Positions 1 through 64,000 of a stretch of 64,000 bases of DNA are shown piece after piece. The stretch comes from Lachnospiraceae bacterium (GTDB lineage Bacteria; Bacillota; Clostridia; Lachnospirales; Lachnospiraceae). The notes below the pieces were generated by a model. It saw only the letters and a program-made list of their open reading frames with translations. It was not told the DNA's origin and did no database searches. Numbering within the stretch: position 1 is the first letter of the stretch; each line of letters opens with the position of its first letter. The stretch is from NCBI GenBank assembly GCA_017387565.1, contig JAFOEY010000037.1:62001-126000 (forward strand), in the 5' to 3' direction. The position numbers and the translations under genes were made by a program.

Positions 1-4
1 TTTT

Positions 5-75
5 TGTGGATAACGTGGATAACTTCGTGCATAAATCAATTATCCGCATAAATCAAGGTTTTTTCATGTGGATAA
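5..75. promoter_or_regulatory. Cluster of DnaA-box-like 9-mers
   Basis: Five 9-mers fit the DnaA box: TGTGGATAA at 5-13 and 67-75 (exact), CGTGGATAA at 14-22, CGTGCATAA at 26-34 and TTATCCGCA at 40-48 on the other strand. Such density is typical of an origin or a DnaA-controlled promoter. The minus-strand ribosomal operons suggest that forks enter from the right, which argues against a main origin at this edge. A DnaA-titration site or the edge of a DnaA-regulated promoter outside the window is as likely. From 76 to 270 I see no gene. Confidence 0.55.
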
Positions 76-270
76 CTTTCTGTCAAAATATTAGTCAAAT
101 CGTCTGACAACTCCATTTTCCTTTCTCTTTTTATGCAAATTGCACAAAACAGACAAATCTCGACGACCATCTGTGAATTATTTTGTATTTATGCAAACAC
201 ATTTCCTTTTCCTCATTACCCTATCAGATTTCCCTTTGGGAATTTATGTTCTCAGAATCGCATCGTCCAA

Positions 271-340
271 ACAGAAAATTATATATCTTTGTCGCCGACT
301 TTTACAAGGTTTTGTGCCTTTCTTAGCGGCATAAGCGAAC
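271..340 (+). repeat. Dispersed intergenic repeat R1, half copy
   Basis: This 70-bp stretch closely matches one arm of the palindrome at 3883-4116 and the copy at 57934-57996. Shared blocks are ATATATCTTT, GGCTTTTAC-like and TTAGCGGCATAAGCG. Only one arm is present here, followed directly by the terminator of the NlpC/P60 gene. It is not coding in any convincing frame. Confidence 0.7.
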
Positions 341-341
341 A

Positions 342-371
342 AAAAAGACCCTCGCGTTTGCGAAGGTCTTT
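342..371 (-). terminator. Intrinsic terminator of the NlpC/P60 gene
   Basis: AAAGACCTTCGC pairs with GCGAGGGTCTTT around a short loop and is followed by a T-run on the minus strand, 22 bases after the stop codon of the hydrolase gene. Confidence 0.85.
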
Positions 372-392
372 AATGTTTATTTATATTGATTA

Positions 393-1634
393 TTAGAAAA
401 TACGTCTTACAGATAATACCTGTCTGTATCCGGCATTGGATACTTTGATACCGGTTGCTGCTGTAGAAGCATGGACAATCTGTCCGCCACCGATATAGAT
501 ACCAACGTGACCTGAGTAACATACGATATCACCGGGCTGTGCATTGCCAAGGCCACCAACATCATAACCGCAACCTCTCTGTGCACCGGATGAATGAGGA
601 AGTCCTACTCCGAAATGAGCATATACACTCATAACAAAACCGGAACAGTCAGTACCATTTGTTAAGCTTGAACCACCATATACATAAGGATTACCTACAA
701 ACTGTAAAGCATAGCTTGCAACAGCAGAACCGGTACCGGAGCCACCACTGACAGATGCGGATGAGCCGGAGGATTTGCCGCCTGCGCTCTTAGCCGCAGC
801 TGCATTTGCTTTCTTTCTTGCAGCTTCCTCAGCGGCAAGACGAGCTTCTTCTTCTGCTTTGGATTCAGCTTTTACAAATTCAGTAGAAAGTGTAACATAC
901 TCTGAAGAAACATAGCCTTCACCTTCTTCGATGGATACCTTAACCCATCCTTCATCAACGCCTTCTTCTACAACTGTCAACTCATCTTCAATCGGAACCA
1001 TACCGATAACTGAAGATTCGGTAGAAGGCATCTCTCTTACATATAAAGTAGTTGTCGTAACAGTTGCAATTCGCTTACCCACTTCTTTGGCAAGTGCAAT
1101 CGCATCTGTACCGGTAACAACATATTCTGCTTTTACATATCCGCGGCAGTTACCGGATGCAATCTCATACCATCCATCTTTCTCTGAAAGATATGTACCA
1201 ACGGATTTATCATATAATTTTCCAACAATCTCTGCTTCTTCACTTGCATCGCTTCTGACATTGACATAGTCATTAACCTTTGCAATAACAAGGTTTGCAT
1301 ATTCCATATCGATATCATTCATGGAAACCGTTGTCTCTTCCGGTGTTTCTTCTACATATACAGTATCTTCTACCACTGCTTCTGCTTCAGTTCCAACTTC
1401 CTGCACGATATCTGAATGAATAGATGTAAATTTATCTGCGCTCACACCACCAACTGACATAACAACCGGTGTCGTAGCTGCAACAGTTGCTTCCTGATCC
1501 TTTATGCTGGTTGCTTCCAAAGCAGGTGAAGCACCGGCTGAAGGAAAAGCACTTGCATATACCGGAACCGTAGTCGTCATAACCACTGCTGCCGCACATA
1601 TTACAGAAAGAACTTTGCTATATTTTTTTAACAT
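393..1634 (-). CDS. Secreted SH3b-NlpC/P60 peptidoglycan endopeptidase
   Basis: Cell-wall hydrolase predicted to cut peptide stems of peptidoglycan outside the cell. Residues 1-28 form a signal peptide (KKYSK, hydrophobic core, AxA-type end). Two bacterial SH3 domains follow at about 115-175 and 190-250, each with the NVRS/YVRE and GWY/GWV signatures, and probably bind the wall. An Ala/Lys/Glu-rich helical stretch and a Ser/Gly linker lead to an NlpC/P60 domain at about 305-413. The catalytic Cys is in TDCSGF, the His in SGHVGIYIG and the third polar residue in IVHAS. At 413 residues it is a normal multi-domain family member. The ribosome site TTGGAGGC precedes the ATG. The direct repeats just upstream look like a WalR box, which fits a gene for wall turnover. 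Confidence 0.93.
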   Translation of the reverse strand: MLKKYSKVLSVICAAAVVMTTTVPVYASAFPSAGASPALEATSIKDQEATVAATTPVVMSVGGVSADKFTSIHSDIVQEVGTEAEAVVEDTVYVEETPEETTVSMNDIDMEYANLVIAKVNDYVNVRSDASEEAEIVGKLYDKSVGTYLSEKDGWYEIASGNCRGYVKAEYVVTGTDAIALAKEVGKRIATVTTTTLYVREMPSTESSVIGMVPIEDELTVVEEGVDEGWVKVSIEEGEGYVSSEYVTLSTEFVKAESKAEEEARLAAEEAARKKANAAAAKSAGGKSSGSSASVSGGSGTGSAVASYALQFVGNPYVYGGSSLTNGTDCSGFVMSVYAHFGVGLPHSSGAQRGCGYDVGGLGNAQPGDIVCYSGHVGIYIGGGQIVHASTAATGIKVSNAGYRQVLSVRRIF

Positions 1635-1661
1635 ATTGCCTCCAAAATTATTTTAAATTTT

Positions 1662-1697
1662 GTTACGATTTGTTACAAAATTGTTACATTCCTTACA
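1662..1697 (-). promoter_or_regulatory. WalR (YycF)-like direct-repeat box
   Basis: On the minus strand TGTAAC-N5-TGTAAC (1672-1688) fits the known WalR consensus TGTWAH-N5-TGTWAH exactly. Near half-sites flank it: CGTAAC at 1662-1667 and TGTAAG at 1692-1697. It lies 28-63 bases before the start of the NlpC/P60 gene, where an activator would sit, and WalRK homologues control wall hydrolases in low-GC Gram-positives. No WalRK gene is in the window. Confidence 0.5.
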
Positions 1698-1812
1698 TAG
1701 AATATCAAAACCGACTCTTTTTGTCAACTCTTCGGGGCAATTTAAATGGTTTTTTTCGTAAAAAAACGAAAGGGTGTCGATTTATCATATCTATAATGTT
1801 ATACTATGATGT

Positions 1813-1992
1813 TGGGGTCAAAAGGTATTTTGACCCCATGATACCAACGGATTGCTACGCACTTTGTGCTCTCGCAATCCTAAAACATTCAAAATCCGCC
1901 CTGATCGGGCTACTTTCTCATGTTTTGCGGGTCCCAAAGTCATACTTTTTCATGCGAGCATGAAAAGTATGAACTTTTGACCCTGGTATCAT
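1813..1992 (-). repeat. Intergenic element R2, full copy A
   Basis: A 155-bp unit (1838-1992) begins with ATGATACCA and ends with TGGTATCAT, so its tips are 9-bp inverted repeats. It is the reverse complement of the unit at 42621-42775, of the same length and about 90% identical by eye. Inside are hairpins at 1849-1880 (GGATTGC/GCAATCC) and about 1937-1970 (CATACTTTTTCATG and its complement). An extra hairpin at 1813-1838 (TGGGGTCAAAA/TTTTGACCCCA) is shared with the partial copies near 20.8 kb. The rest of 1698-2028 shows no gene. Confidence 0.85.
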
Positions 1993-2028
1993 ACTATATA
2001 TGAGTATTTTCAAAGGAGGATACACCAT

Positions 2029-2748
2029 ATGAAGCGCTGTGCATTCATTACCGGAGCAAGCCGAGGTATTGGAAAAGCGATTGCCATAGCTCTTGCTAAA
2101 GATGGATATGACCTTTATCTTGTCTGTAAAAACAGTAAAGACCAATTATTACAATTAAAGAAGGAATTGGAAAATCAATTTTGTGTTTCCGTAACCTGTC
2201 TGATTGGCGATGTTTCTTCCTTTTCTTTTATAGAAAGCTGTTTTTCAAAGATCAATCATCTGGATGTCCTTATAAACAATGCCGGAATATCTTACATTGG
2301 TCTTCTTTCCGAAATGTCACCGGATGAATGGGACCGCGTCATTTCCACGAATCTTTCTTCTGCTTTTTACACATCCAAATGCGCAATCCCAGTGATGTTA
2401 CAAAAGCACTGCGGTAAAATCATTAATATATCTTCTGTCTGGGGAAATGTCGGTGCATCGACCGAAGTTGCCTACTCCGCCTCAAAGGGCGGTCTGAACG
2501 CTTTTACGAAAGCGCTCGCAAAAGAATTAGCCCCCAGCAACATCCAGGTTAACGCAATTGCATGTGGAGTGATAGACACCGACATGAATTCATGTTTTAA
2601 TAAGGAAGAGATAGACTCTTTAATAGAAGAAATTCCTTCCGACCGCTTAGGCCGTACGGAAGAGGTCGCCCAAATGGTTTTAAGGCTTTTAGACAGCCCC
2701 GCCTATTTAACCGGGCAGGTTATTACGCTCGACGGTGGCTGGCAGTAA
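2029..2748 (+). CDS. Short-chain dehydrogenase/reductase (possible EF-P 5-aminopentanone reductase)
   Basis: A 239-residue SDR of classical length, cytoplasmic, predicted NADP(H)-dependent carbonyl reductase. Seen: the dinucleotide motif TGASRGIG (residues 9-16), NNAG in LINNAGIS, the catalytic triad as Ser in INISSVWG and YSASK (Tyr and Lys four residues apart), and the usual C-terminal LTGQVITLDGGW. The conserved sequence around SSVWG and KALAKELAPSNIQVNAIACG resembles Bacillus YmfI, the elongation factor P 5-aminopentanone reductase, more than FabG, but I cannot prove this without a search. AAAGGAGG lies seven bases before the ATG. It is followed by a DHH phosphoesterase in the same direction, 128 bases on. 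Confidence 0.85.
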   Translation: MKRCAFITGASRGIGKAIAIALAKDGYDLYLVCKNSKDQLLQLKKELENQFCVSVTCLIGDVSSFSFIESCFSKINHLDVLINNAGISYIGLLSEMSPDEWDRVISTNLSSAFYTSKCAIPVMLQKHCGKIINISSVWGNVGASTEVAYSASKGGLNAFTKALAKELAPSNIQVNAIACGVIDTDMNSCFNKEEIDSLIEEIPSDRLGRTEEVAQMVLRLLDSPAYLTGQVITLDGGWQ

Positions 2749-2772
2749 TATAACAGGAACTATTAATATGAT

Positions 2773-2808
2773 AAGCAGCCCGATTAAGGGCGGATTCGGA
2801 ACGTTTTA
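2773..2808 (+). repeat. R2 fragment
   Basis: GCAGCCCGATTAAGGGCGG and the bases after it match the internal part of element R2 (AGTAGCCCG-TCAGGGCGGATTT-AATGTTTT). The termini are absent. It lies between the SDR and DHH genes. Confidence 0.45.
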
Positions 2809-2876
2809 GACTTCTAATGTTTTAAAATTATAAATAAAAACTATAAATCAGAGATACGAGAAAGTGAGGATACTTC

Positions 2877-3878
2877 ATGGATTTCATTGACTATATCCAA
2901 AAATATAAGGGACAGCATATTTTTATTCAGACCCATAATTTCCCCGATCCGGATGCCTTAGGCAGTGCCTACGGCCTTGCCAGTCTGTTAGCGCATTATG
3001 ATATCCGGACAACCTTGTGCTATGACGGAAGAATCGATAAATTAAGCACACGTAAGATCATGGAAGAATTTAATATGGAAATCTTCTCAAAAGATCAATT
3101 AAAGGATATGAATGAAAATAGCCCCATTATTTTAGTGGACAGCCAGAAAAATTCAGGTAATGTAACAGATCTGATCGGAGATGAAGTTGCCTGTATTGAT
3201 CATCATCCAACCATTATTGATATTGACTATGAATATAAAGAAGTCCGCATCGTTGGTGCATGTTGTACACTGATTGCCGAATACTTCAAAAAATATCAGA
3301 TTACACCGGATGTCAAAACCGCAACAGCATTACTTTATGGATTAAAAATGGATACCAATAACTTTACCCGCGGTGTAACCGATTCCGATATTGCAATGTA
3401 TGCATATCTAAATCAATATTCCGATATGGTTTTACTCAACCGTGTATCCTACAACACTCTGGAATTCTCTGATTTATCCGCATACGGAGCCGTATTTGAA
3501 ACCATTCAGGTTTTTGACCGGATTGGAATTGCCCATATTCCTTTTTCCTGCCCGGATGCACTGATTGCCATGACTTCCGATTTTATTCTGGCTTTGGAAA
3601 ATGTTGATTTTGTCATCATATATGCCAAAAGAGACAATGACTGGAAATTCTCAGTGCGAAGTGAGACACCTGCCATGGATGCCGGCGAAATTATACATGA
3701 AGCTCTTTTGGGAATTGGAAATGGCGGCGGACATGCCGCTATGGCCGGTGGCATGATTGCCAAAGAAAATCTTTATCTTTTAGGTCCTAAGCCGGATAAT
3801 AATCTTTGTGAATTATTTTTAAGTACTATAAAAAGATTAAGTGAAGAAACGGAAAAATCTGAAGAAGCGGAAGATTAA
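2877..3878 (+). CDS. DHH-DHHA1 family phosphoesterase (NrnA-like)
   Basis: 333-residue cytoplasmic phosphoesterase of the RecJ/NrnA superfamily. Such enzymes degrade nanoRNA or linear dinucleotides, or dephosphorylate pAp, with Mn2+. The N-terminal DHH domain has the metal ligands in FPDPDALGSA (about residues 22-31), VDSQ and CIDHHP. The C-terminal DHHA1 domain carries GIGNGGGHAAMAGG at about 280-293, which binds the substrate phosphate. The Glu-rich tail is not conserved in the family. Substrate cannot be told from sequence, and cyclic-dinucleotide intermediates are also possible. A long palindrome starts five bases after the stop codon and lies between this gene and the convergent wall-hydrolase gene. 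Confidence 0.88.
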   Translation: MDFIDYIQKYKGQHIFIQTHNFPDPDALGSAYGLASLLAHYDIRTTLCYDGRIDKLSTRKIMEEFNMEIFSKDQLKDMNENSPIILVDSQKNSGNVTDLIGDEVACIDHHPTIIDIDYEYKEVRIVGACCTLIAEYFKKYQITPDVKTATALLYGLKMDTNNFTRGVTDSDIAMYAYLNQYSDMVLLNRVSYNTLEFSDLSAYGAVFETIQVFDRIGIAHIPFSCPDALIAMTSDFILALENVDFVIIYAKRDNDWKFSVRSETPAMDAGEIIHEALLGIGNGGGHAAMAGGMIAKENLYLLGPKPDNNLCELFLSTIKRLSEETEKSEEAED

Positions 3879-3882
3879 GATG

Positions 3883-4116
3883 CAAGTCGGCCGCACAGAA
3901 AATAATATATCTTTACCCGCCGGCTTTTACGAGGTTTTGTGTCTTTCTTAGCGGCATGGCGAACAAAATTGATGCCCGGTTTCAACTGTTTGAAGACGAA
4001 GTCTGAGTTTTGAAACCGGGCATTGAATTGTATATTTTGTGAGCATGCCGCTTAGAAAGACTAAAAACCGAAGTACGAGGCGGTAAAGATATATTATTTT
4101 CTGTGCGGCCGACTTG
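3883..4116. repeat. 234-bp perfect-ended palindrome (R1 family)
   Basis: The outer 35 bases (3883-3917) are exactly the reverse complement of 4082-4116. The pairing continues with some mismatches through TTTCTTAGCGGCATG and CATGCCGCTTAGAAA. Within the loop is a second hairpin (ATGCCCGGTTTCAA / TTGAAACCGGGCAT) with a third small one at its tip (AGAC/GTCT). The arm is a copy of the R1 repeat found singly at 271-340 and 57934-57996. Set between two convergent genes, it could stop transcription from both sides. Confidence 0.9.
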
Positions 4117-4143
4117 TATGAAAATTTGAAATTTAAAGCATTT

Positions 4144-6240
4144 TCATTCTACGAAATAATCCAGATCCACATTTCCCGATATTCCACTTACACTTCCGGT
4201 ATTGGAGTACTGCCACATCTGATATGTACCACGATAAGCAGGGGTATCTTTACTTTGATAGTCAGCGACCCATATTTTAATATTTGATAGGCGGGATGTA
4301 TCGATGGTCTTTTGGGAATCTGCTTCTACATCATAATAAACCATTGCATCATATCCTGCAGATTGAATTTCATTACAAAATGCAATCGCCAGATCCGTGC
4401 GCTGCGCGGTATTCAAGAAATTGGAGCGCTTCTCTCTTTGATTACTGTATTCTAAATCATAAGCTACCGGAAGGGATAAATCCGCATTCTGCAGTTTATC
4501 AATCACAAAACGTGCCTCCTCTTTAGCTTCATTCACATCTACGGCTTCCGAATGGAAATACACCCCCACTTTTAAACCTGCATTCTTTGCATTCTGCAGA
4601 TTTTGCCAAAAGTAGTCATCCGTATTCAGACTCCCTGCACTTCCATACCCCCGAAAGCCTAATCGGATCATGGCTCCCCGGACACCCGATGCAGCGACTT
4701 TTTTCCAATCGATATTTCCCTGATATGCAGATACATCAATCATTGGTATTGGCGAAATCTGTTCGGTTTTATTATCTGTTTCTTTATCTGTTTTAGCAAC
4801 TATTTTATTTGATGCATCTGTTTTATCCGATATATCCGTTTTAGCAGTTGTACTTTCTAACTCTTTGGAAACATCCTGCCATTTCAATTTGGCAGCTACA
4901 ATTCGTATTACCGCTTCGTCGATACGCTCCTTAGGAATGGTTCCATCCTCTACTGCCGCAATAACCCCTGTGACTGCCTCATGAAAATCAGCCGGCATCA
5001 ACAACAAATCAACTCCTGCCAAAACAGCGTATACAGCTGCTTCAGAAGAAGAATAGTTTTGTACAATCGCCCCCATGTTAAGGGCATCGGTAATAATCAG
5101 TCCGTCATAACCTAAATCATTTCGAAGAATCTGGGTTATCATTTTTTCGGATAGAGAAGCCGGCGTTTCATCCCCTGTTACATCAGGAAGTGAAATATGC
5201 CCGACCATAACGGCATCTGCACCAAAACCTTGTGCCTTTTGAAAGGGTACCCACTCTGCCTCCATGAATTGCTCATATGTCTTATCCGAATAAGCAAAAC
5301 CCTCATGTGTATCCTGTTTAACAGCTCCATGACCCGGGAAATGTTTGAATGTACTAAAGATACCATACTCGTGTAAACCATCCGAAACAGCCCCCGCAAA
5401 ACTTGCCACCAGTTGCGGATTATCACCAAACGATCTGGCACCGATGGCATCATCGCCTCCATTGGTAAGTACATCCGCATCAGGCGCAAAATCAAAATTA
5501 AATCCCAAATCTTTCAAATAGGATCCAATATAGGCCCCGGCTTCATATGCACGTTGCGAATCGGTTATATCCTGCATATCTCCAACATTTTTTACTCCAA
5601 AAGATGGATTGTTAGCAATACGTGTTACCTTTCCGCCTTCTTCATCCACACATAAAAACAACGGCACTTCCTGTGTTTTAAGGGCATATTCCTGAGTCTT
5701 CGAAAGCATCGTCCGGGTTTGAGCAGCATCAACCAGATTTTTTGCAAAATAAACCAGTCCTCCTACCGGATACTGTTCCAATGCTTTTTCTGTGGTCTGT
5801 CCTGCCGCGGTTACGGAATCAACATCCGTCAATGCCTCCGGTGTAATGATAAATAACTGATACACCTTTTCTTCCAACGTCATCCGGCTAACCATCTCTT
5901 CTGCCTGCAAAATATATGTTTCCATCGCATCCGATTCTTTGGTCTCTGTATCCTCAGGTTCGGTTTCCAAATCGTTCTCAAGCTGTGCAGTCTCTGTGTC
6001 GGTTGCTTTGTTTTCTTCTTCAAAATCGTTTTCGTCGGTCGTTTCTTCCATACTTTTTTCTCCGGATGGCTCTTCCACAGCCATTTCTCCGGTCTGTTCT
6101 TCTTTATCGGCATTCTTATTCCGACTCACGGCTTTTATCCCCAGCGCGCACAAGAAAACAACTGCCAAAACCAGAAGTAAGGCAGCTGCTGTATAGAGAA
6201 ATCTTTCCAATTGATGTTTACGTCGTTTATTCATGAACAT
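4144..6240 (-). CDS. Membrane-anchored GH3 (NagZ-like) + GH25 (lysozyme-like) wall hydrolase
   Basis: A 698-residue surface enzyme with two glycosidase domains. Residues 13-36 form one membrane anchor or uncleaved signal. About 40-105 is an acidic Glu/Thr linker. At about 110-450 lies a GH3 N-terminal domain of the beta-N-acetylhexosaminidase type: CVDEEGGKVTRI, the NagZ signature KHFPGHG with the dyad His/Asp region (GHGAVKQDTH), and the nucleophile Asp in ITDALNMGA. After a Thr/Asp/Lys linker, residues about 495-698 form a GH25 muramidase domain: IDVSAYQGNIDW at its start, catalytic acids in AYDLEYSN, and YQMWQYSNTG near the end. Together the domains would cut both glycan bonds of peptidoglycan from outside. 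NagZ is usually cytoplasmic and stand-alone, so the fusion is notable. Confidence 0.92.
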   Translation of the reverse strand: MFMNKRRKHQLERFLYTAAALLLVLAVVFLCALGIKAVSRNKNADKEEQTGEMAVEEPSGEKSMEETTDENDFEEENKATDTETAQLENDLETEPEDTETKESDAMETYILQAEEMVSRMTLEEKVYQLFIITPEALTDVDSVTAAGQTTEKALEQYPVGGLVYFAKNLVDAAQTRTMLSKTQEYALKTQEVPLFLCVDEEGGKVTRIANNPSFGVKNVGDMQDITDSQRAYEAGAYIGSYLKDLGFNFDFAPDADVLTNGGDDAIGARSFGDNPQLVASFAGAVSDGLHEYGIFSTFKHFPGHGAVKQDTHEGFAYSDKTYEQFMEAEWVPFQKAQGFGADAVMVGHISLPDVTGDETPASLSEKMITQILRNDLGYDGLIITDALNMGAIVQNYSSSEAAVYAVLAGVDLLLMPADFHEAVTGVIAAVEDGTIPKERIDEAVIRIVAAKLKWQDVSKELESTTAKTDISDKTDASNKIVAKTDKETDNKTEQISPIPMIDVSAYQGNIDWKKVAASGVRGAMIRLGFRGYGSAGSLNTDDYFWQNLQNAKNAGLKVGVYFHSEAVDVNEAKEEARFVIDKLQNADLSLPVAYDLEYSNQREKRSNFLNTAQRTDLAIAFCNEIQSAGYDAMVYYDVEADSQKTIDTSRLSNIKIWVADYQSKDTPAYRGTYQMWQYSNTGSVSGISGNVDLDYFVE

Positions 6241-6290
6241 TCATCTCCTGCCATTGCTTTTTTATTAGCATGCGCATTTTTTCTCTTTTT

Positions 6291-7430
6291 CTATTCACAA
6301 CAGGATTCTTTCTTTGAATCGGTGTTCTGTAGCAACCAGGCGCGATAGTCTTCCCGGATTTCCTGAATTGGCACCAGGATGCCGTCACGCTTTACGAACC
6401 ATACTAAAAATCCGTTCAGCCTTTTGGCTTTTACACCTTTTACCTTTGCCGCACAACTGTGCATATCTGTAATCTTCCCTTTATAAAGAAGTTTTCCGTC
6501 CGCCTGAAGGATACCGCCTTTTGTTCCATCCTGCAAATAGAACATCTCCGCTTCAAAAAAGAAGCCGTTTTGTATCATCTCCGGCATCCTGACTGATAAG
6601 GGCTTTTTGTCAAAAGTAGCATTGGCAATATCCGAATCTTCAAACACTTCGCGTTCAATTCTCTGTTTACCGTACTCGTAATATTTGGGATCACGCTCAA
6701 TCATACAATAGTTTCGTCCCAGCCTTTTTGCAATGGCTCCCGTAGTCATGGTTCCGCCAAACGGGTCCAATACCATATCTCCCACATTGGAAGATATCGC
6801 AATAATACGGTATAGCAGTTCTTCCGGCTTTTGTGTTGTATGAAGCTTTTCGCCCTGTTCATTTTTTAGTCGCTCGTTGCCGGAGCAGACTGCAATTTTC
6901 CAAACCGATCCCAATTGCTTGCGAATTCCCTTTTCATAATCAGCTTCATCCACCGTATCCAGATTCAGCTCTTTCGCTGTTTTGTAGTGAAAAGTATATT
7001 TGGATTTTTTGCTTTTTGTAGCCCAGATTAATGTCTCATGACTGTTATTTAACCTTGTTCCCTTAAAATTCGGCGTCGGATTTTTTTTATGCCATACAAT
7101 ATCATTAATCAGCCAGTATCCGATTTCCTGCATAATGGCGCCAATGGTATAGATACACTGCATCCCACCGATTACCCAGATGGAGCCGTCTGGCTTTAAA
7201 ATCCGATAACATTCACGAAGCCAGTCTCTGGTGAATGCTTCATAATCTTCCAGACTTTCAAACTGATCCCATGCGTCCATACAACCGTCAAAATCCGTTC
7301 CCTCTACACGCTTTAAGACTCCTTCCACTCTCATCCAGTAGGGAGGATCGGCAAAAATCAGATCAATGCTGTTTTCCTCAAGCTTTTTCATCTCCTCTAT
7401 CGAATTGCCATTGATAATCATACTTTCCAT
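6291..7430 (-). CDS. CcrM/HinfI-like DNA adenine N6-methyltransferase
   Basis: 379-residue beta-class DNA methyltransferase. Motif IV is ADPPYW at residues 27-32. The block NDIVWHKKNPTPNF, then NNSHETLIWA, then HTTQKPEELL, and motif I as LDPFGGTMTTGA follow in the order seen in CcrM and M.HinfI, which methylate GANTC. A C-terminal RAMA-like domain (about 295-375, GGILQADGKLL and NGFLVWF) is also shared with that family. Motif I is unusual, GGTMTTG instead of the common FGTGTTG. GANTC specificity is inferred from family resemblance only. No cognate endonuclease is adjacent, although a PD-(D/E)XK-like DUF3883 protein lies 0.8 kb upstream, beyond a broken pilin gene, so it may be a solitary, regulatory methylase. 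Confidence 0.9.
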   Translation of the reverse strand: MESMIINGNSIEEMKKLEENSIDLIFADPPYWMRVEGVLKRVEGTDFDGCMDAWDQFESLEDYEAFTRDWLRECYRILKPDGSIWVIGGMQCIYTIGAIMQEIGYWLINDIVWHKKNPTPNFKGTRLNNSHETLIWATKSKKSKYTFHYKTAKELNLDTVDEADYEKGIRKQLGSVWKIAVCSGNERLKNEQGEKLHTTQKPEELLYRIIAISSNVGDMVLDPFGGTMTTGAIAKRLGRNYCMIERDPKYYEYGKQRIEREVFEDSDIANATFDKKPLSVRMPEMIQNGFFFEAEMFYLQDGTKGGILQADGKLLYKGKITDMHSCAAKVKGVKAKRLNGFLVWFVKRDGILVPIQEIREDYRAWLLQNTDSKKESCCE

Positions 7431-7473
7431 TCCATTAACCTACTCTTGCTTTTGTCCATTTTTCTGAAGATAT

Positions 7474-8076
7474 TTATTTCACACCCAGATATCCCTTTAA
7501 CTCGTTCCAGTTTGCAGACATATTTGTTCTTGGTGCGTCAATAAAATAAAACTGCAGTTTGATTGGCTCTCCGTTTACGACAAATGTATTGGCTCCCGAA
7601 GCCTTCCATGGATACTCCTATACCCATGTAGAACCATTGAAAAAGATAGGATCTTTTTTCTTATCCGGCCAGTATGCCACAAAATATATCGTATAGGCTT
7701 TATGCAAATCCGTATCCTTAAATGTACTGTAATCACCCATTCCAACAATCAGCATATAAGGATCAACATCCGCCGTTTCCAATATCTTTTTTGCCTCCGG
7801 CTTGCCCAGCCAGGAAACATCCCCATATGGATTCCCACCAACCAGACTGTCATCATTGATTCCCACCACCGAATCATGCGCATACAAATCTGTCAATTCC
7901 GTCTGTGTTGCCGTCATGCAGTTTTTGGCTTCCAAAATATATTGATCCTTTTTTGCCCTGTCAATGTATCCTAAAAGCTGTGGTACAAGAATGGCAGCAA
8001 GAATTGCCAGTATCACAAGTACAACAATCAATTCTACCAATGTAAAACCTCTTTGATTCATCTTTTTTCTTTTCAT
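7474..8076 (-). pseudogene. Type IV pilin-like protein interrupted by an in-frame TAG
   Basis: The first 152 codons encode a pseudopilin: basic leader KRKKMNQRG, prepilin peptidase site G-FTLVE, then a hydrophobic helix with the conserved Glu5, and a soluble domain. A TAG at 7618-7620 ends it, but the same frame stays open for 47 more sensible codons (EYPWKASGANTF... LKGYLGVK) to TAA at 7474. The extension looks like the natural C-terminus of a 200-residue pilin. Either one point mutation made a pseudogene or the TAG is read through. No other pilus gene is nearby. The shorter product (7618-8076) could still be made. Confidence 0.8.
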
Positions 8077-8224
8077 CTTTATCAGCTCTTTTCTATTCTA
8101 TAGTAAATAAAAGAATTTAATTTTTCTCATATATCAAAATAATATCTTTCTTAAATGCCACTGTTCATTATAACATTTTATCAAAATTATTACTATATCC
8201 AACTGATTTTTATAGAGTACATGC

Positions 8225-8995
8225 CTAATTAATATAGCTTACCTTATATGCCGAAACCTCTTTATCATATGTACTTTCTAATGATTTTCCTGATATGTAT
8301 TCTATTTTTCCGCTTTTTGTATTCATATCAAATTCATACACTCGTGCTATCATATAATTATCCTTATGTAATTCATAAAATGCATATTCTAATGCCGACA
8401 TATAAAATGGAGTTTCTTTTTTTCCTGTTGTTGATTTAACCTCAATATATACCAATTTTTTATCATCATTAAATGAGTATATATCATACCCTGCACCATC
8501 ACCATCTAGTTTGGAAACATGGCGAACACATTTTAGATATTCCGGTGCATGTTTTTTCACAAACTCGATTTGATTGTTATAAACAAATTCCTCTCCTGCA
8601 TTTCCAATCAATTGTTTTTCTCTATTGATTCTTTCGAAATCTATTTTCCGGGCATAGAATTTGGCAACTCTCTTTTTCTTTTGTCCAAGTTTTTCTGCAT
8701 ATACCTTTTCTCCGACGACTTCCTTCATTTTCTTACAATCTAAAGAAACATATTTATCCATCTCATTATCATAATACACATTATTAAAAAACACCTTATT
8801 TGAATGTGAACGTAAGTTTCTTACCTTTTGTGAAAAAAATGTATCTTTTCTATTAGACAAGATCTCCATATCATGTCCTGAAGGTTGCATCCGTTCAATC
8901 AAAATATCAATTAGCTCCCCCATTGTTAGTTCGCCATATTCTTCTACCGCTTTAACTGCTTCCATAGCAATTATGTTCTCTTCGTATTTTGACAT
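8225..8995 (-). CDS. DUF3883 (NO VEIN-like) nuclease-fold protein
   Basis: 256 residues. The N-terminal 110 residues are helical with a winged-helix feel (GELTMGELIDILIERM), possibly DNA binding. The C-terminal part (about 125-230) matches DUF3883: GNAGEEFVYN, then GAGYDIYSF and VYIEVKSTTG. The Asp of YDI and Glu/Lys of IEVKS fit a PD-(D/E)XK active site, and the ALEYAFYE/YMIARVY ending is typical. DUF3883 domains occur in restriction and anti-phage systems, so this could be a restriction-type endonuclease. Its gene is more AT-rich than its neighbours and stands alone. Confidence 0.8.
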   Translation of the reverse strand: MSKYEENIIAMEAVKAVEEYGELTMGELIDILIERMQPSGHDMEILSNRKDTFFSQKVRNLRSHSNKVFFNNVYYDNEMDKYVSLDCKKMKEVVGEKVYAEKLGQKKKRVAKFYARKIDFERINREKQLIGNAGEEFVYNNQIEFVKKHAPEYLKCVRHVSKLDGDGAGYDIYSFNDDKKLVYIEVKSTTGKKETPFYMSALEYAFYELHKDNYMIARVYEFDMNTKSGKIEYISGKSLESTYDKEVSAYKVSYIN

Positions 8996-9242
8996 ATTTT
9001 TCTCCTGTTTTTCATATTACTATTTCCATAAAACCGTAATTTACAAATGCAAGTATTCAAAATTTCAATATATTCAGAAGATAACCTCGATTTTACTTAC
9101 CTGATGTATATTCATAGGATTTCTGACATACATAAATCCCTCTTTTATTCTGTTAAAAAACTATTCCGAATAATAATTAGGAATGTCCGTTCTGCGACTT
9201 ACACTTAATATCATGACTATCCTTTTTTAGAAATGTATTACA

Positions 9243-9275
9243 AAAGCCCCGTAAATGCAAGCATTCCGGGGCTTT
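9243..9275 (-). terminator. Terminator of the GH13 gene
   Basis: AAAGCCCCG pairs with CGGGGCTTT over a 15-base loop, with a T-run on the minus-strand side, 35 bases after the amylase stop codon. The rest of the gap 8996-9242 shows neither gene nor clear structure. Confidence 0.85.
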
Positions 9276-9309
9276 GATATATTTTTTATTCGCAGATAAC
9301 TACTGTACA

Positions 9310-11052
9310 TTATCTAAAACTCTTAACCCAATTTACCAATGATCCATGATGGGTATTTTCTCTGACAGTTTTTAACATATAGTCTGTTACAGGTCCATTA
9401 CCTCTCATTTTTTCCAGTATTGCCTCCTGCAGCTCTTCAACTGTCATATCTTCGTAGGATTTAGACCAGTCAACGGTAACTGCTGTCTCAGTCTTTTCCG
9501 GAGCAACCGCATCTGCCGATGTCTCAGCCTTCGCCGGAGCGACCTCATCTACCGTTGTCTCCACCTTTGCCGGTGCGACCTCTTCTGCCGATGTCTCAGC
9601 CTTCGCCGGAGCAACTTCATCTACTGGAGCAACCTTCTTCGCCGGAGTCTCAATCTTTGCCGGGGTAACAATTTCCTCCGTCTTTATAGGCGCAAGACTT
9701 TCGCTCATAAGCTCTTTTGGAATCCAAATTTCACCTGAGTTTGCAGGAACACTGACTTGAATTCTTCCATTATTTACAGAGACGCTTCTTCCTGTCAATG
9801 CACCAACATATTCTGATGATTGTGCCATCGCTTCTACATTCATACATGCTTCATTGTCGCCGTTATTCACGGTCGTAATAACACTTTTTCCGTCCAAAAT
9901 TCTCGCATATGCAAAACACGTATTTTGCAATTCCAACTGCTTATACTCGCCATAGCAAAGAGCTTTGACATTCTGGCGCAGTTTTCCAAGGGTTGCAATT
10001 AACTTCGTACATGGATTCGTGCGTACCGCATCTTTATAATCGTCATAATTCAAAGCCGGTCTTAATGAATCATCGGAATAACGATCCTTGCATCCTTCAA
10101 TTCCAAACTCTGAGCCATAATAAAGAGACGGAATTCCTGGCAATGTGTAAAGCATGATATGAACCGGTGCAAAATGAGCTTTATTATTAAGCTTCGTATA
10201 TATACGTTCCACATCATGATTATCAACAAATGTATATAATTTCAGATTATTGCCAACCATGTCGTTAACATATTTAATAGTATGAGCCACTTCAAAATAA
10301 TTATGGTCATTATGCGCAGAATACAATGCTTTATGAAGCATGTAATTCGTAACTGAATGAAGTGTTCCGTCATTGGCCCATTTTGAATAATCTCCATGAA
10401 TTACCTCGCCCATAAGCCAAAAGTCCTGTTTCACTTCATTCGCTACATTTCTCAGGGCTTTCATATATTCAAAATCCATGACATCAGCGGCATCGAGGCG
10501 AATTCCATCAATATCAAATTCGCTGACCCAAAATCTTATCACATCACAAATATAGTCCTTAACTGCAGGATTTTTTTGATTTAGTTTTACTAAAAGGTCA
10601 TATCCGCCCCAGTTTGCATATGAAAAACCGTCATTGTAAGAATTATTACCCCAGAAATTCACATCACAATACCAGTCTTTATATTGTGAATTTTCTCTAT
10701 TCTGCTTAATATCCTGAAATGCAAAAAAATCACGACCTGTATGGTTAAATACACCGTCTAATATAACCCGAATTCCCTGCTTGTGACATTCTGCAACAAA
10801 ATTAGTCAAATCCTCATTTGTTCCAAGTCTGGTATCTAACTTCTTATAATCTGTTGTCTCATATCCGTGTCCGACTGATTCAAAAAGAGGACCAATATAA
10901 AGTGCATTGCATCCTATTTCCTTAATATGTCCAATCCAGGGAAGCAATGTATTCAGACGATGTACAGGCTCCCCGTAAGAGTTTTGCTTTGGTGCTCCTG
11001 TAAGCCCCAAAGGATATATGTGATAAAATACTGCTTCATCATACCATGCCAT
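9310..11052 (-). CDS. GH13 alpha-amylase-family glycosidase with Pro/Ala/Lys/Glu tail
   Basis: Cytoplasmic alpha-glucan hydrolase (no signal peptide). The start is set at 11052 (MAWYDEAV), seven bases after GAAGGAGAG; a longer frame to 11097 has no ribosome site. The (beta/alpha)8 barrel shows all four GH13 motifs: DGVFNHTG, GIRLDAADV (nucleophile Asp), GEVIHG (acid Glu) and FVDNHDVERI. Length of the core and FYHIYPLG at the start resemble neopullulanase/maltodextrinase-type enzymes. After the C-terminal beta domain comes an unusual run of about seven PAKxET(S/T)xxEVA repeats (about residues 455-530), and then a 50-residue helical end domain (VEELQEAILEKM). The tail could space or tether the enzyme to a partner. 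Confidence 0.9.
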   Translation of the reverse strand: MAWYDEAVFYHIYPLGLTGAPKQNSYGEPVHRLNTLLPWIGHIKEIGCNALYIGPLFESVGHGYETTDYKKLDTRLGTNEDLTNFVAECHKQGIRVILDGVFNHTGRDFFAFQDIKQNRENSQYKDWYCDVNFWGNNSYNDGFSYANWGGYDLLVKLNQKNPAVKDYICDVIRFWVSEFDIDGIRLDAADVMDFEYMKALRNVANEVKQDFWLMGEVIHGDYSKWANDGTLHSVTNYMLHKALYSAHNDHNYFEVAHTIKYVNDMVGNNLKLYTFVDNHDVERIYTKLNNKAHFAPVHIMLYTLPGIPSLYYGSEFGIEGCKDRYSDDSLRPALNYDDYKDAVRTNPCTKLIATLGKLRQNVKALCYGEYKQLELQNTCFAYARILDGKSVITTVNNGDNEACMNVEAMAQSSEYVGALTGRSVSVNNGRIQVSVPANSGEIWIPKELMSESLAPIKTEEIVTPAKIETPAKKVAPVDEVAPAKAETSAEEVAPAKVETTVDEVAPAKAETSADAVAPEKTETAVTVDWSKSYEDMTVEELQEAILEKMRGNGPVTDYMLKTVRENTHHGSLVNWVKSFR

Positions 11053-11220
11053 GTTGCTCTCTCCTTCAATGCCATTTATCGAGATGTATTTTACCATATT
11101 TTGTTTGATTTCGCATTAAATTTCTATCAAAACCGTTTAATCTTTTTGGTTGTATTTTTCTCAAATTCTGTCTCGCGAATTTTAAATTTTACTACGCGTT
11201 TATAAAGTGGGGCATTTCGA

Positions 11221-11442
11221 TTGTATTCATCCAGAATTTCCTGTGGTGAAATTGCATTTGATTACCCCGAGGCTCTTGCTGAAATTGCATTACTTGTCAT
11301 TGCCGTTAAACTTGACAACTTTATCATTCCTTCTACAACAGAGGATATTGAAAAAACGCTAAAAGGCCTTATTTCTCTTTTGGAAAGAGGTACCGGACTT
11401 CCGGAAGGCACACTTGAATATTTGTCGATTGGGAATGAGTAG
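11221..11442 (+). pseudogene. Possible gene remnant, 73 codons
   Basis: A TTG-started frame ending LEYLSIGNE* has protein-like composition (EALAEIALLVIAVKL; an amphipathic stretch EDIEKTLKGLISLLERG), but no good ribosome site and no family that I recognise. It sits at the left edge of the AT-rich island, where a gene could have been cut. It may be chance. Confidence 0.25.
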
Positions 11443-11486
11443 ATGTGGAGTTGTCTTCAAAAGTGGAGTTAGCCTTCCTGATAAGT

Positions 11487-11966
11487 TTAGTAATTTCCTT
11501 TTTCCTTTATTATTTGCTTTAATCTGAGATTATTGTCAAATATGTCTTCAGTCAGGTTATTAATCTCTAACAAACTATGAATACACCATTCCGGATCCTG
11601 CGTATGAAATGAATAGTATACATCATTCATTTGTTTATAATTAAATAATTTCATAATAAATTTTGTTGATTGTTCTCTTGTATATGAAATATATCTATAC
11701 ATATAGCCTATCCAAAATAGTGCACTTTTTGAATATTTCACTTTCCCATATTCAGAATTTCCAAATTGTTCTAAAATACTATTAATCCCTTCATTTACAT
11801 CAAGAGATAAATATGACGGATTGTTTGTATCTAATTTTTTCAGCAGATCGGAGTGCAAAAATCTTCTTATATAGATTCCTGTAGAGCAATTCAATTCATT
11901 TGATTTTTCAAATAGCTTTCCTTGATATTCAGCAAGTAATAATCCATTATGATCAAAATTTCTCAT
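11487..11966 (-). CDS. Partner protein of the DUF3990 gene (putative toxin-antitoxin component)
   Basis: 159 residues of no family I can name with certainty. The central part (about 80-130: SALFWIGYMYRYISYTREQS, then YYSFHTQDPEWCI) has the helical, aromatic-rich look of small proteins that accompany HTH or toxin genes in Clostridia. Its ATG overlaps the stop codon of the preceding gene by four bases (ATGA), so the two are translationally coupled. AT-rich codon use differs from the host genes around it. By position I infer that it is toxin or antitoxin together with the DUF3990 protein; which is which cannot be told from sequence. Confidence 0.6.
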   Translation of the reverse strand: MRNFDHNGLLLAEYQGKLFEKSNELNCSTGIYIRRFLHSDLLKKLDTNNPSYLSLDVNEGINSILEQFGNSEYGKVKYSKSALFWIGYMYRYISYTREQSTKFIMKLFNYKQMNDVYYSFHTQDPEWCIHSLLEINNLTEDIFDNNLRLKQIIKEKGNY

Positions 11967-12814
11967 TTTAATATTTCCTCAATATATAAGCCTGTTTTAA
12001 ACTCTCTTTTAGCAAGTTTCAATTTAGTATCTATTTCAAAGCTTCGCTCGTTTAAATATTTCCTACAATCTTCGCGTTCAGGATTAGATAAATAATATTT
12101 TTCAATTGGAACTAAATTTTGCAATGCTTTATCTGTTTTGAATATAAATTGGAGTCCCAACTTTGACGCTGATAATGAGTGAAGTGCAACGTCTGCATTT
12201 ATTTCTCCATCAGTAAACTGCGCCATTACATAAAACATTTTATTATCAGCTATGGGGGCAATAATCACATCTGCATCTTCTATTTCGGCTACTATTCCGT
12301 TAACTATATGATTTGAACTATACTCTCTTAATGTTCCGCGATAATAACAAATTGCAAGCATCCACTCCAAATTACAGTCAAATCTCTTTATCTTTAAATC
12401 ACTAAGTGAATACTTAAACGAATATACAGAAGATTTTTCTTTTTCACAAACAAACGATAATGCCTGATGATATGTCTCTCCCAGATAAAAGCCTTTCCCA
12501 AAATCACAATTACTCCTTGAACCGGTAATCGTAACCTCTGATAAACCATCCTTAGAACCATGAAACAATACATCATGATATTTTTCTTTTATCAACTCTT
12601 CTTTAACAGAATTTATTCTATATTTGTTCTCATAAGCATATGAATATATTTTTTCACAAACATCATCTCTAGCCTTACCGTTTTTCTCTATTCCATCTAA
12701 CGTAGTCCTTGAAACTTTTGTTCTTTCAGACAATTCAATACTATTTATTTTTTCTGTTTCTAATATAAACCCAATGTCTTCTTTTATATTATAATCACAA
12801 TCGACTTTAATCAT
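11963..12814 (-). CDS. HTH-DUF3990 (ADP-ribosyltransferase-like) protein
   Basis: 283 residues. Residues about 15-65 form an XRE-like helix-turn-helix (SIELSERTKVSRTTLDGIE). Residues about 78-200 match DUF3990: LFHGSK, DFGKGFYLGE and AxSFV, followed by a beta strand with SVYSF. The FHGS...GKGFYLG pattern is that of ADP-ribosyltransferase folds (H-Y class NAD binding). It thus joins a DNA-binding antitoxin-like head to an enzyme-like body, a plausible self-regulating toxin-antitoxin component. A 37-bp palindrome overlaps its promoter. It is low in GC and next to an integrase, which suggests recent transfer. Confidence 0.72.
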   Translation of the reverse strand: MIKVDCDYNIKEDIGFILETEKINSIELSERTKVSRTTLDGIEKNGKARDDVCEKIYSYAYENKYRINSVKEELIKEKYHDVLFHGSKDGLSEVTITGSRSNCDFGKGFYLGETYHQALSFVCEKEKSSVYSFKYSLSDLKIKRFDCNLEWMLAICYYRGTLREYSSNHIVNGIVAEIEDADVIIAPIADNKMFYVMAQFTDGEINADVALHSLSASKLGLQFIFKTDKALQNLVPIEKYYLSNPEREDCRKYLNERSFEIDTKLKLAKREFKTGLYIEEILK

Positions 12815-12840
12815 ACCGATCTACTCCTTTGATAAGATTA

Positions 12841-12888
12841 ATTATAAACCAAAAAACTTGTTTGTTCAAGTTGAACAAACAAGTTTTT
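12841..12888 (-). promoter_or_regulatory. Promoter with 37-bp perfect palindrome (autoregulatory operator)
   Basis: Eighteen bases (12852-12869) are exactly the reverse complement of 12871-12888 around a single central base. On the minus strand the inner palindrome contains TTGAAC (12864-12869), 17 bases from TATAAT (12841-12846), so the -35 box lies inside it. It is 27 bases before the HTH-DUF3990 start, as expected of an operator for that protein. A hairpin role cannot be excluded. Confidence 0.7.
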
Positions 12889-12907
12889 GCAAGCAAGCAA
12901 ACAGGTT

Positions 12908-13047
12908 TATCTGCGAATCTATCAGACAACCTTCTCTCCGCTTCGCTTCAAGTCGGTCATCTGATAGATTCCTATGAATTGCAGTATATAAAAAGAACTC
13001 CTCGAGTAAACTCGGGAGTTCTTTCCATATACTGCAATTCGCAGATA
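12908..13047. repeat. Nested palindrome, 140 bp
   Basis: The outer arms TATCTGCGAAT / ATTCGCAGATA (12908-12918, 13037-13047) enclose two inner stems. One is CTATCAGA / TCTGATAG (12919-12926, 12960-12967). The other is GAATTGCAGTATAT / ATATACTGCAATTC (12976-12989, 13027-13040), which caps a terminator-like hairpin AAAGAACTCC / GGAGTTCTTT (12992-13024). The whole could fold as a three-way junction. It lies between the DUF3990 promoter and the integrase, directly before a possible att repeat. The rest of 12889-13294 contains only the broken integrase start. Confidence 0.8.
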
Positions 13048-13294
13048 ATCCTATCTCTTTGTTAACGCTTGGATAGCTTGAAAAGCCCGAAAACGAGGGA
13101 TTCCTTACATCAAATGTTGCATACGTGTTTTACACGGTAGACTGCTCAGGACATCCCACGACTTCTCTATACTTACAAACCGCATATAGCGTTAATCGAA
13201 AGGAGCTAAGCAGCTTTTTACTATCGTCGGGTATTACCCTACCAGAAAGGAAGCGCTAACCGCCCTTGCTGAATTTAACGCCAACCCTTACGAC

Positions 13295-14146
13295 GTGAAC
13301 GCGGCTAAGGTTACTTTTGAAGACGTATACGAACGCTGGAGTAGTGAACACTTCCCAACGGTCAGCGATTCCAACGTAAAAGGATATAAAGCCGCCTGGG
13401 CGCTCTGTGACAAAATAGCGAAAATGCGTTTTGTAGACGTGAAGTTAGACTATTTACAAATGGTCGTTGATGAATCCGGGAAGAACTACCCGACACTAAG
13501 GAAGCTTAAAGTACTTTGGGGGCTTATGTATAAATACGCTGTGATACATGAGATAATACCGAAGGAAAGGAACTTAGTAGAATATGTGAATATTAAAAGC
13601 GCCGGGAATCCGAACGCATACAACCGTAAACCATTCAGCAAAACGGAAGTTAGCCGTATATGGAAGGTTAAGGACACTAATATATATTATACTGTCGTCC
13701 TTATGCTGATATATTCCGGCTGTAGAATAAGTGAACTGCTGGACTTGAAGAAAGAAAATGTAGACTTAAAAGGACGGTGCTTTAAAATCGTGGAAGCTAA
13801 GACTGCTGCCGGAATCCGTACCGTACCTATAGCAGAAAAAATATACTCTTTCTTTGAATATTGGTACAATCTCAACGACTGCGAATACCTCTTAAGCACC
13901 CCGGAAGGCGAACACTTCAAGTATAGAAATTATTATGATAGTTACTGGTCGCCGCTTATGGAAGCTGTAGGAATGTCGCACCGCCCGCATGACACCCGCC
14001 ATACTTGCGTAAGTATGTTAACTGTCGCTGGCGTGTCCGATAAAGTCATAAAGAAGATAGTAGGGCATAAAGGGCAAGGCGTAACAGAAACGGTATATAC
14101 TCATTTTGAGATAGAAGAACTTTTAGACGCAATCAACAAAATATAA
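13295..14146 (+). CDS. Tyrosine site-specific integrase, N-terminally truncated
   Basis: Catalytic half of a tyrosine recombinase that would excise or insert a mobile element. The core-binding region (TFEDVYERW onward) and the catalytic domain are present: Arg in YSGCRISEL, the HxxR pair in HDTRHTCV, His in IVGHKGQ and the nucleophile Tyr in TETVYTHF. The first start codon is a GTG at 13295, but the same frame reads family-like sequence for 33 codons upstream (from 13196, including GYYPTRKEALTALAEFN) with no start codon and a TAA before it. Full-length relatives have about 100 more N-terminal residues (arm-binding domain). So the 5' end is lost or frameshifted and the gene is probably inactive. 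Confidence 0.85.
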   Translation: MNAAKVTFEDVYERWSSEHFPTVSDSNVKGYKAAWALCDKIAKMRFVDVKLDYLQMVVDESGKNYPTLRKLKVLWGLMYKYAVIHEIIPKERNLVEYVNIKSAGNPNAYNRKPFSKTEVSRIWKVKDTNIYYTVVLMLIYSGCRISELLDLKKENVDLKGRCFKIVEAKTAAGIRTVPIAEKIYSFFEYWYNLNDCEYLLSTPEGEHFKYRNYYDSYWSPLMEAVGMSHRPHDTRHTCVSMLTVAGVSDKVIKKIVGHKGQGVTETVYTHFEIEELLDAINKI

Positions 14147-14170
14147 TTTAAGGCGGGTGCATATCCCGCC

Positions 14171-14578
14171 TTATTTTTTATGTGTCTTTCCTATAATTCT
14201 TCTTACTTCCGACGTTTTTTCACAATGTATATTCCTGCTGCCTGTTACGTCATTTATAAACCCGGCTTTTAAGTAAATAAAGTACCCTTCGTCCTTCGTG
14301 TATGATAAATCCTCTATCATATCGTAATATTTTCTAGGCACTTGCCATTTTTCCAACATTCGCCGTTGTTCTTCGTTAAAGCCCTGTTTCTTTTTCCCTA
14401 ATCTGCTTTCCCCCGCTGCCAGGTCGTCGCATACCAGGGCGTACAGATATTCGTTAACTGACATACCCAGGGCAGAAGCCGCCGCCTTTACTCTTTCCTT
14501 TTCCCCTTTTGGAATCGTTAAGTATATCCTGTCGTAATGTTCCCTACAATGCTGATTTTTATAAGCTGTCCTATCCAT
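14171..14578 (-). CDS. Arc/ribbon-helix-helix-like DNA-binding protein of the mobile element
   Basis: 135 residues. The N-terminal 55 (RIYLTIPKGEKERVKAAASALGMS, then VNEYL) fit a ribbon-helix-helix fold: one strand and two helices. The C-terminal half is charged and not assigned, ending in a basic tail. It converges with the integrase gene, 24 bases apart. Small RHH proteins often control excision or plasmid-like functions. Three helical-turn-spaced GTAAGTTAC repeats lie 77 bases before its start and could be its operator. Confidence 0.65.
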   Translation of the reverse strand: MDRTAYKNQHCREHYDRIYLTIPKGEKERVKAAASALGMSVNEYLYALVCDDLAAGESRLGKKKQGFNEEQRRMLEKWQVPRKYYDMIEDLSYTKDEGYFIYLKAGFINDVTGSRNIHCEKTSEVRRIIGKTHKK

Positions 14579-14654
14579 TCTTCGCCCTTCTTTTCCTGTT
14601 TTTCTTATTGTAGCAAAGTCTTACATAAGACACAAGTTTTTTATTTTTCCGTTT

Positions 14655-14685
14655 GTAAGTTACGTGTAAGTTACGTGTAAGTTAC
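14655..14685. repeat. Three GTAAGTTAC repeats, 11-bp period
   Basis: Copies at 14655, 14666 and 14677 face the same side of the helix. GTAAGTTAC is itself nearly palindromic (GTAA-C/G-TTAC). It may bind the RHH protein or be an integrase arm site near the rpsI end of the element. Confidence 0.75.
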
Positions 14686-14738
14686 CGACGATTTTTTACC
14701 CTTTTTTGAGGTGTTCCACAAAATCGCGGGTATTAAGA

Positions 14739-14770
14739 AAACCCAGGAAATATAAGCATTTCCTGGGTTT
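14739..14770 (-). terminator. Terminator of the rplM-rpsI operon
   Basis: AACCCAGGAAA pairs with TTTCCTGGGTT, 27 bases after the rpsI stop codon; an A-rich stretch opposite and weak T-tail follow on the minus strand. Confidence 0.8.
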
Positions 14771-14796
14771 GTGTCTTTTCTGTATTCTCTCTGTAA

Positions 14797-15195
14797 TTAT
14801 CTCTTTGAAAATTGCGGAGCTCTTCTCGCTGCTTTGAGACCGTATTTCTTTCTTTCTTTCATACGAGGGTCACGTGTTAAGTATCCGGCTTTCTTTAATG
14901 TAGGTCTGTAATCAGCATCTACTGTTAATAAAGCTCTTGCGATACCGTGTCTGATAGCACCGGCCTGTCCGGTGTATCCGCCACCTTTAACATTTACAAG
15001 TACATCAAATTTATCAGCTGTTTCTGTAGCTACTAAAGGCTGACGAACGATAACTTTTAATGTTTCAAGTCCGAAATATTCATCAATGTTTCTTTTATTA
15101 ATAACGATATTTCCCTTACCGGGTGTTAAATATACTCTGGCAATTGATTTTTTTCTTCTTCCAGTTCCATGATATCTTTCTGCTGTTTTAGCCAT
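14797..15195 (-). CDS. rpsI: 30S ribosomal protein S9
   Basis: 132-residue head protein of the small subunit; its C-terminal tail reaches the P-site tRNA. It shows [14 protein letters not shown] at the start and the invariant basic tail ending QFSKR. It follows rplM by 29 bases, the pairing conserved in most bacteria. The island at 11.2-14.7 kb adjoins its 3' end. Confidence 0.98.
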
Positions 15196-15224
15196 TTTAA
15201 TTTTCTCCTTTCAACTTCCTTTAA

Positions 15225-15653
15225 TTAAAATGTTAATACTTCAGGTTTCTGAGCTTCATGTTTGTGGTCAGGTCCTGCGTATACGTGAAGTTTTGTGAAC
15301 ATCTGTCTTCCTAAAGGTCCTTTGGGAAGCATGCCTTTAACAGCAAGTTCGATAACCTTTTCAGGTTTCTTATTTAACATTTCTTTTAATGTAGTTTCTT
15401 TCATACCACCTACATAATCTGAATGATGGTAGTAAACTTTCTGATCCAGTTTCTTACCTGAAACTTTGATCTTTTCTGCATTGATAACGATCACATAATC
15501 ACCTGTATCGATATGAGGTGTGAAAATCGGTTTATTTTTTCCTCTTAATACTTTAGCAACTTCAGAAGCTAAACGTCCTAAAGTCTGATCTGTAGCGTCA
15601 ACTACATACCATTTTCTATCAACATTTGCTGTGCTTGCCATAAATGTTTTCAT
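15225..15653 (-). CDS. rplM: 50S ribosomal protein L13
   Basis: 142 residues, normal length; early assembly protein of the large subunit. It carries [17 protein letters not shown] near the start and HPEAQKPE-like [11 protein letters not shown] at the end. First gene of the rplM-rpsI operon, with a good GGAGG site and a long structured leader. Confidence 0.98.
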
Positions 15654-15857
15654 GTTGTGTTACCTCCAAAATAATATAACAAATAGTCTCTCTTGTTTTC
15701 CGGGGGCGTCCGAAACCCCTCTTCAAACAATTTTTCTCCATCATGACAATGTCCGAAATCATGACTTCGATTCCACAATCCGTGGAATTTGTTTATTTCC
15801 TGCGACCGGTCAAGGTGCTCCGGGGCTTTGGAGAACTCTCAACAAATGTCGCCACTG
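15654..15857 (-). ncRNA. Structured 5' leader of rplM (L13-leader candidate)
   Basis: About 200 transcribed bases precede rplM with no reading frame of note. Local stems are visible: ATTCCACGGATTGTGGAAT (15769-15787 region), CATGATTTCGG...CATGATG, and CTCCAAAGCCCCGGAG. Leaders upstream of rplM that bind L13 or S9 are known in Firmicutes. I cannot match this one to the known consensus by eye, so autoregulation is inferred. Confidence 0.5.
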
Positions 15858-15863
15858 TGAAAC

Positions 15864-15892
15864 ATTATATTATACGTATCCACGTGTGTCAA
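15864..15892 (-). promoter_or_regulatory. Consensus sigma-A promoter of rplM-rpsI
   Basis: TTGACA (15887-15892) and TATAAT (15864-15869) lie exactly 17 bases apart on the minus strand, a perfect consensus, giving a leader of about 205 bases. Confidence 0.9.
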
Positions 15893-15937
15893 CCAAAAAT
15901 TTGCATAAAATACCAGCGATTCGCGCGTATTTCCTAT

Positions 15938-16681
15938 CTATTTTTCCATAAACTCATATCCGACAAGTAAAAGACCTCTCGCCGGAGCTGTCGGTCCTGC
16001 CTTTTGTCTGTCCAATGCCTCTAAAATCTGTTCTATTTCTTCCGGCTCCATATTGCCGCGACCGATTTCCAATAAGGTTCCGACAATAATTCTTACCATA
16101 TTAAACAAAAAGCCATTTCCGCTGATTCGAAAAATCAGATAATCTCCTTCTTTGCGAAAATCTGCCTCATATATGGTCCGCACCGTTGAAAGAACCTGTG
16201 CGCCAACGGCACAGAAGCTTTTAAAATCGTGTTCACCAACAAGATAATCCGCTGCTTTTTGCATGTTTGCAATGTCTAACGGGACATATACAAAATGTGC
16301 ATACTGTCTGCCAATTGGATTTTCGAACCGGTTCATATAGATCCGATATTCATAGGTTTTCTTTGTATTGCAATGTCTGGGATGAAAATCCGGTTCTACC
16401 TCTTCCGATTTAAGCACCCGTATATCTTCCGGCAGCCTTGCATTTAATGCCGCAGAAAACTTTTCCGGGGCAATTCTCGACTCGGTATCAAATACCGCCA
16501 GATTTCCCAGCGCATGCACGCCGGCATCCGTTCTGCTGGCTCCGATGACACGGATATTTTCACCGGTCAGATCATGAAGTGCCTGATTTAATTTTTCCTC
16601 AATTGTGACACCGTTTGGCTGTATCTGCCATCCATGATAAGCCGTTCCGTCATATGCCACAGTTATCATAATTCGTTTCAT
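15938..16681 (-). CDS. truA: tRNA pseudouridine(38-40) synthase
   Basis: 247 residues, usual length. Converts uridines 38-40 of the tRNA anticodon arm to pseudouridine. The catalytic Asp is in GASRTDAGVHALGN (about residues 47-60); the C-terminal ARGLLLVGYEF is conserved. It starts five bases after ecfT, as in many Firmicutes where truA closes the ecf block. Confidence 0.97.
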   Translation of the reverse strand: MKRIMITVAYDGTAYHGWQIQPNGVTIEEKLNQALHDLTGENIRVIGASRTDAGVHALGNLAVFDTESRIAPEKFSAALNARLPEDIRVLKSEEVEPDFHPRHCNTKKTYEYRIYMNRFENPIGRQYAHFVYVPLDIANMQKAADYLVGEHDFKSFCAVGAQVLSTVRTIYEADFRKEGDYLIFRISGNGFLFNMVRIIVGTLLEIGRGNMEPEEIEQILEALDRQKAGPTAPARGLLLVGYEFMEK

Positions 16682-16686
16682 TTACA

Positions 16687-17508
16687 TTACACCTGCAAAA
16701 TATGCAAGGGGAAGAATTTACCAAGAACAATGGCTACGATTAAATATACCAATAAAAACAAATATGCCAAATAGTCTGTTTTCTGATATTTCAAAGGTTT
16801 CATTTTGGTTCTGCCTTCTCCGCCCTGATAACAGCGTGCCTCCATGGCCATGGCCAAATCATTGGCGCGACGGAACGAAGAAACAAACAGCGGAACCAGC
16901 AGAGGTATCAGTGCCTTAACCTTTTTTATGATATTGCCACTTTCAAAATCCGCACATCTAGCCATCTGTGCCTTCATAATTTTATCCGTTTCTTCCATTA
17001 AAATAGGAATGAAACGAAGTGCAATCGACATCATCATGGATATTTCGTGAACCGGAACCTTGATTTTATTCAATGGTTTCATTAAGCTTTCCAATCCGTC
17101 TGTCAGTTGATTGGGCGTTGTCGTCAATGTCATAAGCGATGATCCGATAATTAAAAAAATCAATCGGATAGCCAGATAAAAAGCGGCTGCAATTCCCTCA
17201 TAGGTCAAAGAAAATCTCCAGAATGAAACAATTGGTTCACCCGGTGTCAAAAATAGATTAAACAATGCCGTAATGATGAGCAAAATGACAATTGCTTTCA
17301 ATCCTCTGACAATAAATGAAACCGGTACTTTGGAAAGACGTATTGTAAAAACCAAAAACGCCAGTGCAATCAAATAAATCGTCAGGTTACGAAACATAAA
17401 TAACGTAACAATATATGCAATTGTACCTACCAGCTTTACACGTGGGTCCAGTTTATGTACAACCGAATCTGCCTGATAGTATTGTCCCAGAGTAATATCT
17501 TTGAGCAT
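16687..17508 (-). CDS. ecfT: ECF transporter transmembrane protein EcfT
   Basis: 273-residue integral membrane scaffold that links the two EcfA ATPases to exchangeable substrate-binding (S) proteins. About five to six hydrophobic segments and the two coupling-helix motifs MARCADF and MEARCYQGG (the Ala-Arg-Cys/Gly pairs that contact the ATPases) are present. It ends the ecfA1-ecfA2-ecfT series and serves S proteins encoded elsewhere, such as the one at 21.9-22.4 kb. Confidence 0.96.
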   Translation of the reverse strand: MLKDITLGQYYQADSVVHKLDPRVKLVGTIAYIVTLFMFRNLTIYLIALAFLVFTIRLSKVPVSFIVRGLKAIVILLIITALFNLFLTPGEPIVSFWRFSLTYEGIAAAFYLAIRLIFLIIGSSLMTLTTTPNQLTDGLESLMKPLNKIKVPVHEISMMMSIALRFIPILMEETDKIMKAQMARCADFESGNIIKKVKALIPLLVPLFVSSFRRANDLAMAMEARCYQGGEGRTKMKPLKYQKTDYLAYLFLLVYLIVAIVLGKFFPLHILQV

Positions 17509-17523
17509 GTGTGTAATATCCTT

Positions 17524-18387
17524 CTAGTAATATTTCTTAACATTATGATACAAATTTACCAAAGCATCAGTTGCATCCGAAAGCGTGGTAACGCTTTCAT
17601 CTACCGGATATCCCAGTTCTTTCACCTGATGCATAATATCGGTAACGGTAGGAACCGCAAGCCCGATTTCTTCCAGTTCCTGTTTGTGGGAAAATACTTC
17701 TTTGGGCGTTCCGTCCAAAAAGACCTCCCCATGATTCATGACAATAATCCGTTCTGCATAATCCGCAACATCATCCATGCTGTGTGATACCAGAATGATG
17801 GTACATTTCATTTTTTCATGAAGATCGCGTATCATATTCAGAATTTCTTCCCGGCCTTTCGGGTCAAGACCGGCCGTAGGCTCATCCAAAATCAAAACCT
17901 GTGGTTTCATCGCAATTACACCTGCAATTGCCACACGACGTTTCTGTCCGCCTGATAAATCAAAGGGTGACTGATAAAAGAATTCATCCTCTAACCCAAC
18001 CATTTTCAAGGCTTCGTAAGCTCTTAATTCCACTTCTTTTTTTGGCAGTCCCAAATTCTTGGGACCAAAGCAGACATCCGAAAAGACATCCACTTCAAAC
18101 AATTGATGTTCCGGGTACTGAAAAACCAATCCAACCTGGCTACGCAATTTCTTTCTGTCAAAATCATCATCGTGGATATCTTCTCCATTAAAATAGATTT
18201 CTCCACCTGTTGGTTTTATCAATCCGTTTAAATGCTGAACCAGCGTGGATTTTCCGGAACCCGTATGACCGATCAGACCAATAAACTGTTCATCCTGTAA
18301 AACCAGGTTAACATCTTTTAAAGCCGCAACTTCCATGGTTGTGCCTTCTTCATATATGCAGTTTACGTGATTTAGGATAATAGGCAC
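17524..18387 (-). CDS. ecfA2: ECF transporter ATPase EcfA2
   Basis: 287 residues from a GTG at 18387, seven bases after GGAGG; a longer frame to 18456 lies wholly within ecfA1. Walker A GHTGSGKST, Q-loop VFQYPEHQLF (the PEHQ typical of A2), signature LSGGQKRR, Walker B LILDEPTAGLD, and the switch His in LVSHSMDD. Its first codons overlap the last 16 bases of ecfA1, so translation is coupled. Confidence 0.95.
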   Translation of the reverse strand: MPIILNHVNCIYEEGTTMEVAALKDVNLVLQDEQFIGLIGHTGSGKSTLVQHLNGLIKPTGGEIYFNGEDIHDDDFDRKKLRSQVGLVFQYPEHQLFEVDVFSDVCFGPKNLGLPKKEVELRAYEALKMVGLEDEFFYQSPFDLSGGQKRRVAIAGVIAMKPQVLILDEPTAGLDPKGREEILNMIRDLHEKMKCTIILVSHSMDDVADYAERIIVMNHGEVFLDGTPKEVFSHKQELEEIGLAVPTVTDIMHQVKELGYPVDESVTTLSDATDALVNLYHNVKKYY

Positions 18388-19226
18388 TGTAATTCCTCCA
18401 TAAACTCTTTTGTCGTTAAAATTCCTTTTGAGAAAGGCATTCCTGCTTTCCTGCATTCTTCTGCCAGCAATGTAACCTGCGGAACCGTTAATCGCAGTTT
18501 CTGCAACTCATCAACCTGCGAAAAAATTTCCTTTGGTGTTCCTTCCATTCGGATTTGTCCTTTATCCATGACAAAGACCTTGTCGGCATAAACAACTTCT
18601 TCCATATAATGGGTAATGAGAATAACCGTTATATTCTCAACCTCATTCAACGCGCGCACGGCGCGGATTACTTCTTTCCTTCCTTGTGGGTCGAGCATCG
18701 CTGTCGGCTCATCCAAAACAATGCATTTCGGATGCATGGCAAGCACTCCGGCAATGGATACACGCTGTTTCTGTCCGCCGGACAGTTTATTGGGAGAATG
18801 TTTCCGATATGCATACATTCCGACAGCTTTCAGACTTTCTTCCACTCTCTGCCAGATTTCTTTTGTGGGAACTCCCATATTCTCAGGTCCAAATCCCACA
18901 TCTTCTTCCACTACCTGTCCAATAATCTGATTATCCGGATTCTGAAATACCATTCCTGCATTTTTTCGGATATCCCAGATATTTTTTTCATCTCTGGTAT
19001 CCATCCCTGCTACATAAATGGTTCCCTCAGACGGAGACAAAATGGCATTCATATGTTTGGCAAGAGTTGATTTACCGGAACCGTTATGTCCTAAAATGGC
19101 AATAAAATCGCCCTCTTTTATATCCAGATCAACACCATCAACGGCTTTGGTAATTCCCTCTACATTGCCTTCTTCGTCTCTGTGTATATATTCAAATGTC
19201 AGCTTTTTTGTCTTAATCATGCTCAT
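18372..19226 (-). CDS. ecfA1: ECF transporter ATPase EcfA1
   Basis: Start placed at 19226 (MSMIKTKKLTFEY), giving the usual 284 residues; the frame extends to 19280 without a better site. Walker A GHNGSGKST, Q-loop VFQNPDNQI (A1 type), signature LSGGQKQR, Walker B IVLDEPTAMLD and LITHYMEE. It pairs with EcfA2 to power uptake of vitamins and metals. In many relatives these genes directly follow rplQ; here about 4 kb of other genes intervene. Confidence 0.95.
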   Translation of the reverse strand: MSMIKTKKLTFEYIHRDEEGNVEGITKAVDGVDLDIKEGDFIAILGHNGSGKSTLAKHMNAILSPSEGTIYVAGMDTRDEKNIWDIRKNAGMVFQNPDNQIIGQVVEEDVGFGPENMGVPTKEIWQRVEESLKAVGMYAYRKHSPNKLSGGQKQRVSIAGVLAMHPKCIVLDEPTAMLDPQGRKEVIRAVRALNEVENITVILITHYMEEVVYADKVFVMDKGQIRMEGTPKEIFSQVDELQKLRLTVPQVTLLAEECRKAGMPFSKGILTTKEFMEELQCLLS

Positions 19227-19375
19227 ATCAATCAGTTTCCATCCTTTTTTCTGCAAAAAATGCCGGATATAAACTTTCAAAACCGTTATGCCTGTTTTTC
19301 AAGTTGTGTTATACTATAAAAGACGCAAATGTAAAAATTGCGCACACCCCATTTTATATATAGATTGGAGTAATT

Positions 19376-20416
19376 ATGGCTAAAAAAAATTACAATTATG
19401 AAGATTTCAATAAACCGCAGAAAAACGAAAAATTCCGCCCCATATTTATGGCGGTTCTTGCGATATTCGCAATCGGCTATTTAATCGTTTATCGCGTCTA
19501 TATCAGTCAGATACCAAACAATCCTTCAAAGCCGGGACCCGAATCCATCGTTTCCGAATCTTCCCTGGATGATTCTACCGCTTCTGAACCCTTATCTGAC
19601 GCTCAAGTTAATACAGTTATTGAAGATACGGTATCAATCAAAAATGCGGATAAAACTTCCCTTGCAGACTCCCCTACAAAGACAACAAATGATACCACTG
19701 ATACAGCCACTCAGGTAGTGGGCTCATCCAATAACCGGACAAATAACATATCTTTGGAAGGAGAAACATATACTGAAGAAACAATATCCCAAGGAAAGGA
19801 ACTGGTCATGTATTCCGAGGAACGAATTCTTTATCAGGACGGTTTCTTCTATCAACCCATAACAGACGATGTAAAAGAAAGGATTTATGGTCTTTCTTAT
19901 AAAACCGACTGCACCATACCTTATGAAGATCTGCGCTATGTCTCTGTGTTGTATTATGATTTTGAGAATCAGATACAAACCGGCGAGATTATCTGCAATA
20001 AAGCAATCGCAAAAGATCTTGTAGAAATCTTTTATGAACTGTATTGCAATCAATATCAGATTGACAAAATCCGTCTTGTGGATGAATATAACGCAGACGA
20101 TGACTTATCCTGTGCTGACAACAACACCTCCTGCTTCAACTACCGAACAGTTGACGGAAGCAATACTTTGAGTAAACACGCACAAGGAGTTGCCATTGAT
20201 ATTAATCCCTTTCAAAATCCCTATGTCACTTATCCCAACGGCAAAGAACGTATTTCTCCTGCCAGAAGTGAACCCTATGCTGACCGTAGCAGCGGTCTTA
20301 GCCATATGATCACGGAAGATGATTTGTGTTACAAATTATTTATCGAACATGGTTTCACCTGGGGTGGGCATTGGAAAACCTTAAAAGATTATCAACATTT
20401 CCAAAAGGCTCTGTAA
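19376..20416 (+). CDS. Membrane-anchored M15-family peptidase (VanY/CwlK-like)
   Basis: 346 residues. One N-terminal membrane helix (about 25-46, FMAVLAIFAIGYLIVYRVYI), a long Ser/Thr/Asp linker, and an extracellular M15 domain from about residue 215. Zinc ligands are in SKHAQGVAIDINP (His and Asp) and in GGHWKTLKDYQHFQ. Such enzymes act as D,D-carboxypeptidases or L,D-endopeptidases on wall peptides; the INPFQNPY loop suits the M15C branch. It is the only plus-strand gene in the region, with GGAG nine bases before its ATG. Confidence 0.9.
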   Translation: MAKKNYNYEDFNKPQKNEKFRPIFMAVLAIFAIGYLIVYRVYISQIPNNPSKPGPESIVSESSLDDSTASEPLSDAQVNTVIEDTVSIKNADKTSLADSPTKTTNDTTDTATQVVGSSNNRTNNISLEGETYTEETISQGKELVMYSEERILYQDGFFYQPITDDVKERIYGLSYKTDCTIPYEDLRYVSVLYYDFENQIQTGEIICNKAIAKDLVEIFYELYCNQYQIDKIRLVDEYNADDDLSCADNNTSCFNYRTVDGSNTLSKHAQGVAIDINPFQNPYVTYPNGKERISPARSEPYADRSSGLSHMITEDDLCYKLFIEHGFTWGGHWKTLKDYQHFQKAL

Positions 20417-20515
20417 AATCTGTTACTAATATATGATTGTGATATACTTTTTCATCAATTAGATATTTTCATCCGGCATTTCTCGCCTGTTAGTGTATTG
20501 TATATGATCTGATTG

Positions 20516-20749
20516 TTAACGTCCTGCCAGATCCTGTAACTGTTTCACCAAATCCAAATCCGACTGTTGGACACGGATATTGGTAGTTACCGGATCCTGA
20601 CCGGGATTGATTACGGTTAACTCAATAATGGTACCTTCCGTAATCCCTTTTCCGAACATTGTTTTAATAAATGCAACAAATTTCGGATGGGTGCTTTCAA
20701 ATTTTTTTAATGCAGTCATAATCTGCATCATTGCTGCGGGATTCATCAT
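20516..20749 (-). CDS. Small conserved-looking protein, 77 residues
   Basis: Function not recognised. The start at 20749 (MMNPAAMMQIM) follows GAGGAAAAG by three bases; an upstream extension would run into repeat R2. A helix (QIMTALKKFESTHPKFVAFIKTMF) leads into a beta-rich half (GTIIELTVINPGQDPVTTNIRV) and a final helix. It is soluble and without Cys. An R2 copy occupies its 5' region. Confidence 0.7.
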   Translation of the reverse strand: MMNPAAMMQIMTALKKFESTHPKFVAFIKTMFGKGITEGTIIELTVINPGQDPVTTNIRVQQSDLDLVKQLQDLAGR

Positions 20750-20830
20750 AATCTTTTCCTCTTTTCGTTTTCTATCATCTATTCCTTTTACTCTCTTTTG
20801 TAATTTTGTGAAACATGTTTGTAATATGCA

Positions 20831-20898
20831 TGATATTGGGGCAAAAGGTATTTTGCCCCAATGATACCAACGGATTGCTACGCACTTTGTGCTCAAGC
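20831..20898 (-). repeat. R2 partial copy
   Basis: The hairpin TTGGGGCAAAA/TTTTGCCCCAA followed by ATGATACCAACGGATTGC and TACGCACTTTGTGCTC matches the left 70 bases of copy A. The right part is missing. Confidence 0.8.
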
Positions 20899-20978
20899 GT
20901 TACCATATTGTTTCCTCGCTTAATCTATTCCATGCATAGCTATTTTTCCGTCTGATCTTCTTGTTATATTTAATGATA

Positions 20979-21746
20979 TCATTTTTTATTTTTTTCATAT
21001 ATGAGGGACAGTCCGACCAGCGTCAGTTCATTATCCACTGTTACCTCATGCTTACATTGCGGAATTATTTTGGATGATAGACCTCCGGTAGCAACAACCG
21101 GACTTTCATATCCGAGTTCTTCCCATATTCTGTCAATAATACCGTCAATGGCGGCTACCTGACTGTAAATTATTCCGCTCTTCATACAGTCGATGGTATT
21201 TTTACCAAGAATTTTCTTTGGTGAATCCAGACTGATTTTGGGCAATTGCGAGGTCCGATTAACCAAAGAGTCCAAAGACACTCGGACTCCCGGTATAATC
21301 ATACCTCCAATATAGTTTTTATTTTGATCCAATACACTGACTGTTGTCGCCGTTCCCATATCAATCATGATTAACGGTGCACCGTAAAGATGCAGACCCG
21401 CTACGGCATTTACAATCAGATCAGCACCCACCTGGGCCGGATTTTCCATTAAAATATTCAAACCGGTTTTTACCCCCGGACCGACAATCATACAATCAAG
21501 TCCGAATAATTTCTCGATTGCCATCTGAAGTGTCCGGTTAATAGGCGGAACCACAGAAGAAATAATACATCCGGTAACGGCAGATTTTTCAATCCGATAC
21601 AACTCAAACAATACGTTGAGTGTTGCCGCATATTCCAGCTCTGTTTTTAATGTATCGGTCGCAATTCTTTCAAAAAACATAATCTTTTCATCTTCTATGC
21701 AACCAACCACAATATTTGTATTTCCGACGTCGATGGCCAAAATCAT
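20979..21746 (-). CDS. coaX: Type III pantothenate kinase
   Basis: 255 residues from 21746, after AAAGGAGAATAA; the frame extends upstream into repeat R2. First step of coenzyme A synthesis from pantothenate, of the ASKHA fold. Shows IDVGNTN at the start (phosphate loop), SVVPP, GADL in VGADLIVNA, DMGTATT (phosphate 2 loop) and GGLS near the end. Type III enzymes need a monovalent cation and resist CoA feedback. Next gene upstream is an ECF S protein, which suggests pantothenate uptake feeding this kinase. Confidence 0.97.
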   Translation of the reverse strand: MILAIDVGNTNIVVGCIEDEKIMFFERIATDTLKTELEYAATLNVLFELYRIEKSAVTGCIISSVVPPINRTLQMAIEKLFGLDCMIVGPGVKTGLNILMENPAQVGADLIVNAVAGLHLYGAPLIMIDMGTATTVSVLDQNKNYIGGMIIPGVRVSLDSLVNRTSQLPKISLDSPKKILGKNTIDCMKSGIIYSQVAAIDGIIDRIWEELGYESPVVATGGLSSKIIPQCKHEVTVDNELTLVGLSLIYEKNKK

Positions 21747-21780
21747 ATTTATTCTCCTTTTATGTACGCAAACGGATAAA

Positions 21781-21853
21781 ATGATGCTGAGAGCAAAAGG
21801 CATTTTATCTCATGATACCAACGGATTGCTACGCACTTTGTGCTCTCGCAATT
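21781..21853 (-). repeat. R2 partial copy
   Basis: CATGATACCAACGGATTGC then TACGCACTTTGTGCTCTCGCAAT repeats copy A almost exactly; its leading hairpin (GAGCAAAAGGCATTTTATCTC) has decayed. It lies between coaX and the ECF S gene. Confidence 0.8.
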
Positions 21854-21877
21854 ATAAAATCCGAATTCCATACAAAA

Positions 21878-22432
21878 TTATCTTTTGATTGCCTTTTGTA
21901 ATGCCCAGGATACCGCACCTGCTAAAACGCAGCAGGAAATTGCTTCAATTAAGCCCTGTACACCTACCAATGCAATAATGAATGAAATAGGGTTACTTAC
22001 TCCGAATGTTTCAACCAATCCCTGAATATAGTCAGAATTGTAGAAGAAAATTACAATACAACCCATAAAAAGTATAGTATTTAATAAAGGACAACAGATA
22101 GCTCCCAAAAAGTAGGATGCTTTTCCGGCCTTTACTTTATTCTGGAAAAATTTAAAAAGATATGCTGTGCATAATCCCTCTAAAAATCTCGGAACCAAAA
22201 TCGTCACTACCGCTAAAAAAGGATTTACTGCCATTAAGGTACTCATCATTCCGCTGGCACCAATTAATGCATTATAAAGACTTGTAAATCCAAATCCAAG
22301 TCCGCAAACAATTCCTCCGATGGGTCCAATGATAATGGCGCCAATCGCAACCGGTATGGTAACGAGCGAAATACTTAAAAACGGTGTACGAATCGTACCG
22401 AGAGGGGTTGTTTCTAAAGCGAAACAATCCAA
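21878..22432 (-). CDS. ECF transporter substrate-binding (S) protein, probably pantothenate; 5' end damaged
   Basis: 184 residues, about five hydrophobic segments. TPLGTIRTPFLSISLVTIPVAIGAI and FYNSDYIQG match the family of ECF S proteins usual in Clostridia. Adjacency to coaX makes pantothenate the best guess for the ligand; it would use the EcfA1A2T module 2.6 kb away. The only start is TTG at 22432 without a ribosome site, and the expected first membrane helix before TPLG is missing. Upstream, another frame encodes a 38-residue piece (22414-22530, ending IVNAILWIVSL*), so a frameshift or fusion at the 5' end is likely. Confidence 0.75.
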   Translation of the reverse strand: MDCFALETTPLGTIRTPFLSISLVTIPVAIGAIIIGPIGGIVCGLGFGFTSLYNALIGASGMMSTLMAVNPFLAVVTILVPRFLEGLCTAYLFKFFQNKVKAGKASYFLGAICCPLLNTILFMGCIVIFFYNSDYIQGLVETFGVSNPISFIIALVGVQGLIEAISCCVLAGAVSWALQKAIKR

Positions 22433-22596
22433 AGAATTGCATTGACAATCATGATTTGCGAATAAAGATATGAATGGTTGCCGCCTAAATGGTCAGCACC
22501 AAAACTTTTTGCATAGATCCATCGATGCATTTTCCTTTGGAATAACGCTCAATTTAAAAAATATCATAGCAATCCGTTTTTGTAAACCTTTGTTTG

Positions 22597-22926
22597 TCAT
22601 TTTATGCATTTTGCTCTTTCAAACTCTTCTGTTGCCACTCCGATAATCCCACACGCATCCGACAGACTAATTTTTAATTTTTCTATCACATGCTCCACAC
22701 TTTTAATCAGACGGTCTGCATCTCCCTTTTCCATTCCTTTTTCCATTCCAAGTTCTTCCTGTTCTATCATCAATTCCTCAAATGCCTTACACATAGGTAT
22801 TTCCTCCTCTTCCATTTTTGAAATAATTGGTAAATCCTTTCCCTGATAAATATGCATATTGATCAATTCAGCAAACCGCTCCTTGTTTGCCATAAACGGG
22901 CGCGTATATATATCCTTTTTGCCCAT
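22597..22926 (-). pseudogene. Internally deleted Rpn/PD-(D/E)XK-type transposase-like gene
   Basis: 109 residues from 22926 (AAAGGAGTTAC before MGKKDIYTRPFMAN). The first 40 residues match the N-terminus of Rpn-family proteins (KERFAELINMHIYQGKDLP). The sequence then jumps at about residue 42 to their C-terminal helical part with the short repeat EKGMEKGDAD. The nuclease core of about 200 residues is absent. Likely a remnant left by an in-frame deletion. Confidence 0.7.
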
Positions 22927-23220
22927 GTAACTCCTTTCCGGCTGCAACAAGCCAGGAACACCCTTTCTGTATCCAGCCATAATTAAATTATTCTTTGTGA
23001 AATATGGCTGAAACGCCGGAACCGGACTTACCGGTATATCGTTCCCGAACGGAACTGAGATTTTCACATAAAAGTAATTTTCTTACTCTTATTGGAAATT
23101 ATAGAAATACTTCTCGAATTCGTCAATACAAATTGCGAAAATATATTAACGTTTTATCGTTTTTTTCAGTGTTTCCTATACATTTCACTTTGTACATAAA
23201 TAGCCCCTTACAAAAGGCAA

Positions 23221-23250
23221 AAAAGACCACCGCCTAAGCGATGGTCTCTT
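23221..23250 (-). terminator. Terminator of the ribosomal super-operon
   Basis: AGACCATCGC / GCGGTGGTCT with a four-base loop and a following T-run on the minus strand, 36 bases after rplQ. Confidence 0.88.
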
Positions 23251-23285
23251 AAAATGCTGTTTGTGTTTTGAAAAGGTATCTTAAA

Positions 23286-23822
23286 TTATACTAACTCAAG
23301 AACAACTTCCATTGCTGCGTCACCTTTACGTTCGCCGATTTTGATGATACGTGTGTATCCACCTTTACGGTCAACATATTTAGGTGCGATTTCATCAAAT
23401 AATTTTGCAACAAGATCAACTTCTTTTGTATTTCTCTTCTTACCTGCATTCTGTGTGGGAACTTCGGTAACAGGATATAATACTTTTAACATCTGTCTTC
23501 TTGCATGAAGTCTGCTGGGAAGATCTTTTTTGATTTCCTTTTCTACTTCATCATAAACAGTAACTTTCTTACCGTCTACTACTTCTTTTACTCTCTTGCC
23601 ATCAGCATCTTTTCTGGCAACTTTTGCTTTAACCTTAACAGTTTCAAAGTTGTCTTTTTCTTTTACAGCAAGTGCAATTAAGCCTTCTGCAATTTTGCGA
23701 ACTTCTTTTGCTCTTGCTTCCGTAGTAACGATTTTACCATGATAAAGTAAATTTGTTACCTGATTTCTTAATAATGCTTTTCTCTGGCTGCTTGTTCTGC
23801 CAAGTTTTCTGTATTTTGCCAT
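23286..23822 (-). CDS. rplQ: 50S ribosomal protein L17 with long internal insertion
   Basis: 178 residues from 23822 (MAKYRKLGRTSSQRKALLRN, after GGAGG). Typical L17 has 115-130 residues; here about 50 charged residues (near 55-110, with KVARKDADGKRV) are inserted before the normal end (TRIIKIGERKGDAAMEVVLEL). Such insertions occur in Lachnospiraceae. Lines the polypeptide exit region. Last gene of the alpha operon. Confidence 0.97.
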   Translation of the reverse strand: MAKYRKLGRTSSQRKALLRNQVTNLLYHGKIVTTEARAKEVRKIAEGLIALAVKEKDNFETVKVKAKVARKDADGKRVKEVVDGKKVTVYDEVEKEIKKDLPSRLHARRQMLKVLYPVTEVPTQNAGKKRNTKEVDLVAKLFDEIAPKYVDRKGGYTRIIKIGERKGDAAMEVVLELV

Positions 23823-23949
23823 TTTAAAATCCTCCATTCTTGGTCCACCGGACAACGCTCTTTGGACTTATATATCCGGCAGTTGTTAATTGCCAATCAT
23901 GAGTATGTATATAAATGCTCGTCGGCCTTACTTTATATACAAATCATTT

Positions 23950-24909
23950 TTATTCTTCGCCTGAATTTAATTCAAGGCCTAATTCTTTTAACTTCGCCAA
24001 AACTTCTTCTAATGACTTACGTCCAAGATTACGAACTTTCATCATATCATCGGAAGTCTTGTTTGTTAATTCTTCAACGGTATTGATGTTTGCTCTCTTT
24101 AAGCAGTTGTATGAACGAACAGACAACTCTAATTCATCAATACTCATCTCTAATACTTTTTCTTTCTCGTCATCCTCTTTTTCAACCATGACTTCAGCGC
24201 TCTTAGCGTTTTCAGATAAGTCGATAAAGAGTTTGAGATGCTCACTAAGTACTTTTGCAGCAAGGCTGACTGCATCATCGGGGAATAACGTTCCGTTTGT
24301 ATATACATCTAATGTCAGCTTGTCATAATCAGTAACCTGACCGACACGGGTATTTTCAACGGTCATGTTTACTCTTTCAACAGGTGTGTAGATAGAATCT
24401 ACAGCGATAACACCGATGCGTAATCCATCGCCTTTATTTTTGTCAGCACTTACATATCCTCTACCGTTTGTAATGGTAAGTTCCATGTATAACTTACTGT
24501 CTTTACCGCCGCTTAATGTTGCGATAACCTGGTCCTTGTTGATGATCTCGATATCCGAATCAACCTGGATATCAGATGCTCTTACAACACCTTCGCCTTC
24601 AAACTCGATATAAGCGAGCTTGGGTTCATTGGATGCGCTGGTATTTTTGATTGCAAGACTCTTTAAGTTCATGATGATTTCGGTAACATCCTCTTTCACT
24701 CCGGGAATGGACGAAAATTCATGTAATACACCATCAATCTTAACCTGGCTAACTGCTGTACCGGGTAAAGAAGAAAGCATGATTCTTCTTAAAGAATTAC
24801 CAAGGGTAATACCATAGCCTCTTTCCAAAGGCTCAACAACAAATTTCCCATACTTTTTATCTTCTGAGATTTCAACAACTTCAATATTCGGTCTCTCAAA
24901 ATCAAACAC
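23950..24909 (-). CDS. rpoA: RNA polymerase alpha subunit
   Basis: 319 residues, full length. The N-terminal domain (1-230) dimerises and starts polymerase assembly: [13 protein letters not shown] and LSSLPGTAV are conserved. A Glu/Lys linker leads to the C-terminal domain (about 250-315) with [13 protein letters not shown] and [10 protein letters not shown], which binds UP elements and activators. Confidence 0.98.
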
Positions 24910-24936
24910 TGCAATACCCTCCTTACAAAACGGTTA

Positions 24937-25530
24937 TTATTTGGAGTATAACTCGACGATAAGCATTTCGTTTACAGGAACATCAATCTGTTCTCTTGTA
25001 GGAAGTGCTTTTACAGTTCCTTTGAGTGCTTCCAAATCCTGCTCTAACCATTCCGGTGAAATTCTGCCGGCTGTTACTTCAACGATATCTTTGTATCTCT
25101 GTAAGCTCTTGGATTTTTCTCTGATTTCAATAACATCTCCTGCTTTTACTAAGTATGAAGGGATGTTTACTGATTTACCGTTTACCAATACATGTTTGTG
25201 GTCAACGATCTGTCTGGCTTCTCTTCTGGTTCTTGCAAAACCAAGACGGAAAACAACGTTGTCCAGTCTTGACTCTAACATTGTCATAAGATTTTCACCA
25301 GTCATACCTTTTTTACGATCAGCTTTTTCGTAGTAATTTCTGAAAGGTTTTTCCAATACACCGTAAATGAATTTTGCTTTCTGTTTCTCACGTAACTGTA
25401 AGCCGTACTCGCTCATCTTCTTACCTGCTCTTGCAGATTTACGATTGGATTTTTTGGTGTATCCCAAATATGTGGGATCTAAGTCTAAAGATCTGCATCT
25501 TTTTAATACCGGTGTTCTGTTAACTGCCAT
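24937..25530 (-). CDS. rpsD: 30S ribosomal protein S4
   Basis: 197 residues, primary 16S rRNA binder. S4 core and an S4 RNA-binding module around [20 protein letters not shown]. The N-terminus has no zinc-binding cysteine set (one Cys only). S4 is the usual translational repressor of the alpha operon. Confidence 0.98.
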
Positions 25531-25641
25531 TTTAATTATCCTCCTACTATTGTTTACAATGAGTACGCCCCACTTAAGCCGTATCGGATTGTGGTCTCAT
25601 CTTCTTCCAATGGTTTATAAAAGTTCTATTTATAGTAAAAA

Positions 25642-26040
25642 TTATACACGACGGCGTTTAGGCGGGCGGCATCCATTGTGAGGAACCGGTGTTACGTCTT
25701 TGATACTTGTAACTTCCAAACCTGCTGCCTGAAGAGCACGGATTGCTGCTTCACGTCCTGATCCGGGTCCTTTTACAAATACATCTACTGTCTTTAATCC
25801 ATGTACTAATGCTGCCTTTGTTGCAGTTTCTGCTGCCATCTGTGCTGCATATGGAGTAGATTTTCTTGAACCTCTAAAACCAAGACCACCTGCACTTGCC
25901 CAGCTCAATGCGTTACCTTCTGTATCTGTTAATGTAACGATTGTATTATTGAAAGATGACTGGATATGTGCCTGTCCGCGTTCAACGTTTTTCTTAACAC
26001 GCTTTTTTGTAACTCTTTTCGTTGCTACTTTTTTAGCCAT
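25642..26040 (-). CDS. rpsK: 30S ribosomal protein S11
   Basis: 132 residues, platform protein; [20 protein letters not shown] and the end [10 protein letters not shown] are hallmark sequences. Normal order rpsM-rpsK-rpsD-rpoA-rplQ. Confidence 0.98.
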
Positions 26041-26074
26041 TTTAAACTAACCTACTTTCTTGATATGCTTTCAA

Positions 26075-26443
26075 TTATTTTTTCTTATTTGCTACGGTTC
26101 TCTTCGGACCTTTTCTTGTTCTTGCATTGGTCTTTGTCTTCTGACCACGAACAGGAAGTCCTTTTCTGTGACGGATACCTCTGTAGCATCCAATTTCCTG
26201 TAATCTCTTGATGTTTAAAGCGATTTCTCTTCTTAAATCACCTTCTACAGTCTGTGTTGCATCAATTACTTCACTGATTCTTTTAACTTCTTCATCTGTT
26301 AAATCTCTGCAACGAGTGTCGGGATTAACATTTGCTTCTGCTAAAATACGATTAGAACTTACTCTACCAATACCATAGATGTAAGTTAAACCGATCTCAA
26401 CACGTTTGTCTCTGGGTAAGTCTACACCTGCAATACGAGCCAT
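26075..26443 (-). CDS. rpsM: 30S ribosomal protein S13
   Basis: 122 residues, head protein at the inter-subunit bridge; [13 protein letters not shown] start and basic tail [13 protein letters not shown]. First gene of the alpha operon proper, behind a 270-base gap. Confidence 0.98.
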
Positions 26444-26716
26444 TTTAAAAATTCCTCCATTTGTTTACTTGTTGCAATTCATTATAAAATTGCAAGCAGA
26501 TACTAATTGATTGGGGGATGCACATTATCCCCAACCGGGTAAATACCCGATCTTTCCGATACTAAAGGTTGTCTTCTCGGTATCAATAAGTAATCTCCCG
26601 TAGGCTCATCTACGTTCAATTATCTTAATAGTACACATCCCGATGACGGCGGTCTGTGTACCTCAGCCGCTTTCTTTGATTCCTAAAAGCTCCACGTCTG
26701 GTCTGTTAATTGTGGA
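26444..26716 (-). promoter_or_regulatory. Structured gap before rpsM (alpha-operon leader candidate)
   Basis: A 273-base gap in an otherwise tight operon, without a gene. On the minus strand it can form TTGCAATT...AATTGCAA, GGGGATAATGTGCATCCCC, GGGTATTTACCC and GATACCGAG...TAGTATC stems. The alpha operon is commonly controlled by S4 binding to a leader, so a control role is plausible but not shown. Confidence 0.4.
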
Positions 26717-26830
26717 TTATCCCTGTACCTGTTTGTGCTTGGGATTTTCACAGATAATTCTGATTTTCCCTTTTCTTTTAATTACTTTGCATTTTTCGCA
26801 AATCGGTTTTACTGATGATCTAACTTTCAC
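26717..26830 (-). CDS. rpmJ: 50S ribosomal protein L36
   Basis: 37 residues from GTG at 26830, seven bases after AAAGGAGG. Zinc type: CEKC at 11-14, then Cys 27 and His 32 (CENPKHKQ). Last ribosomal gene before the alpha-operon gap. Confidence 0.96.
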
Positions 26831-26966
26831 GTTAAACCCTCCTTTCACAAAAAGACCATTTTGTATTATAGCATTAAGGCATAGCAATGGCAAGAACTTT
26901 TTTCAACTTGTCATTTTTCTTATATTTTTTCCCACCGGTTTTGCTGCCAAAGCCACAATCATTGTT

Positions 26967-27185
26967 TTATTTATCTCTCCAGATGATTCTTCCTTTTGAT
27001 AAATCATAAGGAGATAATTCCAAGGTTACTTTGTCTCCGGGTAAAATACGGATGAAGTTCTGTCTTAACTTTCCACTGATGTGGGCCAAAACCTTGTGTC
27101 CGTTTTCCAACTCTACCTGAAACATGGTGTTGGGTAACTTTTCAACTACTGTTCCTTCAATTTCGATTACATCTGCTTTTGACAT
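26967..27185 (-). CDS. infA: Translation initiation factor IF-1
   Basis: 72 residues from 27185 (GGAGGTATAAT before [11 protein letters not shown]). OB-fold that fills the A site during initiation: [16 protein letters not shown] and the RIIWR end are conserved. Placed between the KOW protein and rpmJ as in most Clostridia. Confidence 0.97.
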
Positions 27186-27186
27186 A

Positions 27187-27462
27187 TTATACCTCCGCAT
27201 TATTCATGTGTTGCCAAAATAGTTTCATTGTTCTTTTTATTTCATGATCATACAATTTCTCACCGCGCTGCAGTTTTTCTGCAATCTCCTGTGTGGAATA
27301 CTTTTGATTGATCTGAACATGCTTCATTGATTTTTTCTTTGGATTTGCCATAGTTTTTAATTCTCCGTCTGCCAGATAAACAAATCCGTTTTCTTCCTTT
27401 ATAATGATGTAAGCATGACCTTTATCATGTCCGGCCATTGCCACCGCTATCTTACCAATCAT
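27187..27462 (-). CDS. KOW-domain RNA-binding protein (L14e/L27e-like)
   Basis: 91 residues. KOW motif at the start ([19 protein letters not shown]), then a helical, Lys-rich end. Members always lie between map and infA in Clostridia and probably bind the ribosome; the exact role is unknown. One base separates it from infA. Confidence 0.85.
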
Positions 27463-27473
27463 ACCGTTTCCTC

Positions 27474-28229
27474 TTAATATAATGTAAGAATATCCGGTTC
27501 TCCATCGGGCATAATCAGAATTGTATTTTCGTAATGTGCCGAAATACTATGATCTGCCGAAGCAACCGTCCAGTCATCATCCAGCCAGTCAACATCTCCG
27601 GTTCCTAAATTAATCATCGGTTCAACGGCCAGTGTCATTCCCGGACATAATCGAATTCCACGTTTTTTTTGTGCGAAATTCGGTACCTGCGGATCTTCAT
27701 GAAGATGTGTTCCTATTCCATGTCCGACTAAATCCCTTACAATACCATATCCGAACTGACTGATATATGCAGCAATGGCATTGGATATATCATGTAAATG
27801 ATTTCCATTCTTTGCCATTTTTATACCTTCGAAAAAGCTTTGTCTGGTACGTTCCATCAATAAAGCAGCTTCTTCGCTGACCTCTCCTACCGGAAATGTT
27901 CTTGCCATATCGGAATGATATCCTTTATAAATCAATCCGGCATCAAGGCTTATGATATCGCCTTCTTTTAAGATCGTACTTTTTTTCGGGATGCCGTGTA
28001 CAACCTCTTCATTTACGGAAGTACAAATAGAAGCCGGATAGCCATTGTAATTTAAGAAGTTCGGAATACATCCATGGGCACGAATCAGTTTGTCGCCAAG
28101 CTGATTTATTTCCATTGTGGATATTCCCGGCTTAATTGCCTGCTCTAAGTTATAAAAGACATCGGCCAACAATTTGCACGACTCTCGCATAAGTTCAATT
28201 TCTCTTGCAGATTTAATTGAAACAGCCAT
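27474..28229 (-). CDS. map: Methionine aminopeptidase, type I
   Basis: 251 residues. Removes N-terminal Met from nascent proteins. The five metal ligands are visible: Asp in ISLDAGL, Asp in YHSDMARTF, His in GHGIGTHLHE, Glu in AVEPMI and Glu in HYENTI. It lacks the SEC-C zinc tail. Starts two bases after the adk stop codon. Confidence 0.98.
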   Translation of the reverse strand: MAVSIKSAREIELMRESCKLLADVFYNLEQAIKPGISTMEINQLGDKLIRAHGCIPNFLNYNGYPASICTSVNEEVVHGIPKKSTILKEGDIISLDAGLIYKGYHSDMARTFPVGEVSEEAALLMERTRQSFFEGIKMAKNGNHLHDISNAIAAYISQFGYGIVRDLVGHGIGTHLHEDPQVPNFAQKKRGIRLCPGMTLAVEPMINLGTGDVDWLDDDWTVASADHSISAHYENTILIMPDGEPDILTLY

Positions 28230-28231
28230 TT

Positions 28232-28876
28232 TTATTCTCCCAAAATTTCAACAATGGCAGCAAAAACATCTTTCATGTCCACTGTTCCGTCCACACTCTT
28301 TAACACACCTTTTTCTTCATAAAAGTCAATTAAAGGCTGTGTCTGTTCATGATATACATTTAAACGGTTCTTTACGGTTTCCGGCTGGTCGTCATCGCGG
28401 ATAATCAGCTCTTTGCCGCACACATCACAAATACCTTCCGTCTTAGGCGCATTGTATACAACATGATATGTTGCACCGCAGGCTACGCATGCACGTCTTC
28501 CGCCCATACGGTTGATGATATTTTCATCCGGAACATCAACGTTTATTGCGTAATCGATTTTATCACCCAGCTTTGTTAAAGCTTCATCCAAAACATTTGC
28601 CTGTGGAATAGTTCTTGGAAATCCATCCAGAACATAGCCGTTTTTGCAATCATCCTGGGCAACACGGTCCAATAAAATTTTGACCGTTAATTCATCGGGA
28701 ACCAGTTTTCCCTGATCCATATATTGTTTCGCTTCCTTACCAAGCTCTGTACCGTTTTTGATATTTGCTCTGAAAATATCACCGGTAGAAACATGGGGAA
28801 TACCGTATTTTTCTGCAATCATTTTGGCCTGTGTACCTTTACCGGCACCGGGCGCACCTAACATAACGATTTTCAT
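28232..28876 (-). CDS. adk: Adenylate kinase, zinc-lid type
   Basis: 214 residues from 28876; the frame runs a little further but [15 protein letters not shown] is the family start. Interconverts AMP+ATP and 2 ADP. P-loop [13 protein letters not shown], and a lid with two Cys-X2-Cys pairs (CVAC, CDVC) for structural zinc. Confidence 0.98.
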
Positions 28877-28952
28877 CTGAAACCTCCACGCTGAATACGC
28901 AAGCATGGGACATGACGGTAAACCGCCTGCCCCAAATTGCGTTTTTCATATT

Positions 28953-30272
28953 CTAGTCATTTAAGAACCCTTTGTAATTTCTTACCAAAAGCATGGATTC
29001 AATCTGTTTGATTGTCTCTAAAACGACGCTTACGATAATGATTAAGCTTGTTCCGCCAAAGGAAACGCTTGCACCGAACACTCCGTTAAATACATAAGGA
29101 ATAACGGCGATGATAAGCAGTCCGCATGCTCCGATAAAAATTATATATTTCAGAATTCTATTTAAATATTCGGTCGTAGGCTTACCGGGTCTGATACCCG
29201 GAATAAATCCACCTGACTTTTTAATGTTGTTTGACACCTCTAAAGGATTAAATGTAATGGATGTATAGAAGTAAGCAAAGAAGATTACCAATAATACATA
29301 CACAAGCAATCCAATGGAATAAATCGGTGTACTCGGTTTGCACCAGTTATTGGAATTCAAACCTTTTAAAATTTCTCCCCAAAAACCTTGTCCCTGCACA
29401 TTAAGTAACTGACAGATGACAATGGGGAACTCCATCAGAGATGAAGCAAAGATAATCGGGATTACGCCGGCTGTATTAACCTTTAACGGGATTACGGAAC
29501 TCTGTCCGCCAACAGTACGTCTTCCCTGTATTTTTTTTGCGTATTGAACCGGAATTTTACGAATACCGCCATTTAAAATAACAACGATAACAACCATTCC
29601 CAATACCACAGCAATAATTACAACTGCAGCAACTACGCCTAATGCAATCGTAGAAGCACCTTTTACGAACTGATCAAATAAGTTGGCAAAATCACTGGGC
29701 AGTCTGGAAATGATATTGATAATCAAAACGATAGAAATACCGTTTCCGACACCTTTTTCGGTAATTCGTTCACCAACCCACATAAGAAACGCGCTACCTG
29801 CTGTCAAAGCAGCGATAACAACGATATAATCAACAACTTCTACATCGCCCTGCAACAAGCCCTGATTACCAAATCCGATAGCCATGGCAGATGATTCAAT
29901 CAACGCCAGACCAACCGTTACATAACGGGTAATCGCCTGAATTTTTTTACGTCCATCTTCACCATCTTTTTGCATCTCTTCCAATTTCGGAATTGCGATG
30001 GTTAAAAGCTGCATAATAATGGAAGATGTAATATAAGGTGTAATATTCAATGCCAGTACCGACATTCTTAAAAAAGAACCTCCGGTAAAAGCATCAAAAA
30101 AGCCAAAAGTACCTGCGGTCTGCTGTTCAAACCACTGAGAGAAGAAATCTCTGTTTACACCCGGGACGGGTAGTTGGCATCCAAAACGGATGACAACTAA
30201 CATCACGAATGTAAAAAGCAGTCTGTTACGAACCTCTTTTACTTTAAAGGCATTGGTTAAGGTTTTAAACAT
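28953..30272 (-). CDS. secY: Protein translocase subunit SecY
   Basis: 439 residues, ten membrane helices, channel of general secretion. TFGFFDAFTGGS plug region, KKGVGNGIS-like TEKGVGNGIS, and the last helices are conserved. Its ATG shares one base with the rplO stop (TAATG). Confidence 0.98.
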   Translation of the reverse strand: MFKTLTNAFKVKEVRNRLLFTFVMLVVIRFGCQLPVPGVNRDFFSQWFEQQTAGTFGFFDAFTGGSFLRMSVLALNITPYITSSIIMQLLTIAIPKLEEMQKDGEDGRKKIQAITRYVTVGLALIESSAMAIGFGNQGLLQGDVEVVDYIVVIAALTAGSAFLMWVGERITEKGVGNGISIVLIINIISRLPSDFANLFDQFVKGASTIALGVVAAVVIIAVVLGMVVIVVILNGGIRKIPVQYAKKIQGRRTVGGQSSVIPLKVNTAGVIPIIFASSLMEFPIVICQLLNVQGQGFWGEILKGLNSNNWCKPSTPIYSIGLLVYVLLVIFFAYFYTSITFNPLEVSNNIKKSGGFIPGIRPGKPTTEYLNRILKYIIFIGACGLLIIAVIPYVFNGVFGASVSFGGTSLIIIVSVVLETIKQIESMLLVRNYKGFLND

Positions 30273-30715
30273 TAAATCACCTCTGCTGTTCCACCAACTG
30301 CTTCAATCTTAGCTTTTGCTGCTTCACTGTAAGCATTTACTTTAACTGTAAGCTTTTTGGTAATTTCTCCGTTTCCGAGGATCTTAACTCCGTCTTTTGC
30401 TGCATCGATAATGCCTGCCTTGATTAATGCTTCTACATCAACAGTAGCACCATCTTCAAATTTCTTATCCAGTACAGATAAGTTAATTGCAACGATTTCT
30501 TTTGAATTTCTATTTTTGAAGCCTCTCTTAGGGATTCTTCTGTATAACGGCATCTGTCCGCCTTCGAAACCAATTCTGGGTGCTCCAGAACGAGCTTTCT
30601 GACCTTTATGTCCTTTACCGGCTGTCTTTCCGTTACCAGATCCATGTCCACGGCCTCTTCTAAAATTATCACTGTGTTTAGAGCCTTCAGCAGGTCTTAA
30701 ATTTGATAATTCCAT
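30272..30715 (-). CDS. rplO: 50S ribosomal protein L15
   Basis: 147 residues from 30715 (AGGAGGTACGATC before MELSNLRP). Gly/Arg-rich N-terminal tail [20 protein letters not shown] enters the 23S core. Confidence 0.98.
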
Positions 30716-30739
30716 GATCGTACCTCCTTTAGGAATCAA

Positions 30740-30925
30740 TTATGCTTCTTCAACTTTTACTAAGTGTTTTACCTGATTAACCATACCTCTTACTGCATCA
30801 TTATCGGGTAATTCAACGGTCTTGTTAACTTTCTTTAATCCTAAAGCGGTAACTGTTGCTCTGTGTTTAGGAATAGCACCGATTGGGGATTTTACTAAAG
30901 TTACTTTAATTTTTTTATCTGCCAT
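30740..30925 (-). CDS. rpmD: 50S ribosomal protein L30
   Basis: 61 residues, short bacterial form; [18 protein letters not shown] is typical. Between rpsE and rplO as usual. Confidence 0.97.
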
Positions 30926-30938
30926 TTTTACTTCCTCC

Positions 30939-31448
30939 TTATGCCATGATCTCGCTTACTGCTTTACCACGGTTTTTAGCTACTTCTTCAGGAGTCTTTA
31001 ACTGGCTTAAGCCTTCGATTGTAGCAAGTACAACGTTCTGCTTATTGTTGGAACCTAAAGATTTTGTACGAATATTCTTGATGCCTGCAAGTTCGCAAAC
31101 GTTACGTGCGGGACCGCCGGCGATAACACCTGTACCTTCGGGAGCTTTCTTCAAAAGCACGGTAGCGCTTCCGAATTTACCGTAGATATCATGTGTAATA
31201 CTGTTGTTTTCATCTAATGCAACAGATACAAGTCTCTTTGTTGCGTCTTCTTTTCCTTTACGGATTGCTTCCGGAATTTCAGTAGCTTTTCCAAGACCTG
31301 CACCAACGTGTCCGTTGCCGTCACCTACAACAACAAGTGCTGTAAAACGCATGTTACGACCACCTTTTACTACTTTTGTTACACGTTTGATGGAAACAAC
31401 TTTTTCTGTAAGCTCTAAATTGCTTGTATCGATAATTGTTCGTTTCAT
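30939..31448 (-). CDS. rpsE: 30S ribosomal protein S5
   Basis: 169 residues; double-stranded-RNA-like domain with [17 protein letters not shown], and C-terminal ribosomal fold. Involved in decoding accuracy and in mRNA entry. Confidence 0.98.
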
Positions 31449-31466
31449 TTAAGTCTGTCTCCCTTC

Positions 31467-31835
31467 CTAAAATTCCAAACCGGCTTCTCTGGCTGCGTCA
31501 GCCAAAGCTGCGATTTTACCTGTATATACAAATCCACCTCTGTCAAAAACAACTGTTTTGATGCCTTTTTCAAGAGCTTTCTTTGCGATTACTGTTCCTA
31601 AATATGCTGCTGCTTCAACGTCATTGGTTTTCTTTAATTCAGCTTTTACATCTTTTTCAAGTGTAGAAGCAGAAACTAATGTATGACCTACTGTATCGTC
31701 GATAATTTGAGCATACATGTGATTATTACTTCTGAAAACAGCCAAACGAGGTCTTTCAGATGTTCCGTTTAAAGAAAAACGCATTCTTTTATGTTTTTTA
31801 ACACGAATTTCACTTCTTGATTCTTTACTAACCAT
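31467..31835 (-). CDS. rplR: 50S ribosomal protein L18
   Basis: 122 residues; binds 5S r[23 protein letters not shown] and the [11 protein letters not shown] end are hallmark sequences. Confidence 0.98.
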
Positions 31836-31854
31836 TTTTCACACTCTCCTTATC

Positions 31855-32397
31855 TTATTTCTTACCGGTCTTACCGACTTTACGTCTGATCACTTCATCA
31901 GCATACTTAATACCTTTACCTTTGTAAGGTTCAGGTCTTCTCTTATCTCTGATTTCAGCTGCAAACTGACCAACTTTTTCTTTATCGATACCTTTTACGA
32001 TAATGATGTTCTGTCCGTCTAAAACTGTCTCAATGCCTTCGGGATCTTCCATTTCAACCGGATGAGAGTAACCTAAGTTTAAGGTTAATTTCTTTCCCTG
32101 TTTTGCTGCTCTGTAACCAACACCATTTACTTCAAGTTTCTTTTCAAATCCCTGAGTAACACCAACAACCATGTTGTTGATCAGTGTTCTGGTTAATCCA
32201 TGTAAGGATTTCATTTTCTTTAAATCATTAGGTCTGGAAACGACTACTTCAGCACCTTCTACTTTGATTTCCATTTCTGAAGGTAACACTCTTTCTAATG
32301 TTCCCTTAGGACCTTTTACAGTCACTTTGTTATTTTCTGCAACCTCTACAGTTACGCCTGCAGGAATTGCGATTGGCATTCTTCCTATACGTGACAT
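31855..32397 (-). CDS. rplF: 50S ribosomal protein L6
   Basis: 180 residues, near the factor-binding site. [14 protein letters not shown] start, and the [13 protein letters not shown] end. A 221-base hairpin-rich gap separates it from rpsH, unusual in this operon. Confidence 0.98.
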
Positions 32398-32492
32398 GCC
32401 CGTACCTCCTATAAATTTGTTTAAAGGTTAATATTGTTGCTTTTCTAATAACCGGCACAGTCTACAAAACCAAAAGTTTGACCAGCCAGTCT

Positions 32493-32609
32493 GTGTCGCT
32501 CAGCCTTGCGACTCCACTAAATTCGAGCGTCGCCTTCGGCTCGCTCTCATTAAGTGTCGCTGCAAAGCTTCGCACTAAATTCGTGCTGCGCTACGCTTGC
32601 ACTCATTAA
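32493..32609 (-). repeat. Two tandem hairpin units inside the spc operon
   Basis: Units 32493-32553 and 32554-32609 share GTGTCGCT..., CACTAAATTCG and CTCATTAA; the stretch between these blocks differs but keeps pairing (GAGCG/CGCTC in one, GTGC/GCAC in the other). A TCGC/GCGA hairpin opens each. The transcript would thus contain four stems between rpsH and rplF. I see no gene in 32398-32618. Confidence 0.75.
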
Positions 32610-32618
32610 GTGCTCAGC

Positions 32619-33020
32619 CTACCACACAAATGCTAAAACTTCGCCACCAACCTGAAGCTCTCTTGCCTTCTTGTCGGTAATAACACCCTGGTTTGTAGAT
32701 AAAATTGCGATGCCGAGACCACCTAATACTTTAGGAAGATCTTCTTTACCGGCATAAACTCTAAGACCGGGTTTTGAAATTCTCTTGATTCCGGAAATGA
32801 TTTTTTCATTCTTATCAGCACCGTATTTTAATGTGATATGAAGAGTTTTGAAATTTCCGTCTTCAACTAAATCATATTTCTGAATATATCCTTCATCTAC
32901 TAAGATGTTTGCGATTGCAATTTTCATCTTAGAAGCAGGAACATCTACTGTATCATGTTTTGCAGTATTTGCATTACGAATTCTTGTAAGCATATCTGCA
33001 ATGGGATCACTCATTGCCAT
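32619..33020 (-). CDS. rpsH: 30S ribosomal protein S8
   Basis: 133 residues; binds helix 21 of 16S rRNA and is the usual spc-operon repressor. [15 protein letters not shown] start and [10 protein letters not shown] end seen. AAGGAGGC site before the first ATG. Confidence 0.98.
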
Positions 33021-33043
33021 GTTAGTTGCCTCCTTTTCTCTTT

Positions 33044-33229
33044 CTACCAGCTAGCTTTTTTAACGCCCGGGATCTGTCCCTTGTATGCTAACTCACGGAA
33101 GCAAACTCTACAGATTCCATATTTTCTAAGGACTGAATGAGGACGTCCACAAACTCTGCAACGTGTGTATTCTCTGGTAGAGAATTTAGCAGGACGCTGC
33201 TGTTTAACTTTCATTGCTTTCTTAGCCAT
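33044..33229 (-). CDS. rpsN: 30S ribosomal protein S14, zinc type
   Basis: 61 residues with two Cys-X2-Cys pairs (CRVC at 23-26 and 39-42 region), the short zinc form common in Firmicutes. Confidence 0.97.
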
Positions 33230-33245
33230 GCGAATTTACCTCCTA

Positions 33246-33785
33246 TTATTTTTCAAACGGCATGTTGAATAATGTCAATAACTCACGAGCTTCTTCATCG
33301 GTTTTGGCTGTTGTAACGAAGATAACATCCATACCTCTTACCTTATCGACTTTATCATATTCGATTTCAGGGAAGATAATCTGCTCTTTAATACCAAGTG
33401 CATAATTTCCTCTGCCGTCAAATGCGTTGGGATTAACACCTCTGAAGTCACGTACACGGGGTAATGCAAGGTTTACTAAACGATCTAAAAACTCATACAT
33501 TTTTTCTCCACGTAATGTAACTTTACATCCAATTGCCTGACCTTCTCTGATCTTAAAGTTAGCAACAGATTTTTTTGCTTTTGTTGTAACAACTTTCTGA
33601 CCGGTAATTGTCTCCATGTCTTTAATAGCTGTCTCCAAAGCTTTTGCATTGTCTTTTGCTTCGCCAACGCCCATGTTGACAACGATCTTGTCAAGCTTCG
33701 GAACTTCCATGATATTTTTATAACCAAACTTTTTGATCATAGCATCTACGATCTCGTCTTTGTAGAAATCTTTAAGTCTGCTCAC
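33246..33785 (-). CDS. rplE: 50S ribosomal protein L5
   Basis: 179 residues; contacts 5S rRNA and P-site t[15 protein letters not shown] and [10 protein letters not shown] conserved. Confidence 0.98.
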
Positions 33786-33802
33786 GAACTAGACCTCCTC
33801 TC

Positions 33803-34111
33803 TTATTTGTCGATAACCTCACCGGTTGCTTTTGCGTAACGTACTTTTTTGCCATCTTCGAACTTGAAGCCAACTCTTGTAGCTTTTCCGCCTACAACTA
33901 ACATTACGTTTGATGCGTCAATCGGTGCTTCTTTTTCAATTCTGCCACCTGCCTGGTTAGCAGCTGAAGGTTTTGCGTGTTTTGTAACCATGTTAACACC
34001 TTCAACAACGATTTTGTTGTTTTTGGGGTCAACGGAAATTACTTTACCTTCTTTGTCTTTATTCTTTCCTGCGATAACTTTAACAGTGTCGCCTTTTTTA
34101 ATCTTTAACAT
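33803..34111 (-). CDS. rplX: 50S ribosomal protein L24
   Basis: 102 residues; KOW domain at the start ([20 protein letters not shown]); one of two assembly-initiating proteins. Confidence 0.98.
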
Positions 34112-34123
34112 TTACGGCACCTC

Positions 34124-34492
34124 CTATAATACTTCGGGAGCTAAAGAAACGATTTTCATGAACTGTTTGTCACGAAGTTCTCTTGCTACCGGTCCGAAAA
34201 TACGTGTTCCTCTGGGAGTCTTGTCATCTTTAATGATAACTGCTGCATTTTCATCGAATTTGATATAAGATCCGTCTTTACGACGAGCGCCTTTTACTGA
34301 ACGAACAACAACAGCTTTAACAACATCGCCTTTTTTAACAACACCGCCGGGTGTTGCATCTTTAACAGAAGCAACGATGATATCTCCGATGTTCGCATAT
34401 CTTCTTGTTGATCCACCCATAACACGAATGCAAAGTAATTCTTTCGCACCTGTGTTATCAGCAACTTTAAGTCTGCTTTCCTGCTGAATCAT
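34124..34492 (-). CDS. rplN: 50S ribosomal protein L14
   Basis: 122 residues, all conserved: [20 protein letters not shown] start and FGPVARELR end; bridges the subunits with L19. Confidence 0.98.
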
Positions 34493-34514
34493 GCCAATTC
34501 TCCTTCCTAAAAGC

Positions 34515-34772
34515 TTATTTAGCTCTTTCTACGATTTCAACAAGTCTCCATCTTTTATCTTTAGATAAAGGTCTTGTTTCCATTACTTTAACGGTATCGC
34601 CAATGTTACATTCGTTGTTTTCGTCATGAGCTTTCAATTTGTAAGTTCTCTTAACGATTTTCTTGTAAAGAGGATGTTTTACATGGTCTTCTACAGCAAC
34701 AACGATTGTTTTCTGCATTTTATTGCTTACGACCTTACCGGTACGTGTTTTTCTTAAATTTCTTTCTTCCAC
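34515..34772 (-). CDS. rpsQ: 30S ribosomal protein S17
   Basis: 85 residues, OB-fold; [20 protein letters not shown] start. Confidence 0.98.
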
Positions 34773-34797
34773 GATTTATTCTCCTTCCTGTCGAGAA

Positions 34798-35007
34798 TTA
34801 TTCTGCAACACTGTTTTTCTGAGTGATAACAGTCTGAATTCTGGCGATGTTCTTACGAACTTCTTTAATTCTGCTTGTGTTATCCAGCTGGTTTGTTGCA
34901 TTTTGGAATCTCAAATTGAAAAGTTCTTTTTTGGCAGCTGTTAATTCGTCAGCTAATTCAGTAACAGATTTAGCCTGTAAATCTTCTACATATTTATTAG
35001 TTTTCAT
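34798..35007 (-). CDS. rpmC: 50S ribosomal protein L29
   Basis: 69 residues from 35007 ([11 protein letters not shown]), overlapping the rplP end by 11 bases; longer frames fall within rplP. Two-helix protein at the exit tunnel where trigger factor and SRP dock (LFNLRFQ). Confidence 0.97.
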
Positions 35008-35434
35008 TTGATACACCGCCTTCCAAATCTGCTTTTGAAACAATTTTGCATTTGCAGGGGAGCTTGTGAGTTGCAAGACGTAATGCTTCTCTTGCTGTTT
35101 CTTCCGGAACACCGGCAATTTCAAACATTACACGTCCGGGTTTCACTACTGCTACCCAATATTCAAGAGTACCTTTACCGGAACCCATACGGGTTTCAGC
35201 GGGTTTACTTGTAACCGGTTTATCCGGGAAAATTTTGATCCAAACGCGACCACCACGTTTGATATAACGTGTCATAGCAATACGGGCTGCTTCAATCTGG
35301 TTGGATTTAATCCAGCAGGGTTCCATTGCTACGATACCATATTCGCCGTAAGTAATTGTATTACCTTTTGTACATTTTCCGGCCATGGAGCCACGGAACT
35401 GTTTACGACGTTTAACTCTTTTAGGCATTAACAT
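34997..35434 (-). CDS. rplP: 50S ribosomal protein L16
   Basis: 145 residues, [15 protein letters not shown] start. Binds A-site t[20 protein letters not shown] conserved. Its start shares one base with the rpsC stop. Confidence 0.98.
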
Positions 35435-36090
35435 TATTTATCGCTCCCTTCCTTATTTCCTTTAGTAGGAAGTACTTCGCCTTTGTAGATCCAAACCTTA
35501 ACACCAACTTTGCCGTAGGTTGTATCTGCTTCTGCGAAACCATAGTCAATATCTGCTCTTAATGTCTGAAGCGGAATAGTACCTTCGCTATAAAACTCTG
35601 TACGAGCCATATCTGCACCGCCAAGACGTCCGCTACATGCAGCTTTGATACCAAGTGCACCACTCTTCATGGTACGAGACATGCAGGATTTCATGGCACG
35701 TCTGAATGTGATACGGTTTTCCAACTGCTGAGCGATGTTTTCAGCAACAAGCTGAGCATCTCTGTCGGGTTTTTTGATTTCTTTAATATCAACAGAAACC
35801 TTCTTGCCTGTCATTTTGGCAAGTTCCTGTTTGGTAACCTCGATTTCAGCACCACCTTTACCGATTACTACACCGGGCTTAGCTGTATAAAGGATTACTT
35901 TTACTCTGTCAGACTGTCTTTCGATTTCGATCTTAGAAACGCCTGCGCTGTATAATTTTTTCTTAAGGTATTTTCTGATGTCGTAATCTTCAACTAAGTA
36001 GTCAGCGAATTCTGCATCAGCATACCATTTGGAATCCCAATCTTTGATAACGCCGACTCTAATTCCATGAGGATTAACTTTCTGTCCCAT
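35434..36090 (-). CDS. rpsC: 30S ribosomal protein S3
   Basis: 218 residues; KH domain ([11 protein letters not shown]) and the S3 C-terminal domain; part of the mRNA helicase entry site. Confidence 0.98.
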
Positions 36091-36101
36091 TACTTTTCCT
36101 C

Positions 36102-36488
36102 CTATCTTTCATCAAGCACGATTGTGATGTGACTTGTTCTCTTTAAGATTCTGTAAGCTCTACCCTGTGCTCTGGGCTGTACACGCTTCATTGTGGGGCC
36201 CTGGTTTGCGTAGCACTCTGCAATATAAAGCTTATCAGCGCTCATGTGATTGTTGTTTTCTGCGTTAGCGATTGCAGATTCTAATAATTTTTTAATAACG
36301 CTGGAAGCATATCTGGGATTGTATGCTAAGATACCGATTGCTGTCTCAACGTCTTTACCTCTGATGGCATCTAATACGAAACATGCTTTCTGAACAGGAA
36401 TTCTAGCGTAAGAGATCTTAGCGCTGGGTCTTGTGTCCTTATTCGCATTTCTTTCTCTTTTAATTTGGGATCTATGTCCTTTTGCCAT
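36102..36488 (-). CDS. rplV: 50S ribosomal protein L22
   Basis: 128 residues; its hairpin ([14 protein letters not shown]) reaches into the exit tunnel, where macrolide resistance changes arise. Confidence 0.98.
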
Positions 36489-36508
36489 GGATAAAACCTC
36501 CTTTCAAA

Positions 36509-36790
36509 TTATCTAACCTTGGATTTCTTTTCGTCTTTTCCATGTCCTCTATAGGTTCTGGTTGCTACGAACTCACCGAGTTTGTGACCAACCATATCCT
36601 CTGTAACATATACAGGCACATGCTTTCTTCCATCATGAACAGCAAATGTATGTCCAACGAAAGAAGGGAAGATTGTAGAACGACGAGACCAGGTTTTGAT
36701 AACTTGTTTCTGTCCTGCTTCGTTCATAGCATCAACTTTTTTCAGTAAGCTTGCGTCTGCAAAGGGTCCTTTTTTAAGTGATCTAGCCAT
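36509..36790 (-). CDS. rpsS: 30S ribosomal protein S19
   Basis: 93 residues; [10 protein letters not shown] start and [17 protein letters not shown]; head protein near the A site. Confidence 0.98.
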
Positions 36791-36806
36791 TGTGATTCCT
36801 CCTTAA

Positions 36807-37652
36807 TTACTTAATAGCTTTTCCGTCTCTACGTCTTACGATTAACTTGTTAGATTGTTTCTTTTTCTTACGAGTCTTAAGACCGAGAGCAGGTTTACCC
36901 CAAGGTGTGCTCGGACCGGGACGACCGATACCGGTTTTACCTTCACCACCACCGTGCGGATGGTCATTGGGGTTCATAACGGAACCACGAACGGTAGGAC
37001 GAATACCCATGTGACGTTTACGTCCTGCTTTACCGATTTTGATCAGGTTGTGATCGCCATTACCGACAACGCCGATTGTTGCACGGCATCCGATCGGAAC
37101 CATTCTCATTTCGCCTGAAGGAAGACGCAATGTTGCGTATTTTCCTTCTTTAGCCATAAGCTGTGCGCTGTTACCAGCACTACGAACCATCTGGCCACCC
37201 TTGCCGGGCATTAACTCGATATTGTGTACCAAAGTACCAACCGGAATATCAGCTAAAGCTAAGCAGTTACCTACTCTTACTTCTGCTTCCGGACCGCTCA
37301 TAACGGTCATTCCGTCTGTTAAGCCTTCGGGAGCAAGGATATATGCTTTCTCGCCGTCTGCATAGCAGATTAAAGCGATGTTTGCAGTTCTGTTAGGATC
37401 ATATTCGATACCGATTACTTTTGCAGGGATACCATCTTTTCCGTTTCTCTTGAAATCGATGATTCTGTATTTCTGGCGGTTTCCGCCTCCCTGATGTCTA
37501 ACTGTGATTTTACCCTGGTTATTACGTCCGGCATGTTTCTTTTTGGAAGTCACAAGAGATCTCTCAGGAGTTGTCTTTGTGATTTCGGAAAAATCAGAAC
37601 CGGTCATATTTCTACGGGACGGTGTATAGGGATTATAGGTTTTAATTCCCAT
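36807..37652 (-). CDS. rplB: 50S ribosomal protein L2
   Basis: 281 residues from 37652 (GAAAGGAGAAACAAC before [14 protein letters not shown]). Near the peptidyl-transferase centre; the conserved His-bearing loop [12 protein letters not shown] is present. Confidence 0.98.
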
Positions 37653-37711
37653 TGTTGTTTCTCCTTTCGATTGCATTTATCATCACGCTTGTGTGCGTAT
37701 GGGCGAACATC

Positions 37712-38011
37712 TTATAAACCTGCGAAGATTTCGATGTCCTTACTATCCTCTGTAAGCCAAACAATTGCTTTTTTTGTTTTAGCGGTCTTACCGTAAACCA
37801 GACCACGTCTTTTAGTTTTGCCGTCATAGTTCATGGTATTTACTTTTGCAACTTTGGCACCTTCGAACATTTTTTCAACAGCTTCTTTGATCTGTGTCTT
37901 GTTTGCTTCAGGATGAACTAAGAATGTGTATTTCTTTTCTCCCATGCCGGCCATACTCTTTTCTGTGATAACCGGTTTCTGGATTACGTCATAATACATG
38001 ATTGCTGCCAT
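37712..38011 (-). CDS. rplW: 50S ribosomal protein L23
   Basis: 99 residues; docking site for trigger factor and SRP at the exit. [14 protein letters not shown] typical. Shares one base with rplD. Confidence 0.98.
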
Positions 38012-38631
38012 TATGCATACACCTCCTCAATCTTTGCAACAGAGTCCTTTGTGAGAACTACTTTCTTTGCCTTCATGATATCGTATGTGTTGATTGTGTT
38101 TGTAAGTGTTGTGTCAACTGTAGCTAAGTTTCTTGCAGATAATACAGTATTCTGATCATTGTCAGAAAGTACTACGAGACCTGCGTCTACATTTAAGTTG
38201 TCCATAACTGTCTTGAAAGCTTTTGTTTTGATCTCGTCAAATTTAAGCTCATCAACTACGATCAGGTTGCCTTCCTGTACTTTGCTTGTTAAAGCTGATT
38301 TTAAAGCAGCCTGTTTTTCTTTTTTGTTTAATCTGATTGTATAATCTCTCGGTACGGGAGCGAATACAACGCCGCCTCCTGTCCACTGAGGAGATCTTGT
38401 TGAACCCTGTCTAGCATGACCGGTTCCTTTCTGTCTCCAAGGTTTTCTACCGCCACCGGAAACTTCAGAACGAGTTTTTGCTTTCTGTGTTCCCTGACGT
38501 TTATTAGCAAGCTGCGCAACGACTGCCATGTGTACAAGATGTTCGTTTACTTCAACACCGAATACCGCATCGTTTAAGTCGATTGTGCCAACTTCTTTAC
38601 CTTCCATATTATAAACAGATACGTTTGCCAT
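38011..38631 (-). CDS. rplD: 50S ribosomal protein L4
   Basis: 206 residues; tunnel-lining loop [20 protein letters not shown] intact. L4 represses the S10 operon in some bacteria, so it may act on the leader before rpsJ. Confidence 0.98.
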
Positions 38632-38656
38632 CTGAATGGTCCTCCTTTCCTCCTAA

Positions 38657-39340
38657 TTAAGCGTTCACCTTAACGGTTTCTTTGATTGTTACTAATGCTT
38701 TCTTAGGTCCGGGTACTGCGCCTTTAACCAAAAGCAAATTCTTTTCAGCGTCAACTTTAACAACTGTTAAGTTCTGTACGGTAACCTTCTTGCATCCCAT
38801 GTGACCGGGCATTCCTTTTCCTTTAAATACTTTTGAAGGAGAAGAACAAGCACCGTTGGAACCCTGATGACGATGGAATTTAGAACCATGAGCCATAGGT
38901 CCTCTGTGCTGGCCAAATCTCTTGATTGCGCCCTGGAAACCTTTTCCTTTGCTGATTGCGCTTGCGTCGATTTTGTCGCCTTCCGCAAAGATGTCTGCTT
39001 TGATTTCAGCACCGAGTGTATACTCTTCTGCGTTTTCGAATTTAAATTCTCTCACATATCTCTTAGATGAAACACCGGCTTTGTCAAAATGACCTTTTAA
39101 AGCTTTTGTTGTGCCGTGTCTGTGAGCGATTTCTTTTTTACCTGCTTTGTCTTTGTTAACAATTTTGTCTTTCTTGTCAACAAAACCAACCTGAACTGCT
39201 TTGTAACCGTCGTTTTCTTCTGTTTTAACCTGAGTTACTACACAGGGGCCGGCCTGAAGTACGGTAACAGGAATTAAAGCACCGTCTTCGTTGAAGATTT
39301 GAGTCATTCCGACTTTTGTTGCTAAAATAGCTTTCTTCAT
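38657..39340 (-). CDS. rplC: 50S ribosomal protein L3
   Basis: 227 residues; [15 protein letters not shown] start, [14 protein letters not shown] and the W-loop. A 136-base gap with no clear gene separates it from rpsJ. Confidence 0.98.
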
Positions 39341-39476
39341 GTTTTTGCCTCCTTGTTTCTACAGCGGAACGGGTCATCGGTTGCCCTCACCGTTCATACT
39401 AGATCCGGGATCATATAAGTGGAACTTTCGTTGCTTCTATATAAACCTAATAAAGGATCTAATCTGTGATTAAAAA

Positions 39477-39791
39477 TTACTTCATTTTGATGCCGATAAA
39501 TACACCAGCGGGCATCTCAAGTCTCTGTAATGCATCAACTGTTTTCTGTGTCGGTGCAATTACGTCGATCAGTCTCTTGTGAGTTCTCTGTTCGAACTGT
39601 TCACGCGAATCTTTGTATTTGTGAGTAGCTCTTAAGATTGTTACAACTTCCTTTTTAGTAGGAAGCGGTACAGGGCCACTTACCTGAGATCCGTTCTTTT
39701 TGACTGTTTCGATGATTTTTTTGGCAGATGCATCAACTAATTGATGATCGTAGGCTTTTAATGTAATTCTCATTACCTGCTGATTTGCCAT
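39477..39791 (-). CDS. rpsJ: 30S ribosomal protein S10
   Basis: 104 residues from 39791 ([17 protein letters not shown]), after AAGGAGGCG; the frame reads further up into the leader. Head protein, also NusE of antitermination complexes. First gene of the super-operon. Confidence 0.98.
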
Positions 39792-39945
39792 AAAAAAAGT
39801 CGCCTCCTTTTCGCACTTTTTTGATTTAAGTACGACAAGCGGTGACTGTACACTCTCCCGTGTGTGTCGCAATGACTTTCACACGTCGTTTCTATCCTGA
39901 GATAGACATTTTTGGTTTGTACAGTGACTTGTCGTCAGTTTCCTA
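39792..39945 (-). ncRNA. Structured S10-operon leader (multi-stem)
   Basis: A closing stem pairs GACGACAAGTCACTGTACA (39918-39936) with TGTACAGTCACCGCTTGTCGT (39832-39852), 19 pairs with a small bulge. Inside are TCTATC-CTGA-GATAGA and a CGTGTGAAA...CACACACG stem. A leader of about 220 bases runs from the promoter to rpsJ. By position it is a candidate for L4-type autoregulation; the protein partner is inferred. Confidence 0.65.
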
Positions 39946-40026
39946 ACTTGACATTCGCTCCACGGAAAACCTGCAACGATGTGCAGCAACCTCACGCTTC
40001 ATCGCTATCATGCCACAGCACTTGAT

Positions 40027-40055
40027 AATATAACAGAAAAAAGGAGCTTGCGCAA
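40027..40055 (-). promoter_or_regulatory. S10 operon promoter, -35 in a terminator stem
   Basis: TTGCGC (40050-40055) and TATATT (40027-40032), 17 bases apart on the minus strand, just upstream of the leader. The -35 hexamer is the loop-side part of the putP terminator hairpin. Confidence 0.75.
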
Positions 40056-40062
40056 GCCCCTT
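40041..40062 (-). terminator. Terminator between putP and the S10 operon
   Basis: On the minus strand A7-GGGGCTTGCGCAAGCTCC-T6: a GC-rich palindrome with T-run, suited to end putP transcripts. It also reads well in the other direction. Confidence 0.8.
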
Positions 40063-40123
40063 TTTTTCAAAAGTTTTTCGTTTTTTTATAAAAATTGTTC
40101 TAAATTTAATACAATTGTGGTTT

Positions 40124-40181
40124 TGTGGATAACTCACTACAATATCTGCTGTTTTTTATGTATTTTGCTAATTTATCCACC
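40124..40181. promoter_or_regulatory. Two opposed DnaA-box-like sites
   Basis: TGTGGATAA at 40124-40132 (exact) and TTATCCACC at 40173-40181 (one mismatch) lie between putP and the S10 promoter. The rest of 40063-40283 is AT-rich with no gene. Confidence 0.45.
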
Positions 40182-40283
40182 TTTTTTATCATCACTTACA
40201 ATATGCACATGCATTCATGATAATTTCATCTTTCTGTATGTCCATATCATTTCTATCTATTATACACATCGAGATGTATTTCT

Positions 40284-41819
40284 TTAGATGCTATCCTGTA
40301 CATCTTTAACAGCATCAAATTCATCCATGATTTCTTTGGCGGGTGCCTTTGTCAAAAGGCTGACCACAAAAATGAAAATCAGGCTGATCGGGAAACCGAC
40401 TGCCAAAGAATAAAGTCCGGTTGCAGCTTTGATGGTTTCACCGGCTAATAACGGAATGTAGTCCCAGATGATGACCGTTGCGGCACCACTGACAAGACCG
40501 GCAATCGCACCCGGAAGATTGGTACGTTTCCAGAACAACGACATCAGTACCAGTGGACCAAATGCAGCACCAAGACCTGCCCATGCATCGGATACCAGTC
40601 CCATAACGGATGAATTGGGGTTCCAGGCAATCACATATGCAATCACAGCAATGACTACGATAATGATACGGCTGATTGTCATAACGGTTTTATCATCAGC
40701 ATCTTTTCGGATGATTCCTTTATAAATGTCTTCCGCAACCGCAGACGCACTGACAAGCAACTGGGAATCCGCTGTGGACATGATTGCTGCCAGGATACCG
40801 CAAAGGAAAATTCCCGCAATAATTGGTACATTTATTTCCTGTGTAAAGACTTTCTTTATCATTTCAATAAAAATTTTCTCCGTGCCGACTTCGTTCATGT
40901 AATCAAAGTCCATATATGCGCGTCCGACAATTCCGATGACTGCTGCCATAAACAGCGAAATGGTAACCCATGCAATGGCAACGCCCTTTGATTTTGTCAT
41001 TTCCTTTTCACTCTTTACAGCCATGAAACGAACCAGAATATGAGGCATACCAAAGTAACCAAGTCCCCATGCAAGACCGGATATGATACCTACAACATTA
41101 ACCCCCTTAAACATATTTACAAATCCGGGGTTTTCTGCAAGTGCACTTTCCAGTCCTGCAGCTACGGTAACTCCGTCTGCTTTCATAAAACATACAGCAA
41201 AAATCGGTACGGCAAGTAAGGCAATTAACATCATCGTTCCCTGGATAAAGTCAGTCAGACAAACTGCCATAAATCCGCCCAGGAAGGTATAAATCAGAAT
41301 TACCAGTGCACCAAGTGTCAATGCAATTTTATAATCAATACCGAAAATAGACTGAAACAGCTTACCGCCGGCTGCCAGCGCAGATGCACAATATACGGTA
41401 AAAAAGATGACAATTATAATAGAAGAAATAAACATCAGTATTTTCTTCTCATCACGATATCTGTTTTCAAAAAACATCGGAAGCGTAACGGAATTGTTTG
41501 CTTTAATCGTATATTTACGAAGTCTGGAAGCAACAATCAACCAGTTCAAAACGGTACCAATCAATAGTCCGACGGCACACCAGCCGTCCCCGCCATTCAT
41601 ACCATAAATAAAGATAGCTCCCGGGAGCCCCATTAAGAGCCATCCGCTCATGTCAGAAGCCTGTGCAGATAAAGCTGCGATAAATCCACCCAGATTTCTT
41701 CCTCCCAGAAAGTAGTCCTCTGTATTTGCACTTTTCTTTGAATACATGGCACCAATCGCAATCATCATCAAAAGATACAGTACAAATGCAACCAAAATCC
41801 AACCTGAAACATTTGTCAT
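40284..41819 (-). CDS. putP: Sodium/proline symporter
   Basis: 511 residues, about 13 membrane helices of the SSS family. The PutP features SANTEDYFLGGRNLGG and ALSAQASDMSGWLLMGLPGA (Na+ and proline site), and ISTADSQLLVSASAVAED are well kept. Imports proline as nutrient or osmoprotectant. Stands alone between two terminators. Confidence 0.93.
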   Translation of the reverse strand: MTNVSGWILVAFVLYLLMMIAIGAMYSKKSANTEDYFLGGRNLGGFIAALSAQASDMSGWLLMGLPGAIFIYGMNGGDGWCAVGLLIGTVLNWLIVASRLRKYTIKANNSVTLPMFFENRYRDEKKILMFISSIIIVIFFTVYCASALAAGGKLFQSIFGIDYKIALTLGALVILIYTFLGGFMAVCLTDFIQGTMMLIALLAVPIFAVCFMKADGVTVAAGLESALAENPGFVNMFKGVNVVGIISGLAWGLGYFGMPHILVRFMAVKSEKEMTKSKGVAIAWVTISLFMAAVIGIVGRAYMDFDYMNEVGTEKIFIEMIKKVFTQEINVPIIAGIFLCGILAAIMSTADSQLLVSASAVAEDIYKGIIRKDADDKTVMTISRIIIVVIAVIAYVIAWNPNSSVMGLVSDAWAGLGAAFGPLVLMSLFWKRTNLPGAIAGLVSGAATVIIWDYIPLLAGETIKAATGLYSLAVGFPISLIFIFVVSLLTKAPAKEIMDEFDAVKDVQDSI

Positions 41820-41849
41820 TTTTTCACAATCTCCTCTCCTCTAAAAAAT

Positions 41850-42500
41850 TTAACTTAACAAATATCCATTTAGAACCTGATTCGAAATAATACGAACGGC
41901 TTCTGACAATTCCGGATCCGTAATAAAGCAATAAATATAAAAGCATAAGCTGCCTAAACCTGCAACAAAGGAAATAATGGAAAGAACCAGTCCCGCAATC
42001 GCCATACCGTCCATTTTTCCCTGATTGTCGTTTTTAGATAAAATTGCCAAAATGACACCAATAATTCCCAATATAACTGACGGTGCTCCCAGACAGCAGC
42101 ATATAACAAGTCCTATAATACCAAGTACCAAAGAAACAACTGATTTTGTATTGCTCGTTTTCGGCTCCGGTGCGGAAGAATATCCCTGATTATAATTGGA
42201 ATATCCGTAGCCACTCTGTTCATATCCCGGCTGATAATATCCTTGCGAATTGTATCCCTGTGGATTATATCCCTGCGGGTTATATCCCTGCGGGTCACTT
42301 CCCTGTGGATTGTATCCCTGCGGGTTATATCCCTGCGGATTGTATCCCTGCGGGTTATATCCCTGCGGGTCACTTCCCTGTGGATTGTATCCCTGCGGGT
42401 TATATCCCTGCGGGTCACTTCCCTGTGGATTGTATCCCTGCGGGTCGCTTCCCTGTGGATTATATTCTGTCTGATTTAAATCATTAAAACTATCGTCCAT
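41850..42500 (-). CDS. DUF4190-like membrane protein with [10 protein letters not shown] repeats
   Basis: 216 residues. Residues about 12-90 are some 15 pentapeptides alternating YNPQG and SDPQG (15-bp DNA repeats), then a Tyr/Gly-rich stretch. Residues about 120-205 hold two to three membrane helices ([34 protein letters not shown]) as in DUF4190. The soluble repeat is probably cytoplasmic and disordered. Function unknown. The protein at 50.5 kb bears a similar NGYNPQYG head. Confidence 0.8.
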
Positions 42501-42620
42501 TTTACATCCCTTTTCCTTTAATAATTTCTTTGCTGTTGTAACACGTTAAAGTAGATTATACAAGAATATGGTCTTTTCAACAAGCATTTTTGACGAATGA
42601 ATAAAAATAATGTAAATTAT

Positions 42621-42848
42621 ATGATACCAGGGTTAAAAGGTCATACTTATCATGCTTGCATGAATAAGTATGACTTTGGAACCCGCAAAACATGAGAAAG
42701 TAGCCCGTCAGGGCGGATTTCGAATGTTTTGCGGATTGCGAAATCACATCGTGCGGAACAATCCGTTGGTATCATGGCATTTGAAAAGAACATGCTTTTC
42801 ACGCCGGACTGCGAGAGCACATTGTGCGGAGCAATCCGTTGGTATCAT
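42621..42848 (+). repeat. R2 full copy B plus adjoining partial copy
   Basis: 42621-42775 is a 155-bp unit from ATGATACCA to TGGTATCAT, the reverse complement of copy A. It is followed by a shorter derivative (about 42776-42848) ending in the same GAGCAATCCGTTGGTATCATGG. The two fill the gap between the repeat protein and the DUF2752 gene; the remaining 42501-42620 shows no gene. Confidence 0.85.
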
Positions 42849-42879
42849 GGTAAATAACAGCTATAGGATCAGTGAAAAA

Positions 42880-43338
42880 ATGTATTTACATTTCCATATA
42901 AATAAGAAGAAATATTTTATAATGACCATAGTTTTTTTGTCTTTATTTCTTCTGGCATATTTGTACACCAACTATATAGAAAAGATACAATCCGCAAATC
43001 CACTACTATTTCACGATTGTGCATTCAAAAACACGTTTCATCTGTATTGCCCCGGTTGCGGTGGCACACGCGCGGTTGATGCGTTATTGCATCTTCGGAT
43101 TCTATCATCTCTTTTCTATCATCCATTGGTAATTTATGTTGTAATCTGTTGTTGTTTCTTCTATATTAAAATAGGTATACAACTGAAAAAACAAAACGGA
43201 GATGCAGATATTTTTATCAATACCGCCTGTATCTGGGGTGCATTGATTTTGGTTTTAACCTTTTTTATCGTCCGCAATTTATTGCTTGTATATGGTGGTG
43301 TGGATTATATCGGGGAATTGAAAAGCTACTGGATATAA
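42880..43338 (+). CDS. DUF2752 membrane protein
   Basis: 152 residues from 42880 (a start at 42847 is possible but lies in the R2 copy). Three to four membrane helices and the DUF2752 signature CPGCGGTRAVDALLH at about residues 55-70, a Cys-rich turn of unknown role. The upstream reading frame is repeat sequence, so the gene's control region derives from R2. Confidence 0.8.
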   Translation: MYLHFHINKKKYFIMTIVFLSLFLLAYLYTNYIEKIQSANPLLFHDCAFKNTFHLYCPGCGGTRAVDALLHLRILSSLFYHPLVIYVVICCCFFYIKIGIQLKKQNGDADIFINTACIWGALILVLTFFIVRNLLLVYGGVDYIGELKSYWI

Positions 43339-43494
43339 AAAATCACTACTCGAACTTTATAATATGACGATTATACCATTGTCATTTAGAATTACGAAAA
43401 TTCTGTATTGTAAACAATGAAATAAAATCATTTGAAATAATATAATCAATGATATCTAAAAGTAATAAAAATAATGTAAGAACAGGAGTTATAT

Positions 43495-44367
43495 ATGTGG
43501 ATTGCAGATCAATGGAAAGATTATGAAGTAATAGATACTTGTTCAGGTGAGAAATGTGAACGCTGGGGGGATTATATTTTAGTCCGCCCCGATCCCCAGG
43601 TCATTTGGGATACCGGGCATAACAATCCTGCCTGGAAACAAAAAAACGGTCATTATCACCGCAGTAACAAGGGCGGCGGGGAATGGGAATTTCGCAATCT
43701 GCCCAAAGAATGGTCTATCAAATACCGGGATTTAACCTTCAATCTGAAACCTTTCAGTTTTAAACACACAGGGCTCTTTCCGGAGCAGGCTGTTAACTGG
43801 GACTGGTGTGCCGAAAAAATCAGGACCGCGACAAAAGAAAAAGGACGTCCTTTAAAAGTCCTAAATCTCTTTGCCTATACCGGTGGGGCAACCATTTCGG
43901 CATCTGCAGCAGGTGCAAGTGTCACACACGTAGACGCATCCAAAGGTATGGTTACCTGGGCAAAAGAAAACGCCGTATCATCCGGTTTATCCGATGCTCC
44001 AATCCGCTGGCTGGTGGATGACTGCGTCAAATTCGTCGAAAGAGAAATCCGCCGCGGCAATACCTACGACGGAATTATCATGGATCCTCCGTCTTACGGC
44101 AGAGGACCCAAAGGTGAAATCTGGAAAATCGAAGATTCCATTTATCCTTTTATTCAATTGACAGCCAAATTGTTATCCAAAGATTCCGTTTTCTTTTTGA
44201 TTAATTCCTACACCACCGGATTACAGCCGGCTGTGCTTTCTTATATGATTAACACTGCGATTGTTCCGCAGTTTGGCGGCAGGGTGGAAGCCGAAGAAAT
44301 CGGTCTTCCCGTAACCGAAAGCGGTCTGGTTTTACCCTGCGGCGCCAGCGGCAGATGGTGTAAATAA
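43495..44367 (+). CDS. Class I SAM-dependent (RlmI-like rRNA) methyltransferase
   Basis: 290 residues. N-terminal beta domain (WIADQWKDYEVID), then a Rossmann methyltransferase: SAM site LNLFAYTGGATISA, acidic VDASKGM, and MDPPSYGRGP (NPPY-type loop). It resembles RlmI/YccW 23S cytosine-5 enzymes but lacks their PUA domain, so target is uncertain. GGAG site 8 bases before ATG; alone on the plus strand. Confidence 0.87.
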   Translation: MWIADQWKDYEVIDTCSGEKCERWGDYILVRPDPQVIWDTGHNNPAWKQKNGHYHRSNKGGGEWEFRNLPKEWSIKYRDLTFNLKPFSFKHTGLFPEQAVNWDWCAEKIRTATKEKGRPLKVLNLFAYTGGATISASAAGASVTHVDASKGMVTWAKENAVSSGLSDAPIRWLVDDCVKFVEREIRRGNTYDGIIMDPPSYGRGPKGEIWKIEDSIYPFIQLTAKLLSKDSVFFLINSYTTGLQPAVLSYMINTAIVPQFGGRVEAEEIGLPVTESGLVLPCGASGRWCK

Positions 44368-44380
44368 ATCGAATTATCTT

Positions 44381-46708
44381 TTAATAATAATCTCTGGATA
44401 CCCATGCGTTGTTTTCTTTCGCATCTTTCATGGCTTCCTTCAATTCCTGTGGGAAGCCTATGGTATACAATGCATACTGTTGTGTTTCTCCGTTTTTGGG
44501 AACCACCTCTACAATATAATCATTGTCAGACATCATTTCAACATCGATGGCATTCCATTGCGCCCGCATCGGAAATGCATCCTCTATTACCTTCTCTGCC
44601 AGTTCCGTATCCGGTTCTATGCTCAAAACACGTTGGATAACTTCTGTTGCCGTTTCCGTATTGATATCCGATACATTTACACGTACCACAGTATCTTCAC
44701 AATATACATTAATTTTGGCCACCTCATCTAATGGAATCTGAGTATCTTTATAAAGTCCGAAGGATTTCAACAATGAAACGGTTCTTTCATCACTCTCATA
44801 AACAACCATGTGCGCTCCATAATATGTGTAAGAAGATGTATCCCACTGTTTGGGTTCCTCATTGGGATTTCGAAAACCGTATATAATCATTCCGACAGGA
44901 GCTTTCGTGATTAAATCCTCATAGGTCCGGTCATTGATATCTGCTTTTGCAGCTTCCGCTAAAGCCTCTATCTCCTCCTGACTAAAGCGTTTCTGGTGGT
45001 CACTCTGCGTTAAGGATTCAAAATCATAAGATGTATAGATAATCTGTTTCTCTGTATCACTGTCTTTAATCATATCCATAACATATTCTTTGTTGAACGG
45101 GTTCGCAATATCTTTATAATCTGATGTCGCATAAAATGACGCATATATCTTTCTTGCATCCGTCGGCAACAAGCAATATCTTCTTTCTTTGGTTTTTCCG
45201 TTTTTTAAATAATATGTGACATATACACTTTCACATCGGTCTTCATCCCGGTATACCAGATTGCTGTCAATCCCAAATTCATCGCGTACAGAGTGAAGAG
45301 TTTCACCGCCAAAATCATTGGTATCGATATATTGCTCTCTTTGCATGGCATCTTGCAATACCGTAAGCAGTACCTCTTTGGCATGCTCATCGGTTATGTT
45401 CATTTTTATCTCGCCTTCATACTCTTCGTCCCAGACTACATTTAAGGCCGGATCATCCGGTCTTACAAAAGAAAAACCTGCAAGTTCATCGGCTTTTGGC
45501 AGATAGGTATCAAAACCAAAAAGATCAAACGCATACACAAAGAAAATAAAACAACTAAGTCCACACGCTAACAGCGATGCAGGAAGGCTCTTTACTGCTT
45601 TCTTCATTGCAACATTAAAATCGCCTTCGATAATCCCACCTAAAATCAAATGCATTAGAATCGTTGCCAAAATAATGCCAACCAATCCATACATGATTGC
45701 ATTATTATAATAATTACCTGCTATGGTCATCAGGACACCGACACCAAGTGAAATCGTAAAAATGATGACAACCTTGAGAATTGGTATCGCTTTTGCAAAT
45801 ACAATTGCCTTTCCGCCGGTCTGTGCAGCTCTTTTTTTATACAGCCAGTATGCAACACCGGTATAAATGGCAATTTGGAGCAGTAATAGCACAACATAAT
45901 ACAGATTGGCACTGATTAATCCAAGTCCCCAGCGATAATATCTGAATGCATTTTCCTCGCTATAAAAAACACTGTTTCGAAATGACAGGAAACTACTCAA
46001 TCCCGCCAATATCGGAGATGTTATATTTTTTGCAATAAAATCAGAGGTACCTGCTATATTATAAAATGTATTCAGGAAGTTATCCTGAAACATAAAAACG
46101 GATAACCGGCATGCCGGTTCCACAAAAAGTAAAAACAGACCACCAAAAAATGCCAGAATCATATTTCCCGTTAAAAGCTGGGCTATTGACACAAGCATAT
46201 AGACAGAAAGAAACGTCAGCACACAGACAAAGAAAATGATAAAGCTTGCCTTTGCAAAGACGATATTATATACCCGATATCCCAATACAATCAGATTGGA
46301 TGCCAAAAGACATAACGCAAACGGAACTGCATAGATAAACAGGCTATTGAGATGAATATACAAGAAACGGCTGGATTCCTTTACCGGAACCGATTTATAC
46401 ATATCCACTTTCTGTCTTTTATTAATCCACGCAAAGCTTTGAATAGCCATAAAAATGCCCAGAGCAACTGCAATGATAAAAGGCAGTACCGAATAGAAAT
46501 TCGTATTTAAAATCGCATACACCAATTCATTGTAATCGTCCGCCGTTTTATCTTGTATCTGCCAATAATCGGTTGCCAGTCCGGACACGGACAGATAGGT
46601 AAAAATCGGTAATGAAAAAAGCGATAATGCACTGCTAAGCGTTAATATCCAACTTCTTTTTTTCAAATTCCAGATGCTATACTTCCAAAATGAGTTTTTT
46701 GATGTCAT
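44381..46708 (-). CDS. ABC transporter permease, large
   Basis: 775 residues. About ten hydrophobic segments in residues 15-430 (first TLSSALSLFSLPIFTYL), then a soluble, probably extracellular or cytosolic domain of about 340 residues (KMNITDEHAKEVLLTVL onward). Overlaps the ATPase gene upstream by 32 bases. Together with it and the GntR regulator it forms an exporter operon, perhaps for envelope stress or antimicrobial compounds; the substrate is unknown. Confidence 0.83.
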   Translation of the reverse strand: MTSKNSFWKYSIWNLKKRSWILTLSSALSLFSLPIFTYLSVSGLATDYWQIQDKTADDYNELVYAILNTNFYSVLPFIIAVALGIFMAIQSFAWINKRQKVDMYKSVPVKESSRFLYIHLNSLFIYAVPFALCLLASNLIVLGYRVYNIVFAKASFIIFFVCVLTFLSVYMLVSIAQLLTGNMILAFFGGLFLLFVEPACRLSVFMFQDNFLNTFYNIAGTSDFIAKNITSPILAGLSSFLSFRNSVFYSEENAFRYYRWGLGLISANLYYVVLLLLQIAIYTGVAYWLYKKRAAQTGGKAIVFAKAIPILKVVIIFTISLGVGVLMTIAGNYYNNAIMYGLVGIILATILMHLILGGIIEGDFNVAMKKAVKSLPASLLACGLSCFIFFVYAFDLFGFDTYLPKADELAGFSFVRPDDPALNVVWDEEYEGEIKMNITDEHAKEVLLTVLQDAMQREQYIDTNDFGGETLHSVRDEFGIDSNLVYRDEDRCESVYVTYYLKNGKTKERRYCLLPTDARKIYASFYATSDYKDIANPFNKEYVMDMIKDSDTEKQIIYTSYDFESLTQSDHQKRFSQEEIEALAEAAKADINDRTYEDLITKAPVGMIIYGFRNPNEEPKQWDTSSYTYYGAHMVVYESDERTVSLLKSFGLYKDTQIPLDEVAKINVYCEDTVVRVNVSDINTETATEVIQRVLSIEPDTELAEKVIEDAFPMRAQWNAIDVEMMSDNDYIVEVVPKNGETQQYALYTIGFPQELKEAMKDAKENNAWVSRDYY

Positions 46709-47585
46709 AACCCACTACCTCCGTTTCACTGATAAAGATTTCTTCCAAAGAAAGAGGAATGATTTCACAAAAAACAGTGTCAAGCCCGGTCAGTTTCGCT
46801 GCAATCTCTTCTCTGTCTCCACGAACCGTAAGCGTATACATGGTTCCTCTTTGTTCTTTCTTAATCACTTCTAAAGTACTCATCGCACTCTCAAATGCTG
46901 ATTCATCTTTGAAAACACATTGTACTTTTTGTATCTGACACTTCATCTCATCTAAATCTTTTGATAAGATGACACCGCCTTTATGTAAAAGTCCTACCGC
47001 ATCACAAATATCTTCCAGTTCCCGCAAATTGTGGGATGCAATAATTGGTGTCAATCCTCTGCTTCCCATCTCTTTTGCCAAGAGGCTCTTTACGGCCTGT
47101 CGCATCACCGGATCCAGACCGTCAAAGGTCTCATCGCAAAGAATATATTCTGTTTTGCTTGCCAGGGCCAAAATCACGGCAAGTTGTTTTTTCATTCCCT
47201 TGGAATATGTTGCTATCTTTCGCTTGGAATCCAGATTAAACTGCTCCAACAATTTGTAATACTCCGATTTATCAAAACTTTGATACACCATGCTGTAGTA
47301 CTGCTCCATATCCACGGCATTACCATGTGGGAAAAAATAAGGTTCATCCGAAATAAAAAACATCTTTTCTTTTGCTTTCGGATTGTCATATACCGGCATA
47401 TCATCAATCAAAATCTCTCCTTCATCCGGTTTTGTCACGCCGCAAATCATACGAAGAAGAGTGGACTTGCCGGCACCGTTGGTTCCGATCAGACCAAAGA
47501 CCATGCCCTCTTTCATCTCAATATCGATATGATCTACCGCAATATAATCATCAAATTTTTTTGTAATCCCTTTGATGGATATCAT
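46677..47585 (-). CDS. ABC transporter ATP-binding protein
   Basis: 302 residues from 47585 (CAAGGAGGTAACAAT before MISIKGITKKF). Walker A GTNGAGKST, Walker B YILCDETFDGLD, switch His in IASHNLRE. The signature is YSKGMKKQL, of the exporter type. Its product would drive the following permease. Confidence 0.93.
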   Translation of the reverse strand: MISIKGITKKFDDYIAVDHIDIEMKEGMVFGLIGTNGAGKSTLLRMICGVTKPDEGEILIDDMPVYDNPKAKEKMFFISDEPYFFPHGNAVDMEQYYSMVYQSFDKSEYYKLLEQFNLDSKRKIATYSKGMKKQLAVILALASKTEYILCDETFDGLDPVMRQAVKSLLAKEMGSRGLTPIIASHNLRELEDICDAVGLLHKGGVILSKDLDEMKCQIQKVQCVFKDESAFESAMSTLEVIKKEQRGTMYTLTVRGDREEIAAKLTGLDTVFCEIIPLSLEEIFISETEVVGYDIKKLILEV

Positions 47586-47609
47586 ATTGTTACCTCCTTG
47601 CAATACCTG

Positions 47610-47984
47610 CTATTTGGATTGTTTCTGCTTGCTTTGTATGTGTTCAATCAACACGGAAAGATCTACATCAGCATCTTTTGCTTCTTTCAAAAGCCCATCC
47701 AGCTTTTCCATGATTTCAGCCTTCTTGATGTCTTTTAAGTTGTCATTGGCTGCAACAAAATTTCCTTTTCCTTTCACCGTATAGATAAATCCCTGCCGCT
47801 CCAACTCAGCATATGCTTTTTGAATGGTATTGGGATTAATGGAAAGTTCCATCGCCAGCGTCCTGACAGATGGCATCTTTTCTTCCGGTGTAAGCACATT
47901 TCGAACAATTAAGTTTTTGTATTTATTTACAATTTGCTCATAAATCGGGGTTGAATCCGTATAATCAATCCTAATCAAGATCAC
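47610..47984 (-). CDS. GntR-family (YtrA-type) repressor
   Basis: 124 residues: winged helix (PIYEQIVNKYKNLIVRNVL, PSVRTLAMELSINPNTIQKAY) and a short C-terminal helical dimer domain, as in YtrA regulators that head ABC operons. Likely represses its own operon until a ligand binds; the palindrome at 48049-48073 is the probable operator. Confidence 0.92.
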   Translation of the reverse strand: MILIRIDYTDSTPIYEQIVNKYKNLIVRNVLTPEEKMPSVRTLAMELSINPNTIQKAYAELERQGFIYTVKGKGNFVAANDNLKDIKKAEIMEKLDGLLKEAKDADVDLSVLIEHIQSKQKQSK

Positions 47985-48048
47985 CGCTCCTTTTCATGCA
48001 TCATCGTTATGCATCATTTTTGATTTTACTATCTATATATCCGATTTT

Positions 48049-48105
48049 AGTGTACTAGTACAGATAGTACACTTATAAAATAGCACAGCCGCACATAGCT
48101 GTCAA
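48049..48105 (-). promoter_or_regulatory. Promoter and GntR operator of the ABC operon
   Basis: TTGACA (48100-48105) and TATTTT (48077-48082) are 17 bases apart on the minus strand. Directly downstream is AGTGTACT-N9-AGTACACT (48049-48073), a perfect 8+8 inverted repeat covering the start of transcription, as usual for YtrA-type repressors. Confidence 0.75.
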
Positions 48106-48135
48106 TAGTGTTGTTTTATTTTGGATGTTAGCGGA

Positions 48136-48165
48136 GGGTATTCCTGGGTGTGTGGGGAGGGGGGG
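48136..48165 (+). other. G-quadruplex-type motif
   Basis: Runs GGG, GGG, GGGG and GGGGGGG with gaps of 7, 5 and 1 bases fit the G3+N1-7 rule. It lies upstream of the GntR promoter and just before palindrome P1. Confidence 0.55.
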
Positions 48166-48179
48166 ATTGGTTGCGGACG

Positions 48180-48405
48180 TTGGCCGGAGCAATCCTTCTT
48201 GCAGATTTAGGTTTCGATGTATAAGTTCATTCTAAATATTTCGTTGTCCTTTTATTAGAATACGGACGCACCGGTGCACCCGGACATCCATGTCCGACGT
48301 GCACCTTTCGCAGCATCCTTGCTGCGAATTGCTGAAACAGAACGAAATATTAAGATGAACTAATACATCTCACAATAAATCCGCAAGAAGCATTGCTCCG
48401 GCCAA
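48180..48405. repeat. Large palindrome P1 with conserved core
   Basis: Arms 48180-48245 and 48341-48405 are reverse complements at about 85% (TTGGCCGGAGCAAT at the tips, AATATTTCGTT at the inner ends). The 95-base centre holds a 68-base core (48268-48335) with GCACCGGTGC, CGGACATCCATGTCCG and GCAGCATCCTTGCTGC stems. The core recurs inverted in P2. No gene in 47985-48798. Confidence 0.88.
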
Positions 48406-48534
48406 CTGAATATACCTTTTGCCCAAAATATCATATCATGAAGCTAATGAATAAATTAAACAAAAATGCTTCACGATAAGTCTCTTCCACAGTATTTAAA
48501 TTGAAAACTTCCAGTGTATAAACCATAAAACGCA

Positions 48535-48760
48535 GTTGGGTGGATATATATATCATTTGAGTTTATTGTGAAGATGCTTTGATTTGACTTAGTATTTTTC
48601 TCATTTTCAGCAATTTGCAGCATGGATACTGCGAAAGGTGCGCGTCGGACACGGATGTCCGGGTGCACCGGTGCATTCACAAGCAACAAACTATATAAAA
48701 ATACTTAGTCAAATATAAGCATCGGAATCTAAACTCGAATGAAATATATATCCACCCAAC
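48535..48760. repeat. Large palindrome P2, same core, different arms
   Basis: Arms 48535-48599 and 48697-48760 (tips GTTGGGTGGATATATAT, inner ends AGTATTTTT) are complementary at about 82% and unrelated to the P1 arms. The core 48607-48674 matches the P1 core in reverse orientation with about five differences in 68. Both elements are about 226 bp. Confidence 0.88.
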
Positions 48761-48798
48761 GTTTGCCGGCAATATCTGCTTTTTGCAACTTAAATATC

Positions 48799-50238
48799 TT
48801 ACTCCCCATAGAGGGTTTCTTTCAGAAAACGCTTATTGGCCTCAAAGTCCACCTGCAAAACAGCCATACTCCGGATGGTTGCATTGGAATAGGTGCCTTC
48901 TAGTGGCACACATTGCTGTACCATGTCATAGCCTACAATTTTATAGCCCCCAAGTGCAATCTTATAGCATTCGTTTTGTTTCAGATTGGTCGTTAAATTC
49001 GGGAACAAACCATCAATCACCCCACCGGAATTGGTCATCATCGCTCCTGGAAGTTTTTTAAATACTTCTGCCAACACTTTACGCTGTCGTTCTGTTCTTC
49101 CAAAATCTGTACCAATGTATCGGTTACGGGTATAGGCAAGTGCCTGGGGTCCGTTCAAATGAATAACACCGCTTGCGGATGCATCCAACCAGTCATAATC
49201 CAGATTCCTTCCAAGAAGCTGATTATATTCCATCAGATATCCGTTAACTAACTGAACTTCTTCATTGGTAACTTCAAGATCAATACCACCCACAGCATCA
49301 ACCAGATTGGCAAATGCTTCAAAATTAACCAGAGCATATCGGTGCACGGGAATATCAAAATTATACTCTATCGTTTCCATTAGCAGTTCCGGTCCGCCAT
49401 ATGCATAAGCTGCATTCAGACGGTTTCCATCATGCCCCGGAATCTCTACATACATATCACGTAAAAATGATGTCATGGTAATCGTTTTGGTCTTATCACT
49501 GATAGAAACCAAAATCATGGCATCTGATCTTCCGTCATCTCCGCCCAGACGTGAATCATTTCCGATCAGCAGAACATTGACAACACCGTTATCCTTGTAG
49601 GATTCTTTCGTCATGCTTTCCACTTCATTATAGGTCATTTTTTGATAAACATGATTGACGGTCATATAAATACCACCGAAAATCAATATGAAAAAGACAG
49701 CCAAAAATACCAAAAAGGCCTTTGCTGCTCCATTTTTCTTTTTCTTCTTATTCTGTTTTTTACTATTCTTGCCTTTATTTCCTGCCATCTTATTTTTTGC
49801 CTGCTTTTTGCTTTGTTTTATCTCGTTTTCTCTTTCAGTCTCTCGACGGGAACGTGTCGAAGATTCTCTTCTTGTACGCTCTGTCGACTTTTGGTCATAT
49901 GAATCCGTTCTCGTACGATCCGCCGACTTTTTGCCATACGAATCCTCTGTCCTCCGATCTATCGGTTTTTTACCAAGAGAATCCGTTCTTGTGCGGTGGG
50001 TCTGAATTTTGTCATACGAATCTGTTTTCGTCCGCTCTGTAGGCAAATCAAACTTCAGATCTTCGTATGCATCTTCGGTATATCCAATAATGTCAAAATC
50101 AGCCTTGGAAGGCCTTTTCATTTTCTGCTCTGTTTGCATGGATTCCGTGAGTGAAAAATCCAGATTTAGCTGTCTGTCAACAAAATCTTCCAGACCTTTT
50201 TGAATCTCTTCACTTTCAAAACGTTTTTCATCCGCCAT
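48799..50238 (-). CDS. LytR-CpsA-Psr (LCP) wall-polymer ligase
   Basis: 479 residues from 50238 (AGGA nine bases before MADEKRFESEE). The cytoplasmic part has six or so imperfect repeats of about 14 residues (RTRTDSYGKKS) and a Lys-rich stretch. One membrane helix (KAFLVFLAVFFILIFGGIYM) precedes the extracellular LCP domain (about 220-400): LLIGNDSR, RSDAMILVSI, SFLRDMYVEIPG, NAAYAYGG, and TRNRYIGTDFGRTERQ. LCP enzymes transfer teichoic acids or capsule from lipid carrier to peptidoglycan. The repeat head is unusual and Ser/Thr/Tyr-rich. Confidence 0.93.
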   Translation of the reverse strand: MADEKRFESEEIQKGLEDFVDRQLNLDFSLTESMQTEQKMKRPSKADFDIIGYTEDAYEDLKFDLPTERTKTDSYDKIQTHRTRTDSLGKKPIDRRTEDSYGKKSADRTRTDSYDQKSTERTRRESSTRSRRETERENEIKQSKKQAKNKMAGNKGKNSKKQNKKKKKNGAAKAFLVFLAVFFILIFGGIYMTVNHVYQKMTYNEVESMTKESYKDNGVVNVLLIGNDSRLGGDDGRSDAMILVSISDKTKTITMTSFLRDMYVEIPGHDGNRLNAAYAYGGPELLMETIEYNFDIPVHRYALVNFEAFANLVDAVGGIDLEVTNEEVQLVNGYLMEYNQLLGRNLDYDWLDASASGVIHLNGPQALAYTRNRYIGTDFGRTERQRKVLAEVFKKLPGAMMTNSGGVIDGLFPNLTTNLKQNECYKIALGGYKIVGYDMVQQCVPLEGTYSNATIRSMAVLQVDFEANKRFLKETLYGE

Positions 50239-50324
50239 TTTCATACATCCTATCATTCTATTTTGGCAGAGCAATATCAGATGCTCTGTCTACCTGACAA
50301 GCACATTGCACTCGCCTCATCACC

Positions 50325-50500
50325 ACACATCACATACAAAGTGTGCGATGTGATGGACATTCGCCAAAGGAATTTTCATTCAACCATAAATCTTTTTGGC
50401 TCATTTTTTACACACATCGCATGCAAAGCATGCTCAGTGATGGACATTCGCCAAATAGATTCTCATGCAAGCATGAATCTATTTGGCTCATTGTTTACAC
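50325..50500. repeat. Two tandem imperfect 88-bp repeats
   Basis: Copies at 50325-50411 and 50412-50500 share ACACATC, the stems around GCATGCAAAGCATGC, TGATGGACATTCGCCAAA, and TTTGGCTCATT. Each has its own inner palindrome (CATGCAAGCATG in the second). They fill the gap between the LCP and Bax1-like genes. Confidence 0.8.
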
Positions 50501-50506
50501 AAAAAA

Positions 50507-50529
50507 GGCTGTCCACTAAGAGACAGCCT
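50507..50529 (-). terminator. Terminator of the Bax1-like gene
   Basis: AGGCTGTC / GACAGCCT stem with a T-run on the minus strand, nine bases past the stop codon. Confidence 0.88.
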
Positions 50530-50537
50530 GTAAATCT

Positions 50538-51479
50538 TTATTTTCTTTTTCCAAATAAACTTAATAGTTTCAAAAACAGATTGATAAAATCAAGATATAG
50601 TTCGAGGGCACAAAACATTGACATTGCCAAAGCATTGTTGCTATCCGAGGTAGCTGCAATCCTTTTTGTCTTATTTGCATCGTAGGCTGTTAATCCGACA
50701 AAAATAAGCACTCCAACTATACTTACAATAAAGTCAAACATACTGCTTCTCAGGAATATTAAATTGACACAGGTAGCAATGATAATACCAACCAGTCCCA
50801 TCAGGCAGATATTGCCGACAGATGATAAATCTCTGTCTGTCACCATTCCATAGATAGCCATAAAAGCGAACATGCCGGAACACATTAAAAATACGGCTGC
50901 CAATGAACCACCGGTATATAAAACAAAGAATATAGAGAACAACATACCGGTCATATAGGAATAAGCTGCAAACAAAATTCCTGCCAAAATCGGCTTATTT
51001 TTTGCAATTGCAAAATCTGCTCCCCAGACAATTGCAAGCTCTGCAAGAATAAAAGTAATATAACCATTTCCTGTTATAATTCTAATTGCAACTGCAGGTG
51101 ATGTTGTTAATGCGGCGCCTGCTGTAATAAATAGCGCAACCATCATAAACAGATAGGATTTTGCAATTACTTCATTGGAAATGATGGCACCCAGATTTTT
51201 GATACCTGACATCTGAACAGGATTTCCGCTTTCAAATCCCGCACTCATATCCATGCCATTTCCGTTTGATGTATAATCAAACTGACCATTTGTGCCATAC
51301 TGTGGATTATATCCGTTCACGCCGTACTGTGGATTATATCCGTTCGCACCGTACTGCGGATTGTATCCATTTGTACCACCCTGATTGTACTGGGTATTGT
51401 TGTATCCGTATGTACCACCCTGATTATACTGGGATGAAGTCTGATTGATACCGTGCTCTTCGGGTCTGTAAGTATTCAT
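50538..51479 (-). CDS. Bax inhibitor-1 (YccA/TEGT)-family membrane protein
   Basis: 313 residues from 51479 (AAGGGGGAATTAATT before MNTYRPEEHG). The first 80 residues are repeats of YNQGGT(Y/N)GYN and NGYNPQYG. Then seven membrane helices with Bax1 features, ending LFLKLLSLFGKRK; YDANKTKRIA and LYLDFINLF are conserved. The family forms pH-sensitive Ca2+ leak channels. The Gln/Asn/Gly/Tyr-rich head echoes the protein at 41.9 kb. Confidence 0.9.
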   Translation of the reverse strand: MNTYRPEEHGINQTSSQYNQGGTYGYNNTQYNQGGTNGYNPQYGANGYNPQYGVNGYNPQYGTNGQFDYTSNGNGMDMSAGFESGNPVQMSGIKNLGAIISNEVIAKSYLFMMVALFITAGAALTTSPAVAIRIITGNGYITFILAELAIVWGADFAIAKNKPILAGILFAAYSYMTGMLFSIFFVLYTGGSLAAVFLMCSGMFAFMAIYGMVTDRDLSSVGNICLMGLVGIIIATCVNLIFLRSSMFDFIVSIVGVLIFVGLTAYDANKTKRIAATSDSNNALAMSMFCALELYLDFINLFLKLLSLFGKRK

Positions 51480-51586
51480 AATTAATTCCCCCTTTTTTCT
51501 ATCGATAAAGTAACACATATATTTTCATTTTGCAAGTCAATGGCATTTATTTAATAATTTCTTAATCTGTTTCCATCCTAAAAAGA

Positions 51587-54500
51587 CTAACTGTTCTTGT
51601 TCTCATCTTTTCTATTCTTGTGATGCTTTCCATTATCGTTTTTCCATAATTCTACAAGCTCATCATTTCCTGTAATCTTAATCCTGCCGTTCTCATTTTG
51701 AAATTTGGCCTTGTCGATTCCTAAAATATGGTCTTGATATTCTCGCAGATTGGCAAACACTTCACTATGACGTAAAAGCAATGCTGATTGACATTTTTTA
51801 TCACCAAGAACAATCACTTCATCCACCTCTCCATCCAGAATAAAGGATGCATAGGACATTTCTATCTCCACCGGATGTGTCACACATCCGATTCCACAAA
51901 TCTGTTTTGCACTTAACTCAGCACGCAAACTGGTATTTTGTATTGTAATCCGGTTATGTAACGCTTCAAAAGAACCAATACCGACATATTTTGTTCCATT
52001 CATTTTCCCATTAAAAGAAACATGTTTCATCAAGACATTTACATTGCCTGTTTCAGAACCAATTCCGACACCTGCATACAATGCAGAACGTAAGGATACA
52101 TCACAGAATAAAACGTTTATGTTTGTCTCACCTTTGATACAACCGATACCAACTCCTTTGTTTCCGGTCATACTAACGACGAATTTACCACGATTTATAC
52201 AGATATTTCCACCCAATCCGGAACCGATGGCTACACTGTTTTTCGCATTTGTTTTGATTTCAATTGTACCATCCTGTTCAAAGATCAACTCGCCATGGCG
52301 TTTATCCATATCATTTCCGATACCAAAGCAACCGTCATAATTGCATTGGATAAGTAAAGAACCTTCACCATCCAGGGTTATACGAGAGTTTTCCGGCACT
52401 CGAATACCTCCGGTCCGAAGCTCATTTTCGCCACGCAGAACCAAAGTCAGATCACAGTCCTCTCCAATATCGATACAAGGATGTCCACGCTTTGTTCCAA
52501 GGCTCACATTATTTAATACCAGTCTGCCATGATATCCGTCGGCAATCTGAATCATCATATTAGAATCCATTCCCGGAACTCCATTGATATCCAGATCCCG
52601 ATAGGTTGTTTCCTCATTGGGAATCACGATATATTCACATTCTTCTGAATGAAGCTTTGCCAAAGAAATACGAAATTCTTTTCCGGCTGTATATACCTTC
52701 TTGGTTTTATCAAAAAGTAATTGCTTTGCAAACTGATGGATTTCCCGCTTAATTCGCACATCAATATTTTGCAGCACTTCAGCACCGGGCCTTGCAGTGT
52801 AATATCCTTGAATCAAATCCACACCAAGATGAATTACCGTCTGCATTTCTTCGTAGGTTTCTATTCCTTCTGCCAGTACAATGATGCGGTTATCATGAGA
52901 AAACTCAATTATTTCTTTTACAAAATGCTGTTTTTGTGGGCTCCTATGAATTTCTGTCAACAATCCACGATCAATTTTGACATAACGCGGCATATAACGA
53001 AGCAAATTCAATATATTGGAATATCCTGTACCATAATCATCAATTGCGGTTTCCATTCCAATACGCGCATATTTTTCTTTAATCTCCAAAAGCTGTTCAT
53101 CATCGATTTCCGCCTGTTCAGTTAGTTCAATGACCATCTGGCTGTTGTTATCCTGCAGCAACTCCATTACTTCTTTGGTGTCTGAATCATTTAATATTAT
53201 GCCGGGAATACTGTTAAGAAATATTTTTTTACCTTTAAACTGTTCCTGCTGCTCTGAAAGACAGGTCAGCACATTACAAAAAGTATATTTTTCAACATCA
53301 TACAATCGATCCATCTGTTCCGCATATTTCAAAATGGTAAGCGGTGGAACCGACTGCTTAGTTGTTGTACGCATCAAAGCTTCATATGCAAAAATTTCTC
53401 CTGTATTTGCATCTACAATTGGTTGGAAAAAGTAAGTAAACAGATTTTCATCCAATATTTTTCCTACCAGTTTTCTCTCTTCCCACTCTGTTTCGCTAAT
53501 CTGTTTTATGACATCAGAATTTATCATATCTGAAAAAGAACCATGTAAACCATTTAACGTATCTGCATTCATGTTTTGTAATGCAGTTTCTAACTCTGCC
53601 AATCTATTTTGTTCAAAATGAGACTCCTCCAGAGAAGTCTCGTTTTGATTAGCTATCGCTAACCGTCTAAGGCTTTCCAGCCCACGAATAACATTAGAAA
53701 TCCATGCACTGTACGCCTGATCATAGCCAACGGTTTCTTTTCCATATTCCCACACTACATATCCCATACAACGTTCCTCAAAATGGAGCGGTGTAAAAAG
53801 AAACGCTTTGGGCTTCTCTCTTTCTTCCTGTAATTCCGGCAAAAGTTCTGTTTTATCAAAAAATCTTGTCAAATCAACTCTTCCCGGATTATCCATACTT
53901 TGATGACATTCGAGTGCATATAACATGCGATTACTATAATGGCTCCAATCTGCAGTTGGCATACACAGACTTTCCATCGTTTTCCACTGCTCATTCAGAC
54001 ACAGATGAAAGCTTGAAAACTCCTGAATTTGATAGGTGTAAGAAAAAATAACATTCATCAAATCTGTCAGTTTGTTCTGGCACATCAAATCATCCATCAT
54101 ACTATTCAAATTTAATAAAAAGTCCTGTTCGGAGATTGTCACATCCCAGCTCTCTCTGTTCATGGAACAAAGCGCAACATCACATTGACATCCACAACTG
54201 CTTCCAATAAATAATTCCACTTTCGGGTTAAACTCCGAAATTTCCTCTCCCATAAGCAGTGCACGAATCGCCTCTCCTGCATGCTTTCCGCACTCCCGTG
54301 AGGGTATCGGGACAGAAGTTAATGGTTTCGGACTGGTCTTTCCCTCCTGTCGAGAATCATATCCGACAATTACAATATCCTCCGGTATACGAATTCCTCT
54401 CTTTTCCAGAGCATTGGCAACTCCGATTGCCATACAGTCATTTGCACAGGCAATGGCCTGCGGCAAATCATTTGGTGTCTTCAACAGCTTCTCCACCATG

Positions 54501-55060
54501 CTTTCGCCACTGGTATACCAAAAGTCTCCTTCGAAAATCCAATCTTTTCGAACCTGTAAATGATGTTCCTTCATACATTCCAAAAATCCATTCAGACGCT
54601 GAATAGAGTGAGGATGCCACGGCTTTCCGGTCAAATAGGCAATTTTTGTAATTCCATGGCTCTCAATTAAATGAGAAATCAAATGCTTTGTCGGATGAAA
54701 ATGATCGGTGGAAATAGATGGAAAATATTTACTTTCTTTATCAACAAATAAAACAGGTCCATGGGAAAAAGTTTGCAACTCATCTTCTAACCGCTCTATT
54801 AATCCGGTTGTCTGAATGGTATCAGCCAACACGACAAAACCGTCAAAGCTTTCATATGGAATGAGAGAAAATATATTTGATTCACCAATCTCACGATTTG
54901 TTGATTCCTGATACTTTCTATACATGGCAAATATACAGACATCATAATCATCCTCAGATGCCTGTTTTAAGAATCCTTCAATGAATTCCTTCTGATACTT
55001 TTCATCAGGCTGTCCCAGCAGCAAACCAATTTTCTTTCTGCTCATATTATCGTTTCCCAT
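51587..55060 (-). CDS. LacI-type sensor / GAF-like / EAL phosphodiesterase / beta-solenoid fusion
   Basis: 1157 residues, no signal peptide or membrane helix, so cytoplasmic. Residues 1-295 are a periplasmic-binding-protein fold of the LacI type (KKIGLLLGQPDEKYQKEF, AIACANDCMAIGVANAL, VIVGYD) but without the LacI helix-turn-helix. About 300-480 resembles the GAF-like region of such sensors. About 535-780 is an EAL domain with all key features: YEALMR, FLNS, IELTEQ, AIDDYGTGYSN, KIDRG, AEGIET and QGYYTARP, so c-di-GMP hydrolysis is likely. About 815-1120 is a repeated beta-strand region with VGIGS/FGIGN/GVGIGC turns every 20-30 residues, like a right-handed solenoid. Such solenoids are usually extracellular sugar-binding parts. 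A start at residue 6 is possible. Confidence 0.88.
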   Translation of the reverse strand: MGNDNMSRKKIGLLLGQPDEKYQKEFIEGFLKQASEDDYDVCIFAMYRKYQESTNREIGESNIFSLIPYESFDGFVVLADTIQTTGLIERLEDELQTFSHGPVLFVDKESKYFPSISTDHFHPTKHLISHLIESHGITKIAYLTGKPWHPHSIQRLNGFLECMKEHHLQVRKDWIFEGDFWYTSGESMVEKLLKTPNDLPQAIACANDCMAIGVANALEKRGIRIPEDIVIVGYDSRQEGKTSPKPLTSVPIPSRECGKHAGEAIRALLMGEEISEFNPKVELFIGSSCGCQCDVALCSMNRESWDVTISEQDFLLNLNSMMDDLMCQNKLTDLMNVIFSYTYQIQEFSSFHLCLNEQWKTMESLCMPTADWSHYSNRMLYALECHQSMDNPGRVDLTRFFDKTELLPELQEEREKPKAFLFTPLHFEERCMGYVVWEYGKETVGYDQAYSAWISNVIRGLESLRRLAIANQNETSLEESHFEQNRLAELETALQNMNADTLNGLHGSFSDMINSDVIKQISETEWEERKLVGKILDENLFTYFFQPIVDANTGEIFAYEALMRTTTKQSVPPLTILKYAEQMDRLYDVEKYTFCNVLTCLSEQQEQFKGKKIFLNSIPGIILNDSDTKEVMELLQDNNSQMVIELTEQAEIDDEQLLEIKEKYARIGMETAIDDYGTGYSNILNLLRYMPRYVKIDRGLLTEIHRSPQKQHFVKEIIEFSHDNRIIVLAEGIETYEEMQTVIHLGVDLIQGYYTARPGAEVLQNIDVRIKREIHQFAKQLLFDKTKKVYTAGKEFRISLAKLHSEECEYIVIPNEETTYRDLDINGVPGMDSNMMIQIADGYHGRLVLNNVSLGTKRGHPCIDIGEDCDLTLVLRGENELRTGGIRVPENSRITLDGEGSLLIQCNYDGCFGIGNDMDKRHGELIFEQDGTIEIKTNAKNSVAIGSGLGGNICINRGKFVVSMTGNKGVGIGCIKGETNINVLFCDVSLRSALYAGVGIGSETGNVNVLMKHVSFNGKMNGTKYVGIGSFEALHNRITIQNTSLRAELSAKQICGIGCVTHPVEIEMSYASFILDGEVDEVIVLGDKKCQSALLLRHSEVFANLREYQDHILGIDKAKFQNENGRIKITGNDELVELWKNDNGKHHKNRKDENKNS

Positions 55061-55126
55061 TTTATCTTTTTTATCTTTACATTTGTCTTTTTCTATCTTG
55101 GTGTCTTCTTTATTTTTCTGACGATT

Positions 55127-56344
55127 TTATTTTAAGCCACTTTTATTTTCCGATTTTGCCTTCCTATTTTTCAGGAAAATATATCTCGTAATTTCAATCC
55201 CGATTTTAAAAGGAAACGGTCTCAATGCTTTGTCAGCCTCCACTAACTTTTCACGAATGGGAATATGCTGAGGACAATGCATTTCACACTTTCCACATTT
55301 GATGCACTGCGAAGCAAGGCACGAATCCTTACGCATTCCCATGTTGCGTGCAAACTCCATTCTGGTCGCCGATTTTCCTTCGATGCAGGACAAATTATAA
55401 TAATGAAAAATTCCCGGGATATCCACGCCTTTCGGGCAGGGCATACAATAGCGACATCCCGTACATCCGACTTTTTCTTTTTTGCGGATTGCTGTTTTGA
55501 TTTTTTCAATCGTTTCAAAATCCTCATCCGTAAACTGTCCGACTGTCATTTGTGAAGCAATCCGGATATTTTCCGCTACCATTTCCGAAGAATTCATTCC
55601 GGAAAGTACACAGGTTACCTGCGGCTGATTCCATAACCATCGAAGTCCCCATTCAGCTGCTGAATATCCCCGTCCGCTTTTTTCCATCGCCATATGCGCA
55701 TCCTTTGGAAGCATATTGACTAACTTTCCGCCTCTAAGCGGCTCCATAATGATAACCGGAATCCCTTTTTCATAAGCAGCATCCAGTCCGCGCCGTCCTG
55801 CCTGACTGTGTTCATCCAGATAATTATACTGAATCTGGCAAAAATCCCAGTCATAAGCATTTAATATTTTTAAAAACATATCCGAATCGCCGTGATAGGA
55901 AAATCCGATATTACGAATGCTTCCGTCTGAAAGATGCTGACAAATCCAGTCTTCTATTCCGAGTTTTTTCAGATTTTCCCATTCCTCTATGTCCGTAAAC
56001 ATATGCATCAGATAATAATCAATATAATCGGTCTGCAATCTTCTTAATTCTTCCTGAAAGGTTTTCTCGATTGCATCCAGCGAACGAAGCATGTAATGCG
56101 GAAGTTTCGTTGCAATATAAACCTTGTCACGAACCTTATTTTTAGCAAAGATTTTTCCCATCAATTCTTCACTGCCTGCATAAATATAGGCGGTATCAAA
56201 ATAATTCACGCCTGCAGAAATAGCCTGCATCACTTCCTGTTCTGCTTTGTCAAAATCAATAGCATTTCCTTTTTTGGTAAAACGCATACAGCCAAAACCA
56301 AGTTGTGAAATCTCATTTCCTTTACGATCTTTTCTATATAACAT
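55127..56344 (-). CDS. Aldo/keto reductase with C-terminal 4Fe-4S domain
   Basis: 405 residues from 56344 (AAAGGGAGATTACA before MLYRKDRKG). The barrel carries LGFGCMRF, NYFDTAYIYAGSE (catalytic Asp-Tyr), and DYYLMHMF. C-terminal clusters CTGCRYCMPCPKG (about 295-310) and CIKCGKCEMHCPQ (about 350-363) bind one or two 4Fe-4S. Common in anaerobic Clostridia; substrate unknown. Confidence 0.93.
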   Translation of the reverse strand: MLYRKDRKGNEISQLGFGCMRFTKKGNAIDFDKAEQEVMQAISAGVNYFDTAYIYAGSEELMGKIFAKNKVRDKVYIATKLPHYMLRSLDAIEKTFQEELRRLQTDYIDYYLMHMFTDIEEWENLKKLGIEDWICQHLSDGSIRNIGFSYHGDSDMFLKILNAYDWDFCQIQYNYLDEHSQAGRRGLDAAYEKGIPVIIMEPLRGGKLVNMLPKDAHMAMEKSGRGYSAAEWGLRWLWNQPQVTCVLSGMNSSEMVAENIRIASQMTVGQFTDEDFETIEKIKTAIRKKEKVGCTGCRYCMPCPKGVDIPGIFHYYNLSCIEGKSATRMEFARNMGMRKDSCLASQCIKCGKCEMHCPQHIPIREKLVEADKALRPFPFKIGIEITRYIFLKNRKAKSENKSGLK

Positions 56345-56453
56345 TGTAATCTCCCTTTGTTTGTTAACATATACCAACTTATTGACTTAATAAAGCTGAA
56401 ACATTGCTGATTCAAATGATCAAATACATACTATCATAAACACGCATACTGAC

Positions 56454-57644
56454 TTAAACAAAAGTTGCAGTTTTTTGAAGGCATTTTTTATATGTCCAAT
56501 CGATTAAAAATGCACCTAACGGGGCGGTTATCAAAATAGAAATAACAGAAACGGTCAATACCATGTTCCCACAGGCTAACCCCATTGCCAAAGGAACACC
56601 GCCGATTGCAGCCTGCACCGTTGCCTTGGGTGTATAGGCAAGCATACAAAAGAGCCGTTCTTTTTGATTCAGATTTGTACCCAGTACACACAGATAAACA
56701 CCTATCATCCGGAATACCAGAACAGCGAAAATCAGAACAATGGATTTTAAACCGGCTGATTTTGCACTTTCAATCTGTACAGAAGCTCCCACCAGTACAA
56801 AAAGAAAGATTTCAGCACCAACCCATATTTTGTCATAAGTTTGTGACAGTCTCTTTGCCAAATCCTCTTTTTTCATCCGGATTGCCATTCCCAGACACAT
56901 AACCGTAATCAGTGATGCAAATGGAACAATACCGGATAAACCATCTTCTGCGGCAACCAATAAAAGACTGCATCCCATGACAATCAGAACTCGCACCATA
57001 TCTCTTTGAGAAATTTTGTCAAACAAAACCGTCAGTCCGATACCTGCCAGTAAGCCTATACTAATTCCGGTAACCAGGGAAACCGGAATATTCACAAACT
57101 GCATAACGGATACCGTACCGTGTTGAGCCATCCCGGTAAATGTCGTGAATAAAACGATGACAAATACATCATCTACCGATGCTCCGGCCAAAATCATCTG
57201 TGGGATTCCCTTATCAGTACCATATCCTTCATCCATCAGCTTAATCATTCCCGGAACAACGACCGCAGGCGAAACTGCTGCCACAACAGAGCCAAGAACG
57301 GCGGCTTCCAGAAGGGATATTCCCAATAGTTTCGGTGCCAGAAAAAGCATCCCGATTAGTTCTGCAGATGCCGGCAGAAAACACAAAAGAATGGCCGGCC
57401 TTCCTACTTTTTTTAAGTCAGTCAATGATAACTTTAATCCGGCCCGGATTAAAATAATGACTAGCGCAATTTTACGTATTTGCGCGGAAATATTTAAAAT
57501 GGTCGGATCTAACAAATCCAGCACATAAGGCCCAATCAGAATACCTGCAAGAATCATTCCAAATAACGCAGGCAGATGCATTTTTTTGCAGATCCAGCCA
57601 AAAAACAGTCCAAAGAATAAAATATATGTAATACTCTGTAGCAT
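56454..57644 (-). CDS. Cation:proton antiporter (CPA family)
   Basis: 396 residues, about 12 membrane helices. SPAVVVPGMI and the charged ion site GASVDDVFV (two Asp) are as in Na+/H+ exchangers. No cytosolic NAD-binding domain. Contributes to Na+ or pH homeostasis. Confidence 0.9.
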   Translation of the reverse strand: MLQSITYILFFGLFFGWICKKMHLPALFGMILAGILIGPYVLDLLDPTILNISAQIRKIALVIILIRAGLKLSLTDLKKVGRPAILLCFLPASAELIGMLFLAPKLLGISLLEAAVLGSVVAAVSPAVVVPGMIKLMDEGYGTDKGIPQMILAGASVDDVFVIVLFTTFTGMAQHGTVSVMQFVNIPVSLVTGISIGLLAGIGLTVLFDKISQRDMVRVLIVMGCSLLLVAAEDGLSGIVPFASLITVMCLGMAIRMKKEDLAKRLSQTYDKIWVGAEIFLFVLVGASVQIESAKSAGLKSIVLIFAVLVFRMIGVYLCVLGTNLNQKERLFCMLAYTPKATVQAAIGGVPLAMGLACGNMVLTVSVISILITAPLGAFLIDWTYKKCLQKTATFV

Positions 57645-57677
57645 TTCTTCCTCATTTTCATCCTGTCAAATGTGTTC

Positions 57678-57765
57678 TCTTTTAGATTCTCTTTTAGATT
57701 TTCTTTTCGATTTCTGTTTTAGACTTCTATTTTAGATTTCTATTTTAGACTTCTATTTAATTTCA
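57678..57765. repeat. Degenerate TTTTAGA(C/T)TTCTA tandem repeat
   Basis: Six or so imperfect copies of a unit of 13-15 bases (TTTTAGATTTCTA), just upstream of the antiporter start. Then a doubled CAGATTCGTTTGGTAAC (57871-57912). The gap 57645-58016 contains no gene. Confidence 0.75.
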
Positions 57766-57933
57766 AACAGATTTCCGATACACGGTAAAGATACTTTTCA
57801 GGATGCTATTTCAAAATGTGTATGAATAAAAATATTTTATCATATTTCAATATTCCATACAATCTTTCCCACAGATTCGTTTGGTAACATCCCGCAGATT
57901 CGTTTGGTAACTCTTTTACATATTTGCGTTCCC

Positions 57934-57996
57934 AATATATATCTTTGCCCACTGGCTTTTACGTGGTTTTATGCTTATCTTAGTGGCATAAGCGTG
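57934..57996 (+). repeat. R1 half copy
   Basis: CCAATATATATCTTTGCCC, GGCTTTTACGTGG and TCTTAGTGGCATAAGCG follow the R1 arm at 271-340 and 3883-3960 with about 80% identity. Confidence 0.7.
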
Positions 57997-58016
57997 CAGA
58001 AGAAATGACAAAAAAA

Positions 58017-58054
58017 TAGCGGAAACCGTATTATCTCAAATTCAGTCTCCGCTA
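58017..58054 (-). terminator. Terminator after the 22-residue peptide gene
   Basis: TAGCGGAGAC / GTTTCCGCTA stem and T7 on the minus strand, 26 bases after its stop. Confidence 0.8.
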
Positions 58055-58080
58055 CTTTTTTAATTCTTTCCATATTCTTT

Positions 58081-58149
58081 TCATTTTGCTTCACGATGTG
58101 CAAACTCACCATAGTAAGCACTTAAAAATTCTGTAATTGCTTTAATCAT
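58081..58149 (-). CDS. Putative 22-residue peptide
   Basis: ATG at 58149 follows GAGAGGAGGCGC by six bases, a strong site. The peptide (MIKAITEFLSAYYGEFAHRE, then AK) is an amphipathic helix with a basic end. It has its own terminator and a possible promoter (TTTACT-17-TACTAT, about 58259-58287), so a separate small transcript is likely. It faces away from the LysR gene. Function unknown. Confidence 0.6.
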   Translation of the reverse strand: MIKAITEFLSAYYGEFAHREAK

Positions 58150-58300
58150 ATGAGTGCGCCTCCTCTCTTCTATGCTCGTATTGTCTCTTTTGTCTCAACA
58201 ACTTGCTTTTACTTGCCGTTTTTTCTTTTTATTTTCTTTGTTTTCCTTTGTTGAGTTTATAGTACCATGACTTTATATTATAGTAAAATACATATATCAG

Positions 58301-58330
58301 TTGTACTACTATACCTTTTAGGTATATAAT
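58301..58330 (+). promoter_or_regulatory. LysR gene promoter with T-N11-A operator
   Basis: TTGTAC and TATAAT with 18-base spacing on the plus strand; the palindrome TATACC-TTTTA-GGTATA (58310-58326) overlaps the spacer and -10, a LysR-type site suited to autorepression and to control of the divergent peptide gene. Confidence 0.65.
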
Positions 58331-58398
58331 GTATAGAGTTGTTATCATCTGATGTAAATGATGTCTAGTCTAAAGATATTTTTTTACAGGAGGCCACC

Positions 58399-59286
58399 AT
58401 GGAATTAAGACATATTCATTATTTTCTGGTACTTGCAGAAGAAAAAAGTTTTACAAAAGCTGCACAGAGGCTGTTGATTGCCCAGCCGCCTTTAAGCCGC
58501 CAGATCAAAGATTTGGAAGAAGAACTGGGCGTTGAACTGTTTCACAGAAGTTCAAAAGGTGTAACACTGACGGAGGCCGGTCAGAAATTCCGTCAATATG
58601 CACTACAGATTGAGCATTTATCCAAACAGTCCATTGAAGTGGTACGAGAAATGGACAAGGGATTGCAGGGTACGCTTTATCTGGCATCCGTAGAAGGACG
58701 TGCTCCGCATCTGATTTCCGAATGGATTGCCGGCTTTCATCGTTTGTACCCACATGTCGAGTTTAATTTATGGAACGGCAATTCCGATGACGTATTACAA
58801 AGACTGCAAAACGGTTTGTGTGACCTTGCCGTCATTGTGGGCCCTTACAATCCCGAAAATCTGGAAGGACAATTAATTTTTGATGAGCCATGGGTAGCAA
58901 TGATTCCTGTGCCACATCCGCTTGCAAAAGAACCGGGGGATTCCATCGCTTTAGAAAAACTTGCTCCTTATGAGCTGATTATTCCGTCACGTCATTCCCG
59001 GTTACAGGAAATAACCGACTGGTTTTCCATGAAAAATGTGAAACCCAAAATCATTTGCCGCATGGCGCATGTACTCAATGCCTATGAACTTACCGAACAA
59101 AACGTTGGCATCGCTATCTATCCGGCCGCTGCCGCTATTTATGCCGACAGTCAGAAAGTTATTACCAAAAAACTAATCGATCCGTCTGTAACCGCCAGCT
59201 ATTATCTGACACAAAGGAAAGAAAAAAAACTCTCCCTTGTTGCGGAAGAGTTTTGGAAATATGTTGTACAAAATATAGACGCGTGA
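58399..59286 (+). CDS. LysR-family transcriptional regulator
   Basis: 295 residues, full length; start after ACAGGAGGCCACC. Helix-turn-helix at 1-60 (RHIHYFLVLAEEKSFTKAAQ, SRQIKDLEEELG) and an effector domain to the end. RLLIAQPPLSRQIKDLE resembles CbbR/CatR-type members; the ligand is unknown. Confidence 0.93.
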   Translation: MELRHIHYFLVLAEEKSFTKAAQRLLIAQPPLSRQIKDLEEELGVELFHRSSKGVTLTEAGQKFRQYALQIEHLSKQSIEVVREMDKGLQGTLYLASVEGRAPHLISEWIAGFHRLYPHVEFNLWNGNSDDVLQRLQNGLCDLAVIVGPYNPENLEGQLIFDEPWVAMIPVPHPLAKEPGDSIALEKLAPYELIIPSRHSRLQEITDWFSMKNVKPKIICRMAHVLNAYELTEQNVGIAIYPAAAAIYADSQKVITKKLIDPSVTASYYLTQRKEKKLSLVAEEFWKYVVQNIDA

Positions 59287-59309
59287 TTCATGAATTGTTT
59301 TATACACGC

Positions 59310-59960
59310 TTATTTCATATATAAACCACTCAATTTCATATTTTCATCAAAACTAATCGTATAAGTAATGATGATGTTTTCATAGGAAACCTGTGCCTGA
59401 CAGGTAGCAAAGTGCTTTCCACTCTGGGCAACTTCTGTCATGTAAACATTTCCCAGGCTGATGCGTTTTCCAAAGCCACCTTCGCAAATCTGGGTTTTTA
59501 CTTCATCCATTTTTTCCTTTGTAAAGATAACGGCGAGACTATCTGTTGACATCTGTTTCAAACCTTCGTAATCCTCTGCATCCAGATAATCAATCGTTTG
59601 CATCAAAGCATTCTGAACAGTTGTTTCATCAAAGATTTCACTTTCGGAAATCTCATTTGTTTTCGGAATCATCATGAAAAACAAAAAGCAAATCACAAGG
59701 ATGACTAATACGACAATACCTAATATTTTCAGATTTTTTTCCTTTTTCCATTGCTTTTTGTCTTCTGTAGAAAGACTTTCATTAAATCCATCCGCAATTT
59801 CACGAATAGATTCCATCGAAGAAATAATATTCTCCAGCGATTCTTGATTGTCCATGCGTTCCTGTATTTCAGACAATAGCTGTCTGGAAATATCTTTCTT
59901 CTTGTTTTTTCCGCATGTTATTAGTTTTAATATTTGCTTTACATACTTTTCAGGTGTCAT
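59310..59960 (-). CDS. Membrane protein with HAAS-like head and DUF3887-like tail
   Basis: 216 residues from 59960 (GGAGGAAGAAA). Residues 1-75 are a helical bundle like those beside PadR regulators (MTPEKYVKQILKLITCGKNK); one membrane helix at about 83-105; then an outside domain (TTVQNALMQTIDYLDAEDYE, LAVIFTKEKMDE) like DUF3887. ATGA overlap with the PadR stop, so it is co-translated and probably the PadR target or sensor. Confidence 0.8.
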   Translation of the reverse strand: MTPEKYVKQILKLITCGKNKKKDISRQLLSEIQERMDNQESLENIISSMESIREIADGFNESLSTEDKKQWKKEKNLKILGIVVLVILVICFLFFMMIPKTNEISESEIFDETTVQNALMQTIDYLDAEDYEGLKQMSTDSLAVIFTKEKMDEVKTQICEGGFGKRISLGNVYMTEVAQSGKHFATCQAQVSYENIIITYTISFDENMKLSGLYMK

Positions 59961-60298
59961 TTTTCTTCCTCCATAATCATTGTTATTCCTTTTGCAATTT
60001 TCTTCCAAACTGCATCAATCTCTGTCAATGCTTCTGTTCCTTTTTCGGTAATCCGGTAATACTTTCTCGATACCTGTCTGCCTTCCGGCTCGCTCCATTC
60101 TCCAAGAATGAGTCCGTCATCTTCCAGCCGATACAGGATAGGATATAAAGTTCCGTCCCGTAATTGAAAGGTATCCTCACTTTTTTCTCGTAGCTCCTGG
60201 ATAATCTGATAACCATATTTTTGTTCTTTGCAAAGAAGCTTCAGCACCAGCATATCCAAAACGCCTTTTTTCATTTGCTTTTCATACTTATCATTCAT
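59957..60298 (-). CDS. PadR-family transcriptional regulator
   Basis: 113 residues from 60298 (GGAGACCAAT). Winged helix: KKGVLDMLVLKLLCKEQKYGY, LRDGTLYPILYRLEDDGLI, SRKYYRITEKG. Short (subfamily 2) type. Probably represses its own operon through the palindrome at 60398-60422. An R2-like scrap (60326-60350, CATGATACCTACGGATTGC) lies in its leader. Confidence 0.94.
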   Translation of the reverse strand: MNDKYEKQMKKGVLDMLVLKLLCKEQKYGYQIIQELREKSEDTFQLRDGTLYPILYRLEDDGLILGEWSEPEGRQVSRKYYRITEKGTEALTEIDAVWKKIAKGITMIMEEEK

Positions 60299-60397
60299 AT
60301 TGGTCTCCATTCTGCCGCTTATACCCATGATACCTACGGATTGCAGCACACCTTACTCATCCCTGCTATCATAATATGAACCGCACTTGGTTATTAT

Positions 60398-60422
60398 ATA
60401 TACTTTGTAATACAAAGTATAT
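60398..60422 (-). promoter_or_regulatory. PadR operator, 25-bp perfect palindrome
   Basis: ATATACTTTGTA-A-TACAAAGTATAT. TACTTTGTA-TACAAAGTA sites are typical of PadR operons in Clostridia. It is 100 bases before the PadR start codon. Confidence 0.8.
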
Positions 60423-60480
60423 GGTTATATGAAAGAATTGTCAAGATAGAAATAAAAAAATGTATCGTTTAAAAATAAAA

Positions 60481-60526
60481 AAGAATACATAGCCAATAAT
60501 ATCCTTACTACTTGCTATGTATTCTT
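60481..60526 (-). terminator. Terminator of the sortase gene
   Basis: AAGAATACATAGC / GCTATGTATTCTT, 13 perfect pairs, 20-base loop, T-run on the minus strand. Confidence 0.85.
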
Positions 60527-60568
60527 CTATTAATGAAATTCCGCTATTAAAATGCGATTCCGAATATG

Positions 60569-61525
60569 CTATTTCACACGCTTTCCGACAACTACAAATC
60601 TTCCGTCCTCGACCTGGTAAGAACAGCAGGACAACGTAATAAACTCGTCCCCAAGCTGTGCGCTAACACCGGTATCATACAAAGACATCTTCTTGATATT
60701 CTCGTACCAGTCATCAAATTCTTCCTGCGTATCAGCCTGAAAGAACTTGTAATATTTGAATACCATGTCACTTTCGTAATAGACCTGTGAATAAAAAACA
60801 GAGATCAGCTCATATTCCCGTTCTTCATACAGACTGTCAAAGTGGATGATGTTATGTTGCTTTCCGTATTCTTCATCCTCATATAACGTCAGCTTTCCAA
60901 ACATTTCCCCGGACTTCATGGTATGTCCGTGTATAATCAGGTTGGTTGACGGAGCGGTCCCATTTGCATAACCGCACGCTTTTGTGCCGGTTCCGGCTAC
61001 CGAGTCCGTATCCAAAATCAGACAGCCGTTCTTATTGGGTTTCTTGTAAAAATCCAAATCCAGATAATAGCATTCGTCCTCCATGGTCTGCATGACAGGA
61101 TAATCAATCAAGGTATCTTCAATACTAAGCCATCCTATCATATCCGAATTGGTTTCATATAAAGACTGATACTTTGGTAAGATTTCCGGTGCTTGGCTGC
61201 TTTGTGTTCCTGTCTCTGCAGTCTCAAATATATCTGCAAAAACAAGAGCTGCTCCTGCTTGCGGAAAACCTTGTGCATCAAACTGCATTTCATACTGTAC
61301 GGATATCTCCGCTTCTTCCCGCATGTTTTGCAGTTCCTTGCTGGTCTTCTTTGCCTTTGCATTCTGCCACAGAGAATAGATTCCGGTTCCTACCATTCCT
61401 ATGACAGAAATAACAAACACCACAAGAAAGAAAAGCCGCAACGGAAACTGTCGTCTCCGTGCTTTCGTACGCCTTATCGGTTGTCCCAAAGCTGTATTTT
61501 TCCTATAACGATTATTTCTTTTCAT
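60569..61525 (-). CDS. Class B sortase
   Basis: 318 residues. Basic head, one membrane helix (FFLVVFVISVIGMVGTGIYS), then the extracellular sortase barrel. Catalytic His in IIHGHTMKSG, Cys in TLSCCS and Arg in GRFVVVGKR. WLSIEDTLIDYPVMQ is typical of class B. Anchors surface proteins or pilus subunits; no substrate with a sorting signal is in the window. Confidence 0.94.
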   Translation of the reverse strand: MKRNNRYRKNTALGQPIRRTKARRRQFPLRLFFLVVFVISVIGMVGTGIYSLWQNAKAKKTSKELQNMREEAEISVQYEMQFDAQGFPQAGAALVFADIFETAETGTQSSQAPEILPKYQSLYETNSDMIGWLSIEDTLIDYPVMQTMEDECYYLDLDFYKKPNKNGCLILDTDSVAGTGTKACGYANGTAPSTNLIIHGHTMKSGEMFGKLTLYEDEEYGKQHNIIHFDSLYEEREYELISVFYSQVYYESDMVFKYYKFFQADTQEEFDDWYENIKKMSLYDTGVSAQLGDEFITLSCCSYQVEDGRFVVVGKRVK

Positions 61526-61643
61526 TTTTTATCGATCCTTGATTTTTCAATTATTTTTATCTTGTTAAATGTCTTCCGCCTTTTTTCTAAAGAACTAATA
61601 TATTAGCCCATTTCGTAATTATGAACAAAATCTGGCTAATATG

Positions 61644-62171
61644 TTATCCCAATTTCTTTTTATAAATAAACTCCACCAGATAATATCCAACCACACCGGC
61701 AACAACGCCGACTATCACGCCTCCGAGAATATCCGTAGGAAAATGTACATACAGATACAATCTTGAAAAAGCAATTAATACAGCAAGCACGAGAGCAATT
61801 TTCCAAAGAATTTTCTCTTTTGCCAGAAACAATGCCGTCACGGCAGTAAACGAAACTGCCGTATGCCCGGAAGGAAATGAAAATTCTTTGGGTTGATTAA
61901 TCAATAACTGTATAGAAGAATTGATGGTATAAGGCCTGGTTCTTGCAACGGCATTTTTGATAACTCCATTGCATAAAATCAGATCCACCAAAAGTGCTGC
62001 TGTCAAGATCCAGCCACACTTTCTGGTCTTTTTATTGATTAACAGAGCAATTGTCAAAAGAATCCAAAATATTCCGCCGTTTCCCAACACAGTAATAGCC
62101 GGCCAGATAAAATCCCCAATCGGGGTCCGCAAAGTCTGTATGAAATCCAATACTGCAAATTCCCAACTCAT
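61644..62171 (-). CDS. PAP2-family membrane phosphatase
   Basis: 175 residues, five to six membrane helices. Motifs KNAVARTRP, PSGHTAVS and SRLYLYVHFPTD make up the acid-phosphatase site. Likely acts on undecaprenyl pyrophosphate or phosphatidylglycerol phosphate. The inverted repeat at about 61598-61642 (AATATATTAGCC / GGCTAATATGTT) probably ends it. Confidence 0.9.
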   Translation of the reverse strand: MSWEFAVLDFIQTLRTPIGDFIWPAITVLGNGGIFWILLTIALLINKKTRKCGWILTAALLVDLILCNGVIKNAVARTRPYTINSSIQLLINQPKEFSFPSGHTAVSFTAVTALFLAKEKILWKIALVLAVLIAFSRLYLYVHFPTDILGGVIVGVVAGVVGYYLVEFIYKKKLG

Positions 62172-62407
62172 ATTTTCTCATAGGAACTAACTGCTCAAAA
62201 GCTCGGTTGGTTCTTCCCTTTCTTAAATTATCTCATCCTTTTGTCAAGCAAAGCAAATACATCCTGAGATTTAACAATATACCATATCATAAACCTTTTT
62301 AAACAAACTATCTATACAATATATCAAAAAACTAGTTGTTCTTACAATGCTTCAGGAACACAATTTTAAAAAGGAAATAGAATAATAGAAAAGACCTGGA
62401 GCGATTT

Positions 62408-62836
62408 ATGAAAATCGGTAATCATACAGTTTCGAAAGATTACGGTCCTGCTCCTTATGTAACAAATGTTGCCATGGCAGGCATAAAAAATACCAACTTC
62501 AGAACAACCATATGGACCGGAGAACATATGCAGATGACCCTGATGGCAATTCCACCTTGCGGAGAAGTCGGTCTTGAACTACATCCGGACACGGATCAAT
62601 TTATCCGGATTGAACAGGGAAAAGCATTGGTCAAAATGGGAGAATGTAAAGATGATTTGAATTTTTTGCAGAATGCCGGATGCGGGGACGCGATATTTAT
62701 TCCTGCGGGATCATGGCACAACATTATCAACACAGAAAGAGCCCCCTTAAAACTTTCTGTCATCTATGCACCGCCCCACCACCCAAAAGGCACCATCCAT
62801 CTCACTAAGGCAGAGGCCGATAAAGTAACCTATTAA
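62408..62836 (+). CDS. Cupin-domain protein
   Basis: 142 residues. Two cupin motifs: GLELHPDTDQFIRIEQGKA and AGSWHNIIN (His metal ligands). Small conserved Clostridial cupin; possibly sugar or small-metabolite binding. CTGGAG site before ATG. The gap 62172-62407 upstream shows nothing clear. Confidence 0.88.
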   Translation: MKIGNHTVSKDYGPAPYVTNVAMAGIKNTNFRTTIWTGEHMQMTLMAIPPCGEVGLELHPDTDQFIRIEQGKALVKMGECKDDLNFLQNAGCGDAIFIPAGSWHNIINTERAPLKLSVIYAPPHHPKGTIHLTKAEADKVTY

Positions 62837-62845
62837 TAAAAATTA

Positions 62846-62872
62846 CCCCATCCTTTATAAAATTGGATGGGG
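62846..62872. terminator. Bidirectional terminator between cupin and ptsI
   Basis: CCCCATCC / GGATGGGG stem with A- and T-rich flanks on both sides, between two convergent genes. Confidence 0.85.
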
Positions 62873-62888
62873 CTTTTATTTGAAAATC

Positions 62889-64000
62889 TTATTCTGTTTC
62901 ACGGATAGCTTTTCTTACCGAAAGCACTGCACCGGGAGCAACCGACAATTCATCGATTCCCATTTTTATAAAAGTCGCTGTCATTTGCGTGTCAGCGCCA
63001 AGCTCTCCGCAAATTCCAACCCAAATTCCGGCTTTATGCCCGTTTTCGATAACCATCTGTATCAGGTGAAACAGCGCCGGATGATATGGATCGAAAAATT
63101 CATCCAGCTTGTCATTCCCCCTGTCAATAGCAAGGGTATACTGGGAAAGATCATTGGTCCCGATACTGAAGAAATCAACCATCTGTGCCAGTTTGTCAGA
63201 GATGATTGCGGCAGCAGGTGTCTCAATCATAATGCCTTCTTCTACTTTGCCAATCGGAAATCCTTCAGCAATTAGTTCATCCCTCACTGACCGGGATATT
63301 TCTTTTATCTTTATTACTTCTTCTTCCGAAATAATCATGGGATACATGATGGAAAGATTTCCATAGGCACTGGCACGGTAGATTGCCCGTAGTTGTGTTT
63401 TGAAAATCTCCGGGCGTGACAGGCAGATACGGATGGCACGGCATCCCAATGCCGGATTATCCTCTTTATCCAGATGGAAATAATCAACCTGTTTATCCGC
63501 GCCGATATCCATCGTACGGATAATGACTTTTTTGCCGTCCATGGATTCCACAACTTTTTTATATGCTTCAAACTGTTCATCCTCTGTCGGATAATCTGTT
63601 TTGTCCAGAAAGAGAAACTCCGAGCGGAAAAGTCCAATTCCATCGGCATCGTTTTGAAATACCGAATCCAAATCTTCCGGTTTTCCGATATTGGCATAAA
63701 GCCTGATTTTCCTGCCGGATTTCGTTATATTTTCTTTTCCTTTTAATTCCATAAGCAAAGACTTACTTTCATCATCCGCCTGTTTTTTGCTACGGTAAGT
63801 CTTTAGTACCTCTTCGTCAGGATCGACAATCAGCTTTCCTTCGTATCCGTCCACCACACACAGATGTCCCGAATCACCGGCATCAAATTCCACGCCTACT
63901 AAAGCCGGAATTTCCATGGTTCTGGCTAAAATAGCCGTATGTGATCCGGCAGAACCGTACCGGATCACAAAAGACAATATGTTTTCTTTATCCATCTGTA
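62889..64000 (-). CDS. ptsI: PTS enzyme I (phosphoenolpyruvate-protein phosphotransferase), 5' part outside
   Basis: C-terminal 370 residues of the first PTS enzyme, which passes phosphate from PEP to HPr; the start lies beyond the window. Active-site His in GSAGSHTAILAR, PEP-domain motifs GIGLFRSEFLF, RTMDIGADKQ, NPALGCRAIR, SIGTNDLSQYT, and the Cys loop GICGELGAD. AGS precedes the His loop in place of the common GGRTS. Ends at a shared terminator. Confidence 0.95.
   Translation of the reverse strand, partial: QMDKENILSFVIRYGSAGSHTAILARTMEIPALVGVEFDAGDSGHLCVVDGYEGKLIVDPDEEVLKTYRSKKQADDESKSLLMELKGKENITKSGRKIRLYANIGKPEDLDSVFQNDADGIGLFRSEFLFLDKTDYPTEDEQFEAYKKVVESMDGKKVIIRTMDIGADKQVDYFHLDKEDNPALGCRAIRICLSRPEIFKTQLRAIYRASAYGNLSIMYPMIISEEEVIKIKEISRSVRDELIAEGFPIGKVEEGIMIETPAAAIISDKLAQMVDFFSIGTNDLSQYTLAIDRGNDKLDEFFDPYHPALFHLIQMVIENGHKAGIWVGICGELGADTQMTATFIKMGIDELSVAPGAVLSVRKAIRETE

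Follow-up and report, generated by a model that had tools for sequence, protein, structure and literature searches.

TwoAYGGAY RNA motifs in a pair of Lachnospiraceae palindromes appear to be the core of an old, MITE-like mobile element

Two long palindromes, P1 and P2, which lie in opposite orientation within a 64,000-nucleotide stretch of a Lachnospiraceae genome (the window, by which we mean the whole of the DNA analysed), are divergent copies of a known and functionally unexplained RNA motif of gut bacteria, TwoAYGGAY (RF01731). What such copies might be is the more interesting question, and the answer that we think quite probable, judging from sequence comparison, is that they are old mobile palindromes with a TwoAYGGAY core, in which the arms are mainly templated and the GGA loops are putative CsrA sites. 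P1 and P2 would then be two old, divergently placed, palindromic MITE-like copies with the TwoAYGGAY RNA at their centre, each folding on itself as a whole, the long arms leading into a branched core that bears two GGA hairpins. Among relatives the element would have spread by transposition through its terminal inverted repeats, leaving target duplications in one of them and probably partnered by an IS66-family transposase in another, as a common terminal repeat suggests; in the window's own genus the copies would now be inherited at fixed sites. The arms would drift and still keep pairing, chiefly since a template switch at replication would carry a change in one arm over to its partner, with selection on structure assisting, and the family, its GGA loops being probable CsrA sites, may scatter CsrA decoys or CsrA-responsive leaders across the genome. 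The strongest form of the idea, a transposable family that spreads CsrA-binding RNA hairpins and whose palindromic arms co-evolve through template switching, giving every copy complementary arms of its own, we offer more tentatively, as a serious possibility. The features of the locus are these, with positions counted from the first letter of the window.

47610..47984, minus strand: neighbouring GntR-family regulator; open reading frame with PF00392 match, E 4.3e-14; start about 195 bp from P1
48179..48406, minus strand: full palindromic element P1, arms plus TwoAYGGAY core; inverted repeat, fold z -14.7
48210..48375, minus strand: P1 match to RF01731 (TwoAYGGAY), model positions 1-168; 87.7 bits, gathering cut-off 43
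48281..48296, minus strand: P1 GGA hairpin 1, CGGACATGGATGTCCG as read on the minus strand; from sequence reading and fold
48310..48325, minus strand: P1 GGA hairpin 2, GCAGCAAGGATGCTGC as read on the minus strand; from sequence reading and fold
48407..48534, no strand: spacer of 128 bp separating the divergent P1 and P2
48535..48760, plus strand: full palindromic element P2; inverted repeats, fold z -10.8 (minus strand folded)
48566..48730, plus strand: P2 match to RF01731 (TwoAYGGAY), model positions 1-168; 93.5 bits, gathering cut-off 43
48617..48632, plus strand: P2 GGA hairpin 1, GCAGCATGGATACTGC, its stem with one mismatch; from sequence reading
48646..48661, plus strand: P2 GGA hairpin 2, CGGACACGGATGTCCG; from sequence reading
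48799..50274, minus strand: neighbouring LytR_cpsA_psr-family gene; open reading frame with PF03816 match, E 1.9e-37; stop 38 bp from P2

An earlier, sequence-only reading of this DNA had described two palindromes in opposite orientation with nearly the same core, and in this it was right. Inside each element the two 65-nt arms agree, at 55/66 positions in P1 and 54/66 in P2 (82-83%), against a mean of 0.42 and a maximum of 0.64 for 2000 segments of 228 bp drawn at random from the window, and the fold energies of P1 and P2 (each folded with 10 nt added on either side) lie 14.7 and 10.8 standard deviations lower than those of 200 dinucleotide shuffles, not one of which equalled them. The centre of P1 is 93% identical to P2 over 70 bp, inverted, the inverted match of core and inner arm extends over 103 nt at 83%, and sequence and fold give two GGA hairpins in P1 and P2 alike. 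That reading had also held that the arms share nothing and that no named element has this design, and neither statement survives: the arms of P1 and P2 are identical at 42/66 positions on the 5' side and 42/67 on the 3' side (about 64%), with conserved blocks at internal loops, and both elements match the whole of the 168-position Rfam model. Pairing continues outside the Rfam match, by 31 + 31 nt in P1 (29/31 paired) and 31 + 30 nt in P2 (28/30 paired). We considered and rejected intrinsic terminators, the sole terminator-like site between 47900 and 48900 (0.7 expected) lying away from the palindromes; the same interval contains three promoter-like sites, against 3.6 expected by chance, and P2 used as a query found no match in phage and plasmid collections.

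The window's genome, which we call G000, has 24 RF01731 copies above the gathering cut-off. At E 1e-4, eight congeners have 31, 29, 24, 16, 5, 3, 3 and 0 copies and seven relatives of other genera have 53, 50, 49, 37, 17, 8 and 3, counts for which only part of the candidates was scored in two of the seven. Across a sample of the order (295 genomes, stricter filters), 20 genomes contain a match with an E-value no higher than 1e-4, and in 18 of them it exceeds the cut-off. When named genomes were scanned for an exact pattern, the ten stretches found all came from two metagenome assemblies of uncultured Lachnospiraceae. In what follows, G302 and G296 are related species of the same genus as G000, and G180 and G205 are relatives from other genera.

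The boundary of the Rfam model falls within a stem, and the pairing runs on outward from it. Indeed, every one of the 24 copies in the window's genome has paired arms beyond the model, and a core without paired arms, the finding that the sequence-only reading named as fatal to its own proposal, occurs there in 0/24. By pairing extension, 100 of 104 copies (all those found in G000, G302 and G296, together with 20 of the 53 in G180) have outer arms that reach 20 nt or more on each side, the four others being two damaged copies (G302:C26:29477 and G296:C34:3777) and two at contig ends. Outer arms in the window's genus are mostly 23-43 nt long, with a few extensions up to 78; they reach 89-159 nt in 17/20 copies of G180 and 194-323 nt in 18/20 copies of G205. 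The G205 arms are layered, as seen in the 17 of 20 copies that could be anchored, and from the outside in they comprise a terminal repeat, a poorly paired stretch, a variable segment, and the conserved inner arm and core; the variable segment, of some 30-50 bp, differs between copies and pairs inside each copy. At one G205 locus, L218 (G205:C5:27341-28902), the outer arm overlaps the end of an apparent coding frame, which we take to be glycogen-phosphorylase-like, and is partly complemented in the other arm, the stem having grown into the flanking gene. Outside the family there are four weak matches, two of which fall under the cut-off; none has arms reaching past the model, and their long outer stem folds within it.

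Within the window's genome the copies have recurrent GTTG...CAAC ends and inner arms with conserved internal loops. Of the 84 copies from outside G180 most can be sorted by type, 10 being untyped, including P2, which we put in type A by hand. Outer arms pair within their own copy in G000 at a mean of 0.88 (11 type-A copies) and 0.79 (10 type-B copies), as against 0.58 and 0.49, respectively, for arms paired across copies and 0.36 for flank controls (n=24). The arms are therefore related from copy to copy without being one common repeat, the other outcome that the sequence-only reading had set against itself, and its phrase of a long stem whatever its sequence describes them fairly well. Neighbouring copies no more than 3 kb apart are divergent in 27/29 cases (8/8 in G000, 9/10 in G302 and 10/11 in G296), a count in which orthologous pairs enter more than once. 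By mechanical gene calls, such pairs tend to sit between tandem genes, one element past the upstream stop and the other ahead of the downstream start, and the window's pair is a loose fit to this layout, with P2 lying 38 bp from the LytR_cpsA_psr stop and P1 about 195 bp upstream of gntR. Other arrangements exist too: at G296:C14:18362-18754 two tandem copies in one orientation, 63 bp apart, have arm sequence in common, and a divergent pair of a third type is 1.3 kb apart in G000 (C44:48498-50145) and about 8 kb apart in G302 (C8:28067-36241), the amount of intervening DNA differing.

It is in the other genera that the copies look like mobile DNA. The copies of G180 terminate in CAGGGAAATC-type repeats, a terminal pattern with 64 hits in that genome and 0 for the backward control, and 8-9 bp flanking direct repeats with a score of at least 7 are found in 8 of the 11 copies (out of 20 fetched) whose ends could be defined, whereas the control that compares left and right sides across copies gives 1/110 at that score and 2/110 at a score of at least 6. 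A different terminal repeat, GTTRCCATTCACAG, occurs 25 times in G205, 6 times in G180 and 0 times in G000 (control 0). The six ends in G180 are of two kinds, three each, and five of them stand on loci cut by contig ends; the single intact locus of the first kind adjoins a transposase of the IS66 family (PF03050, E 1e-14), and a TwoAYGGAY element is broken by one of the ends of the second kind. We infer that the two kinds are both ends of one IS66 transposon, and because its terminal repeat is common to the G205 copies, an IS66-family transposase is the likely partner of the G205-type element. A nested insertion of this sort can be seen at a contig end in G180:C43 (L264, L271), where a TwoAYGGAY palindrome is broken by sequence that begins with the 14-base end GTTACCATTCACAG. 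Terminal inverted repeats, a defining trait of MITEs, are present in both G180 and G205, and since the ends of the two differ and their cores are related, different transposon ends would have been joined to related cores in different genera. It is the target duplications of G180, taken with a G205 end equal to that of an IS66-family transposon, that lead us to think that RF01731 appears to form the centre of a mobile element that is palindromic and MITE-like. The sequence-only reading had suggested either a new mobile unit or a family of structured RNAs, and the relatives bear out both.

Target duplications at a score of at least 7 are found in only 1/8 copies of G205 and in 0/23 copies of the window's genome, and these counts, with the lack of CsrA in the latter (see below), speak against the proposal as a whole, as does the difference between the terminal repeats of G180 and G205, no partner transposase having been found for the G180 type. 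Many G000 sites are common to G302 and G296, and it is these shared sites, and the lack of target duplications, that make the copies in the window's genus look old. The two absences between G000 and G302 that we examined are deletions that extend into the element. At the window locus both copies are present in G302; in genomes G300, G297, G301 and G295 the same two neighbours flank no RF01731 match but, by eye, other sequence, so that the locus offers no clean empty site.

How do arms that differ from copy to copy stay complementary? We compared 60 ortholog pairs among G000, G302 and G296 and used 52, dropping three that were short and five that were too divergent. Out of 2730 Watson-Crick arm pairs, 71 had a change in one partner only and 32 in both partners, against 2.73 double changes expected if the sides were independent, and 29 of the 32 were still Watson-Crick. 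Reduced for the history common to the three genomes, the 29 come down by hand count to 20 distinct positions, of which 16 are of transversion and 4 of transition type, with three adjacent doublets. Template switching is described as keeping RNA stems paired in PMC8794818, which also raises the same question for RNA genes, and double changes of this kind fit it because transversions bypass G-U intermediates and adjacent doublets suggest a single event. The main alternative invokes no more than compensatory selection of the ordinary kind acting on the RNA stem, with no templated copying, and we consider this rather unlikely as a full account. The conserved internal loops are in its favour, as is the G-U lean of the one-sided changes (33 GT against 11 AC on the RNA strand), and the outer mismatches pooled over the genus lean the same way, at 78 GT against 43 AC, under an extension rule that itself favoured GT. 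It is opposed by the 16/20 distinct double changes that are transversions, impossible via a G-U intermediate (among one-sided changes the share is 27/71), by the six of 20 that fall in adjacent doublets at about 2.5% arm divergence (hand count), and by standing mismatches that are about symmetric, both in a fixed outer zone (10 GT/11 AC, 21/14 and 21/16) and in the arms of G205 (141 GT/162 AC). As a test of RNA selection, GT versus AC therefore gives conflicting answers, and the one-sided lean points to RNA selection and not to templating alone. The transversion and doublet pattern and the symmetric mismatches, set against that lean, suggest to us that template-switched copying is the main, though not the sole, cause of arm complementarity, and that selection on structure helps.

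There are also sites at which arms have been replaced wholesale. At G302:C15:61829 and G296:C25:32162, one and the same site, the core is similar and the internally paired arms are quite different between species (5/139 differences in the flank, 105/303 in the hairpin), and further replacements are seen at G302:C1:113530 / G296:C18:267643 and at G000:C37:191380 / G302:C1:35517 / G296:C18:346631.

The sequence-only reading had its own idea of where arms come from, namely that each insertion was followed by the copying of adjacent DNA in inverted form. We regard this as very improbable as a general origin, given that the P1 and P2 arms are 64% identical, that inner-arm loops are conserved, that the arms of G180 are alike between copies, with a shared terminal repeat and with target duplications outside them, and that those of G205 have common inner blocks and terminal repeats. 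It may nevertheless account for single stem extensions: the stems of L218 (with its outer arm over the apparent end of a coding frame) and L232 continue into the flanks, and the outer stem at G302:C15:61829 / G296:C25:32162 can be read in the same way.

If the arms speak for mobility, the core speaks for RNA. TwoAYGGAY RNAs have been predicted to bind CsrA (PMC4333381), and among 122 folded copies, GGA is found in 198/256 terminal loops on the Rfam strand and in 1/270 on the other, in stems that vary; 121 copies have at least one such loop and 74 at least two. Over 53 ortholog comparisons, the GGA bases changed at 2/282 positions, other core bases at 238/5294 and the stems of the GGA loops at 29/1365, so that GGA is not clearly slower than its own stems. 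These strand-specific GGA loops are probably CsrA-binding sites. CsrA is encoded in 26/27 carriers overall (19/20 in the order sample and 7/7 further congeners with copies), and G299, the congener with 0 copies, has no CsrA match in an incomplete assembly. In the order sample, CsrA is found in 176/295 genomes, in 19/20 carriers against 157/275 others (p 0.0006), and within the family in 15/16 against 22/32 (p 0.07, not significant), both values being uncorrected for descent.

The sole exception among the 27 carriers is the window's own genome, which has no CsrA match. On its contig C32 (16921-19161; L363, L365), what we take to be flgK precedes a gene whose PDDEXK_2 match is weak and sub-threshold, with flaG and fliD coming next, whereas in G302:C13 (L305) a presumed flgK is followed by a presumed flgL-like gene, fliW, csrA and flagellin (FliW, CsrA, flagellin, FlaG and FliD being Pfam matches). 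The two flgK genes are 98% identical, and a flagellin-like match lies on G000 contig C5. The absence of csrA thus falls within a contig and does not coincide with a gap, although a chimeric assembly is possible.

All of this bears on the proposal that follows most directly from PMC4333381, that the copies are dispersed CsrA-sequestering small RNAs, duplicated and selected, not mobile, and with arms that merely stabilise a stem. We judge it unlikely. It draws on the strand-specific GGA loops, the conservation of GGA between orthologs, the presence of CsrA in 26/27 carriers, the order-wide association with CsrA, and four distant members, present once or twice per genome and lacking outer arms outside the Rfam match. 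It has to contend with the target duplications of G180, with transposon-type ends, with up to 53 copies per genome, with arms of at least 200 nt in 18/20 G205 copies, and with a window genome that retains its 24 copies without csrA. A CsrA sponge was rejected as the full answer for similar reasons, being insufficient where G180 copies behave as mobile DNA and the window's genome has no csrA.

Should the mobile-palindrome reading be true, an orphan Rfam family would gain an identity as the core of a mobile palindrome and not just as a small RNA, and tens of copies per genome at orthologous sites would furnish a natural test of stem pairing under turnover, templated versus selected, of the kind considered in PMC8794818. 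If the GGA loops do bind CsrA, a transposon would be spreading targets for a global regulator through genomes, and the organism of the window, with 24 copies and no csrA, would be a natural experiment. As far as the literature searched goes, three things here are new: that the family is apparently mobile DNA, that its very long arms are specific to each copy and show paired double changes, and that a host lacking csrA retains 24 copies whose loops are of the CsrA type. Neither mobility nor copy-specific arms of TwoAYGGAY are described in the available excerpts of PMC2864571 (where the RNA is named), PMC11661157, PMC4333381, PMC11701678 and PMC7657543; searches of the openly licensed literature for a MITE with an RNA motif, IS66 and CsrA, or for IS66, MITE and Lachnospiraceae together, found no report of such an element; and the available text of a MITE review (PMC10969869) mentions neither IS66 nor CsrA.

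It remains to place the element among known systems. Like REP/BIME palindromes, the copies are intergenic, often beside stop codons and often in opposed pairs, but at about 226 bp and more, with a branched core, they are a different size of object from a REP of 20-40 bp (PMC3733652). GGA-loop hairpins in pairs recall CsrA-sequestering RNAs of the CsrB/CsrC/RsmZ type, which carry many sites in one RNA, whereas here two putative sites per copy are dispersed over many loci. With MITEs the candidate element has in common its shortness, no coding capacity that we could see, many copies, terminal inverted repeats and, in G180, 8-9 bp target duplications; it departs from them in being one whole hairpin with a conserved RNA-like core, in joining at least two unrelated terminal repeats to that one core, and in the absence of target duplications from the window's genus. 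The closest likeness is of course to TwoAYGGAY RNA itself, whose full model P1 and P2 match well above the curated cut-off, yet compared with the RNA as published in the excerpts available to us, the element seen here is longer than the model, carries mobile-element ends in relatives and has outer arms that are specific to each copy.
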